Origin: Scatophagus argus
Taxonomy: Eukaryota > Chordata > Actinopteri > Scatophagidae
Direction: 5' to 3'
Assembly: GCF_020382885.2 (NCBI RefSeq)
Contig: NC_058504.1
Span: 10,158,519-10,222,518 of the forward strand
Length of the DNA: 64,000 bases
Under the pieces are notes generated by a model. That model ran no database searches. It was not told where the DNA came from and saw nothing but the letters and a program-made list of their open reading frames with translations. Below are positions 1 through 64,000 of the stretch, piece after piece. The translations under genes and the position numbers were made by a program. Positions within the stretch are counted from its first letter, which is position 1. The number at the start of each line of letters is the position of its first letter.

Positions 1-2079
1 CTGTGCTCCTCTCTCCTCCTCCTCCTCCTCCTGCTTTGCTTCTTTATTTGACACTAGAGAGCACTGCCATGGATTTACCAAAAACTAACATTTGAAGCTT
101 TATTTTACTAATTGAGCATACAAATAAATTCAGTTTGTTTCCTTATGTTTGATCAGTTCTAATTTATTTATTTGATGTGTCTGTTTTTGGTTCTTGCATA
201 TCTGGTACTGTGTTGTAGACTACAGTAACCCACCTGTATGGACACTGTAGCTTTGGTAGATAAATTTGGAGTTGTAACTATAATTGTTTCTTCTGTACGT
301 CCTGGCTGCAAAGAGATCTTTTTCTCTTTTTCTTTCTCTTGTTGTGTGAGTGATTGGGAGAAAATGTACAATCCTCGTTCTATGTATAAATACAGTGTAA
401 ACTTTAGCAGACGTTAATGTAAAACTTGTGAAATATTAATATATAATGTGAAATATTTGCCATATAAGATTGGTGATGCAGTGAATATACTAGCAGGCAA
501 GTATTTGTACCATTGACATCCTCATCTGCTTTCCTTTAACCGGCAGATTATGTTAAAAATGAGTGACTAATGTAGCACAGCTAATAAGCTACAATAGCTT
601 CATTCATTTTGGATTATCAGTCCTCTCACTGGTAACACCGCTTGCTGTCAGTCAACAGTGTGAATTTGTGGGTCAGAATTCAACAGTGAGCAATAATTTC
701 CGTGGAAATCCACAGGAAATGCTGCCATGTTTTTAACCCTTGTATAACCGCCAAATTTAAGTTTCCAGCAGACAGTCTTTACTTGCTGAGTTCTGTTTCG
801 GAATCATAACAAAAGAGGATATTTTATACTAAAAACGCTAAATTTTCAGGGTACCTACTTGATGGTCAAACTCAGATCGCTTAATTCTCGTATTAGCTTA
901 AAAAAACATAGGACAGTGGGTTTTGTTCCCCGTTAATTCTACACTAAAATTGCTTTGAGCGATGGTGTCTTTGTGGTCAGTATGTACAGGGGGAACAGTT
1001 GAAGAGATCATTAATTCCTTCAAAGTAGATATTGGCATGTGAATATTGTTTTACGACAGACTTGTGAAAATGTGAACGTATGTTTTAAAAGCTTGCTGAG
1101 CTGTCTTTCAGTGACTTTTAAGATTATTTCAGCTGAAACTTTTTGACACGTTTTTGTTAACTCTGGAGTGATTTTTACGTTTTATTTTAAGGTTTAGAGC
1201 TTTAGAGTTTTGTTTACTCAGTCAGGGAGGGGTGGACTGTTAACTAAACTGACTCAATGCCATCACCATTCATTTACCCTCCTGACACCCTCTGGCACAC
1301 ATATATACATACATACACACACACTCTCAGCTGCCTTCATATCTCTGGGATCTTTCGGCAGTGAGATGGGATTGCCGGACTGTAGGCAGAAGCTCACTGT
1401 GTATTTGTTGCCTTGTTTTGGACACTTTGATGTGAAAGTATCTGTGTTGTGTTTGCAGCTAGAATTAAAGGCTTGCTCTTAATTTAATTGCTGTCTCTCT
1501 TTTGGATTCATTTATCCCTGAGCGCCTTTGAGTCTGAGAAGTCTGGCAGTGTGCTTTCTGTATTACAAGTCACGATGTTCACTCGGGTCAGCTGTGTGCA
1601 CGCAGTTTTTTGTTTTTTTTTTACTGCTGCCACACAATTAAGTCTAAATGAGTGCCATGGTCCAATGAAGAGAGCCTCAAAGTGTTCAAGTGGAATATCT
1701 TGGTTTAATCACATAAGTATTTCCTCAATTACCAAAGTCCCTCTCCCTTTGCCTCTCGGTCATGGAGACATTGTCGAGAAGGTGGTGGGAGCTTTAAAGG
1801 AGCAGACTTGGTTCAAAGAAAGTCAGTTGAAGAGTTGCCATTTCCAAACTTAGAGCACTTTATTTCATGATGTAACTGCTCCTCAAGCGCAAGAAAGATT
1901 GTGTGGACCACAAGTCCGACTTTGAACAAGCAAGTGTCCCCTTTTACTTCCCAAAAAGACAGAGTTTGGAAAGGCAAGGATTTAGAGAGCTAAGCCCCCA
2001 TGTCCAACTCAGGAAACTCCAGGTCCTCTGCTCTTCTTCTGCAGTGACGGCACTTAATCACACTCGCCGAGCTGTAAAG

Positions 2080-2198
2080 TTCCTCCTCCTCCTCCTCCTC
2101 CTCCTACGATCTGCTGTCCTCTCTCAGAGTGATGTAGGGTCACGAGAATTGGGGAAACACCTTCCAAGGAGAAAACACACATGCACTTTGACAACACA

Positions 2199-2229
<31 letters not shown>
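2080..2229. repeat. CCT and CA microsatellites
   Basis: An uninterrupted (CCT)n run lies at about 2081-2106 and a (CA)n run with one CC interruption at about 2192-2229. The open frames on both strands here only translate these repeats (poly-Leu, poly-Gly, VCVCVC). Confidence 0.9.
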
Positions 2230-2230
<1 letters not shown>

Positions 2231-3684
2231 GAGCTCCTCGCTGAGTGCCGAATAGTGAGAGAACAGCACATGCTGCATGAGACGAACTTGGATAGCCACA
2301 TTTCTCCAAACTGAAGGTAAGACATGAAAAGTTTGTTATTTTTTTGTTTGGTTGTTTTTTGTTTTGCCGGGGTTCTTGAGAGTTAGAACATCAGCTTATT
2401 AGCAAGCTTGTTCAGTTGTTTATTTTCACTTTATAAGCAGAAATGTCTAATTTTTTTTGTTATTTATTTATTTTTTTAACCATGCATACAACTTGGATTC
2501 AGGTTCAGTTTCCATGTGTGCCTCTTAGGCCTTTTCTCCAAAATTCCTTTTTTTTTTTTTTTATTTCTTTTTAATTGTATGTTACCATGTATAGTAGCTG
2601 ACTGTCACACTGATTTCAAAGAGATGATCAGTCCCCTTCTCTGACATTCCTGCCAATATAAATTCTTTAACGCCTGACACACCAGACAACACAGTAATTT
2701 AAGTGCAAAATTTAGAAAGTAACTTAGCTTAAAACTATATTTTTAAGATTTACGCATCTGCGTCTCTGCAAGCAACAACCTCAGCATTTGATAAGCTTTA
2801 CATTCTTTTTTAGGTTTTGAAGCTTCAGAGTAAAAATATCAACAAAATTGTCTACTTCAATAACTTGAAACAGTTATACCATTATTTTTGAGGATGATTC
2901 TTTTCCCAGAGCATGAAGCCAGAGAACAAGAGTTGTAACATGTGATCTCCCTCTGACGTCAGTGTTGGATAACTAATAAAGAGACAAATACTTTGGGGGA
3001 TAATTACATCTAAAGGGGCTTTATTTTCTCCCAGCACTGTAAATTCTTCAGTAGATACTACATTCTCATCCACAGAAGGTCATATCCATCCCATGAGGTT
3101 TGTCGGCACAGATAAAGGGGTGGGACAAATCTTGTCTTCTTTCTCTGGCTGAGGCCGACTGTCACGTTCACAAACAGGCCTTTTTTTGTTAGTTGGCTTA
3201 CAGTAGAAACAGTACAGTTACCAAAATCCAGCAGTGTGTTCTTAACAATAGCTTTACTTACTAGTCGCTTGGAATGTCACAGATCTCATTGCTGTATGTG
3301 TACATGTAAAAACAGAAATAACAAATTCAGCCTTTTTTTTGTATTATTTTCATAAAACTCTAAATTTGTTTGCAGATTATTGCTTTATTGGTGTTTTACA
3401 CAGCACTGTGCCTGTTTGGGTTTCAGGGTTGTATAAAAATGACCACAAAGCATTAATACAACAAATGAGGAAATGCTTCATTTTTATGTTTTATGTGGGC
3501 TACGTGTATACAAATTCTTTTTATTTGCCATGAAGTCATTCATGGACTATCAAATGTATGGCATGATATCCTAGTGCACAGGGAAGATATTCATGTTTGG
3601 AGTCAACTGAACCCCAGAGAGGTCTAATTCCCTTATAGGTCAGGTATGAACAAGTTTAAAAAACAAAAAAACAAACCCCAAAAC

Positions 3685-4238
3685 CACTATATAGACAAAA
3701 GTATTGGGACACATCTCTATTATTGAATACAGGTGTGGTATGGGGCTGTTTTTCAGGGGTTGGACTCGGCCCCTTACTTCCAGTGAAGGGAAATCTGCTT
3801 CAGCATACCAAGACATTTTGGACAATGTTATGCTTCCAACTTTGTGGCAACAGTTTGTTGAAGGCCCTTTTCTATTCCAGCATGACTGTGTCCCAGTGCA
3901 CAAAGAAAAGTCCATAAAGACATGGTTGGATGAGTTTGGTGTGGAAGAACTTGACTGACCCATTGAGAGCCCTGACTTCAACCCCATCCAACACCTTTGA
4001 GATGAACTGGAACAGAGATTGTGAGCCAGATCTTTTGGTCCAACATCAGTGTCTGACCTCACAAATGCTCTACTGGATGAATGAACAGAAATTCCCACAG
4101 AAACTCTCCAAAATATTGTGGAAAGCCTTCCCAGCACAGTGGAAGCTGTTAGTGCTGCAGAGGGGGGACCAACTTCATATCAACATCTGTATTTAATGTG
4201 ATTTAAGTCGGTTGTCCCAATACTTTTGTCCGTATAGG
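3685..4238 (+). mobile_element. Tc1-type DNA transposon, internally deleted and dead
   Basis: The ends are inverted copies of each other: about 25 bases reading CACTATATAGACAAAAGTAT... at the left, and the reverse complement ending ...ACTTTTGTCCGTATAG at the right. The interior keeps the C-terminal half of a Tc1/mariner transposase in the + direction. A DDE-type Asp lies in a FQHDCVPVH context, followed by KTWLDEFGVEELD and then, past a stop, SPDFNP. The N-terminal DNA-binding half is gone, stops interrupt the frame, and the residue expected to be the last acidic residue is Gln. Related copies occur at 29278-29418 and 36432-36900. Confidence 0.85.
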
Positions 4239-7222
4239 GTAACAATAACAAAACCAAATAGACTTTAATAGCTTGGGTCCAAAAGAGATCCCAAAAGGAC
4301 ATTATGTCAGTTTTGGTAGAAGACTTCCTGAAACATGTTGTCAATACAAAAATCATGTTTATAAATAACTCTTATAAAGGCAAGTAATTTAAGGTGACAA
4401 AACAATGTTAAAGATCCCCTGACATGTTTAAAGTATGTTTTTCACAGCAGTTTAACATTATTAAAATTAAGTAATTTCTTCTGTCTCAAAAAATGTAAAT
4501 ATTAATATTAAAAGTGAAGCTAGTAGACACAACACACAAGTATGTCAGAGTTGTAAAGTGGACTTGAGGGCTTCAAGATCCCAAACATGATAGTTAAACT
4601 CTGGACTGATCAGACTGGGAGGAATGTTTGCTGCTGTTTTAGATGCAGCTCCAGTGTATCTCAGTTTGGTCAGATTTGTCTTACATACCTGCCTTTAAAT
4701 ACAAACCTAAGAACAGCTCATGTACATCCTCTTCCAGCCTCATGCTTCTTTTCAAACAACTCACCTCATGATTTATTTCCCCACCTGTCACACTGTTTAA
4801 CTTCACCGCACGTCAGCCACAGTCCTGCTCTTTTCTAACCCCCCCCCGCCCCTCACTCAATATCTTAGCAAAAATATCAAAATATGCCAGCGCAGGTTTA
4901 GACCGTGATAACTAATAATGTCCTGTTGGTGCTGAAGCCAGGGGCAGAGAGCAAGACCATCCACACAAACCAAAGCCAACAGTCCATTAGTGCAGAATGC
5001 TAACAGCTGGCCAGACTCTGGGAAATCTCAGAACATTGTCAAGGTCCATGTGGAGACAACCAGGACCAGGTGACCCAGAGTGAGAAGTTCCTAAATCCTA
5101 GTCTTCTCTCTGTGTGTCTATCTCAAAGGTAAACACAGTTCAAAGAAAACGTTAGAAGCCAAATTAAGATAAGCGATGAACATGTTTTTCGATTAGTATT
5201 TCGATATGTGTTTGGTTTTGGCAGTATAATTGTTTGTGAGACCACTGGCAGGTTGGCCTGTTGTATGTCACTCCCTCCCTGGTTATTATAACAAAGTCTC
5301 GACAGTGTGAACACTTACTTAATGCCACTCATACCCTGCTAAAACAGAACAAGAAACAGGGAAATGTGCCAGCTTAAAGCTGTTCTGTTCTTTAATGCTC
5401 TTATCTATGTTTAAACATTATGAACACATGTTTGTCTGTCTGTGTCCGTGTTCTGTCATGCAAACAAGCCTTCAAATGGCTTGAAAGAGACCCACAGTCC
5501 TCTACTCCTGAATACCGAAGACACAGGACAGCCAGAGAGAAACGGGAATACATAGGAAAAGATTTCTGCATCAGCTGATTTGTGCAGCTTTAACATGGGA
5601 TGAGCTCCTGACATCAGTGACTAAAGGTACTGTCTTTATCATTCTCTCAGTCATAAAACATTCTTTATCCATCATCATAAAATAAACCACATAAAGCATT
5701 TGAAAGTGAAGAATAGTTCCTTTCAGATTTACAGTATTGTTCCATTTGGCTGCGATCACATTGGATGCACTTCTTAACACACTGCACTTTATTTCCAGAC
5801 ATTTGCCACACTGAAAGAAGCTTGTCTCCTCTTAGCTTGGCTCACTTGGCTTTTTGATATGGTTTGTTTGTGTGAAATAATTGCCTGCACACTCCAAGTT
5901 AAACAGGCCTCGACTTCAGCAGTGGTACACTACGTCAGTGTTACACAATGGAAACACAGGGCTGTAACCGGAGATGGAAAGCAGTGAGCTTTTCAGACTC
6001 CCTGTAGTCTGTTCCTCACCTCTGGGTGAGGCTAGCAGCTTGAGGCTACATTAGCAGCTACTAGCATAACCAGACAGAATGTCTCTCTACATGCGTTTAA
6101 AAACACAGAGCAGGACAGCAGCAGTTTTATAATGAACAGATTGCCTGTATGTGGTGCTTTTTATCCAGAGAACTCCACAATTCGCCTGTCCATACGTGCT
6201 ACCATGTAAGATGCTGGCCTAACCATCAGGAAGTCCTTCCCAAGTACACCAAGACATTTGGACAGGAGGAGCTAGGGATCAAACTGCCTGTAGTTTAGTG
6301 CAGTTGGGGCTGATTTATCCTTATCCTCTGGATTGGTTTGACTTCTCACTCTCATCTTACTATTAAGCAGTTACTGGATCTTTATATTTCTGTTTCTGAA
6401 GATCTCTAATTTTGCCCACCTTCTGAGGAGCCGCTACATAACACTCTGCTAGTTGACCACGATGACTAAACTAAGACGTTGTTGTATAACTAAGTGCACC
6501 ATGAATGCCGTTTTGTCCCCTGTCTCTTAAGGCCCCAGGTAGATGAAGACCACAGTCCTCCTTTCATGAAAAAAAAATGTATTCAAAAACAATATTATAC
6601 TAAAATTACTGTAACTTTGGAAAGTCCCACTCAAACTCATGTCATCCGTCGCATTGGGAAGGGTTCTCTTTGAGGCTGTATGGACAGGAAGCATGATCAC
6701 AGCGACCAATAAGCCTTTTGATGTACATATAAGCATCCAAATACTGTTTTAAGACGGACTTGGAAAAAATTGGAAACAGTCCTTTTAAGGGTGTAGTTCT
6801 CAGTTTAATTCATAATGTATACAGCTTACTAGTACCAAAATTTTTTGACTTGATTTTATGTACTGTACTGCAGAGTCACTGCAGATATCAGCTTAATTTA
6901 GTAGGGTAAAAGAATTCAGAATCACTTGAAAATGAAATATTAAGTGTACTTATTTTACCATGTCGGCTATTTACTTCTGACCTTTCCTGTCAGGGACTGT
7001 CTCTTTGGTTTACTAATGTATAAATGAAGGTTTCTCAGCCTCCCAAAAACACTTGAATTGCTTGTTTACATGTATCCATGCTCACACATACAGTACTTCT
7101 CTAAGGGAACTTCCTGTTTATGGACAGCTGTGCCCTGTATCCTGACTGACAGCCTGACCAGATCCTGGCGTCTGAGCTCTGACCCCTAACACTGGAGGGA
7201 CGAGGGGGTCGACAGGGAGAAA

Positions 7223-7956
7223 ATGCGTTGCACCACCCTTTTGGCCCTGCTGACGGGGGTCATGCTGTACCTGGTGATGGGAGCGCTTGTTTTCCGCACC
7301 CTGGAGGCCCCCAATGAGAATGTGGCGTATGAAGACCTCCTTGTTACTAAGCGCACCTTCCTCAATAATAAGTCCTGTGTCACTGAGTTGGACTTCCACA
7401 AGCTTGTGAAGGTACCCCTGGACACACAAAGCAATCTTTTATTTCATAAGCGCTCACATTATTAGCACACTATACTCACAGTGTTCTTTTTGCTTTGCTG
7501 CTTTTGCTATTTCTGATTTAACTTGACAAGCTCGATATTTTTCGATTCAGTGTGTCTTACACTTCAAATAATATTGATAGTGCAACATAAAAAATAATGT
7601 AAATATTTTTATGTAAAGCTCAGAAAGTCCCTTCATGAAGGTCAGGCTTCAAGCTTCAGGTCCACCTCAGGCTGAACCAGAGAGTTTTCTAAAAAGTTCC
7701 TCCTTACTGCTGCACCACACAAGGCAATATATACTATATATATACTGTATATACACTAAATTAAAGAGTTTGGTTTAGACCTGCTCTATTTGGAAAGTGT
7801 CATGAAATAACTTTTATTGTGAACTGGTGCTATATGAATAAATTGAATTTAGTTTTTAAGTTAATATAATGTTAAATAAGCTAAACGGTAAGCAGCACCG
7901 ATATAGGTTTTCCTATTAAAATGTAATATACAAAAAAGGCAAAAATTGGAGAAAGT

Positions 7957-8016
<60 letters not shown>

Positions 8017-11000
8017 CTTTAAAAATGCAAATAGATTTTTTTTTCTTGCTGTAAAATAGATAAGTTTCAAGAGGTCTTATTGTGTGCAGATTTGTGTAGG
8101 AGGGTAAATAAATGTCATCCATTCACTGCAGGGAGTGGTGTCTGCGGTGGAGGCAGGCCTGGATGTGGGCAGCCTTTCTGCCAACTTCACCAGCCGCTGG
8201 GACCTGGCCTCCGCCTTCTTCTTCTGTGGTACCATCATTACCACCATAGGTAAGCGAGGACTCACCTTCAGGCTGCACTTTGAAGACCCTACAACTGTTG
8301 ACTGTTCTCTTAAGTGAAGACCTCTGTTGGAAAGATCACATAACTGACATGTTGTGTAAACAATTAAGAAGAGAACAAAGTTTTCACTCAGAGCTCCTGC
8401 AGTATTTTTAACATCTGAGTTTAATTCTGAACAAGCTTTCATTATCTTCACGACCAAAACATTATTCCATGAAAACATTAAACTTCTTTTATTGTACAGG
8501 AGGATAAGCTAACTTTTGATCCATTGCAATTTATTTAATTAAATTACTGACATGAATACCTGCAAATCCATCTTTCCTTTTAAAATTATACTCTGATCTC
8601 GCCTGAATTTCCAACAGATCAGCTCTTCAATTTGTTTTTTTAGTTTCAACAACGCTGCAACTTTCCAGGGCTGATCTGAAAGCAAAAATTCTCTCTCTCT
8701 CTTTGAAAACTGATCTCCATGAGCTGAAAAACTAAGTTGTAAACTTAGATAGGCATGTAAAAAGTTGGGTCATTATGAGTAAATAAAATGAGTTTATATA
8801 AACAGCTGAAGGTTGGTGTGCTCTTTTTCAGGTTTCGGGAACCTGTCCCCTCGGACGTGGTATGGCCAGTTGTTCTGTGTGTGCTATGCCCTGGTAGGCA
8901 TCCCCATGTTTGGCATACTGCTCGCTGGAGTGGGTGACCACATGGGCACAGTGCTGCGGCGAGCCGTGGCCAAGATTGAGACCCTCTTCCTGGTGAGAAT
9001 GGTCTGTCCTGCCCGAGAGCCAAACCTCAGTTAGATTTACACCTATCTGAGTCACAGATTCAAACCAACCAGGCTCAGACCTCCTTTCTTACTGCTGTCT
9101 TAGCAGTGAATATTTGGGTTCTGTGTGATTTTTCTGGTTAAGAACTTAGCTAGACCCTCATATCTGGCCTTCCAACGATGGCTCGCATCCTCAAGGGATC
9201 CTCATTTTGTCCTATAATGCAGGAATGGCTACTGCTGCTTCAAAAGTTATAAAAAGAAAATATTGCATATATTAAATACACATGGAAGTGTGTTACCCAA
9301 GAAACTTACTCAAATTCTTATCTGAAAAGGAGATATGGACCTGTTCATGTAAAAAAAATAAAAAACAAAAGGACATTTGACCCGAAACTGTTGTGATTAG
9401 TTTAGAAAAACCATGACTGGTTACTTAAAATATTAAGTATACATTGCCATTCATTCTGCTGCTGTATTTCTGGTTATCTTTCTCTCAGAAACGTAAGGTC
9501 AGGCCGACCACTGTGCGCGTGATCTCAGCGGTTCTCTCCATCCTGATTGGTTTTCTGATCTTCCTCGCCGTGCCAACATTTGTGTTTCAGGAAGTGGAGG
9601 AATGGACGTTTCTGGAGTCGCTCTACTTTGTGGTCATCACCCTCACCACTGTTGGCTTTGGAGATTACGTACCAGGTTCTGACACATAACCTAATCTCTT
9701 ATTTCAAACAAATTAGACAAGAAACCCAAAAAGAAATTGTGTCCAAAGGGTCACAAGTTGGTTACCAAATCGAATCAAGCTTTTCTTATACGTTTCTTCT
9801 TATGAAATAATGTATTTTATCTTTATGGACCTTTTAAAAATCAGTTGAAATAAACAGTCTGATTACTGAAAGTAACTCATCTATTAAACGAGAGCTTAAA
9901 AGGAAATAGACATTGCTTTGTTTTAAAGCTGTATTCACGTTACAAATGAGGCTCTCGTTACGTGTAAATTACTTTACTCACACAATTTAGATCTATTTGT
10001 CATGTTTACTTGCAGTAGTCTGAGCTCAAAGTTCAACAAATATGGTTTCTTATGCTTTTGAATAGCACACTTTAACAGAATTATTGCAGCATACTTTTTG
10101 TGTCCAGTACACAATTAGAAAAATACTTGATTAACAACTTAGAAGGTTAACAGAAAAATATTTTGCTTTTTTTGTTTTTTAGCTAATTAAATTGTTTCAG
10201 TCATTTTTCAAAAAGAATTGCGCCAACATTTGCTGGTTTCAGCATCTCATATGTCAGTGTTCGGTACTTTTTTGGTCACGTAAATGCCCTTAAAAATGTT
10301 GATTAATTTATTAATGAAGACAATAATCGTTAGTTTATAATGGAAGAGGAATTACGTGCAAAAGCTGGTTGTCTGCATTAATGTAAGCATGGATTGTGAG
10401 TGGGCAACAGCAGGGGAAACACAGGATCTCTGTGGGGATCAGTGGAAAATCATAACACTTGAAAACCCGTACAAGCCCACTTTTTCTGTGTCCAGGTGGT
10501 GGTCGTGAGGGCATTTTCTTCAAGCCTCTGGTATTGTTGTGGATAGTTTTTGGTCTTGCCTACTTTGCCTCCATCCTCACCATGATAGGCAACTGGCTGA
10601 GAGTGCTGTCAAAGAGGACCCGCGCTGAGGTGAGTGATGTATGGTAGAGGAATGAGTGCCATGAAAGGAGCAGCTGTCTTTAATCTTGTTTAGAGTTCTT
10701 TTCTTTTCTGTATCTTTTCTGTTGGATTGTCTCTGTTTTACTCTCAGATGGAGGAGTTGAGGGCCCACGCAACAGACTGGACCCAGAACATCCAGAATAT
10801 GTCCATGGACTTCCGCATCCCAAATCCTCTGGAATTCAACGACCCCTTCCTCCTGCAGCGCCGGCGCTGGAAACGCAGTGAGCGCCGCCGCATTCGTCGG
10901 GGAGCTCAGGTCACTCTGGGACACTGGGTTCGAGGAGGATCTGAGAATGGACACCTGCCGAACCGCTGGGCCGGCCTCTCCAGTTCCATGAGCCAGCTGG

Positions 11001-11839
11001 AGGCCCATTCATCTCTGGAGAGGGCAGTGGTGGCCAAGTCCAGGCCGCTTGTGAGTGTTGCTGGCCCCACAAATGTCCCGAGAGTGGGACCTGGATTGAA
11101 GGTTGACCCAGACGTTGGCTTGCAGGTGGAGGGCAGATCGTTTCCTCATCTGCTGGCCCGCTCATTCTCCCTCCCTGTGGCCCACTCAACTTCAGAGCTG
11201 GACTCAGCAGGTGCAGCCTTGCAGGGAGGATCCCTCTCTGGATCTGAGTCTCCTTTTGGCTCCAGATCAGACATTTCTTCGGTCTCTTCGTCCTTCTTGG
11301 CGCTCCACCGGTTCCAGCCCTGTCATACGGTCAGCAGCATGGAGGAGGGAGGAGCCACAGACATGAAGACAGCACAAGAGAAAAACAAACTGGTTTCAGC
11401 AGAGAAATATGAATTTGTAGCAAACAATAGTTGCAAACACGCACCTGTCCCTGGTGTGCTCCCTCTCTCCTCCCCTCTTACTCCCTTTATTTCCCCCTCC
11501 CTCCACCCAATCCTCCTTCCCTCCGCTGCCCTCAACATGGCCTCCTCAGCCAGCTGCCAGCTGTTGGATTTCTTCGGAGAGAACCTGGCCTACATTGATG
11601 AGTCCTCAGACACTCTGAGTGACCGGCCAACAGCAAGCGAGGAGAGAAGGAGACGACCCCGAAAACCCAAGAGGAGGAGCATGAGGAGGCAGCTGTCGCA
11701 CAAGTGGAGCCCCTTGCAGGGGAGGAGGCCCAGCACTGAGATGCAGCCACCTTCAAATCCCCCCACACCACCTCCAGACTCTTCGCTTTCAGACCAGCCC
11801 TCATCAGATAACCATACAGGTTCGGAGCCGACACTCTGA
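7223..11839 (+). CDS. kcnk4: TRAAK two-pore-domain K+ channel (KCNK4), six coding exons
   Basis: Potassium leak channel of the TREK/TRAAK group, known in the family to open with membrane stretch, lipids and heat; it acts as a plasma-membrane dimer. Coding exons: 7223-7411, 8132-8249, 8832-8992, 9489-9675, 10496-10629 and 10748-11839; all have GT..AG borders and the frame closes at 626 aa. The start codon opens [10 protein letters not shown], matching the family N terminus. M1 is about residues 5-25, the cap cysteine is C52 and an N-glycosylation site is NFT 81-83. The first pore filter is TIGFG (101-105), the second TVGFGD (210-215), and M4 is about 228-252. The tail (264-626) is much longer than in human TRAAK (about 393 aa total) but keeps the TRAAK hallmark [11 protein letters not shown] (541-551), which separates it from kcnk2/kcnk10. 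The donor of exon 4 (G|GTTCTG) is weak. Untranslated 5' exons were not located. Confidence 0.93.
7740..7852 (-). repeat. Short interspersed fish repeat in kcnk4 intron 1
   Basis: Read on the minus strand this is the common teleost repeat with a TTTATTTATATAGCGCC-like core followed by AGAGCAGGTCTAAACCAAACTC. A second copy in the opposite orientation lies at 46430-46530. It is probably the 3' tail of a non-autonomous retroelement. Confidence 0.7.
7958..8012. repeat. (AT)n microsatellite in kcnk4 intron 1
   Basis: About 54 bases of uninterrupted AT dinucleotides. They create spurious YIYIYI reading frames on the minus strand. Confidence 0.95.
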
Positions 11840-12809
11840 CAGCCACTTCTTTCATAGTCAGGATGTAACAGAAATAATAGTTCACACCAAATTTGTGGGG
11901 TTACAGCTCACTTGACACTACTTCTACCACTTAGAACATATACTGTACATAGCACATGCAAATCTCACCATCATGAATGTAGCTAACGTTTCAGGATATT
12001 TTTAGTATTTATGCTTAGCCTCACAAAGTCAACCCACAAATTTTGTTTGTGATCTGGAAATCTGATGTTTATATAATATAATATTTATCATGTTCATTGT
12101 CTCATTTAGCCAGATGGCACTAGATGAAAAGTCAGCAGTAGACAAATGCGTTTCACACAAAAAAGCAACAGAAAGATATAAACATGTAGTACACTTAAAT
12201 CACAATTGATGTACACTTTTCCTAATAGCACTTCAAAGTGGTATTGAGAGCTAGTCTACCATGGTGTACTCTTCTTCACCGGTCCAGTTGTTATTGGTAA
12301 TGCACCTATAGACTGGTTTCAGTAGCAACAATGATTTCAAACCATCCAGTAGTTGTTGCCCTTTTAAATGTTGGCATCATGCTTCCTTTTAAAGTGGACC
12401 ACACCCGGCATAAATAGCTGGTCATAAATCTCTAAATGGTTTAAAGAGACATCATTATCCATAGTTATAAACAATTGTCTATCTTGTTGATCTGTCTTTT
12501 TAGCTACTGAGCTTAATCGATTCCTGGCAGACACATCGAACACTAAATCACATATGCAAGCGGCTTTGTGAGGCTAACTGCTGGCAGTTGACTAATTGCT
12601 TCAAATTCAGTGTAGGGTTTCTTACAGGGAGGAGAGGGGAAAAAGAAGAGACTGGGGGTGGAATAAGAGTGCTGAGTTCAGTCAGGGGCTGAACTGAACG
12701 AAAACATACCCCTACACCCTCAGACACAGTTGGTGCCTGCTGTCACTTGTTAACTTATGGCTGATTTACAGATATTCCAGCTGTTGGTGGCAGATAAACA
12801 CAAATGATT

Positions 12810-12885
12810 CCATTAATTTCTATAAATGTAAGTCGCTTTGGATAAAAGCGTCTCCTTAATGAAGTGTAATGTAATGTAAGGTAAG
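12810..12885 (+). repeat. Teleost interspersed repeat end
   Basis: Contains GTAAGTCGCTTTGGATAAAA followed by GCGTCT and a TAATGTAATG tail. I recognise this as a very common 3' end of interspersed repeats in fish genomes. No coding capacity. Confidence 0.65.
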
Positions 12886-12973
12886 TACAAAGAGGGTCAA
12901 CAGTTTCACAGGGTGGGACTCATGTGTATTAAGATGTATGCACAGCCAGAGGGGCTCAGATAAGAAGCTTAGA

Positions 12974-13292
12974 TTACAACCCAGGTACCAAGAGAGTTGG
13001 GATGCTGTGTATAATATAAATAAAAACAGAATTCAATCTTGTGCAAACCACGAACCTGTTTACTTGTGGGATGTTCCAAACAGTGTTTTCTGACCAGTAC
13101 ACAAGTTTTCTAGTTTTTTGTTGTCCCTGTCCCATCTTGTTTGTGTTGTGCTTCTGGCACTGAATTCAGAATGAGAATGTATTTACAAAAAATCAAGTAT
13201 ATGTAAAACATGTTAAATATATTGTCTCTGTACTGTTTTCTCTTTTGTTTAAGTTTTGCATAGCATCACAGCTTTTTTGGGAACAGGGTTGT
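12974..13292. mobile_element. Non-autonomous DNA transposon with terminal inverted repeats
   Basis: The left end begins ATTACAACCC and continues AGAGTTGGGATGCTGTGT. The right end is its approximate reverse complement (GCATAGCATCACAGC...GGGTTGTA). The 320-base element carries no coding sequence. Internal sequence matches, in opposite orientation, part of the longer relic at 53740-54195 (the TGTTTGGAACATCCCACA motif). I assign it to a Tc1/IS630-like fish family by resemblance. Confidence 0.75.
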
Positions 13293-15464
13293 AGAGCTCA
13301 CACACAGAGAGTTTACCCCACTATATCTTTACATAGCAAATAGTTGTTTGTCACTGTATTAGTGTTTAAAATCTCAGACACAGAACCTTTAAAACAACAC
13401 TAAAGTTATTTTTAAACTTGTGGTGTTTACCAATTATACTATCAAGTGTCCTTAAGTCACTGTTGGTAAGATTCTACTTGTCACCATTTTCCCTCTTGGC
13501 TGATACTGTTTGTTAGCATTTCATTATTTTTACAGACTCTACGTGTTTGCAACATAGTTAAATAAACTGTGTGGGTTTTTCAACTTGTGTATTTACCATT
13601 TAAATACTGTTGAACCCTGTTAGATGCCTCAAAATAGCTTTAAGTGACACATCGAAGTGATGATTATCAGACATCACTTAATACACACACAGACAGCTAT
13701 TTGAGATTAATGTTAACAAGGCTGAGTCTGTACAGATGCCTTTGCAATTCTCAATACACTAATGTGCCAACAAAGGCTATGAAAGGCAAACTAGTAAATA
13801 TGAATGCAAAAAATGCAAGTGTAAGAATGGTTGGCTTTGCAAATGTTTTTGAGGAAGGAAAAGTACTCCGCATTTCTATTAGACCCTGTTGACTCAAACA
13901 GTGCATTTTGATGAGAAACATTGAATGCAAACAAAAACTTAGTTTACAAGAAAACTCCACAGAGCATCTTTAAATTGTACAACACCTGTAGTGCCTATGC
14001 AGTGATGTTGCAAAAAATAAAACCAAACCTGTGTCTGAGTTTTATACTACATACTAATTCTAACCTGTTTTTGAGTTTGTTCACACTGGACTAATGACAA
14101 AATTTTTGCTTCGAACTGGTAGATCTTAGGAAACAAACCTCTAGAGAATCAAATCAAAGAAAACCTCTAGAAAGGTATTTCTGTTTCCAACCCTCCATGC
14201 ACTGGAGATCAGGTGATGTCTAATGACCTGGATCATGAACTCTAAAAGTCATGAATGAACTCAGCTCCTGGATGTGGTGGATGTGGGATAAACAGAAATT
14301 TCCTGCTTACTCAGAATCCCGAGCTATGACAGGAGGCTCTCGTGGCATTATGCCCTCCACCAGGGCCAAAATAAGTAACTGACTGAATCCATATTCAGGC
14401 TCCCACATATTTTGTCATTTGTGGACAGAGGGTTGGAAGGAGAAAAATATTCATATGGCACTTAACTGTTGTGCTGACCACGACCATCAGCAGTGTTGTC
14501 ATTTTGAGTCTGACTCCTGACCAATGAAGGATGTTTTTCCCTTAGGTTTAATTATTATTTGTATATAATAAAAACTATGGGGAGTGTCAGGATATTTGAA
14601 TTGTGCGTCGCTGATGACTCAATTCTTCATCAGTTTCACACCATATATGTGACTTTGAACTCTAACTTGTTTCAGACCTCTGTTGTAATATGTGTAATGT
14701 ACTCAAATTAACGGCCTGTTTTCGGACCGTTAATTTTGAGCGGTTGATGATTTTGGATGAAATCTGCAAACCTTTTCGTACCCATTAAACTGTTGGAAAG
14801 AATCACTAAATGCCTAATGTCTGCTAATAATGACTTAGCAAATTAAGACATTTGTTTTGACAATCTAAGCGTTAAATGCGGAAATAAGTGTTAAATCTCT
14901 GTGTCAAATCTAAAACCTTAAACCCAACATCTAAACAACAATCACATCCCAGATGTAAATCTAAATATTTAACTCTGGGTTATTTTATTCTTCTGTGTCA
15001 TTGGATTATAAGACTCAACTCTCTATTAAGAATTAAAAACACATATTCTAATATGTACAAAACCCACAGAAAACATCAATCACATAACTTAAAGTGTGAA
15101 CATCAGGCCCTACAAACTTTCAAAAGTGTTTATGTACTAAATTGAACTAAACTGTGCATCCACTTGCAGAATGTCCTGTTTTTTCCTTCAAGTAACTGGC
15201 TAACTAAACTGCTTTGTGTGTGAATAGTCAACTCTGTCTTTGTACATGAGCTTTTTTTTCTTTTTTCTTTTTTAAAAATCAATTTCTTTTTTTACTGAAC
15301 AAACAAATCAAACAAAAACAAAATTGAACAAATCTGCTTTTCCTTTCCTATCCTGACATCCAGTTTAAACATTTAGTGTTCTAATAACAGATCTCCACGG
15401 GCAAAGACAAATCTTTGCTTCTTCTCACAGGAATATAGGATGTGACATTCAACGTGAGCAACAA

Positions 15465-16510
15465 CAGGAACCCGATTTGAACCTGAGTGGTGTTCAGTTA
15501 TTGGACTTGTTATTGTCCATAGCTAACACCATGTTCGAACATAAGGGTGTCCATGAGTGCACTTGGCACCAGGAGACCCTCGGTCGCAGGTCAGTGATCG
15601 ACTCGGGTGAAGGGAGAGGCAGAGCTTTCTACTGGCCAGCACCTGACAAGGACTTTTGGTTGGCCTTGAAGAAATTCTGACAAGCCATCTACACCAGGGT
15701 GCTGGAAAGGAGAGTCCGTCCGAACCTCAGATTCAAGAGGAACAATGCGGTTTTTGCCCTGGCAGAGGAACACTGGACCAACTCTACAGCCTCCCGAGTA
15801 TACTGGAGGGAGCAGGGGAGTTTGCTCAACCAGTTAACATTTAATTTTTAGGATTTGGAAAAGCTTTATGACCGTCTCCTTGAATTATCTTGTGTGGGGG
15901 TTCTCCAGGAATATGGAGTGGATGGCCTGTTGCTACGAGCCTTCCAGTCTCTATTTTGTCGGAGTGAGAGCTTGGTTTGCATTGCCACAGTAGGTCAAAC
16001 CCAGGGTTCGACTCCACCAGCGCTGCCCTTTGTCACTGGTTTAGTTCATAATCTTTATGGACAGAATTTGTAGGCAGAGTTTGCACCCGAGCGTGAAGCG
16101 GCTGGGATGAGGATCAGCTCCTTTAAGTCTGAGGGCGGAAAAGGGTGGATTGCCCACTGTGGGTTGGAGGAGAGTTGCTGCCCCAAGTGGAGGAGATCAA
16201 GTATCTGTCCAGCTCCTCATCCTACCTTGAAAGCTCAGCCTTGGAGATAGGGTGATGAGCTTGGACATCTGGGAGGGGCTCAGAGTAGAGCCACTGCTCC
16301 TCCACATCGAGAGGAGCCAGTTGAGGTGGTTCGGGCATCTGGCCAGGATGCCTCCTGGACGTCTCCCGGGGGATGTGTTTCGGGCAGGTCCATCCAGGAG
16401 GAGCCCCCAGGGCCGGGGAGAAGATGGTCTTCCCGGCTGAGACTGCTGCCCCCATGACCCAGCCCAGGACAAGCAGAAGAAGACGAAGACAGAGACGAAG
16501 GTTACATTCA
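15465..16510 (+). pseudogene. Dead non-LTR retrotransposon (LINE) fragment
   Basis: Degenerate pieces of a LINE polyprotein lie in order on the + strand. An endonuclease-end-like piece (WHQETLGRRSVID) is at about 15540-15610, reverse-transcriptase-like pieces (FRSESLVCIATVGQTQGS-type) at about 15850-16140, and the C-terminal segment LLLHIERSQLRWFGHLARMP at about 16290-16350. Stops and frame changes separate all pieces. The last segment is a familiar tail of fish LINE reverse-transcriptase ORFs. I cannot name the clade with certainty. Confidence 0.8.
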
Positions 16511-18599
16511 TGATATGACTTTAATATTTAGATATGAACATTTAAAATGAACATTTATTAATATTTTGCAAGAAAACAATTTCATAGACTTTTAAATTGG
16601 TGACTTAAAAAAACCCAAGATTGCTTTATTTATTGTTAAGCTAAATGTGGGGTGAAAAAGGGCTTTCCATTTGAGCATGCTGCAAAGAATCCAAAGAGAA
16701 AATGTAGAAATGTCGCCCTCATCTGTTTAAAAAGAGAAAAGTCAGGCCTCTGAGTGGTTGGCCTCCCTGCCCCAATAGGGCCTCAAGTACAACCACGGCC
16801 TCCAAGTTTGACTACTTGAAGAATATGGCTTCAATACTGCTGAGGCTGCAGATCAGTATCTTCTGTTTACTCCTGTGTCTCATTACCACTCTGCTGCTTG
16901 TATAACTCTTTTTATTTTGTGTTTACGGTGTCCTGCTGCCCTCGAGAGCTGTATTTTAATTTAACTGCCAGAAATAAATAGGAACAATTTCAATGTAGCT
17001 GTGACGAATGGTCTTGTCCAAACCTGTAATGCGAGTTATATTTGAGGCAGGCCATGACGTGCAATTGCTTTCTGTCATTCTCAAAACCATTTTACAGCCA
17101 TTATCAAAGGCTCTCTTCCAGATTTGGTCAGTATGGGTAGGGTGAGTGAGTGTGTGAAGAGCCTGAGCCATGAATCATTACATATTTTCCCTATTTGGAG
17201 GCTTTACAAGCTGGATGTATGCACGTGTGTGTTTTAGACAACCTTAAAATCTATGTGCACACTCCCTCTCAAGGCCAAAGGTACAGACATGGTTATGGAG
17301 AGGTGTGTGTGTGTGTGTTTTTGTGCGCACACAGGGGTCGATATCCACAGCAGACTTCCCCTCTCGAAGGACAGTGGGACCTAGTGTGAGACAGAGCAAG
17401 GCGCTCTACCGTGGGATAAGTACAGGTTGGATATAGCAAGGGGTAGTTAAGTGGAAAAGACTAACAGATGCTGGGGCTAGTTTACTCAGGGGGAGGGAGC
17501 CTCACCACAGCTCGAGCACTAGCACCCTGACACACACACACACACACACAGTGAGGCTGCATTCTCAATGTGGCTTAGAAAAAACAATTTTACTGCGAAG
17601 GCTGGAGGACAGTTTGTATCTCTTTAAGCTATTTTAATGACAGAAATGGCTTGGATGAAAACCTCTGCAGTAAAGACAGACAGATCTCTCATTGCTGAAT
17701 TCAAGTTCAGGACATTAAAGTCCCAGTTCACCAAAAATATACAGACACACACACACACAAAAAGCCATAATGAACCTGTAGGAGCATCTAGCCTTGCAGC
17801 TAGTTTTCATTTTATTTGTATTGATATATGAGATTTTTGCCTCAAGATTTCTGCTGTTTTAATTGAGAGGTTTGTTGCAGTTGTGAACTGGCCCTTTAAT
17901 AATCTCACAACTGCAAAGCCTGAACAGCAGTTTTTCTGTGGTTCAGATGACGAGAAAATAAAATCACGTGTACCACTGAAAACAACGACAAGTAAGTACA
18001 GGAGTGTGTGTAGGCAATGAGATGAGGCGGAGGTCGACACTAACAGCGACATGACAACTGGGGCTGATGCTTGTGTGTGTGTGTATTGTAGCACTAAAAC
18101 AACACATAAAACATGATTTTTCTGAAACAAAGTTGAAATAATTGAAACCGATGAGCCTAACGTAAAGCTTTACGCTCATTTGCTCGGGACACTTCTGTGT
18201 TTCCATGTCAAGCAACATACAAGACGTTGATCAAAGACAAAATGTGAATGGGAATACAGAATGGAAAAAATATCTTCTGAAGCCAGTGGCTCCTCCCAAT
18301 CACGTACCAACCAGTCAGACACAAGTATTTCCTTCCAACTATATATTCAGTAAATGCATGAAAAGCACTGGCTTTGTTAATACTTCTACAACCGGATGTT
18401 GTCGCAATTCACCTAAAACTTTGTCAACCAGATTTTCAAAATATAACCCCACCCCCTAAAACTATATAATACATAAATCCATTACTCGCTTTCAGCTGGG
18501 TCACTGACAGAACACCCCTGTCACAATCACCATAAAATTCACAATAAAAACCAGGGAATAATTTCAATGCTATCATACATGACCTCACCAGCCACACAC

Positions 18600-19113
18600 A
18601 CCCAATTGCTCTCTGTCTCTCTCACTCACACACACACACACACACCCACACACACAAACCACTGGCATACCAGAGAGCCTATATTTAAAATGAGCCCTGG
18701 GGATGTTTTTTATTTTCAGCATTTAGACATTCTATCAAAAGTGGTCAATGTGGATCCTTGGGTGTAGAGAGAGAGACAGTGTGTGCGTGTGTGTGTGCGA
18801 ATCAGCGAGACTGATGGTAAGACATAGGTATGACGAAATATAATCACAGCACAGGAATAGCAATGAGTCGACAGCTTCAGAAAATGAGCATCATAGTGTG
18901 ATTACTGAATGTTTGAGCCAGACCCAAATAGTTACAAATTTGCTAAGACTGCAAAATACCACCTTCCAAACTTGTAGACGTTCCAAATACAGCCCTATCA
19001 TCCCACGTCTCATTTTCAAAGCCTCTTTTTTCTCTCCCTCTCTCCTCCCACCACAAATCCCAGAACCTCGAGCAACAGAGAGAGAGAGACACACACACAC
19101 ACACACACACACA
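18600..19113. repeat. Cluster of CA and GA microsatellites
   Basis: (CA)n runs lie at about 18624-18655 and 19088-19113, a (GT)n run at about 18781-18797 and a GAGAGA run at about 19077-19090. The open frames here translate the repeats only. Confidence 0.9.
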
Positions 19114-19731
19114 GACAGAGGAGATGAGGGGAGCATTTAAATCTAGCGTTCCGTGAGTGGTCGGGTCGGTGTCTGGAAATCTTTCACATCCTGTTTACGC
19201 CGGGCAGATTTCAGCTCCGGACCGCAGAGAGCTGGCAGGGCCCTCTGCCTGGACACAGCTCTCTCTCTCTCTCTTCTATCTGCTCTGTGCCTCCCTCGCC
19301 TTAAAGATCTCAGTCTGCAAACCTTTCCACACCGCCTCCCTTCCTATCAGCACCTTCACACCTAAAGCAAACATGCACACGTTGCAGCTGCAGCTCTGCC
19401 CACGGCCACAGGAATACGACCACGGTGGAATCAAAATCCTGATAAAAAAAGAATCCTTTTTACGCAGAGCAAATGTAGCCAAGTCACACAACACCCCTTT
19501 TAATATCCAAGTACAGGTTTAATACAGCTATGTTGCCATATTTACAGTGTCCTATATCAAATGGAAAAGTTCCAGAGAATGAAGAAAAATAAAGTTTTCA
19601 TGCCTGTAAAGAATGGGAGCAAAATCCTGATATTTCAGTCAGGAAGCATAAAAATATAACACCTCAAAAGTCTGCTATAAGTGATCAAACGGCGAAGATT
19701 AATGAGCAAACGATCCATCTGTCCTCTCGTC

Positions 19732-19737
19732 TTTATT
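19732..19737 (-). terminator. Candidate poly(A) signal of the TGF-beta gene
   Basis: AATAAA on the minus strand, about 85 bases past the TGF-beta stop codon at 19821. It would give a very short 3' UTR; a more distal site is equally possible. Confidence 0.35.
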
Positions 19738-19820
19738 CCCCCCCTGAAAGAAGCCAGTTTGTAGTTAAGGTCCTGTGATCCTTGTCCTCCTCTTTGCCTC
19801 GCTCACCTCTTCCTCTGAAC

Positions 19821-22318
19821 TCAGCGGCACTTGCAGGATTTGACGACCATGTTGGAGAGTTGCTCAACACGTGGGGTGCGGCCTATGAAGTACATAATAG
19901 TGAGGGGCTCCAGGTCCTGAGGAACACAGCAGGGCGAGGCAGAGGCCTCGGGGTTCATCTTGTTGTACAGGGGCAGGATCTGACCAGGGAAAAGAAATGA
20001 AGGATTTTCTCTCAGTTTCTTACTATGACAGATGAGGTTCTACATGGACACATTTTTTGCCAAAATTGGAGCACTTTTGGTCACTTCATATGAGAGGCTT
20101 TCTGTATTTGTGTTTTGTCTTTGCTCTTAATATGTAAGGGCTCGGTAGTGAAAAAGCTGATGTCACGTACATTTTTACACCAATCAGTAAATTCCGGCAT
20201 TTGAATAGAAATGTGAAGACAACTGTGGGATTATTTGCTTATGTAGCCAGGTCAGGGTTAGATGAGAAGATCAATCCCAGGATCACATCTGTATGATAAA
20301 GGTTAGTGTATCTTAGCATAAAGACAGCAAACAGTGGAACAGCTAGCCTGGTTCGGCAGTAAGGTAACAAAAGCACCTTTAATGTTGACTGATTAGCTTG
20401 TTACATCTTACTTGCTTAATCGGAACAAATAAAGTGCAATAACTACAAGATGTGGTTACGTGCTAGATTACTGACCAGGTGCACTTTGCAGAGTCTCTGC
20501 TGGCTGATCCCATTGGTATCATTCTAATCCAGCTTTTGGCAAGAGGACTTAGATTGTTGTGTATTCACTTTATCCTATAACCCCTGTCTGTCAATGTGTT
20601 ACCTTATTTCTCCTTCAAATACTTTGTATTTACTACAAAAAAATGCCAAACTCCATCAAACTCAGGAGTCGAGGAGATCAAACTGTGTGGAAGCCACAGT
20701 GGCATTTGTTGACAGCGGAAACATGTTTCATCTTACAGTGTATATAACAATAAAGGCTGCGGAGGAAGACAAATCAGAAGTTTCTGTGAGAGTCACCGTG
20801 GCTACAGGCCAAGACATAAGCAGTGAGACAAACAGGCTGCTGTTGTGTAAGGCTATATGTTTTGTAACAGGCTTCTGCGAGGTGACAGCCCATTTATGAC
20901 GCAGAGGTTAACCAATCTTAGCTAACTATAGTGTTTAGCAGCCACAAACAATGCACTTAAAGCCCATTTAAAGGCTAGCATCACCCGCATTTCAAAGTTT
21001 CTGTACCTTGAAGTCTGGTAGGATGTTGATTTGGTCCAAAGCAGAGTATTTTACCAGAGACGAGAGAGGAGCTACACAGATTTTTCTGACATTTAAGAAG
21101 TTGCTTTTGTTTGGACTGGAGCGACTGTTTATAACTGATCGATCCCAGATGATTTCTATTCATACTGTTGCTGGCTGTGTCTCTCAGACTGAGACGTCTG
21201 TCAGTGTTTCCATTCAGACTATTGACCAAAAAGAAAAAAATAAAGGTCACGAAACTGAAGATTTCAACAAAATAGAATTTGGAAAAAAGGGAGCACGTTT
21301 GTCTTTCCTTAACCGTCCTATAACGTTTTAAAAATGAATTAGTCTGAGTGGTTAAAACTGATATTTTTGTTGTGGTGGTGTGTTTCACATAGATGTAGGT
21401 GGTCACAAAATGAACTACTGGTTCTTTGACAAAACCAGGCATATAATCATATTATTCACGTCTGGATTCAATCCTATGTTGGGCTGAGGGTATTTTGATA
21501 CTAGTGTCAGTACAGTACTTGGGTTTTGCCAATAAGACCAAGACAATATTTTATTCATTACTTGTAACAAACTTTAAAAAAATCTACAGACAACCCTTCT
21601 TTAAGCAAAAGCAAAAAACATCTTAAATGTTGATTGTTGACTAAAAACAAGCAGTCATGAAACATTTTTGACTCACATCAGGAACTGTCTCATTACAGGA
21701 CAGAAAGGTTGGATGCCAGTTATTGATGCTTCATACTTTCCAATACATTTTGGCAGATACCAGTACAGTATTGAGACCAACTCACCATGTTATAGTGGTT
21801 GTTGGCACTCCAGAGGTAAGGACAGTTCCCGGCACAGAAGTTGGCTTTGTAACCTTTGGGCTCGTGAATCCATTTCCAGTTGAGGTCACGCCTGAAGTCA
21901 ATGTAGAGTGAGCGCAGGCAGCAGCCCTGGTCGGAGCCACTGAGACACAACATACAGATAGAAATATTTCAACTCGAGTTCTGCTTTTCAAGTCTAGGGC
22001 AAAGGCCCAAAGTCGGGTCATGGGAAAATGACCACAGGTCTCCACTGAAGAAGCAGCCATCACACGGTAATGACTATGCAAGGCTGCCAGAGTTTTCCCC
22101 TGCAGCGTGAGGTAGTCTAAATAAAACACTGCACGCCTGCTGGCCTGCAGTCTAAACACAGGGTCAGTATTGTTAGTTTTGCCACACAATAGTCTGCAAA
22201 GTGAGTTTTGGGTAAGGAGAGAAAAAACTCAGAGCCAATGCCCACCACAACTAGAATTCAGAATTATAAAACTACAAATCCTGGAAGAATGTCAGTGGTG
22301 TCAGTCAGTCACACATAA

Positions 22319-22351
<33 letters not shown>

Positions 22352-25300
22352 TGGCTGGTTGGCGGCCTACCGGGAGCAGGTTGTGGTGTCTGTGGCGGCT
22401 GCTCTCTTCTTGCGGTTCTTCTTGGCAGGGTTGTCCACTCTGTCACTGGGCAACACGGTGAGGATGAGGTGTGGCGTCTTGGTGCTGAAATCTGCCTGGC
22501 CTTTAACCTGACCAGGCTTTCTTATCTGGCGAAGCCTCTCATCATCCAGGCCTACGGAAAGCGGTGCAACAGTTAATACAGTGGCTCTCAACCTGGGCAT
22601 CAGGACCCAAAAGAGGCTGCAGAATAAACCTGAAGGATCACACAGTGATAAATGTACTCACTTACAGAGAGTATGTTTATCTTTCTCAAAGATTTCTCTA
22701 ATCTTTGCTTTTTTTCCAATCATGAAATGCTAGATAGATTTCCCTCTTTGGGCTTCTAAAAACTATCCAAATGAAACAATATGAGAAGGAAACAGCGCTC
22801 ATAAGTTGAACTCAAGATATACAGTACGTACTCTGTGATGAGGGTTCACCTTGAATTCTTGTAGTTTGGATGCCAGGAAAACGTCGTGGTTCATTCAAAG
22901 TAATAACCATAAATTCACACATTCAGTTCATGAATTTCCTTTGATTCAGCTATGGTTTTTACACTCCAAAGTGTTTTTCTGAGACGGCCCGACTGTTTGT
23001 GTCTGATTTAGTGGTTTTTCTGAGTCTTCGTGGGCTGAGTTGTAAAAGTACAAGAGCTCAAAACAAGCCACCGCTTGTCTAACATCGGTATCAGTTTTTT
23101 TCCAAGTGGTAAAAAACTGACTTGGCTCAGGCGAGTGTAAATCCTGAGGAAAGTGCTGCAATTTAAGGCATAAATGAAGCAATGCAGACAGTCTGACGTT
23201 CAATAGTTTCACAGTGTGTGAAAGAACAGTTCCTCCATTATTCCTGTAGGATAGTGGGTACGTGATTCATAAATCATTTTGGAGGCGCCTTACAGAAGAG
23301 TCTCTACTTTATGATTAGATTCTGTGACCTGCAGGATTATTTCTGTGCACATAAATCTTCCTCCAGTGCTTTTAATGCCCTTTCCAAGAACCTGTTCACA
23401 TTTCTCATCTCTATGGCCATTGCAATAAAACTGAGGCTGAGTTTAACTTCACTTTTTTAACTTCATCAAATCTTTGGCGCAATGGCTGTCATGTTTGTTT
23501 GTTCAAGTGTTGCGGTCAGCTCAGCAGCTTATTTTCACATGTAGCACCAATAAAACGAATGTTGTATGCTGAACAAAAACAACCAGCATCTACCAAAACC
23601 TGCTGCAACACTCAGGAAAGTCTAAAAATCATCATATTCAGACTGCAACAACAACAACAGAAACTGCAATAAACCTGCAAAGAGAGCCTCCAGCTCCTCA
23701 CTCTTGTTGGGAACAATGTTGTTGGTGGAGGGGACAAAGGTACAGCAGGGACAGTGGACGCCCAACTTCAGTCCAAGATTGTTCTCTGTTCAGTGGTGGG
23801 GGAAAGAAAGGATGAAAAAATTATATACGTTGAGATCAGCTGATGAAGATGAAGAAGTTCACAAACAGTGTAAAGAACTTGCTGGTGCTGAACCTGACCT
23901 GGATCTGACACCCAGTCCTTAATGGTTTCGGTGACCTCCACAGAGATCCAGGCTCCCTTCGCCTTCGGCTGAACGGTGCGGGAGTCGATGTAACGTTGAG
24001 TGGAGGTGCTCTCTTCATCTGGCTTCAGAAGCTGACACACACAGAAAGACAAGGCAGCGATGAGGCTTCCCTAAGATAAACTGTCTCCTGTCAGGATAAT
24101 AAATATGGTAATTTCCACTGAACAGTCAGTAGGTTCATCTTACTTCATTTTGACATAACACACAATTGGCATAAAGCAATTACCATCATCAGGCATGTAA
24201 ATTATGCTTCCTGGGGCTAACATTTTTCTATGGTAAGGTGGTGAGGTGTACAATGTCTACCTCAAGCCAAAATATAAATATACTTTGTTGTGAAGATTTA
24301 GTTTCACAACAGTCTTGTTGGCCTGATGCCCAAACTACACGAAAAACATTTCAGATGGTATTCCCCATCACGCATACTGCATTTGAAGAAAGGAAACAAG
24401 TGAGGAAGGTATTTCTGTGAGTTTGACAGGAAAACAACTTCTGGATCTGTTTTCTTTTCTTTTTTTCATAATAAAAGAAGAAAATGGATCCTTAAGTGAG
24501 TTTAAAGATGCATGCAAGCGTAGCCCTCATAACTTGGGGGGAAAAAATGGGTTTATTTGGATGCAAAAGCTTGAAAAGACATGACAATGCAACTGTCATG
24601 CTAGTGTCCTGTTGTGTTATCCCTTAACATCTTACTGTCGTCTACCTGATAGATCTCTACTCTTTGCTCTGAGGCCCGGGCTTGTGGGTTGGGAGCTCTG
24701 AAGATCCTGAACTCAGCTTTGACCAGGGTGCTGTTGGTCAGGTCCACTCCGCTGACGTCAAAGTGGACCACTCTGTAGTGGGGATTTGGGGCCGCTGGCT
24801 GCACAACATCTGGATGAAAAAACATCAGTTGTAAACGATGACTAATGATCCAACAACATCTCATGGCTTCGACAATGTTTTATTTATACTTTGGGTTAAA
24901 ACAGCGCTGTGATGCATTGTCTCGGGCATAATTACTGCTGATGAGTGTCTCAAAACCAAATTACAGGTTTGGGCACAGTACGTAAATGTGTCTAGTCTTA
25001 TGTTTAATACGAGTAATTGTTGTGCTCAACATGACCTCCCAACTAGACAGTTATGTAAGTATGAACCATGTAGAATCCAACACCATTAATCATCAGCATG
25101 AAGCTGGGGGGGATGGAAGGGGTCGTGATAACTTGTCTCTCTCCACCCTTTACTCATTTTCCCAAACTTGTGCTTCATGGTGGATGGAGATGACGAACTG
25201 TAGAAGCTGTAACAGCACCCCCGGTTTAAATAAGCAGTGGCAAGCAATATTTCTGTTGTTTATGTGCAAATACCATTAAATTCTCAAGTGGTAATTCAGT

Positions 25301-25864
25301 TTAGAGTTTTCATTTCGGACAACATGTTGGTACCTGGAAGAGTTTTACTGTATTTACTGTATCTATTTCAATGCCGGTAAAAAGTTGGGAACCACCGTGT
25401 TGCATATTTTTGTCTAAATTCTTTGTCCCTCTTCTGTGGCCTCTAAGGACCTAAGGAGAATCTTATATTGAGGACCAACGTCATACATCATACGTGGACT
25501 CACTTGTGTCGGTGCGGGGGGGCAGCATGTCAATCCTCTGCACCTCTTTGGCGTAATAGTCCTCCTCGCTGCTCTCGCGCTCGCACGCGGACTCGGCCAG
25601 TCGCGCGCGCTCCTTCAGCAGCTCCCGCGTGCTGTTGTAGAGCAGCATGACCTCCGGGGGCACCGTGCCGGGCGGCGGGTCCTCGTCTTCATCCGGCGGG
25701 CTGCGGATGCGGAGCTTACTGAGGATCTGTCCGCGGACCGCCTCGATGCGACGGGACTTCTGCTTGTCCAGGTTGATGGACTGGCACGTGTTGATCCCCT
25801 CCACCAGCAGCACACCGGAGAACCGGAGGAGCAGCAGCAGGAGCGCGAGGCGGGGGAGCCACAT
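19821..25864 (-). CDS. tgfb5: TGF-beta2-like ligand precursor (fish TGF-beta6 / tgfb5-type paralogue)
   Basis: Secreted dimeric growth factor made as a latent precursor. Exons in transcript order: 25864-25504, 24809-24646, 24031-23899, 23785-23675, 22551-22371, 21939-21786 and 19979-19821, giving 420 aa. The start [10 protein letters not shown] opens a signal peptide (about 1-22); an in-frame ATG 26 codons upstream is less likely. The latency peptide has INTC (C27, candidate partner for latent-TGF-beta-binding protein), [21 protein letters not shown], a TGFB2-type HCPCCTF cluster and [12 protein letters not shown]. No RGD motif is present. The furin site RKKR ends at residue 306; the 114-residue mature part has nine cysteines in the family pattern (single C, CC, FC, NC, CC, CKC). 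It ends KCR, not the usual KCS. The prodomain is clearly TGFB2-like, while the receptor contacts look TGFB1/3-like. The length agrees with the 420-aa TGF-beta6 I recall from sea bream. The symbol is provisional because fish annotations also use tgfb2-like names. Confidence 0.92.
22319..22349. repeat. (CA)n microsatellite in the TGF-beta gene
   Basis: About 31 bases of CA dinucleotides, some 20 bases downstream (in transcript direction) of the exon 5 donor at 22370. Length changes could affect splicing of the exon that encodes the furin site. Confidence 0.9.
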
Positions 25865-25870
25865 TGTCCG
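25504..25870. promoter_or_regulatory. CpG-dense first exon of the TGF-beta gene
   Basis: Exon 1 is far richer in CpG than the surrounding AT-rich sequence (for example the GCGCTCGCACGCGGACTCGG stretch). This fits a CpG-island promoter at the gene start. A second small CpG-rich patch at about 26405-26445 could mark the transcription start. Inferred from composition only. Confidence 0.5.
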
Positions 25871-27154
25871 GTTAGGAGACGGAGTGACAGAGATACTTCC
25901 TGAACGGCCGTGAAGGAAATCAGCTGAAACAACTGAGGTCACTGCGGTGGGCTGTAACTAAAGCGGAGTCTCAAAACCGCGCATTAAGTAATGTGCGCGT
26001 AAAGTGGTTGAAAATTTCTCCGAAACCTAACTTGAATAAAATTTTTTTTAAAAAAATCATATATCCAGTTCTAACAGGCTATTTTGGTCAAAACCACCCT
26101 CAGTGGAAAAGGAAAACCACACCTGCTGACTTTACATTTATTCTACTGTGGCAATTTTATAACACTGCCCATACACGTGCCTGCGTATTTTAACACCAGA
26201 CACATAAAGAAACATTGTCATTTTATCTTTGGAGTCTACATTTAACTTATTAAATTCAATCTTGTTATGAAAAAAAGAGGCAGTACCAGAAATACATACA
26301 CGCCAAACGATATCACAACCAAACTCCACTGCAGAAACCTCAAATTTAGCGAGTGGAAATTTGGCTGACGCTTTTAATTCCAATCCGGTGTGCTCAAAGC
26401 TCGGTTGTTGTCCCGTGCTGACGCGTGCGCGCTTTCCGCGTGTACAGGTGAAGATATTTAATTACAGTCTAGTCGATGAGTTGGAGCTTCGTCCGTCTCC
26501 GTTTTCCGTTGCCCATCCTCGGATAATTCAACAGCTTTCAGGAGAAAGGAGTCATCGCAGGCGCTCAGCCCATGTCGCAGATCATCCAAACAAAAACCTG
26601 AGCTGCTCATTTCATCTGAAGCAGAATGATCCCCGTGGTTTTACCTTCGAAAGACCCATCTGCTGAGCGAAGAACTGGCCCATACCCGCTTTCAGAAAAT
26701 CTAGTTATAGCTTTAAAAAAATATATACCCAGTGAGATCCTCCCATTCCCTCTTATAGGTAAACAGAAAGCAGCCTGCACTAAAACGTAGAAAAAAACTG
26801 TTGATTTATGTTGGAAAAACCATGGTGGGCCTGTTAATCCCCCTCACATAAACATCAAAACACGGAAAAAGTCAGACGATATAAAAAGACATGACGCAGA
26901 AAAATATATGAAAGAAGTCCTTGTGCTGTGATTTTTTTTTTCTTTTTTAAAAAAGAGAGGAAACTCTACAGTAAATTACTGATCCTCGGTTTAAATTAGC
27001 TCCAGCTTGATGTCTGCTGGGCTGAAAGCTCTGCTGGGAACACCGAGACCTGCTGCATGATGTGAATACTCTGTGATTATTCTGCAGATCCTCTGGGAGA
27101 AATGCACAGAGCCCCAGACAGAAGGAGGTGGAGGGAGGGACTGGATGTGAGAGG

Positions 27155-27196
27155 AGGAGGAGGAGGTGGTGTTGGTGGTGGTGGTGGTGGGGGGCG
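27155..27196 (+). repeat. GAG/GGT-rich simple repeat
   Basis: (GGA)n followed by (GGT)n and a G6 run. On the + strand it is a purine-rich tract with many GG steps. Confidence 0.9.
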
Positions 27197-28196
27197 GTTT
27201 GCCACCAAAGTGAAGAGAGTGTGTGATTATGTAGGCAAGAGCCATCTTCCTCTCACTGCAGCAGGCGGGCACGTGCATGCGCGCGCACACACACACATAC
27301 ACACACACACTTTGCCATCTTCTCTCTGCAGGTAAACATCTGCTGAGGACACACCAGCCTTAGCTCCACATTTGGGAAATATCTTATCATAAACATCCTA
27401 ACCTGGCTCTGTGCAACAAAGACAACAAAATCCACCTACCTGCATCTTACCAGTTAGCACATTATATCTAGTTTGTTTGATCCCTACAGAGTGTAAACAA
27501 AGCACCCAGGGAACCAGTTTAGACTCCAGCAAGTTACCGGTCCCGGCCAAGAAACAGTCCAGCACACATATCTGTCCATAAAACTGCGATTTGTAGTTTC
27601 GACACTTTGATTAAAGTAAACAAATGTGATATAACATGTTAATTACTGAGCTTTAGAGGTGCTGGTTCACAGAGAGCCTGGCCAGCTGTTTCTGTTTCCA
27701 GTCTTTGTGCTAAGCTAAGCAAACAAACAAGATCATCCTCCGCCAGAAAACCGAAAAGTACATTATCCCAACTTGCTGAATCTTTAAACACCCAAATTAT
27801 ATACAGAAGGTGAAGAAATAAGAAGCAATATTTTTCTTCCAGTGATTTCAAAATGTAGCTTTAGCGGGGATCTCCGTGTAATTTTCATCTTAAGCCTCAT
27901 TTATGCCAATAGCTCAAGGCTTATCCTAATTTCACTTTATCATTCCACAGCCCATCCCTTATTAACTTTATCTTTTGTAGCTTTCAATACAGGCCCTTTC
28001 TTTTCTCTCTGCTGCACTTCAGGCTCATTGTTAATTACAGCTCAGAACTTGGAGAGGACTGTTAATCTGTCAGGGGTGGCTTTTATTGCTTCTCTGCTGC
28101 CATCCCATTATACCGTTATTATAGTTGCGGGTGCAGGCCTGTAATTGCTGTAAGTAGAAGGGAAAGGTAGAAGAGACTCGGGCTGCCTTGAGGCTT

Positions 28197-28280
28197 CTGG
28201 TCAGGACACCCCCACCCCCCACCTCCTCCTCCTCCTCCTCCTCCTCTGTCGTCCCCCACCCCACCCCACCCCACCCCAAT
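28197..28280. repeat. C-rich tract: (CTC)n and (CCCCA)n
   Basis: (CTC)n at about 28220-28244 and five consecutive CCCCA units at about 28253-28277. On the minus strand the latter reads GGGGT repeats, a textbook G-quadruplex pattern. Confidence 0.9.
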
Positions 28281-28812
28281 TCGTCTATCCTGGCAAGGTT
28301 TCTAAAAATGATAACATGGCCTGCTGACAAACAGACTCCTGTTCCAACTCGATTGCTGCTGCACCATCTTAGAAATGGATGGGAAAAAAAAAATGAATGG
28401 AAACACTTAATTTGTCTATGTGGACCTGAATGCTTTCTTTCAGCAATTATAAAAAGATCAGACACACTGCGGGGTCTCTCTTATCAGACAAGCCCGTGTG
28501 TGTGTGTGTGTGTGCTGTAAAGTGTGGAAAAGGAACAAAAAAAAAAAAGACTTCCTCAAAAACAACTTCTACCCAGCCTGCTTTTTTTTTTTCCTCTTTT
28601 CCTCAAAGCCAAATATAGACAAGCCACTGCCACGTCATCTGGCTCTCAGCACTTTCTTAAACCCTGCGAGAGGGCAAGATGGGGTTCAGAGCCTGCCTCT
28701 CACTCACGGTGCTTCAGGGGTTATTATTTTTGCATGTCTGTAATATAACTGAATCCATATTTTTCCACAAAAACCTAAAACAAATTTTGGCTGTCATGGA
28801 AATTAGGACACT

Positions 28813-28818
28813 TTTATT
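28813..28818 (-). terminator. Candidate poly(A) signal of trmt112
   Basis: AATAAA on the minus strand, about 285 bases past the trmt112 stop codon at 29100 and the best-placed signal for that gene. Confidence 0.5.
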
Positions 28819-29099
28819 GAAAAAGAAAAAAAAGAGCCAAACAGTTAGAAAAATAAATACAGATAAAATCACTGGGGGTTACTCTCAAGGAACGTTTCCA
28901 TCTGTTATTCAGATCTTTCCTCCTCCACTGGCATCATTGGCCGCTTAAATGTCATAGCTACAATGAACCAAACAGTGTGGGCAATTTTGTCGTGGCAACA
29001 ACAGAAACCAGAGTCCAGACCCCATCTTCTCGCTCTCTCTGTGAATACCCAAAAACTCATGTGGGTGACAGTTTGGGATGAGGTTGTGTTTGGTGCCGT

Positions 29100-31544
29100 T
29101 TACGCCTCGTCTTCGTTCAGCAGCATGTTGGGGATTCCTCTGGAGATCGGGAACTCCCGTCCTGATTCAGGACACTGCAGACAGCCCTCCATCACCTCCA
29201 CCTGCAACACACACACACACACACACAACAGACCAGAGGTATTAGACCACCACTAGATGTCATCAGAGAGCAAAATACACTATATAGCCAAAAGTATATG
29301 GACAACCCTGCTGCCATACTTTTGGTTTGGGGCTGGTTTTGATGGTTTGGCTGTGACCCCTTATGTTCCATTCGAGGGAATTCTTTAATGCTTCAGCAAA
29401 CAATATTTTAGACCAGCGGTTTCCCAAACCCTGGAACGTTAACTACTGGGGCATGAAAAAAAAGCTATGATTCAGCAAACACAGCTTAATAATAATGATG
29501 TAACTTAATAGGCTACTTCTGGGGTAATGATCTTGAACTTGCAGTGCAGTCTGTGTTTCATTTTCCCTCATTCCTCTACAAGTTCCAAACAATAAACTTA
29601 TTTTTAATGAAAGCAGGGAATGAGTATCTAAGGTACCCAGACCACGATCAACATCTTGAATCTTATCTGTTTGCATACATATAAATCCAGAAAGTCCAAA
29701 TCCAAGTCTAAATAATAAAATTAAAGGTATGAAGTAAAAGATTAAATATACTTTCTGTGCACTGTTCTAAATTGAGTGTATGTCAAAAATAACCACATTC
29801 TGTTCTATTTATATTTTACACAGCATCCCAACTTTTCCATCTGAGGGTTTTGGTTTTACCCAAAAGGTGTACATAAGTGTTTTGCACAAGGATATTTCAG
29901 AATTATGTAAAAGCGGGAATTATCTTTTTTTTGTGATAAATTTTGCATTTCGTTTTCCTTTTCTCTTACTTTTTAAAGATAATTTTTGTCATTTTGGGTT
30001 TACTTCGATAGTACAGGTGGGGAATGACAGCAAAGGGGCCTGAACGCAGCCCGCTGTGCTGTGGTGAGGACACAGCCTTGGTACACGGGGTGCACCCACC
30101 ATCTGAGCAACTGCAATTTATTTTCACTGAGATAAATATAAAAAATGATGTGCTGGGACATCTCTGTAGTACCAAAGTGCTAAGTGAAGCTCCAGTAATG
30201 TGGCCTCATGACTGTGCACTGTGAAAGTCTGTGAATGGTACGTACCTCTAATAGTACTCTGTGCACTTTCTTCAGGAAGTCTTCGTTTTTCTCATAATCT
30301 GGCACCAGCTCACTTGGCAGGTCTTGCCGCTGACCCAACTGAGGGAAAAGACATATTGACAAGTGTTCAAACTGGGCAACTGTAAATTCTTAAGTGGAGA
30401 TAACTGGGTGGAGGAAGATAGCGTGAGATATTCTCTACCATAACCTGGAAATTCTTTATACAATTATACAAATTATACAAGCACTCTTCAGTACCGTTCA
30501 TGATGTGTTTCCAATCATTACAAACAATCTCACATTAAAAGAAACAAAGTACCTCATTCCTTCTAACACCTTTTCTTTCTTTCCTAATTTTTCTCAAATG
30601 TTCACAGTTGCCAATCAGTGTTTGTCATAATTTTATTTTTTTAAAAAAAACAAAAACAGGGATAATTGTGCACACCTTGGAAAATTAAAATAGAATAACA
30701 GTTTCCATTTCACTTAAAATAACCCCCAAACTTTTTAATCAGCTCCTAACTTATCACAAATTCCTAATATACTACCATGATTCCTACAGGACAGTTTCCC
30801 CCCTTATTGTATGGGATATCTTCTGGCAGTCTGACTCACCCCCTCTGCAGCCTGGACCAGAGCGCTCCACTCCAGTTTGGGGATCATTCGGCTGACAAAC
30901 TGGGGGTTGAACTCAATCTCATTAACCTTCACTTCAGTTGCCTGTACAAAGAGAACAGCTGTGAGCATTCAGGGTAACAAAATAACAGCTTATTACAACA
31001 CATGGCTGTGTTCAAAATCACTTCCTCTGCCACTTGGTGTGTGGTGTACAGTGTCACAGTGTACAGGTGTGAGTTACACGTCTCTCTATTGCAAAACATT
31101 ACAATAATGTTTAGGAAAAACTGCAGCCCGTCACAGACACGTTTTCTCATTTCACTTTAAAGGGCAATATAATATTATTATCTATACTGTTATCATATGT
31201 ATTTATCGTCCGGTCCTCGCCTTCCAAACAAACAACTCTAACATGTTCAACTCTACAGCACAAGCCACGATTGTAAATCTGGTGTCGGAGTGTTGTCTGC
31301 AAATCTTTAGCTTAGCTTTAAAATGACCTGACACTAACTCCGACCCATACAAGGCAAACAAGAGCTTCTCTCTTGTTTCATTTCTCATGCACACACACAC
31401 AAACAACGCAAAGCATTAAGCGGTGTTTTAGGTCAGTGGTGTTAGCAGTTAGCCATGTTGCTACTTTACCTTGATGAGCAGCGGGTATCCTTTCGTGACT
31501 CCCTTCACGTGAGATGTCAACATGTTGTGCGTGAGTAGCTTCAT
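29100..31544 (-). CDS. trmt112: TRMT112, activator subunit of tRNA/rRNA/protein methyltransferases
   Basis: Small zinc-ribbon protein that stabilises and activates several class I methyltransferases, among them those for the release factor eRF1, tRNA wobble uridine and 18S rRNA m7G. It acts in cytoplasm and nucleus. Exons in transcript order: 31544-31470, 30941-30840, 30338-30246 and 29201-29100; all are in phase 0, giving 123 aa (human about 125). Visible conserved blocks are [16 protein letters not shown] at the N terminus, [16 protein letters not shown] with [11 protein letters not shown] in exon 2, and [20 protein letters not shown] in the last exon. The last block is the Trm112 core with its CPESG turn. 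The tail ends NEDEA. It lies downstream of atg2a on the same strand, about 2.5 kb away. All splice borders are GT/AG. Confidence 0.96.
29278..29418 (+). mobile_element. Tc1-type element fragment in trmt112 intron 3
   Basis: It begins CACTATATAGCCAAAAGTAT, the terminal repeat seen at 3685. It continues with transposase-derived sequence similar to 3735-3830 (TGGGGCTG...CCCCTTA...CTTCAGCA). Only about 140 bases remain, without a right end. Confidence 0.75.
29800..29850. repeat. Transposon end fragment in trmt112 intron 3
   Basis: The sequence TATTTTACACAGCATCCCAA matches the terminal region of the element at 12974-13292. No partner end is visible nearby. Confidence 0.5.
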
Positions 31545-31654
31545 GTTTACACCAAAGTGTCACGGGTTCAACGGTATTTTTATGGTAAATTTAAGCAGAT
31601 AATTAATGCTACAATCAGTCACAGTACGCTTAGTTCACGCTGTAGCGTTTACAT

Positions 31655-31676
31655 GTGCACCGGAAGTACGTCGCCA
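31655..31676. promoter_or_regulatory. ETS and CRE-like sites in the trmt112 promoter
   Basis: ACCGGAAGTACGTCG, about 115 bases upstream of the trmt112 start codon, combines an ETS core (CCGGAAGT) with a CRE-like TACGTC. This pairing is typical of TATA-less housekeeping promoters. Position and orientation fit a proximal promoter; no experimental support. Confidence 0.5.
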
Positions 31677-31689
31677 AATAGCTCCCCGA

Positions 31690-33974
31690 AACTTTCATTC
31701 CACACGGGGTTCCTTAATTTTAATCATAATTTAGATTTGAATATCGACGTGTCTCTTTATACCAGTAATTTAATTAAACAGTAATTTAATTTTAATATAC
31801 TCATCTGGGTGAAAAAAAAATCTAACTAATCTAAATCTAACTTTACAGTAACAGTTTTTCTTATGCAATATTCACAATAACCAGTGGGGGAATTAATATT
31901 CAGATTGTTTACAGTTGCTCAAACTGAGTTTAAAGTTTAAAAAAGTTTAAAAAGTCAAAATCTTCATCTTTAAAAATACAGTATCATCAGAATATTACCA
32001 TATATATGATTGGATTATTTTTACTGAAGCGTTAACACAAGTAACCTGGTAATGTTGTAGCTTTAACTATTACATATAGTTAATGATATTTTATCTCTAG
32101 AGGATCAGGTTCATATCTCCTTAATCGATCATGTTTTCTATCTGAAATTTAAACATGGTAAAAAAAATTTGCAAACTAACTAGTATCTAACAACAGCTCA
32201 AAAAGCTAATAAAAGGTCAGTATATGCCCCTGAAATGTAACGTGGTAGAAGTTTAACGTAACATGGAAATACTCCAGTAAAGTTCAAGTGCCACAAAAGT
32301 GTATGTACAGTACCTGAGTATATGTAATTAGTCACCTTTCACCACTAAATACAACAAAATATTGGTGTTAATTAGCAGCAGAAATATCAGGGAAAAATGG
32401 CCTTCAGTTTTTATGGTCAAATTTTTTTTTATTTTTTGTATTAATTCTGTATACTCCTTGTCTTTGTATTGTACAGGTCATTCATACAGTTTATGATATA
32501 GTCAATAGTAATGACACACAAGAGGTGTAACAAGCGTCAACCAGTCACCCTCACAGACATGCATCATGCACGCGCGCACACACACACTCTCTCATTCACA
32601 CATCCCTTACACTTAAACAAAAGATAAAAATGTAAAACTTTTTTTTTTTTAAACCACAAAACCCCAATTCTTCATTCTCCACTGTCACCAGATTCACATC
32701 TTCTCAATTCTTATTTTGAAATGAGTATGACAATACTTTTGTTTTAACAAAATACAAAACAAATGAAAAAAAAATGCAAAAAGGCAACTAAAGAAGTGGG
32801 CAAAGCAATTCAGGGGAAAAGTAGGAGGTTAAATCAGATCCAGGTCTTCAACTCAGAAACAGAAGCACAAATGAGCTGCAGGTAGAGTAACTACTGGCTG
32901 ACATCTGGACAGTTTACCACAAGTTACAGATGGCTGAAATGCAACTTGACTTTGTGAAACAAACAGAATCCAATGTGCTAGAGAGTTTCGAATGTGTCCT
33001 CGGTCAGATGTGTATCAATATGAGCCAGTGTGTGTTATACTTCTAGTAGCAAAAGTGCAGGGCTGAGGAAGGCAACACAAACCAGTTAAAAGGGCACTCT
33101 GCAAGGTTTATGGCACAAATAACAGCACTGAGAAGCAGGTGCATAGCCAAAGGGCCAATGAGCTTAGGTTGTGTTGTGAAGTCGGGCTGAAAACCACTTG
33201 CCAAAACCTTGAGGATGTTAGTAAAGGACACTTTGTTAAAATATTTTCCCTGTCTCCACTATGAGCATCACTGGACAATAATTATACGTAAGCACTTCAT
33301 CACACATTGTACCCAAAAAAAAAAAGGTAAACCGATACCTTAATTAATCAGCTGGAAACCCTTTCTGACTTTATTCACAGCTAGTGATCAGTGAATAAGA
33401 ATACATACAGAGTGGATATTTCTGGCACAAGTTCACGCATTTCCAAGCTATGAAATAGTCATCGAAAGCTGAAGCACTTATTTTACAGTTAAGCTGTGTT
33501 ATTACTAAGGAAGCCATTTCTCTTTTACATGAACTTTCAAAGAAGGTAAAATTGTGCCAGAAATCCTGACTTTGAATTAGAATACAAAGAGTTTCAATCA
33601 GTTCAGCAGTGCCCACAATCTGTGTCCATGAACAGGGAGACCTTGAGTGATAATCCTACCTGCCCTTGCTTAGATTTAAATGAAGCCAGTTGAGAGCGAT
33701 GACGATATGTTTGAACAGACCGTGATCTGCAAACTAGTGTATTACTGGAGAAAGGATATATGAGGAGAGTGCCTGCTTAATGCACAACAGAATGATTAAA
33801 TCTGATTTAGTCCATGTATGATGGAGCCACATAAAACAATGGGTGTCAGTAACTGCAGTAGTCTTTCTTCGTTGCTTTGTTTTTGCATTGGAGCACACTA
33901 TGACTCACATTAGTCCGCACACACGTACAAATACACATTTGCTCCCTTAGTTGAGACACTTTCCCAAATCATGA

Positions 33975-34008
<34 letters not shown>

Positions 34009-34042
34009 TCATTCTTTCTCACACAGACAAGAAAGGCGGTCA
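31690..34042. other. Spacer between atg2a and trmt112, with atg2a 3' UTR
   Basis: No coding exon. The stretch just below 34043 must be the atg2a 3' UTR. Minus-strand AATAAA candidates lie at about 33369 and 32429. CT/CA repeats at 33979-34010 lie immediately past the atg2a stop, and CA repeats lie at 32574-32586. The part at 31700-32700 is AT-rich with no recognisable structure. Confidence 0.6.
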
Positions 34043-37000
34043 TCATTCTTGGCCGTCCTCCATGCGCCACTTCAGGAAATCCTCCTTCCGGGCGTCTGGC
34101 TTGATCTGGTTCCGCATGCCACCAAGCAGATTGGAGGTGGCTTCAGAGGCCACTATTAAAGGTCGGACCACGGTGGGTGGGATCTGCCGTAAGACGCCGC
34201 CAACAGCACCAGGCAGACCCTTCTGTTCGTGGCCACGGGATGCTACATCGCACAAGGTCTGGGCCGTGTCAATCACTCCCTGGAGAGCACAGAGTCAAAA
34301 TATTTTGTGTTGTAGTACATTTAAATGCACTCAAGAAACCAGGCTACTAAAAGGAGTCAAGTTATGCAGGAATTATCTTTTGATTGATTAATTTATCGGA
34401 ATATAGTTCATGGTTACGTCTTCAAACGTTCCAATTTTATATCATAGAGGACAAAGAAAGGCAGGGAAATGTCACATCTGAAAGGCTAATTTTAGATTAA
34501 TTTAGCCAGAAAACTTCCCTGATGATGAGTTAAACTTTTTCAATCAACTTGATCTCTCCAACTTAGCTAACCGTTGTGCATGTGCTATGCATCACTACAT
34601 ATTATGATGTCTCTGTTGAACCGTCCGCACTGCTGTCACAGCGGGACACGGTCTCTTCACTACATACTAATGCGAGGGTAACCTCTGACGTACCTCTCTG
34701 ACGGTGTCGTATGCCTTGGCCACACCCTCTCGGAGGTCTGCAGGCTGAGCCGCCCTGCGAGGCCGGCTAGAGGGGGCCCGGCCTTCTGTGATGGCGAAGC
34801 GGTTTAAAGGGGGAGTTGGAGACAGGATGTCGTACACCGTCTCTGCTGTGGCCTTCAAGAGAAGCAGAAAGACATCAACAATGAAGCCCTGCTCATTCTG
34901 AATGGACCACAGGCTGAGATGGACATGACCTAAAAATTTCAGTATTTTCTTGCGACTGGTAGCTTGTCCCCACGCTCCTGTACACCTTTAATTCACAGTC
35001 GTGACTTGCAGAAAAAATCCTGTACAGAGTGAGTACCTGAATGGCCTGGACCAGCCTGTTGCTGAGCTCCAGAGCAGCTGATGCTGTGGAGGTGCCAAAG
35101 GACGCTGCCCCTCTCTGGAGACCGCGAATGATGCGCCCATCCTTCCTGTACTGCTCTATGGGCAACCAGAAGAGATCCCTCACTCCATGGACTGGAGAAA
35201 CATACAGATGCCAAGAGGGGAAAACACAATGAATCAAGAGATAAAACAAGAGAGAGAACATGTCAAGCTGCGTTTGGAGCAGAGACAAGCAGTATCAACT
35301 CACACAGCTGGACAACCGAGTGCATAGGGCCAACACCTCCCAGAATGCCCGGCAGCTGATTCTTCCTGATGTCTGCCAGCCACTCAGTGACGGCGTACTG
35401 GATTACTTTGTCCACACCAAGGAGACTAAAAAGTGTCACAGAAGAAATACACTTTTAACTGCGGGTAGTGTAATCCCAAAAAACAGTGGACGCTAAACAG
35501 ATCCGAAACGTTCTCAGATTAGTATGGAAGTGTGTATTTCTACCCATGTCGGCAGCAGAGCCTCTTCAGCTTCAACTCAGAGCAGTTTAACTGGGCCAGA
35601 CCGATCAGAATGCCTGCAAATGTTCCCTGTGAAACAAATAAAGTCAGTCAGGACAATTCCCCCTCAAATACACATAAATAATTGGGATTTCTTTACTATA
35701 AGTTTTTGGTCAGGCTGAGTGACACATGAGCTGTTTGATGCAACTCTCACCTGTTCAATGACAACATGTTTGCCATGATAGTCCAGCCAGATAGGCACTT
35801 CAGAGGTGAAACGAAATTCCCTGAAAATAGCAGAAGAAGAGACAATATTACAGTTTGAAGCCATTATTCAAAACATACAAGATGTGAGTACTGTATAACT
35901 TGTATATTCTCACAACTTTACTGCTTGTAGCACATAAGCTCTTATTACCTCAGATTTTCAGAAAACCTGGTGGAAGAGAGTAGCAAATCTGCATCTTGAG
36001 TTCAACTTTGATGAACTTTGACTGACCAAGTCGCACCCTCCATCAATAGACCTCTCAAACAAACCATAAATAACCAAACTGATTTCCGTGTGCGTCACAT
36101 CCTACGCTGCCCACATGCATGTGTGACTGTGTCGTTAGCGTTTCCATACCGGAAGTAGATCGGCTGGTCGGAGGAGGAGCTGGAGCCAGCAGAGGAGGAG
36201 CTCTGCTCGCTGTAGGTAGTTTCCACAGAGGCTGTGAGGTCAGGTCCCAGACCAGAAGCTGACTCTGACTCCTCAGACGCCTTCTGGGAAGGGTCTGCCT
36301 TCGCTGAAAATGAAATAAAAAAAGAAATACATGAGATGTTTTAAAACAAATACTGCAAATGTTGAATACGGTCAAAATGATGTTTTGCAGTCAGTGAACC
36401 TGAATCATGCTACAGTGATATGTAACATTTACACTATATGGACCAAAGTATTGGGACACCTGACCATTACACCAACAGGGACTTCAAGGACATTGCATTC
36501 TAAATACATAGACATTAATATGGAGTTGGTCCCCCCTCAGCAGCTGTAACAGCTTCCACTCTTCTGGGAAGGCTTTCCACAAAATTTGAGTGTTTCTGGG
36601 AATATTTGCCCATTCATGCAGTAGAGCATTTATGAGGTCAGGCACAGGATCAAAAGGTCTGGCTCACAATCTCCAACCCAGTTCATCCCAAATGTGTTGG
36701 ATGAGATTGAGGTCAAGACTCTGTGTGGGCCAGTCAAGTTCTTCCACACCAAACTCATCCAGCCATGTCTTTAAGGAGCTTTGCTTTGTGCACTGGGGCA
36801 CAGTCATGCTGGAATACAAAAGGGTCTTCAGCAAACTGTTGCCACAAAGTTGGGATTTTTTGCAATTTTCTGTCAAAAAAGCCAAATTATATTGACCACC
36901 ATTCCATTCAAGAAGCAAATATAACAGAAGGGGAAAACATTGAAGGAGGTGGATACTTCTTACAGGCACTGTGGCTCTACTAAACACATCTTATTTAGTA

Positions 37001-40000
37001 TTCAAGATAATTGATGAAATATGCAACAAAGGAAAACATCATTAGTTGTAGTTCACCTTCAGTTGCAGGGTCCACAGGTAGGTAAGGGTTAACAAAGGAA
37101 GCTAGATTACTGAAAAAGTCCTTCAAGAAAAACAGTGCGTCCTGGACAGGAGACAGAAAAAAAAAGGTTGGTTAGATGTGGAGAGGTTAAAAAAGCAGTT
37201 CAAACTACTGGTACCTGTCAGAATCATTAGTACCAAATGATCAACATGCAAAGACATATGCAATGACTCATTTAGTAGCTACTTCAAACTGCCATCTCCA
37301 CTCTGACACAGATCTACTGCTGGCATGAATGAACTCAAACCAAAGAACCAGTCATTTACTTTCTTCATTTTCTAAACAGAGAAAATGAGAACAATATTTC
37401 ACTGCAGCTCTAAAAACCATTTTTGGCTGTATATAGACTGACAAAGACTGAATTACACTAGCTGTTAATATTTAGCCTCAGGAGTCGGAGTCACCTGGTC
37501 AATGTTAAGTCTTAGTGGCAGCAGGCTGATCCGAAGACAGCACTCTGGACCACCGAGTCCAGACTCGGGACACACCTGCAGGGCCTTCACTGTCAGCTAC
37601 AAAAAGAAAACACACAATCAAAATCACAGATAGTCCAATATCATATCATACCCCCCACCTCCCCACCTGCCTCACCATGTTGGAGTGGGCTCGGCGTGGC
37701 ATACTCTCGCTGGTGTAGAGGTAAAGGAATTTGTTGATTTGTGAAGAGGCCAGTCGGTCCCGAACCTCCAGCTCCTGGACAATGAAAACCTGTCTGGAGA
37801 GGGGCTGTTCGCCTCCAGGGCTGACCCCGACCCCAGCTGCCATTGACCCCTCCCCATCTTGCCCCACTACTGCCACCGGGTAAGACTCATGCTGAAAGGA
37901 CACCTGGAGGACAGAACAGGAGCAATGTGTAGAAAAAGATGGATGTTTGAATCTGTCTCTGTATTAGTGAAGCTGGAGATGTACTGGGAAAGTTTTAAAA
38001 TGGTAAGCAGTGCAGTTTGAAGTTGAACTGAAAGGAATAGTTGGATGAGATGATCATTACTACTCAAATCTGTATCAAAGATATAGGCATAAATAAATAG
38101 CTGAAAGATGCATAAGTTTAACAGTTACATACACAACACAATACACAAATGCCCAAATCACATAAGGAAGTTTGTCGACAAATCACTTCATGATCTGCAA
38201 CAGAAATCCATCTTAATTAACCACCCACTTCTAGTGTCAGTTTAATCTCAACTCAGCATTATACATGCTGCATCAATACCTTGGTGAGCTGGATCTCCAT
38301 CAGCAGTGTGTGCTGACGCCCACTGCCTCCAGCCCAGCGCCAAGAGTTCTGGGGCCGGGAGGAAGAGACGGAGCGAGACGGGGACCCACGCACACCAGCA
38401 GGGACTGAACGTCCCCTGTCAAGACAGGATGGAGATGGTGAATGAAAAGCAAAGGAGAGAAAGAATGAGTGAGTGCATGACAGTTATCACAACCACTGAG
38501 GTGTGCCCTGTGTGTGTGTGTTACCTGCTTGCGTGCTGGGCATGTATAGATATAGGTTTGCCACCAAAGTCCTTGCCCCCATAGAGATGCCACACCACAG
38601 AGATCTCCCGTAGCACCACCCTGCTCTGGGGCACCGGGAAGCGGCTGGGGGCTCGGAGCAGGTCTGAGCTGCCTCGAGGCCTGGAAAAGTGACTGTCCTT
38701 CACCTTGATGGGCCCCGTTGACAGCACCGTCACCACGGGCTCCCCATCCTTAGGCTGGAACAAATTCCACATGTAGACATTTTGTGAATAAGCATACAGA
38801 GCACGTCTGAAAATGAGTCTACCAGGGAATGACAGCTAATAAGGATGAAAAAGAAAGACAGAAGACCATATAGCCAATGAGAGGGACTCACAGGAATGCC
38901 CATGCCGGGAGCCTCCAAGATGCAGAAATCATCGTTGTCAGTGGAGCCCTCAGAGCCTCTGTCTGACATCATATCTGCCTGTGCCTCTGTTGCTGTGGCA
39001 ACCAGTCCATCAAGCTCAGAGTCCTCACCCTGCAGGATGGAGGGGCCACACTTTGAGGCTTCACCAGGGAACAGGTAGACGGAGACAGGCGAGCCCCTTG
39101 GCATGGAGGGTGACCCTGGACAAATGCAGAGAATCCACCAGTCAGTTTGAGAAATCATCAACAATAACATGCAAAGATGTAAACGCTTCACCCTGTTCCA
39201 CAGCCATCAAAAACCTCCTGAGCACATGCAGGTTTTAGTTTAATCGCACTTCACATAACCAAACCATTTTAATAAACCTCTTCCCCTACACAAGGCAATG
39301 TGCATCACTGCAGAATTTCTCTGAACTGTATCCTGTCGGGATTGTTCAGATGTGTTAAATAACCAGACAAACTCTGCGGTACCTGGATCTAAACTCTCTT
39401 CTCGGTGGCTCTTCTCTGTGTCAATTAAGGCATCAGCCAGGTCATACTGGTTGATCTCAGCGGTCTCAGCTGGAGGGCAGGGCAGCCCAAACGCAGGACT
39501 TTCTGACAGCTAACAAGACAGAATATCACACAAACAAACAATTTCACAGCACTCTTTTTAGCATTCACAGACATTTTCAGTTTCCTCATCATTGCATTGC
39601 ATCATTCATTATTTATCATTATGTAGCAAAAACAACATCAAAAAATCTTACTTCTTCTTGGCCTCATTATCTTGACTCTTCAGTGAATACTTACGGGTAA
39701 TTTCTGTCCAGCGATTTCAGTGGGTGAGGTGTGTCGTGGAGGGGGGTGCAGGTCACCCTGGGAGACCAGGTACTGCAGCATATTGACCAGGGCAGCGCAG
39801 GAGTCAGCACAGGTATGAAGGTGGACCACATTGTTGGAACAACGGAGCTCAAAGAGAGGCTGAGACTGGAAGACAAAGCGACACAGAGGAAGAATATTTA
39901 AATGAGTAACAGGAGAATCAATAAAGGTGGCGACAGAGAGGAAATACACGGACTTATGTGGGGAGCAGTGAAGCGAGGGGGATGATGTAACAAATATCAA

Positions 40001-43000
40001 TCAAAGTCTTTTACTGTGCAGAATACAATATCACAGCCACAACACGTCTCCCCTTTAGCAGCAGTAATGCATGCTGGATGAATCTCCAAAACATTTGTTC
40101 ACTTGTTTCTTTTTGTTTTTTTTTCAATCTGTCATGTGATATATGAAACACAGATAAGGTTTTCCCAAACCTTAGGAAATTATGTTTTTCATGTCTGCAG
40201 TATTTGGAACACCGACAAACCACTTTGGCGGGTGATAAATGTGCAGTTGTTCTAACCGACAGCCATTAAAAATGATGACTGCTTTGTATAGCTAATATAA
40301 GATCCTATAAATGTCAAATGATGAAATTAGCCTCAGTCAGGCCATGTGTAAGTGCTGATCTGCTGAATGCAACCAGCGAGGGAGAAGATGAACCAGATTT
40401 ACAAGATTTAATACTAAGAATATCAGTGTGACGAGAGATAAAAAAAACATTTTGTGGCGATCATCAGTGATCAATAAGGCTTTAGTTATTCACACCAACA
40501 AAAAACAGTAAACAGATCCATCATAGCCTGAAGAAAAACATGCACTGGAGGAATGCATTAAATGTAAAATGTAAAAAAAAAATCAAAAAAAAAAATCATC
40601 AAAACAAAAAATGTAAAACAATAAATAAGGTTAAAAAACAAACAAACAAGGTTCAACACTATAAACATGAAATAAAGCAAAGGCCTCAGGGAAAAGACTC
40701 AACAATGCAAATGGACATACAAAACATCTTTGCTTTGCGTCATAACAGAATTTAAACTGACCTTCCTCACATCTGTACACCTTGCTGCTGATTGGCTAAA
40801 ATGGCAGCTGCATCACTGTTGAGGGACGACATGATTACAGTCGCCTTGATGGTTTTGGTTTCGTGTCCAACTGTAAAGCGATCCGAGTCTTAAACTGCTG
40901 TCTGAAGCTATTATTGTAGTGGAACTTCATTATGGTGAAACAAATATTTATAAACACGGAGCCTGTGCTCATTAGTGGTTTTTGAGGGGAATTGAACTAA
41001 AATTACAATGTTTTGTTTACGCTCACATTTTCTCTGGCAGGGTTAGTCATTTTTGTGCTGCGGTGTATCATGGCTGCTGACTGAATGTGAAAGAGACACA
41101 GGTATGTAAACAGATGGCGGCCACTCACCAGCTTGCCCGTATTGCTCCCTTTCCACGTGGTGATGGCGAGCTCCAGTAGGTCAATGTCCAGAATACACAC
41201 GTAGTCTGTGACACACAAACAGATGGAGGTCTTTATTATTCTGACACTGATTGTTGTTTTCCTCACCACTGTAATGTAAGACGTCCGTGATGGTAGGATG
41301 ACATGATTTTCCAACACCTGTTTTTGTTTTAGTTTGGCTCATTTATTTTACATGGAATAACAATCACGCTGGTGTTGCAACATGCACAACACACCAGGTG
41401 TACTGTGTCGAGGGTCAACGTCAAGGTCAAGGAGTTTTTTATTGTCATTACAACCATGTAAGTGTAGTACACAGAGCAATGAAGCAACGTTCCTCCAGGA
41501 TGCTACATGGTGCTACATATAAGGAGTACACATATTGAGTGAGACAGCGCAAATACGAGATCCAACAGTACAGTAAGTGTATAAACAACAAGACAAAGAG
41601 CAAAATGCTAATTAACAACATCTGTCCATAGGGGGCTTTATTTAGGAAACAAGACACTTTTGACTCATTTTTATTCATCAAGAACTGAACTGTTACATGA
41701 ACAGTCTGGATCTCGGGACTTTTAGTGCTAAATAACTCCATCAGAGACGATATAAATGGATACGAAAAATCTCACCAGCCTGCAGCAACATTACTCTGCA
41801 GGAGCAGCGAGAGTCAGTACATGATGACATGAAACAGACAAACCATGTGAACATGTGTCCTACCTCTCCTCAAGTCCACGGTGTCAGTCTCACATTTGTC
41901 AGAGAGGTAGAGAGCAGAGTCATCCAGGATGAATCTAACCACAACGTAACAAAAACACAACCTGATCTGAGTCACTAGTTCAGGTAATTATTCCAATAAA
42001 TATAATATTTGTTAACATTAATATGTCAGTCTGCTGCAGTCTGTTAGCAAACTTTACCTGAGGTGGAAAGTGGCAGTGTCTACAATGATGTTACTGGACA
42101 GAGAGAAGGACTCTGCTGTGAACAACAATCGCAGTGGAAGATACAAAGGTCTGGAAAACATAAAAACACAAGGCGAGGGTCAAAAAAAGAGAAAAGTATA
42201 ATGTACACCAGCATTTCACCTTTTTTCCTTTTTTTATGTATATACCTGTAGTCGACAGCACAGGTAGCGAGGTGTGTGTGGAGGACAGTGATGACAGCTG
42301 GTGCTGTGTATCCCAGAATGGGATCATCAATGACATCCAGGAAGTCAACCAGCTGTAACAAACCAAAGAAGAACTCAGTTGGCTCATAACAAACATTGTA
42401 AATTCATCCATCTAATCTGATTAAAGCCTGAAGTGTGTGGTTTGCATTTTCCAGCTTAAGTTCAGCTAGAAAATAAAACACAACAAATTCCAGTGGCTAC
42501 AAATATAACATAGACTGCAGGTCTATTTGATTATTATCATACCTTACTAACTACAGTGTAATAGTATATACTTATTATCTCTGGGAGTGAAAAAAAGGCA
42601 AAAGTGGTCTGTTGATATTTCTGGTGGGACCTGTGTGGGACAGCAGGGTGATGTTAATATGTTTTCTTTAATGTATTTAGTTTTCTGGATGGAAAGATTC
42701 TCAGGCGCTGTTTGTTCCATATAATCAGACTGTGAAATCAATACCATGGCGCACGAACATCGACATCCACTCGAGGACTTTAACTAACTAATACATTCAT
42801 AACTACCGTAACTAACTACAAGGACTGCAGCTGAGTACAAACTGGTACTTTTCTTGTCATATCACCTTCTACGTCTATCCTGCCACATTTCACAACATTT
42901 TACTGTAAAAAAAAAAAAATACACCAAAGTTTACACCAAGTGTTAAGTTCACATTTAAAATTACATTAAAATACATACATACATTAATAAAGTTTTTTTT

Positions 43001-46000
43001 AACTATTTCAAATCGTCATCATTTAAACAGATCTGCTCCACCCCAGCCAACAACAGCAATAAAATCCTGCTCTTATATTAATGCCTGGCTAATAATTATC
43101 TAATGATGCAATACATAGTAATATAACTGTAACAGGGCCGTTTTCCTCAATTGAGTACTTGTGTGTAGAATTTAGGGAGATTTAGCAGCACAAATGGAAT
43201 ATAATATATATATATAGTGTAATACACACTTTATGTATCACGCATGTATGTCAAAAAGCAACAGGATGATGTGTTCAGTAAAAGCAACAGCACAATACAT
43301 GCCTGTCATTGAGTTTAGGTGCAGGGAGGACAAGAAAATGCCGAGAAGATATCTGTAAGAGCACTTTCAATTTGCTTGTACTGCTTCTCACCTGCTCGTG
43401 CCAGCTGTGATTGGTCTGCGTCATGTAATGTCGCATTGTGGCACCTTGAAGTCGAAGAGCAACCAGGAACTCCTATGAGGAAAAAGAAAAACAGACGTTT
43501 AATTTCAAATTTGCAACAGCTGCAAAGTCGGGAGTTTGAAGAGGACGTACCTTGACACTCCTCTGTGGGTCCAGCGTAATTTTAATGGCTGTGGACAACA
43601 TCTGTGGCTCTCCCTCCCTGCCGCTCACGCTGCTCACGCCCACCTCTGTGGGGTAGATGGTGGGGTCCAAGTGCTTTGGGGGAGTGAATTTGGGCATCTC
43701 TAACCGCTGTGGGATGGGGGTGTTTTTCACCACAGCTGTGATTGTGTGTGGTGGGCGAGAGGGGGAATAAAATGTGATAACTGACCCAGAAAATAAATTT
43801 TTTAACTTAACAATAAAGTTACTTCAACATAACTAAAAGAGAAAACATGAACGAAGCCGTAATTCAGTGTTTGCAATCAACATGAAAATGTGCACCTCTA
43901 TGGTAGAGCTCCACTCGTTTGCTCTCCAGACACAGGAAATTGAGATTGGGGTTGTTCTGGTGCTGAGCCACACTGAACATCTTCCCCCCTTCCAGGTCCA
44001 GTATAATTTCGCCATGACTCTGGTCCTCCTGAAGCAATGAGACGGTTACGAAACAGCAAAATTAATGGATAAAAAAAATGGATCTGGTCAGGTATCTTAA
44101 GTCTTTTTGAACCAAATCCAAGTTCTGTCAGTGCTTGGTATGAAAATTACCAAGCACGACAGCCAAAAATCACACCAAAAAAGTCAGAAGTCTAAAATGA
44201 AAAGCTCTTTCAATAACTAAGATCAATCCATGGCTACTGAGAAGAAAACAGGTGATATGCTGGAGTGGAGGGGAAAATACTGAGCTTCTGGTATATAAAC
44301 TCATTAATTTTATAATGAAAGCCCTTTTCTCTCATCTGAATTATTTTATTCTATAAAAGTCCGCATTGTGTTATGCAGATGTAATCCTGGTGATGTCGTG
44401 TATTATTCATGAGAGTGTGGCAAAACTTCACACAACATTAGATTCTTCAGTATTTGCGGGACCACCAACTCAAGTCGCCTTTGCCTTTGACCATAAAATC
44501 TCCCAGCAGACAGGCCCAAGCCTAAGTCTCAAGTCAACAGCTCTGGATCAAGCCAGTTACGGGTACACATCCCTTGTCTCATTAAATTCAGGGTCTTTTT
44601 AAACTATGGTTAGCAGCCACATGGCTCACCTTCCTGTCTGTTCTGGCTTGGAGGCGACCTTTGCCGATAATCACAGTGAGAGAGAGGAGGCTCAAATTGT
44701 GGTTGGGACGAGAAGCTGACTGTTGAGTCCTTCCAGCTGATTCACTGGCCAAGTAGAAGTGAGGCTCGTCCTCTTCTGAATCGGAGTCTGTGGCAGAGAC
44801 AGGAACGACCGTCCTTATCCAAATACAACACACACTAACTTGATTAATAAAAGACGTTTAGCAGGCGAGTGTCCAGCAGGCCTACACGACCCAATTATTT
44901 CCACCAAAGCAACTCACCCAGTCTAAAGGCCGACTTGCATAACTGGAACTCATCGCAGTGATGGCGGCTGTGGTCGGGGCTGTGGGCTGAGGGGGGAGGA
45001 GGCTCCCACATCAACAGATCATTATTGATCCTTTTGGATGAATGGGTGGGTGAGGAAAATTAATGTTACTTCTGGTGTAGGATTTAAGACCATTATAAAG
45101 ACCAAAAAACAGAACAAAGCTGGAGGACGAAGCCACTTCTAATATAACGTATAACAGTTTTGCATGAGCAGTTTAGGAGCAAGGATGGCAGAAGTATAAA
45201 AAGAGAAAAATCAATGATGTTTAAAGGCAGAGAAAGTGCATCTTTTAAGACTTGACCCATTACTGTGTTAGAGCAATAATATCTTCAGAAGAAGGTCTAA
45301 ATTCTTTGTATTTAAGACAACTACTGTCTTCAACTGCTACTGAAGACAATTTAAAACAACATTTTGGGGAGTTGTGCTTCTGTTGAGGTACCTGTTATAG
45401 ATGCTCTGGAAGGCCTGTTTGCTGGGCAGCAGGATGTAAGTCAGTGGCAGGTTGATGTCCACAGCACACTGACACTGAGCAACACACTGCGCCTGAAACT
45501 GATTCATCTCCTCTGGGTCGGCCGGAATCACCATCTAAAACAATGGAGGGCGAGGACTGAGATCGCTCTGGGATCTTTGAATGTCTGATAAATTGAGTAT
45601 TTTTTATTTTTCTGTGAGTCAGCGCACCTCCTCAGTCTCAAACATGGTGCGGTTGGAGGAGAACGGAGAGCTGCTTTTGTCGTTGAGTTCACAGTGACTT
45701 TCAAAGAAGGCAGCCCCGAGGTCCCTGATGAGGCCCAAGTTCATCCCATCCAGACCTGCTGCCGGGTCCTGAGCCTCACCCCCACGCACACGCACCGATA
45801 TCCTGGTCACACAAACAGTACGTGAGTAATATTGACTTATGAGGTTGATTATAATAATATCTTTGTCTGATCTGATGAACGAGAATGACTCGATGTACAC
45901 GGCAGAAACTCTTTGGTGGTGTGAAGTGCTGATTTCTACAGGTTCTCAACACAACACTAACCTGGGCAGAACATCACGGTTCTTCTTCACTCTGATACAG

Positions 46001-49000
46001 GGGAAAGAGCCACCCTCCCAGCCCTCGTATGATCCTGATAAGACACAACACAAGTCATTCCCATTTAGCATTTCACATCTTAAAATGTCTGCTTCAGCCA
46101 TGCATATGCAAGAACACATAACTGGTTATCAGGGTTGCTTTTACTGTTTTCAGTGATAGAACTGTATTCTAACAGTCAGTCCTTACATATCTAGTCTTTA
46201 ACAGATACATTTTGTACTGCAATCTCCAATGTGTGTTATTTAAAATACGCAACATGCAGCAGCAAGGAACTTTCCCTTTCTCTCTGACTAATGGCACCAT
46301 GTTAACAAAAACAAGGGGCTTTCCAACTAAAAAATAAGATTCTGGATGAAGAGATTACATTTACATGGTTTTGATATGTTTAATGGTTTTACTGTTTGTT
46401 TTCCTGAAAAGCAATATTGACAGAGAGGGGATTCAATTCAATTCAGTTTATTTATATAGCGCCAATTCACAACAAATGTTATCTCATTCCATTAGAGCAG
46501 GTCTAGACCAAACTCTTTAATTAAATTATCCTGTTAAAACAAATAAAATTGAAATCATATTAGACCATCTGTCTTTGATCTTGTAATAAATATTCAGTCA
46601 GTATTAGTATTGTATAGGTTTTGTGTGTGTGTTCCCACCATGCAGGTCAGTGAAGGAGGCCTCCAGCAGCTGGGTGAGGCAGGGAGCCCACGGCTGTCCC
46701 GGGGCAGTCTGCTCGCTTTGAAGGCCCGGGGCCTCCTGATGCTTCAGTTCTAGCTCCGTCAGCTCCAGCACTAAGGTCTCTTGTCGCACTGCCCTCTGGG
46801 TCGGTGGTCGACGCTTAGAGATGGGCCGCAGGTCAGGTATGGGGAAGCGCAGCCTGAGGACAGCGTGGGGGGAGAGGAGGGTGAAGGAGGAGCACAGCTC
46901 ACTCGTCTGGGTCTGAGAAGAAAGAAAGTGAGAAACCTTTTAGTGTTTATTTATCAGTACTGGCTGAACATGGATTTTGAGAACTGATTGATGAGATATA
47001 AAGAGAAGACAAACTGTGTTCTGTCCTTGTTGACCAGTGAGAATCTTCTGTGGCTAAATAAGAAGTGCTTATTTGCACCCATATGTTGTAATTTGGTCCA
47101 TGTTTGTGTCAGCACAATATGCCTGGTCAGACATGACAGGATTACCTTTCCAACTTTCTCAAAAAAGCTTGTCTATTTTTAGTTGCACAGTGTCATGCTG
47201 ACATAGATAGCTATGTCTCTGCATAAACAAACTGGATTACTAAAGCCAAAATTATTTTCTGTGCTTTTCTGCAGATCACTTTAGTGTGGTACTCTGTGAT
47301 TACAAACAAATAATGTGACAGAGCTCGTGTTAGGAGGCTCTGCTTGTATGTACAAACTGCCATGCTTAATCATCAGGTCTAATAACCAAGCTTGTGTGGC
47401 TCCACCTGTATGAGTCCAGGTCCAGCAGTCTGTGTGGGACAGTGGCTGAAGGCTTTGCTCAGGCTCCCCAGTCGACTCAGGACGTCTAGGTCCAGCTCGG
47501 CGCTCAGCTCTGCCAACTCCACCCGCACTACACTTTCCCGCCGCACCACCCGCTGTTTTCCCTGCCATGACGTACACACACACAGACACACCAAAAGGGA
47601 AAAACACGGAGAAACAAAGACATGTATGTGTATTAACTGTGTGAAAAATTGGTGTCATCATCTTATCATTCAGGCACACATGGGACACAAAGGAATCCTT
47701 TGCCTGAAAAACCTTGCTAATGCATCTTATTAGACAGATTCAAGTCAGCATGAATATGCTCATGATTACTGGCACTGTCACAGTCTGGGAACTCGGACTT
47801 TTATTAGCCAAAGCTATTTATGAGGGTTATGCAGCCTGCCAAAGATATAGTTCTGGCAGTAAAAAAATACTATTGATTTTTTGGCAATAAAATGTCTAAA
47901 TTGAAGTTATTCAGTACTGGGAAAATACAGCCTTTTGGAAACTTTAATAAAAAAGTTTGGAAATAGTAATATACCTGCACAATCATCATGCCATTAAAAA
48001 AAGTAATATGAACTTTTTAACGATGAAAGAACAATAAATACCTGAGGCTTTACTTATTTAAAACTCACTTCATTTGCAGTCATTTTTCATTTTTCGAATA
48101 AGTACAGAATAAATATAATGCACTACACAAACCAGATACTATTTGTACAGCACATTTTGTACACTGAAATGCGAGACGCTTCACACAAAGAGAAACTGAA
48201 AATGGATTATGATCAAATACCATTTATTTGAGATGAGAAAGGTTTTGCTCATATCTGGTGTGTGTATGAATGCATACCCTGCGCAGGTGTTTTTCAGTGA
48301 GGCCGTAGTGTAGCTGGGCACATGGTCTGGCTGCAGCTCCAACTGTGAACATACCAGCTTTCTGGAACTGAAGCAACTGGAAAGACACAGAGAGAGACGC
48401 ACTGTTCACTCGAGTTTCTTTTTTCAGCTTGTTAACAGAACAACAAACATTTGACTTTGTGACAGCGGGTCAAAGTTTAGTTAGATATGACACATTCTCA
48501 TCGGACATTTTTGACTCTAATTTGGGTCATTTATATGTTCTGTATGTTGCCTATCCAACATGAAACTTATCACGACTCGAAGCTGGCAGTCAAACACGTG
48601 ATGTTGCTTCGGGTGGAGAAGAAAGATGAAGAGCAGCTGTGACAGAGGTGTTCAGACTGCAATGCTAGACCTGATAATGATCCTAGGCGAATCATTTACT
48701 GTTCCTACTGCAAACGATATTGGTCACACTGAACATAAACAAAAAGATGTTATCAAGTTTTACAGTATTACAGTGTAAACACAGCCACAGAGTCAGAGTT
48801 GAACCAAGAGATTTTCTACCTCGCTATACTGGGGCTTTCCATCTTCCCAGAGGCACTCCAACAGCTCCAGTCTGCTGAAGGAAAGGTCAGAGGTCACAGC
48901 CCGACTATGGCGTCTCCCGCTCCGCATCTCACAGGCAACCTGTACTGCTGCTCCTGTCACTCTGGGAGAGAAGACAATGAGAAGTAGTCAGTAACCCTCA

Positions 49001-52000
49001 GCTAGGAGAACCTTGCAGAAGCCCTCAACAACTGTTTATGTGTGCTCAAGGCAGTATGAGCGGCAGCAAAAGCAGATGAAAAGCCATAAGGCAGGAGAAA
49101 CACACAAACTGACGAAAAAGGAAAAAAGCAAACCACATCTGTAATATGGCCCTCTGCACTTTACATCGTATCAAATAAAACAAACTTTTCAGACAAGTAG
49201 CATATTTCTCGAACCTACAGGTCGTTTAAAGCAAGAAACTCTTGTTGGCAGTTCCTCTTGATAAACTCCAAACTTCTCTCTCCCACTGTGACTTATATTG
49301 CCACTGTCGACTTCATGCCACTACTCACCCATCGTGAGAGACACACTTCTTGAGTGTGACTTGTGTTTCTGGTTTAACAAAAAGGACTGTCTCTGTAGGG
49401 ATGCTTTCCATGATGTCAGACACACAATTGACAACCTCAGCCCATCAGTGGCAAAAAACTTTTAGTGGACATGTATTAGATTGTCAGAGCCATGTTGTAG
49501 CTGTCAGCAGAGGAGATCTGCTGAACCAATTCCAAAACTTTTGGTAAATATGAAGCATTTACACACTTGAACATGTAAATGTATGGCTCAGGCTTAAAAG
49601 CATCAGAATTCCACTTTAACTTCACCAAGGTTTATTGTATTTCACATATACCCATTTCTACAAATCATTTCTTAACTGAGAAGCCTCTGTTCAGTCAATC
49701 TTAGCAACTTTCTTTAAAATTCTCAACGTCTAAAAGCCTCGTAAATCTAAAAATTGCACATTGAAAATAAGTCTATTGCACAAGCTTATGTGTAATTGTT
49801 GTAAAAGAAAGTCAGGTGGGAAGAAATAGAGACAAATTAAGCATCTGTGTTTTCCTACCTGAGATGGGAATGTGGGCAGGCCTTGGCAAAGCCACCTCTC
49901 AGATGGTGTAAGTCTCTTTCACTGAACATGCTGTCCTTAAAGAAGGCCAGCTCCCGGAAGAACGCCTGAGACACCTGAGCCAACGACAAGGCGCTGTCAG
50001 ACTGAGAGGGCGGGTCCTCCTGCAGCAGGGTTAGAGTGAGCCCACCAAGGGTCAGTCGCAACAACGCATCGGGCTTCAGCTGTTCAGCCTGGCCGCTGTG
50101 CGAACGTCCTGGAAGGAAGAAGATGAGGATGATGGGTTTTTTTAAGACACACTTAGCAACTTAATTTTGATTCCTTCAAAGTGGTGATACAAAACCGTTA
50201 CCTCTGGTCCGGCTGCTTGCCTGGGGTAGACTCGACAGGCAGCCCGCTACAGGATATCTCCTGGAACAGTTCACCATGCCCTGGCAGGGAAAATTAAAGT
50301 GGAAATCAGATTGCCTCTGCAGTACTAAACCATATCAACACATATGTTTTAGGAATTTAAGCATCAGCTAATCAAATGTATTCTTTGATCGTGCTAATCA
50401 AGAAATAAACAAAACAAAAATCAAAGACAGGATACCTGTGCAGACAGTGCTGCAGGCTGTGTGAAGCTGGCTATACTGTGTGTGGAAGACTCCATATCAC
50501 TGTCTGACAACTCACTGCCAGAGCGCACAGATGTCACACTACTGGTCATCCCAGCAGGACCCATGGAGTAAAACATTTCTGTAGGCACAAGTGCAGGCAT
50601 GTAGTCACACACACACACACACACACTAAATACTACATCATGGCACACTGCTCGAAAGAGTTTTCAAAGTCATTTCCACACCTCCAGCCACTTTTTGGCC
50701 AAAAGTGAGACACTTGGTTTAAGACAGATTTCCTGTGTCTTGAGATTAATAATAACATGTTAACCTGTATGACCTGTAGACTGTATGAATGCTTCATTTT
50801 TTCCAGGGTTTTCCAAGGTAAAACTTCCTCTTTTGGGGAGGATGTGACAGTTTTTAAGTGGATCTGTGCTTCTTTGGATACCTCCATTCTCCAGGCTGGT
50901 GACGTAGGGCTCCAGGGTTGGCTCAGGATCCCACTCCCTGTCTCTAGGACTGGAGCCCAGCTGCTTACTGAGGTCCTCTTCAATCATACGCAGGTCATCT
51001 GAGTCTAACGGACGGTTGTGTACTCCACCACACTTGGCCTCTGGTTCTGATGGAGAGAGGATTGGATTGGATAGAGTTGAGTGTGACAAAAAGGATTCAA
51101 CCTGATGTGGCCTAACTCTCCAGCTCTGACCTACAGAATAAACAGCACAAGCTTTTTTGCTAGACACAGAAGAAATAATGAATAAGTAGTGAATTAGCAT
51201 TCCTTTTTTGTGAGTGTGTCCATGAACCTTAGCATCATTAGTTCATTTTACTTACCATAAGCACTGAAGATGGAGAAAAGAGTGTTTTCTATTATATTTT
51301 ATTTGTGAACTGAAAGTACCTCTGAAGGCTAATGTCAAATTGATTACCAGTATAAAAAATAACAAAACAGATCTGACTATACTTTGACTGGGTCTTGCCA
51401 TTAACCAGTATAAGCTGATCAAGTCGCAATCACCTTTTAAATCATTGAGGAATATGACTTATCTTGCTTCATGCCATAAACAACATAACGCGTAATGCTA
51501 ATAAAAAGCAAGAATCACTTATAGGGCACTTGAATGGCAAAAGTCAGGTGTGACCCTGGCCTGGCATCAGTGCTTGTTTATCACAGTGGTTGTATTTTAA
51601 TATACCAGTGTCAATGCAGAGGGCTGCCAGCAGGTCTGTAAGATGGGTGATTTGATCTGGAGACAGCAGCATGTGAACACAGCCCACCTTCCCATCCAAC
51701 TCCAACTGATGACAGGAAACAGGAGTCAAAATAAGATACAAGCTGCATGTTTAAATCCTTCACAGTGTAAGAGTGTGCACGCACACACCTTTGGTCCAGG
51801 CAGCATGTCATTCTGTTTGATCTTGACGGTGGTCTCTATGAAACCGGAGCAGCTTCCTATGAGCAGTGGCTGTGATGGAGGACAGGGAGGGGATGTTTGG
51901 GGCCTCCCCATTTTATCCTCTCCCTCATCTGCATCTACTTCTTCTTCTTCCTCTTCTTCTTCTTCTTCACTTGTCATGGCTGATTCTGGGCGTTCCTCCT

Positions 52001-55000
52001 CAGGAGGACCCTTGAATATAAGGAGAAATCTATGAACATTTCTGGTTATAACTTACATTGATGTTTTTGTACGTTTGCGTCATTTGTCTGCTCGCTGTGC
52101 CTACCTTCGCTAGTTGAAAACACATGTTAGTATATAAGGTTTCCACTATCGAGAAATAAATGTGAATTTTACATAAAAACAAAGTGGCTATCACATTATT
52201 TCGCAACAGTAGCAAGGGAAAAAAACTTCACCGTGCCAGACGAAACTGATTAACTGAATGGCTGGAAGAGCTGAAGATTTTCTCCAAACAAGTTATAAAG
52301 CCCTTTAATCCACATCAGCTCCTCCTGGACTACTCATGCTGTGGCAGAAAGTTGTGTAAGCATTCTTAGTTTTTATCCATGCATAACACTCTTTCATATT
52401 TTTTCTTTTTTCTTTCACACTGCTGCTCGAGAGGTGAATTAGTAAATCGTACACATATCTGAATCATAGAGTGAAAGAAATAAAAAAAAAACCCAAAACC
52501 AATCCTGAGCAGTGTAGTATCCCTTACCTGCACTGTGCCGGAGCTGTCGTAGAACAGCTGTACAGCCGTCAGCTGGAGGATCTTGTGCAGGAAGGCAGGC
52601 GGCTGGTGGATGTCAACAGGTACAGCAGTCTGGCTGGCAGGATCTCGAACTGCCTCGTCAAAGTATTCCAGCCTGGAGAAACACCGTGCAAACAAACATG
52701 CACATTATTTAGCACCATGACAAAAATTACAACCAGTCCACAGTGGAAGACGTGTGTATGTTCAGAAATGAGAGGGAAAAAAAAAGTCTGTTGCTCATCC
52801 AATGCAAATGAAGAAGTTGCCGCACCCGTATGGAGACAGCAAAAGGTTTAAAATAATGTGATTTTAATTTTGATAAAAAACTCACAGAATCGTTGATGTA
52901 AGGAAGAGAACTTAGAACTCAGAGAACTCAGACCTGTCAAACCCTGTATCTATGGAGGGGGAAAGGTGGGTTAAGTGGGTGAGTGAGTTCCTGGGCTGTG
53001 GCGAGGGCTCTGTGGTTGAGATCAGAGAGATTTTGAATGGGGCAGACCAATAATTTTTGAAGCAATGCGTGTGTGTGATACAGAGGAGTTTGCTCCTGTT
53101 TGCAACTGTTAGCGTGGTGGGCAGAAAGAAGGATGGGATGGACGACGCTTCTACACAGCAGGAAGAGAAGATGAGGTGAGAGGGCTCTGAGCTTGTGAAC
53201 GACCAAAAGTCTTTGCTATCAAAATATTCATTTAAATTATTCTGTAGGTTCAAAATTTATATACTTGACGACGGACACTCAAACTACAACTACAAATATC
53301 TCTTAATATTTTGCCACTGCTTACTGACTCAGTGGCCAAGGTCTGCATTGCTCAAGTATAGTTTCACTGTCAGTCCATTGATCTCTTCATGGGGAGATAA
53401 TCAGACCAGCACACTCAAATCACTTGTTCTGGTTGTTGCTGTTTCTTCTTCTTCTTTTCTTGTATGTTAATGCCTTATTTTTAAAGCATCTCTCTACCCC
53501 TGTCAAGCACTTTGAATTATCTTGTGTCTGAATGGTGCTATATAAATAAATCTGCCTTCTGGCCACTGACCCTGGATCAACATAGCCATCCTGAGCAGCT
53601 TTGTCAATAAGCCACAAAAACAAAAAGAGCTCAATAGTCACAGTAAAGCAGGTTAGAAAATGGCAACAATAAGCGAGCAAATTTACTTTAACAGTATTGT
53701 CACAGCAGCACTGTTAGTACATTTAACTTGATCAGGACCGAACGCTGCAGCTCAAAATACCATCCTGATTTAAAAAAAAAAAAACACTGAACAAAACCAT
53801 CAATAATTTGCTAATTCTGTTTGACATATACTCAACTGAAAACAGCATCTGAATTTGCTGCCAGCGACATGTTTCAAACAAGTTGGGATAGGAACAACTA
53901 AAGATTGGGAACGCTGGTGCTGGCTCGCAAAACCACACCTGTTTGGAACATCCCACAGGTAAGCAGGTTCAGTGACAACAGGTGATAGTATCATGAGTGG
54001 GTATGAAAAGGCTCAATTGTTCACAAGCATGAATGAGTCGACATTGACCACTTTGCGGAACATGTGATGATATTATATAGATATTATATAGATATATAGA
54101 TATGATATTACAGAGGACATTGCTGCACGGGCTCAGGAACAGATCAGGACCTTTTCTTTTTGGATTTCGGGTTTTAACAATGCAATAAAAATACATCACT
54201 AAGAACAACAATTGTTTTCTATAAATCCTGACTGCACAGATCGTTATTATGTTTTGCTATTTTTTTCTACAGTCAGTATACAACCAGTTAGTTATCTGGC
54301 TACAGCTACATTACACAAATGCATTCATGTCAAGGTCACAGACTCCCCCTGACATCATACATTGAGTACACCTTGAGTACAGCCTGCAGTGATTTGCAGC
54401 CACTGATAAAATCCTGTTCAGGTGAACGACCCCATCAGTACTGACCCTGTTTAAAATGAGCTTCACACTGAGGCAGCCTGACAGTAAAAGACACAAGAGT
54501 GCAAGTTCATAACTGAGCAGGGGCCTCTTTTCCTTATCTGCTGATGAGCGGAGAGGGGATGAAATGTAACTCTTGGCTCCCATTTTTCTTTCCCTCTCCA
54601 CTGAAAATAATGCAAGTGCTGATGTGGGAGAGTCACAAAATAAATGATTACAGACAGACATTTTAGCACCTTGTTGTGATTAACTGAAAGTGAAATACAA
54701 CAAAGATGAGCTGTGGGCATAAAACTGGATGCTTTTGCTTGTGTGACAGAAAAGATTAAAATCATTATGCTGATGACTATGTTTCAGCTCATCACATGTA
54801 ACTTCTTCCTTGTTTTCGTCAACTGCAGAGCTTCAGATCAAGTTTGCGTTTCAGTTTGTGCCTCCCCTTAACCGTGGGGGGGTGGGGGGCTGCAGGATGC
54901 TTTTATGTCTTTATGACCATGGCCCATTTATGAGAAGAACATTTGTTCACACCCGCACTTTCACAAAAGAGGCCCACATCACAGTGCTACCCACTTACTT

Positions 55001-57646
55001 GTAACCAACAGAATAACCACTTACTTGAGCCAACAAAAAAATGTTTCAATGAAAACAAAAGTAGACTTGATTTCAGAAACAATATACTGATTTCAACTAT
55101 AGTTAAAAAGCTGTAAAAATTCGATATTTCATCATGATACTTTATATGTTTTTGCTCTGACCAAACCTCAAAAGAAAAGGAAAAAAAATCTACTGTTCGA
55201 TAAATGCATACGAGATGAAGCTGAATAAAGGAAGAAAAATTTCTATGTGCTTCTGCCATACATAAAACTATCATGGGTGTTTAAAGATAATGATGAGAGT
55301 AACTTAGTAGCTTTACAGGGACAAGGTTCTTTTGTAGAACAAAGCAAGCGAGTCTTCTGTGCATAACATTTCTAGAGAAGTGTAATTCATTAAAAGGCAT
55401 CTCAGCTAGGCTTTTTCTATAAATATATTATTGCCAAATGAACCGTAAAAGTGACCTTTAAAGTTGCATTTCAGAAAGTCCCATGAGCTGCTCTGTCTGC
55501 AGGTTTCAGTGCATGTTGCCAGTAGTATTTCATAATATAATGAAAAGGAATTAACCACAGTATAAGCCCTGCGTTTACTGCATTTACAAATATAAGAAAA
55601 TATTTCAATATAGAAAAATAAAGAAAACATAATCATGAAGCAGATGCAATAATTAGAAGGTCTTTCCTTTTTCTGTTGCAGCACCTACCGCTTGATGTGC
55701 ACTTCTAAGGCAACGTCTGTTTCCAGGTCCAGGGGCTGGTGCTCAATGCGAACAATAGTGTCTATGAAGGTAACTTTAATACGACGAAGGACTGCAAACA
55801 CAGTTGAGATGAGAGACACGCAAAGGTTCATTAGTGCTAATCTTGCAAATCATCTTTTCTTAGCTGTGTGCATTCGTGCAGGGTTTTCCATTTGGAGAAA
55901 TAATAGCATTGATTCAGTCAGAGTGCACATTATCATTGTGGTTTGAATTCTGATGTCTGTATGTTGACATTGTCACTTCTTTACAAAGCGAGGACACACA
56001 CAGCTTTGACTCACCCGTCTCAATGGTCTGTGCAAACATCTCAAGCCCTTCCAGCTGGGCAGGTGGCTCCTCGGATGTCTCCGGGGGGTCCTTCAGGCAC
56101 TCCTGAGCCAGCTGCATGCTGGAAGTCATGCTTGATGACCAGCCCTGGGAGTCCCAACTCCCACCTGAGTGCAAACAAACCCATATGGGATTTCAGTCAT
56201 TTCTGGACTTCTGGGCTACTATGTAAACGATTCATTAACAAATATGAAAGATCAGGCTTGCCTTGGCCATGCACCTTCTACCTAATTTCACTCCACACTT
56301 TGACAGACACAAAGTCTGAGTGACATATATACTTTTTGACAGGGACGCTTTATATTCAATAAATTGTCAAAAGTGTATTACAATAACAATAGGGCGTGTA
56401 GATCGAGGTTGCACTTCCTGAGTTTAGAGCTGAGGGGATTAGTTGATGAACTAAATCAGAAAATTGATCAACTATTAACAGTGCACAGTCACTCAGTCAC
56501 TGCTAAAATGTGAGGATGTGCAGCTGTTCTTCCTCATGTATGGCAGTTACTTACTATTTAGGGGTTTTTTGAACTTTCACTCTGACAAAACAATCTGAAT
56601 ATGTCAATTTGGTAAGTGGAAAAAATGTAAAGGGCATTTTCACTATTTCCTGACAATTTTTTTTCTTTAATAATTTTTATAGCACTTGCATATCAAAACT
56701 TACCACGCAGACAGGTGTCTACCCTCACATGCATAGTAAAGAGCTCTACTCTACTCTACTGGGAATAGTTGGGGGAAAACAGTAGTAAAACACACACAAA
56801 TTAGCCTTTACAATAATCATGACATCGGGCTGCACTTGTCAAATTGAAACATCATGGGTAGACCTGGGAAATCCCTATGATCGCCTCACCCAACCTGTGG
56901 CTGACTGATGCATGCTTAACATCCCCCAAAGTCCCCCAGATGTTTTTCAGTGAATTTACCAGTGCGATATTTGGGTCGACATGTTATCTGAAGACCAGAA
57001 ACTTCTAAGGTACAGTGATCAGTCAGGAGAGCTTGCCAGGGTATGGTCACGGCTATGCTGCTCACAAAGCCATCCACTATCTCCAGAGGAGCTCCAAGAG
57101 ACTCCAGAAGCTCATTGACCGCCTGATGTAAAGAGGAAGCAGACAGTAAGAAACACAAAGTGAAACAAAAGAGAAAAATGATTTCACACGTGTCTCAACA
57201 CTCTGGGTGTAATATTAAAAGTGAGCAAAACTGTACAGCTAACATGGCAGGGCGAAAGTGTATCTAGTGTTTATCTGTATGTAGACACGTCGCAGATCTG
57301 TTGGGCTGGTGATGTGTTTCCCATAAGTATATTTCCTCGAGCAAATGCGAGCTAGGACCATGACGTTGGAGATTGTTGTTGAACTCGAGAACAGTTGCGA
57401 AATAGTCAAGGGTGCACAGGTTCGACAAAAACACACGTCGTCGGCCACCTACTCTTTTGCCTTTTAAAAACTCACCCAGACATCGAGGTTGATTTCCTTG
57501 ATGACACCGCTGCCATTGTACAAGTCCAAACCCAGCTGGTCCAGACTCAGTCGTTCCTGCAAAAAGTGACCGAGGTAGTGCTGTAAGAGGTACCGACAGG
57601 CCCGCTTCTTGATTGAGCCTGACCAGGGGAAAAGCCAGCGAGACAT
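34043..57646 (-). CDS. atg2a: ATG2A autophagy lipid-transfer protein, 42 coding exons
   Basis: Rod-shaped protein that moves phospholipid from ER to the growing autophagosome with WIPI proteins and ATG9; it also acts at lipid droplets. Exons (start-end, transcript order): 57646-57476, 57122-56960, 56164-56015, 55791-55689, 52672-52528, 52010-51789, 51705-51606, 51046-50882, 50578-50436, 50280-50202, 50108-49859, 48961-48820, 48376-48278, 47561-47406, 46912-46639, 46034-45962, 45802-45628, 45534-45392, 45030-44918, 44787-44630, 44028-43896, 43735-43551, 43472-43392, 42352-42246, 42150-42058, 41934-41864, 41205-41129, 39865-39695, 39509-39383, 39115-38892, 38754-38525, 38415-38280, 37903-37676, 37596-37495, 37141-37057, 36303-36150, 35820-35751, 35626-35544, 35425-35304, 35191-35037, 34852-34694, 34279-34043. 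They sum to 6054 nt, 2017 aa (human about 1938), with consistent phases. The N-terminal chorein domain starts MSRWLFPW. A 10-Glu run lies at about 259-268, the LC3/GABARAP-binding FCIL motif at about 1419-1422, and HFS in place of the WIPI-binding YFS at about 1453-1455. The C-terminal region keeps PIWLDYHGKHV, LPIEQYRKDGR and RGAASFG. ATG2B is excluded by closer resemblance to ATG2A throughout. Confidence 0.95.
36432..36900 (-). mobile_element. Tc1-type element remnant in atg2a intron 35
   Basis: The left end CACTATATGGACCAAAGTAT is the terminal repeat of the element at 3685-4238. Downstream, the minus strand encodes KTWLDEFGVEELDWPTQS, homologous to the transposase remnant at 3885-3960. The family 3' end is intact but no second terminal repeat is visible. 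Stops and frameshifts leave no usable gene. Confidence 0.8.
38917..38934 (-). other. LC3/GABARAP-interacting motif of ATG2A
   Basis: Codes DDFCIL within atg2a exon 30, an acidic residue pair followed by Phe-x-x-Leu. The same FCIL motif is the described GABARAP-binding site of mammalian ATG2A. Flanking residues (EAPGMGIP) are also conserved. Confidence 0.75.
41408..41610 (+). repeat. Fish interspersed repeat in atg2a intron 26
   Basis: Contains CAAGGTCAAGGAGTTTTTTA followed by TTGTCATTACAACCATGTA and GTACACAGAGCAATGAA. I recognise this as a common teleost retroelement-derived sequence. No coding potential. Confidence 0.55.
46430..46530 (+). repeat. Short interspersed fish repeat in atg2a intron 15
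   Basis: Begins TTCAATTCAATTCAGTTTAT and continues TTATATAGCGCCAATTCACA, then AGAGCAGGTCTAGACCAAAC. It is the same family as 7740-7852 in opposite orientation. Confidence 0.8.
51939..51968 (-). repeat. Coding GAA/GAG repeat (10 Glu) in atg2a
   Basis: Ten consecutive Glu codons (nine GAA and one GAG) in exon 6, followed by further acidic residues (VDADEGED). The triplet repeat keeps the frame. It lies in a segment longer than the human counterpart. Confidence 0.9.
53480..53575 (+). repeat. LINE 3' tail in atg2a intron 4
   Basis: Contains AAGCACTTTGAATTATCTTG then TGAATGGTGCTATATAAATAA, the usual 3' tail of fish L2-like retroelements. Only the tail is present. Confidence 0.6.
53740..54195 (+). 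mobile_element. DNA transposon relic in atg2a intron 4
   Basis: Carries CAAGTTGGGATAGGAACAAC, then CCTGTTTGGAACATCCCACA, AACAGGTGATAGTATCATGA and GTTCACAAGCATGAATGAG in the order I know from a fish Tc1/IS630-like family. The transposase segment that normally follows is mostly missing and replaced by AT-rich repeats at 54072-54110. Shares internal sequence with 12974-13292. Confidence 0.7.
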
Positions 57647-57649
57647 AGG

Positions 57650-58110
57650 GCCAGAGAGAGCGGGGAGAGGGAGCGAAGAGGTGGCGGAGGAGAACGAGTG
57701 CGAATACAGTCCTCTGGCAACTGCATAACAGACTAAAACAAAGTGTGCAAAAACAAGGAATGAGCCACAGCTAGCTGGAGGGGGCTAAGGAAGGGGTAGA
57801 CCGTAACTCTAGTTCTCCCCTAGGCTTGACACAAAAACTCGAAAATGCGTTGTGTCAGGACCGACGAGACTCCAACTTTACTTGACGAGACGTTTCCCCA
57901 AGTATCTGTCGCTGTCTCGGCTCATATTTTCAGTGCGTTTGTGTCGAATTCGAGCGACAGGTCCCGCTGATGCGTATCTCTTGTTTCAGGGTTGTTTATT
58001 GTTATCATACGCCAACTGATGGTATGATGAACGTACGTGCGTCACGCGTCACAGTGACGAAAGGCACAAACCCGGTAGAGAAACGACGCCACCCGGCGCC
58101 ATCTTTGTAA
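57650..58110 (-). promoter_or_regulatory. atg2a promoter and 5' UTR with YY1-type site
   Basis: Upstream of the atg2a start the CpG content rises. On the minus strand AAAGATGGCGCCGGG (58093-58107) is a strong YY1 site of the kind found at the start of TATA-less genes. Beside it lie CRE-like CGTCA cores (about 58040-58060: GTGCGTCACGCGTCACAGTG). If transcription starts near 58105 the 5' UTR would be about 460 bases. Inferred from motifs. Confidence 0.5.
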
Positions 58111-59640
58111 GGTCATTCTTTTTTGTAACTCTTAAGTCAATATTGCTCAGTTTTTTTATATTTATATAACAGTAACGGTATAACATTTTAGGACCGGTCA
58201 GACTGTTTACGTGGAGTTTTACTTGTTTTATTATAGTATTATTAAATATAATTACATGTTAAATATAGATTTACTCAGGCAGAGTCAGTCTGGTTTCATT
58301 GGGTATAACAGTCAATAAAAAGTTGCCATATCTCTTGCTTAGTTTAAAATAAACTCTGGGCCAATAAACTGAGCCATTCTGTGACTTCAGCTGTTCCACT
58401 CTGTTTCTGTCACACAGATACTGAGTGACTTTGCCAACAAAGAACTTTTCAAACCATAAAAATTGTTCAAGATTCTCATCTGTTTGCTGTACTTGAAATG
58501 AATCTTCACTCTTGACATTTGATCTGATCCTGAAGTTACACTGTCAAGTTCAGTTAATAAAACAGACGAGCCACACATAACTAAAAGGCCTGTGTTTGTA
58601 AATATGGTTTCTCAGGGACCCTATTAGTTTCTGCAAGTTTCTATTATATATATATATATATATTGTGTTTGTGAGAGAGATTCCTGTGTATTTGGGACTC
58701 AGTTTCCCAGAAAAGCAAGATCTGAGGTATGATAGAAGCAAACGACATACTTCCTAAAAATGCATTGAAACCCACTGAAAATAATGGACAATGGCTTCCA
58801 AAGTTTTCACCTGCTGAATGACTAATAATAGGTTTGTGCAACTTCTATTCATAAGTTATGTATAGCAAACTACTTTTGGCCTGTTTATTGCTTATTCTAG
58901 GTTATTTTCTACAATTTTTGCAAATTAGCAGTCCATGTGGCCAAGGATTAAATACGAATGGAGGATAAAATGAATGCAGCAAAGTATAGGGAAATCCTGA
59001 AGGACAATCTGATTCAGTCTACAAGACAACTATGACAGGGTTAGAGGAGTTGTTTTCCAGCAAGACAATGACCTGAAGCATAAAGTGAAAGTTACACAGA
59101 AATGGTTTGAAGACAAGGTGAATATTTTAGAATGGCTGAGTCAAAGCCCAGACTTTAATCCAATAAAGAATTTGTGGTTGGACTTGGGCTGTTTCTGCCC
59201 AATCCCTGTGCAACCTGATAGAGCTGAAGCAGTGCTGCAAAGAAGAACGGAGTAAAATTGCAGTGTCCAGATGTGCAAGATGGTTATATCTCAGAATGTA
59301 ATAAACTCAAAAATCCTGTTGTTGACCACTGATGAGTTTTCATGCGATCTAAAAATAAAACTTATACTGTTAGATACTTGCCCAAAGTATGTCCACACAG
59401 AGTTTTAAGACTGTAGACCAATCATAAACGATGTGGCAGTTTCTTTTTCTTCCTAATTGTAGTCTTCTGGCCCATTGAGTTAGTGGCAGTGTATGTGGCA
59501 CATTTTATGATTCAAAGTTTCACAAAAAGTAAGTAACGGTACCTTGAGTGTGCTTCTTTCCAAGAACAAGAATGAACTTTCATGTTCAATATTCTGTCCT
59601 TATTGTTGTTTAAGTGCAATGTAGCGGGCGTGACAAAATT
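58111..59640. other. Spacer between atg2a and nxf1
   Basis: AT-rich, with no gene found. It contains an (AT)n run (58645-58664) and a Tc1 transposase remnant (58955-59300). Confidence 0.6.
58955..59310 (+). pseudogene. Tc1 transposase C-terminal remnant
   Basis: The + strand reads [11 protein letters not shown], then [20 protein letters not shown] and PIKNLWLDL, the classic C-terminal half of a Tc1 transposase. It is a different subfamily from the 3685 element. The catalytic Glu of the DD34E triad (normally PIENLW) is Lys here. No upstream half or clear terminal repeats were found. Confidence 0.85.
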
Positions 59641-59657
59641 CTTTATTGTTCAACATA

Positions 59658-59677
59658 CAAAAAAAAAAAAAAAAAAA
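59658..59677. repeat. A-rich tract downstream of nxf1
   Basis: About 19 consecutive A on the + strand (T on the nxf1 strand), inside or just past the nxf1 3' UTR. Confidence 0.9.
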
Positions 59678-59709
59678 GTACAGAACACAAGAACTGTTCA
59701 CCATTTGTC

Positions 59710-59715
59710 TTTATT
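59710..59715 (-). terminator. Candidate poly(A) signal of nxf1
   Basis: AATAAA on the minus strand, about 250 bases past the nxf1 stop at 59967. A second copy lies at 59642-59647. Either could define the 3' end. Confidence 0.45.
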
Positions 59716-59966
59716 CCTATGAAAACATGTAGTGATTTCTATACAAATAACCAAAACTAAGGTTACCATGACAATTGAATATTGTAGCATAACATCAGTC
59801 TTTCGGTCAAACTGTTGACATTTGGCTGTTAAAACAAAACCACAGTCTATGTAAGTAAACTTCTTCTACAAGATTTTCAATAAAAGAAAAGGCAAAGAGT
59901 AAAGGATAAAACAAAAGACAAATAAAATTACTGCAGATTTATTTAACAAATCTATGATTCAACTCT

Positions 59967-62597
59967 TCATTTTATGAACGCAATGTCTGGGATTTTGCCT
60001 TCCGTCTGGAAAGGAAGAGGACAGAGGACAAAGAATTTCAGTGCTTTGCTATAAAATGATCACACACTTATGCAGAAGCGAAGAGCTGAAATAACTCGTG
60101 TTACCTTCAACTGAGTGAAAATCTGTGCCGCCCGGTTGAAGTCCCACTCATTGTCTTGCAGACACCTGTGACAGAGAATAAGTGGTCAGGTATTTCGAAC
60201 GAAATCAATAAATTATCAATGTCATTATTGCCGGCGCAATAATAATAATAATAATTGCACAAGCACGAGTCTCACTTTTGGGACCATTCCAGGTTCATGC
60301 CTGACTTCTGTGAGAAGGCTGTGAGCATCTCCTGCTGCGGTGCAGTCAGAGTGGGGACGGGGCTGGAGGATGGAGTCGGGGCGGGCGCAACGAAGGCTCG
60401 GCGGATCTCCTCTGTCGTCGCCATCCGGATGAAAAGCTGGTCATTTACGATGCACAGACTGTGGCACAGGAAGGAGGACACCAGTAAACACACAAAAACA
60501 TTAGAGATGATCCAGCAGATAGTGGTATCAGTACTGGAACAAATCTAAATGAGAGGTGTCCGTTTCAAGTATTTCAGGATAAGTTGAGTTTCCTTCTCTT
60601 GGCTTCCCCCCCCCCCCCACTACTGACCTTTAGGTTCACCTGCCACTAACACTCAACTGTGACTGTTTTAAGAAAGGTGCTGACTGATATTAGACAACAG
60701 AAAATTCATCTGTGTGTACCTAATAAACCGGCATCCTGAGTGTACTTGAGGTAAATTTATCTGCCTACATCCATTTCCCTGCCTATATCCAAACTGTAAA
60801 CTATCAAATAAAGGAAAAAAACAAATTGTTATGTACACGTCAGTGACTAGAGGACAAGGCACGAAAGTTCAGGTTTGTCCCTCAAGCCCAGGGAATTTTC
60901 CTGAAGATACGCAACAGCTCACGATTTAGTACTATTTCCCCTTCCTCAGGGAAAATGCAAAGGACAACAGGAAAATGAAAGAAACCTTTAGAGAGCTAAC
61001 TATACTTACCCAGTATTTCCTGCTGGGACTGTGATGAACACTCGAGAGAAGGCCATGGTGGACTCTCTGGATTTACCATCAACAGCAACTGAAAAAAAAA
61101 GAATGAGGCACAACTTAATAACACAAGCAACACCACCCAAATGTGCACTGAATGAGAACAAAACCACCAGGCAACTCACCTTCTTTGAAGACTCCACTCA
61201 CTGTGAAGGACAGCAGTGTGTTCTGTAGATGGAAAACAATTTTGCAGAATTAACGTAGAATGATTCGCACAGTGAGAGGAAAAGGCTAAAGACAAGTGCC
61301 AGCCGACAGAACAAACACGAACTCACAGTGTAGGTGTTCACGTCAACAGTAAAGGAGGCAATGTCGTGCTGAGTCTTGGGCAACTCGTTGAGGAAAGCAA
61401 CCACATTCAGTCGTGTGTGCTTCAGAAGCCGAAATCTTATCGCTACAAGAGGCAAGATTCAGAGAGGGAAATCATTTAGGAGAAATCTAAAATCACAAAT
61501 ACTCGGTCTCGTCAATTCAGACAATATGACAAGTCAGCAACTCGAGGGGTAAACTCACTGGAGTCTTTGAGTCTCTTCAGGTTTCGACTGTCTTTATGAT
61601 ACTCGCCCAAACTGCTCCTAAAACAAGACGAGAGCAACAGATGGAATCAGTGTGAATACAACCACTATTCAGATAGGGAGGTCTCAGAGGTGGGGTCAGG
61701 GATAAGAACTGCCCATGATGGGTGGAGCTACACAGAAGTCTTTTAAATGACTGGCTGTGTACTGTTTTCATATCCATAGAGAAGGGTTTACCTGGAGGGG
61801 TTCTGGGTGGAGTAAGGCGTAGTGAGGGATAACGATGCTCCATCATGGTAAGCATCCAGGAGCGGCTGCCTGTCCCCTGAGTCGTATATACTGTAGTACC
61901 TGCAACACAGTCACTTGAGTTAGTGTCCTTTGTTTCTTTCTTGCCCACAAAGTCGTGACGTTTCATAAAAAGTCGTGCTGGCCAATCACTCACTAGGTGG
62001 GCCACATTAATTCTGGAAAACAAGCACCGATTCTCAGCATAAAAGCTAAAAACTCACTGTTGTAAGAACCGAAGGATGAGCGCTTTGATTTCATCAGAGC
62101 CGAAACAGCTGCCCTGCAATGTCAATTGGAAAAACGTTTGTCAGGTGCACGAAGGAGACAAAAACTATCTTGACTTTCACCTAAAGGAGGACCGTGCAGC
62201 TTAAAATGTGCACTTCTGAAATGAATTACTGAAGACATGAAGGTCTTGTAGAGCTTCTACTGACTGTCACATACATCAGAAGATAACATCAATATGTCAG
62301 TTTGCATATATCTGTCACATGAGATAAAACAAGTAACCTTGCATGGGGGGATAGTGGTGGGGGTTTCCACATCAAATCCAATGGGTGGAGGGAGGTCATG
62401 ACCATCCTAAAAAGAAACCAGACGTAAAGGAAGAGAATATGCTCCAAATACTGCATCATTGAAAAGGTTCAGAATGGTGGAATGCAAAAAGGTCCTTAAA
62501 AACAAGATAGCCGACTCCAGGGCCAGTGGTATTTTCATGCTGTACCATACTTGGACTTACCAGTTTGAGGAGCCGGGGAAACCTCTGCCGCACAGCA
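59967..62597 (-). CDS. nxf1: NXF1 (TAP) mRNA export receptor, C-terminal part
   Basis: Main receptor carrying mRNA through nuclear pores as a dimer with NXT1/p15. Eleven exons are visible (transcript order): 62597-62561, 62406-62338, 62113-62058, 61899-61792, 61617-61559, 61442-61327, 61222-61180, 61088-61010, 60458-60276, 60165-60105 and 60005-59967. They encode the last 282 residues, entering in mid-codon and closing in frame. The first exon ends the leucine-rich-repeat region ([12 protein letters not shown]). The NTF2-like domain follows ([53 protein letters not shown]), then a Pro/Ser linker ([12 protein letters not shown]). The TAP-C/UBA-like domain comes last ([33 protein letters not shown]). 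The protein ends IAFIK. RNA-binding and most LRR exons lie beyond the window. The intron before 62597 is over 1.4 kb, much larger than the others. Confidence 0.96.
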
Positions 62598-64000
62598 CTG
62601 GTTCAGGAACAAAAATCAAGAGCAGGAAAGTTATCATCACAAACCACCCAGCACATAAATCATTCTCATTACATTTAATGCTACTGTCAGTCACACCTGC
62701 TGACCCACTTAATGGCAATTTGTGCCTTTCACCTGATGTAATTTTAAGTTGCTACACTGTCGGGAACATTAAGAGAATACAGTCAGGACAGATACGTTGA
62801 TACACAAAATGTAGTGTACGAGTGACGTAGAGGTTTAACCTTTGTGGACAGGTAAAACCACAAATGGACTATCATATCCGTCTTTCAGTACAGAGCTGTG
62901 CCTTTTGACAATTCTCCCTCCCCAAAGTGTACTTACCAGCAGGTATACTCACCCTCTCCCCCAATATGGTGATATACACAGATCTGACAAGGTGAATCGT
63001 AAACATGCTTTTCCACGAGACACAGATACAAACATACAGAGACCCACGACCTACCAGACTGCGCTGGAAACCAGTAAACACACTCATTTTGAATTAGTAA
63101 AATGAAAAAGGTTATGCAATGCTTGCGAGCAGAGAGGTGATTACCGCCAGTCTTCCCCCTAAATTCTGGCCAAGATGCTGGGGAACAGATGAGTTTATGT
63201 CACCGAAAAAACAAAGTAAGGTCTGGGTTTTTTAAAAAGCAAAAATGAAGTACACACAAACACAAGCACACGTGGTCCAACACTCACTAGAGGCAACAAA
63301 CAGTGCTATTCATCAGGTAAATTATTCTGTCTGTCGTGATTATCAGCAAAGAAAGACCGCCTGAGAACAGGGTGGAACAAAAAGGACAGCCAGTCTCAAA
63401 GTGAGCTGCACCCAGCATTCCCACTACTCATCCTATAGCCCCTCGTGCTTCTCAAACAAAGAAATTATCAGTTAAGTACCTCATAGCCACAATCCTTTCT
63501 GAAGAGATGGGTCTTCATGCACTAGTAATAAAGGGACTTCATGTTTCAGGCTTTTGATGTTCTAGTGTAATTTGGGTCCCAAGCCTCAAGTTTAAGATGG
63601 GCTGGGGAATTGTCATGCATTCGAATAGAGTGCCAAGTCTCTACTCTGTTCTCTGCTTAACGGTTGAGCTTTTTGTACTGGTCACAGCCAACAGAAACTG
63701 GAAGAGGAAGTGTTTTCACTTTTTTTTTGTCCCCATTCGAAATATTTCAGGCAAAGCTTCAATTTCCAGTTCAGAACATCTTTCTTTCAGAAATTAGTTA
63801 AGGGTATTTGCCATACTCTCCACATCATTCACTGAACACCAGAGGCCTGTTTTAGGCCAAAGAGAACCAACTTATTGGAAGAGACAATGATTTTTCTCTT
63901 TGGCTCATCACTGGTCATTGATAATGGCCCATATCCTCCTCCTCCTCCTCAGCCCAGCGGCTTCTCCCATGGAGTCCCATCTTCACAAGTTCTTCTTGTC
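62598..64000 (-). other. Long nxf1 intron, 3' part
   Basis: No further nxf1 coding exon is recognisable between 62598 and the window end, so this is the 3' part of a large intron upstream of the 37-nt exon. By its place near the end of the leucine-rich region it appears equivalent to mammalian NXF1 intron 10, the intron known to be retained. It contains the CTE-like hairpin at 63841-63925, donor-like sites at about 62938 and 62950, and a (CTC)n run at 63935-63951. Confidence 0.6.
63841..63925 (-). promoter_or_regulatory. CTE-like RNA export hairpin in the nxf1 intron
   Basis: On the nxf1 sense strand, CAATGACCAG (63920-63911) precedes an 11-bp perfect stem: GCCAAAGAGAA (63904-63894) pairs with TTCTCTTTGGC (63866-63856). 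The stem encloses a 27-nt loop that contains the small hairpin CCAATAAGTTGG. The 3' arm runs into CCTAAAACAGG (63856-63846) and then CTGGT, which can pair with ACCAG. The CTE family shows CAAUGAC on one side and CCUAAGACAGG on the other side of an internal loop that binds NXF1. Here the first block is identical and the second differs at one base. Position, order and spacing agree with an intronic CTE. Single-loop architecture is inferred. Confidence 0.6.

Follow-up and report, generated by a model that had tools for sequence, protein, structure and literature searches.

A candidate constitutive transport element in intron 10 of fish nxf1 and its relatives elsewhere in the genome

The nxf1 locus and its intron 10

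The window, i.e., the whole stretch of 64,000 nucleotides analysed here (C12:10158519-10222518), belongs to a searched genome of 570,666,677 bases in 48 contigs. Its far end lies within nxf1, encoded on the minus strand, and the adjoining stretch, located upstream of the window in the gene, is designated L011 (position p corresponds to window coordinate p+63481). The identification of the host gene as nxf1 in the earlier note is borne out by two protein matches to human NXF1, one of 91 residues obtained by joining four downstream exons (E 4.9e-43) and another of 241 residues of the RRM-LRR part from the upstream flank (3rw6, E 1.5e-100, 143 of 241 residues identical). A genome search with the 91 residues gave at least three matches, every one within nxf1 itself. 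Of the CTE-contact residues of human NXF1 listed in an excerpt of PMC4330390, the fish protein retains 6 of the 12 RRM residues and 6 of the 8 LRR residues, which counts against the CTE candidate described below.

The earlier note had described the hairpin at 63841-63925, referred to below as the flagged hairpin, as a probable constitutive transport element (CTE); another candidate is located just beyond the window edge. The features are as follows:

62561..62597, minus strand: nxf1 exon 11; its split serine codon begins in exon 10
62598..64000, minus strand: the part of nxf1 intron 10 within the window, splice sites read from the sequence
63846..63856, minus strand: CCTAAAACAGG, proposed 3' loop strand of the flagged hairpin, found by motif search
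63856..63904, minus strand: perfect 11-bp inverted repeat from the inverted-repeat listing, arms 63894-63904 and 63856-63866 with 27 nt between them
63914..63920, minus strand: CAATGAC, proposed 5' loop strand of the flagged hairpin, found by motif search; it is flanked by TC and CAGT instead of CC and GGGT
64032-64131 (C12:10222550-10222649; L011:551-650), minus strand: candidate nxf1 CTE, recognized by loop strands, helices and relatives
64106-64095 and 64067-64056, minus strand: core strands of the candidate CTE, CCCATGACGGGT and ACCTAAGGCAGG, respectively, found by motif match

The entire intron 10 spans 62598-65088 (2,491 nt, phase 2), with its 5' end, GTCAGT, at window-equivalent 65088. 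Exon 10 ends with ..DQASYI plus AG, and the intron interrupts a serine codon aligned to human NXF1 residue 339, in a numbering that takes the 3rw6 chain to start at residue 96. Judged from residue 339, this is likely the same intron as human NXF1 intron 10. Reading through from exon 10 adds eight intron-coded residues, RSVSDFGG, followed by an in-frame stop.

Two other open frames in the window were noticed by eye: one at 59013-59255 (plus strand), past the nxf1 3' exons, resembles a remnant of a Tc1/mariner transposase, and one at 25481-25957 (minus strand) resembles a TGF-beta prodomain exon.

The candidate CTE and its relatives

The candidate CTE is located in intron 10, 32 nt past the window edge and about 107-110 nt upstream of the flagged hairpin; the distance from the 5' splice site to the start of its own hairpin is 957 nt. 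It consists of the strands CC-CAUGAC-GGGU and ACCU-AAGGCA-GG set in an imperfect hairpin of about 100 nt. As modelled, the outer part of this hairpin (64131-64032) comprises a 9-bp stem with one bulge, a 5x5 loop, 5 bp, a 4x1 loop and 3 bp, while the inner part comprises the 6x6 loop, 4 bp, a 4x2 loop, 5 bp and an 11-nt apical loop. In comparison with the half-CTE strands ACCU-AAGACA-GG and CC-AAAGAC-GGGU, taken from primers in an excerpt of PMC4330393, 22 of 24 positions match, with all 12 helix positions exact and 2 of the 12 loop bases (in CAUGAC and AAGGCA) different. The best of 5000 shuffles of the intron had four mismatches, in five shuffles, versus two for the candidate, which ranks first, with the flagged element second, when the window and 9.4 kb of flank are scanned on both strands. 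Its strand AAGGCA is one base off AAGACA, and AAGGCA is also present in the downstream copy at each of the seven other loci described below.

A search of the whole genome with the pattern CCNAWGACGGGTN{15,45}ACCTAARRCAGG gave eight matches, nxf1 and seven others; the backward control and the motif in the opposite order each gave none. The seven loci are:

L015-L021: paired CTE-like hairpins, one pair at C3:15941250-15941561 and six on C11 between 3.6 and 7.8 Mb

Alignment of the seven loci revealed a second CTE-like hairpin upstream of the copy found first in all of them. This upstream copy, of the form GGGUCAAGUA..CC-UAUGAC-AGGU..ACCU-AAGACA-GG..UACUUGACCC, carries the exact published AAGACA core in 7 of 7 loci, is 97 nt long and ends 113-120 nt before the 99-nt downstream copy. 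In two loci that were folded the upstream copies have z-scores of -4.80 and -3.57, each with 0 of 200 shuffles as stable, and in their minimum free energy (MFE) structures the outer stems alone are as modelled, with other pairings in the inner part. For the single downstream copy that was folded the z-score is -0.16. Of the two copies it is the downstream one that the nxf1 CTE resembles.

A DNA search of the genome with a 318-base query led to nine places, namely the eight already named plus a fragment of 74 nt at C11:95115-95188 (plus strand; L039:5116-5189). The latter is an isolated CTE core without the outer stem, scoring 69.8 bits with the covariance model described below. When L011, with the flagged element included, was compared by BLAST with two of the seven loci, only L011:539-650, i.e., the candidate hairpin plus 12 nt, could be aligned (80-91% identity), and the window itself gave no BLAST match to one of these two loci. 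Such confinement of the similarity to the hairpin plus 12 nt points to retention of the hairpin amid diverging flanks, though transfer of the hairpin alone would give the same picture.

The structure was examined on an alignment of 11 rows, six of them distinct, comprising nxf1, six of the seven upstream copies and four of the seven downstream ones. In the structure specified by the analyst 93.2% of 147 cells pair, versus 20-46% when the partners are slid by 1-3 columns, a percentage that is biased because a structure drawn from these same sequences favours itself. Three pairs are doubly compensated, two in the outer stem and one in the helix adjoining the binding loop; when partners were shuffled, the count of double changes was reached in 138 of 500 cases and the covariation score in only 10, which amounts to modest support. 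RNAalifold run without a given structure returned 20 of the 25 specified pairs together with the same three doubly changed pairs. A covariance model found 11 places in six sources totalling 113.5 kb, most of which carry no weight, being training sequences or duplicates of these; the informative part of the search is the miss in the window, discussed in the next section.

Predicted folding energy lends the candidate itself no support. The isolated 100 nt have an MFE structure of -28.4 kcal/mol with the overall hairpin shape and the binding loop in a shifted register (z -0.42; 60 of 200 shuffles fold equally well), and a 96-nt cut of the region folds differently (z -0.41). The CTE fold is absent from the MFE structures of the 77, 116, 171 and 251 nt contexts, and in the 171-nt context the six canonical CTE pairs tested have a probability of 0.001 or less. 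Once imposed, the CTE fold lies above the MFE by 1.0, 1.7 and 7.9 kcal/mol in 68, 108 and 188 nt, respectively. As far as such modelling goes, folding energy does not decide the matter, longer contexts being predicted to favour other folds for the flagged and the candidate element alike, and the case for the candidate CTE rests on sequence, geometry and genomic copies.

The flagged hairpin

The three components described in the earlier note, CAATGAC, the 11-bp inverted repeat and CCTAAAACAGG, were all found on the minus strand of the nxf1 intron. The arms are the sole 100% complementary pair among the four inverted repeats listed for 62600-64000, and CCTAAAACAGG has one base in common with the 3' arm. 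Shuffled sequences of 64 kb contain a mean of 1.7 perfect 11-bp inverted repeats with a spacer of 3-60 nt (0 to 7 in 60 shuffles). The count of 232 in the real window is not comparable with the shuffles, the first 60 listed all falling within one (AT)n tract. CCTAARACAGG with up to one mismatch is seen three times in the window versus 2.46 expected, and CAAWGAC 22 times versus 27.15. The exact combination of motifs with arms of at least 10 was found in 0 of 756 shuffles (one strand), and the relaxed one (up to one mismatch per motif, arms of at least 8) on average 0.017 times per shuffle, with a maximum of 2. The combination is therefore unusual, though it was put together after the fact.

A CTE needs short helices flanking its 6x6 loop, and these form part of the element. 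At the flagged site AAUGAC is flanked by UC and CAGU, the latter being unable to pair with the GCCU that precedes AAAACA, so that the helices adjacent to the loop amount to two pairs on the outer side and none on the inner one. The core change pointed out in the earlier note is indeed present here, as AAAACA is one base off AAGACA; the better candidate has AAGGCA instead. Pairing of GCC-GCU-GGGC with GCCU-AAAACA-GG, suggested by a wide-context fold and CTE-like in appearance, was rejected, as its 5' loop strand has just 3 nt and as partners of this kind should, by a rough estimate, often turn up within 150 nt. When the window was scanned for loop strands with at most one mismatch each and short adjacent helices, there were 22 matches on the minus strand and 27 on the plus strand, and therefore these features alone are too weak a criterion.

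Of the checks proposed in the earlier note, a covariance-model scan and folding of the surrounding minus strand, the former went against the flagged site. The model of fish CTEs, built from this study's own candidates, had zero matches in the window at E<=10, and with filters off (L011:1-1750) the flagged place scored about 4 bits, on a par with other places in that stretch. In the 221 nt folded, the pairing probability of the flagged arms is 0.001 per arm pair. Local folding over 126 nt yields an MFE structure in which the 11-bp stem is present and CAAUGAC sits in a separate hairpin loop, not facing AAAACA (z 0.21; 111 of 200 shuffles equally good). Neither of these two folding tests discriminates, because the better candidate at 64032-64131 fails them too in wide context. 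The local alignments of the flagged element to the nxf1 CTE and to the copies CTE1 and CTE2 were equalled by 483, 809 and 790 of 1000 shuffles, respectively. Neither the flagged site nor the upstream intron gave a match in an Rfam search up to E 5, and the flagged element is single-copy in the genome at the sensitivity of the DNA search used. With its flanking helices missing, no model match and an alignment no better than that of shuffles, the flagged hairpin is probably a coincidence and not the CTE.

Explanations and known systems

The best explanation, with a probability of roughly 0.78, is that intron 10 of fish nxf1 harbours a cellular CTE at 64032-64131 and that the flagged hairpin is its chance neighbour. 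Position, loop-strand sequence, helix complementarity and genomic copies are the observed basis for it, and the fold in the cell, binding by Nxf1, export, translation and feedback are proposed on the model of human NXF1. An RNA retaining intron 10 would form the imperfect hairpin of about 100 nt, the 6x6 loop of which, with CAUGAC opposite AAGGCA between GCC/GGC and GGGU/ACCU, could be bound directly by Nxf1-Nxt1. This complex would then carry the unspliced nxf1 mRNA out of the nucleus, and more Nxf1 would mean more export of the short-form mRNA, a possible feedback loop. As a candidate CTE of the right geometry is located 32 nt past the window edge in the same intron, the claim that the nxf1 intron carries a CTE probably holds for its biology and not for its address: the interpretation given in the earlier note is probably right in spirit and wrong in place.

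The flagged element could also be a decayed second CTE, a remnant of a former tandem pair in nxf1 whose downstream copy has rotted. It lies about 107 nt downstream of the candidate, close to the 113-120 nt that separate the paired copies at the other loci, and its five mismatches to the 24 published loop-strand positions are reached (five or fewer) by only 70 of 5000 intron shuffles. However, its alignment to the CTE copies is matched by many shuffles and its model score is low, as given above, and the extra copy at the other loci is the upstream one, whereas the nxf1 CTE resembles the downstream one; on balance such a decay seems improbable. Still harder to sustain is the view that the flagged element functions as a divergent CTE in its own right, with a three-way junction replacing the 6x6 loop. 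The exact AAUGAC, the strand close to AAGACA, the perfect 11-bp stem between them, which persists in the 126-nt MFE structure, and the right intron speak for it, but the absence of flanking helices, the placement of CAAUGAC in another hairpin loop, the lack of a model match, the uniqueness in the genome at the sensitivity used and the better candidate adjoining it make this reading very improbable.

It is also conceivable that a mobile element spread the CTE and that nxf1 acquired its copy by insertion instead of having carried it ancestrally. The seven other loci, the fragment at C11:95115-95188 and the restriction of similarity with nxf1 to the hairpin plus 12 nt might point this way. When five of the seven loci, represented by stretches taken at four places, were compared over 10 to 20 kb, they proved to have a common unit of at most about 7 kb. 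No mobile-element protein was found in five open reading frames of the shared unit or in three neighbouring stretches of 9.9 kb (three frames, one strand each), and the spacing of three C11 copies by about 3.94 kb, together with the 99.7% identity of two neighbouring units over 3,561 nt, fits tandem duplication. The mammalian CTE in NXF1 intron 10 (PMC6478720 and PMC5602073, both in excerpt) in turn points to an ancestral feature, and mobile spread is accordingly considered unlikely.

The fish nxf1 CTE belongs to a known kind of element. A 2015 paper by Wang et al. in RNA reportedly deals with zebrafish and coelacanth NXF1 CTEs, and a fish nxf1 CTE is said to work with zebrafish Nxf1 and Nxt. 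Among the closest known systems is human NXF1, the intron 10 CTE of which is credited to Li et al. 2006 in excerpts of PMC6478720, PMC4330390 and PMC4782049. According to an excerpt of PMC6478720 the human element is 96 nt long with a single loop, which means that the single binding loop, regarded in the earlier note as a shortening in fish, is not fish-specific. The fish candidate shares with it the gene, probably the intron, the single loop, the length of about 96-100 nt and, as far as the excerpts describe the human case, a retained intron encoding a C-terminally truncated protein. NXF1 binds heavily inside its own intron 10 (PMC4782049, excerpt), and PMC5602073 (excerpt) presents the short protein as a cofactor in a circuit that may constitute a feedback loop. 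The differences are that binding and export were shown in human only and that the fish loop reads CAUGAC / AAGGCA, the two elements being compared by description.

The half-CTE of SRV-1, a type D simian retrovirus, resembles the fish candidate in its ACCU-loop-GG and CC-loop-GGGU strands and, by eye, in a 5-bp helix beyond a small A-rich loop next to GGGU/ACCU, the letters of which differ on both sides in fish. In contrast to fish, where the CC strand comes first, the order of strands is swapped in SRV-1, and unlike fish nxf1 the virus has two sites in one symmetric stem; this two-site arrangement is best known from type D retroviruses. Nine virus contigs contain CCTAAGACAGGAGGG, none of them also containing CCAAAGACGGGT in the stretch examined, and these matches were taken as chance. 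The gamma-CTE of MLV pol, as described in an excerpt of PMC4174252, is a stem-loop recognized by its fold and AAGACA, a change in which attenuates activity. Unlike the fish candidate, it resides in a viral pol gene, and one to three copies have little effect, four or more being active; because of this need for four or more copies, a motif within a hairpin is weak evidence.

If the candidate is the nxf1 CTE, the likely address of the element shifts, and 64032-64131, rather than the flagged hairpin, becomes the proper target for tests. Besides, one genome supplies natural loop variants, AAGGCA, AAGACA, CAUGAC, UAUGAC and RAUGAC, for the tolerance of Nxf1.

What would surprise a specialist is the pairing of CTEs at the seven other loci; among the matches listed in a literature search, neither a fish CTE sequence nor paired cellular CTEs were the subject of any paper. 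With a reporter in human cells, a signal 33-fold above background was obtained from two NXF1 CTEs and 3-fold from one (PMC6478720, excerpt). As a tentative proposal, which we hold to be somewhat less probable than its opposite, the seven-locus family may represent host genes whose intron-retaining mRNA is exported through direct binding of Nxf1 to two tandem CTEs, an Nxf1 regulon. Should the pairs work, direct Nxf1-driven export of retained introns would, in a vertebrate, not be limited to nxf1, nor would two-site CTEs be exclusively viral. Judging from splice-like sites recognized by eye, the pair may sit in an intron. Five open reading frames near the paired CTEs had no match in Pfam, and one of them had none in a PDB search. 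Upstream of the pair, on the same strand, there is an open frame rich in K and E, of 836 aa on C3 (L024:6459-8969, minus strand), which matches nothing in Pfam or PDB; on C11 this frame is interrupted by one TAG in one copy, with just pieces of it in the others. It is also worth noting that exons of a sodium:neurotransmitter symporter adjoin the C3 copy (L036 and L037, minus strand), with leucine-rich-repeat exons further on.
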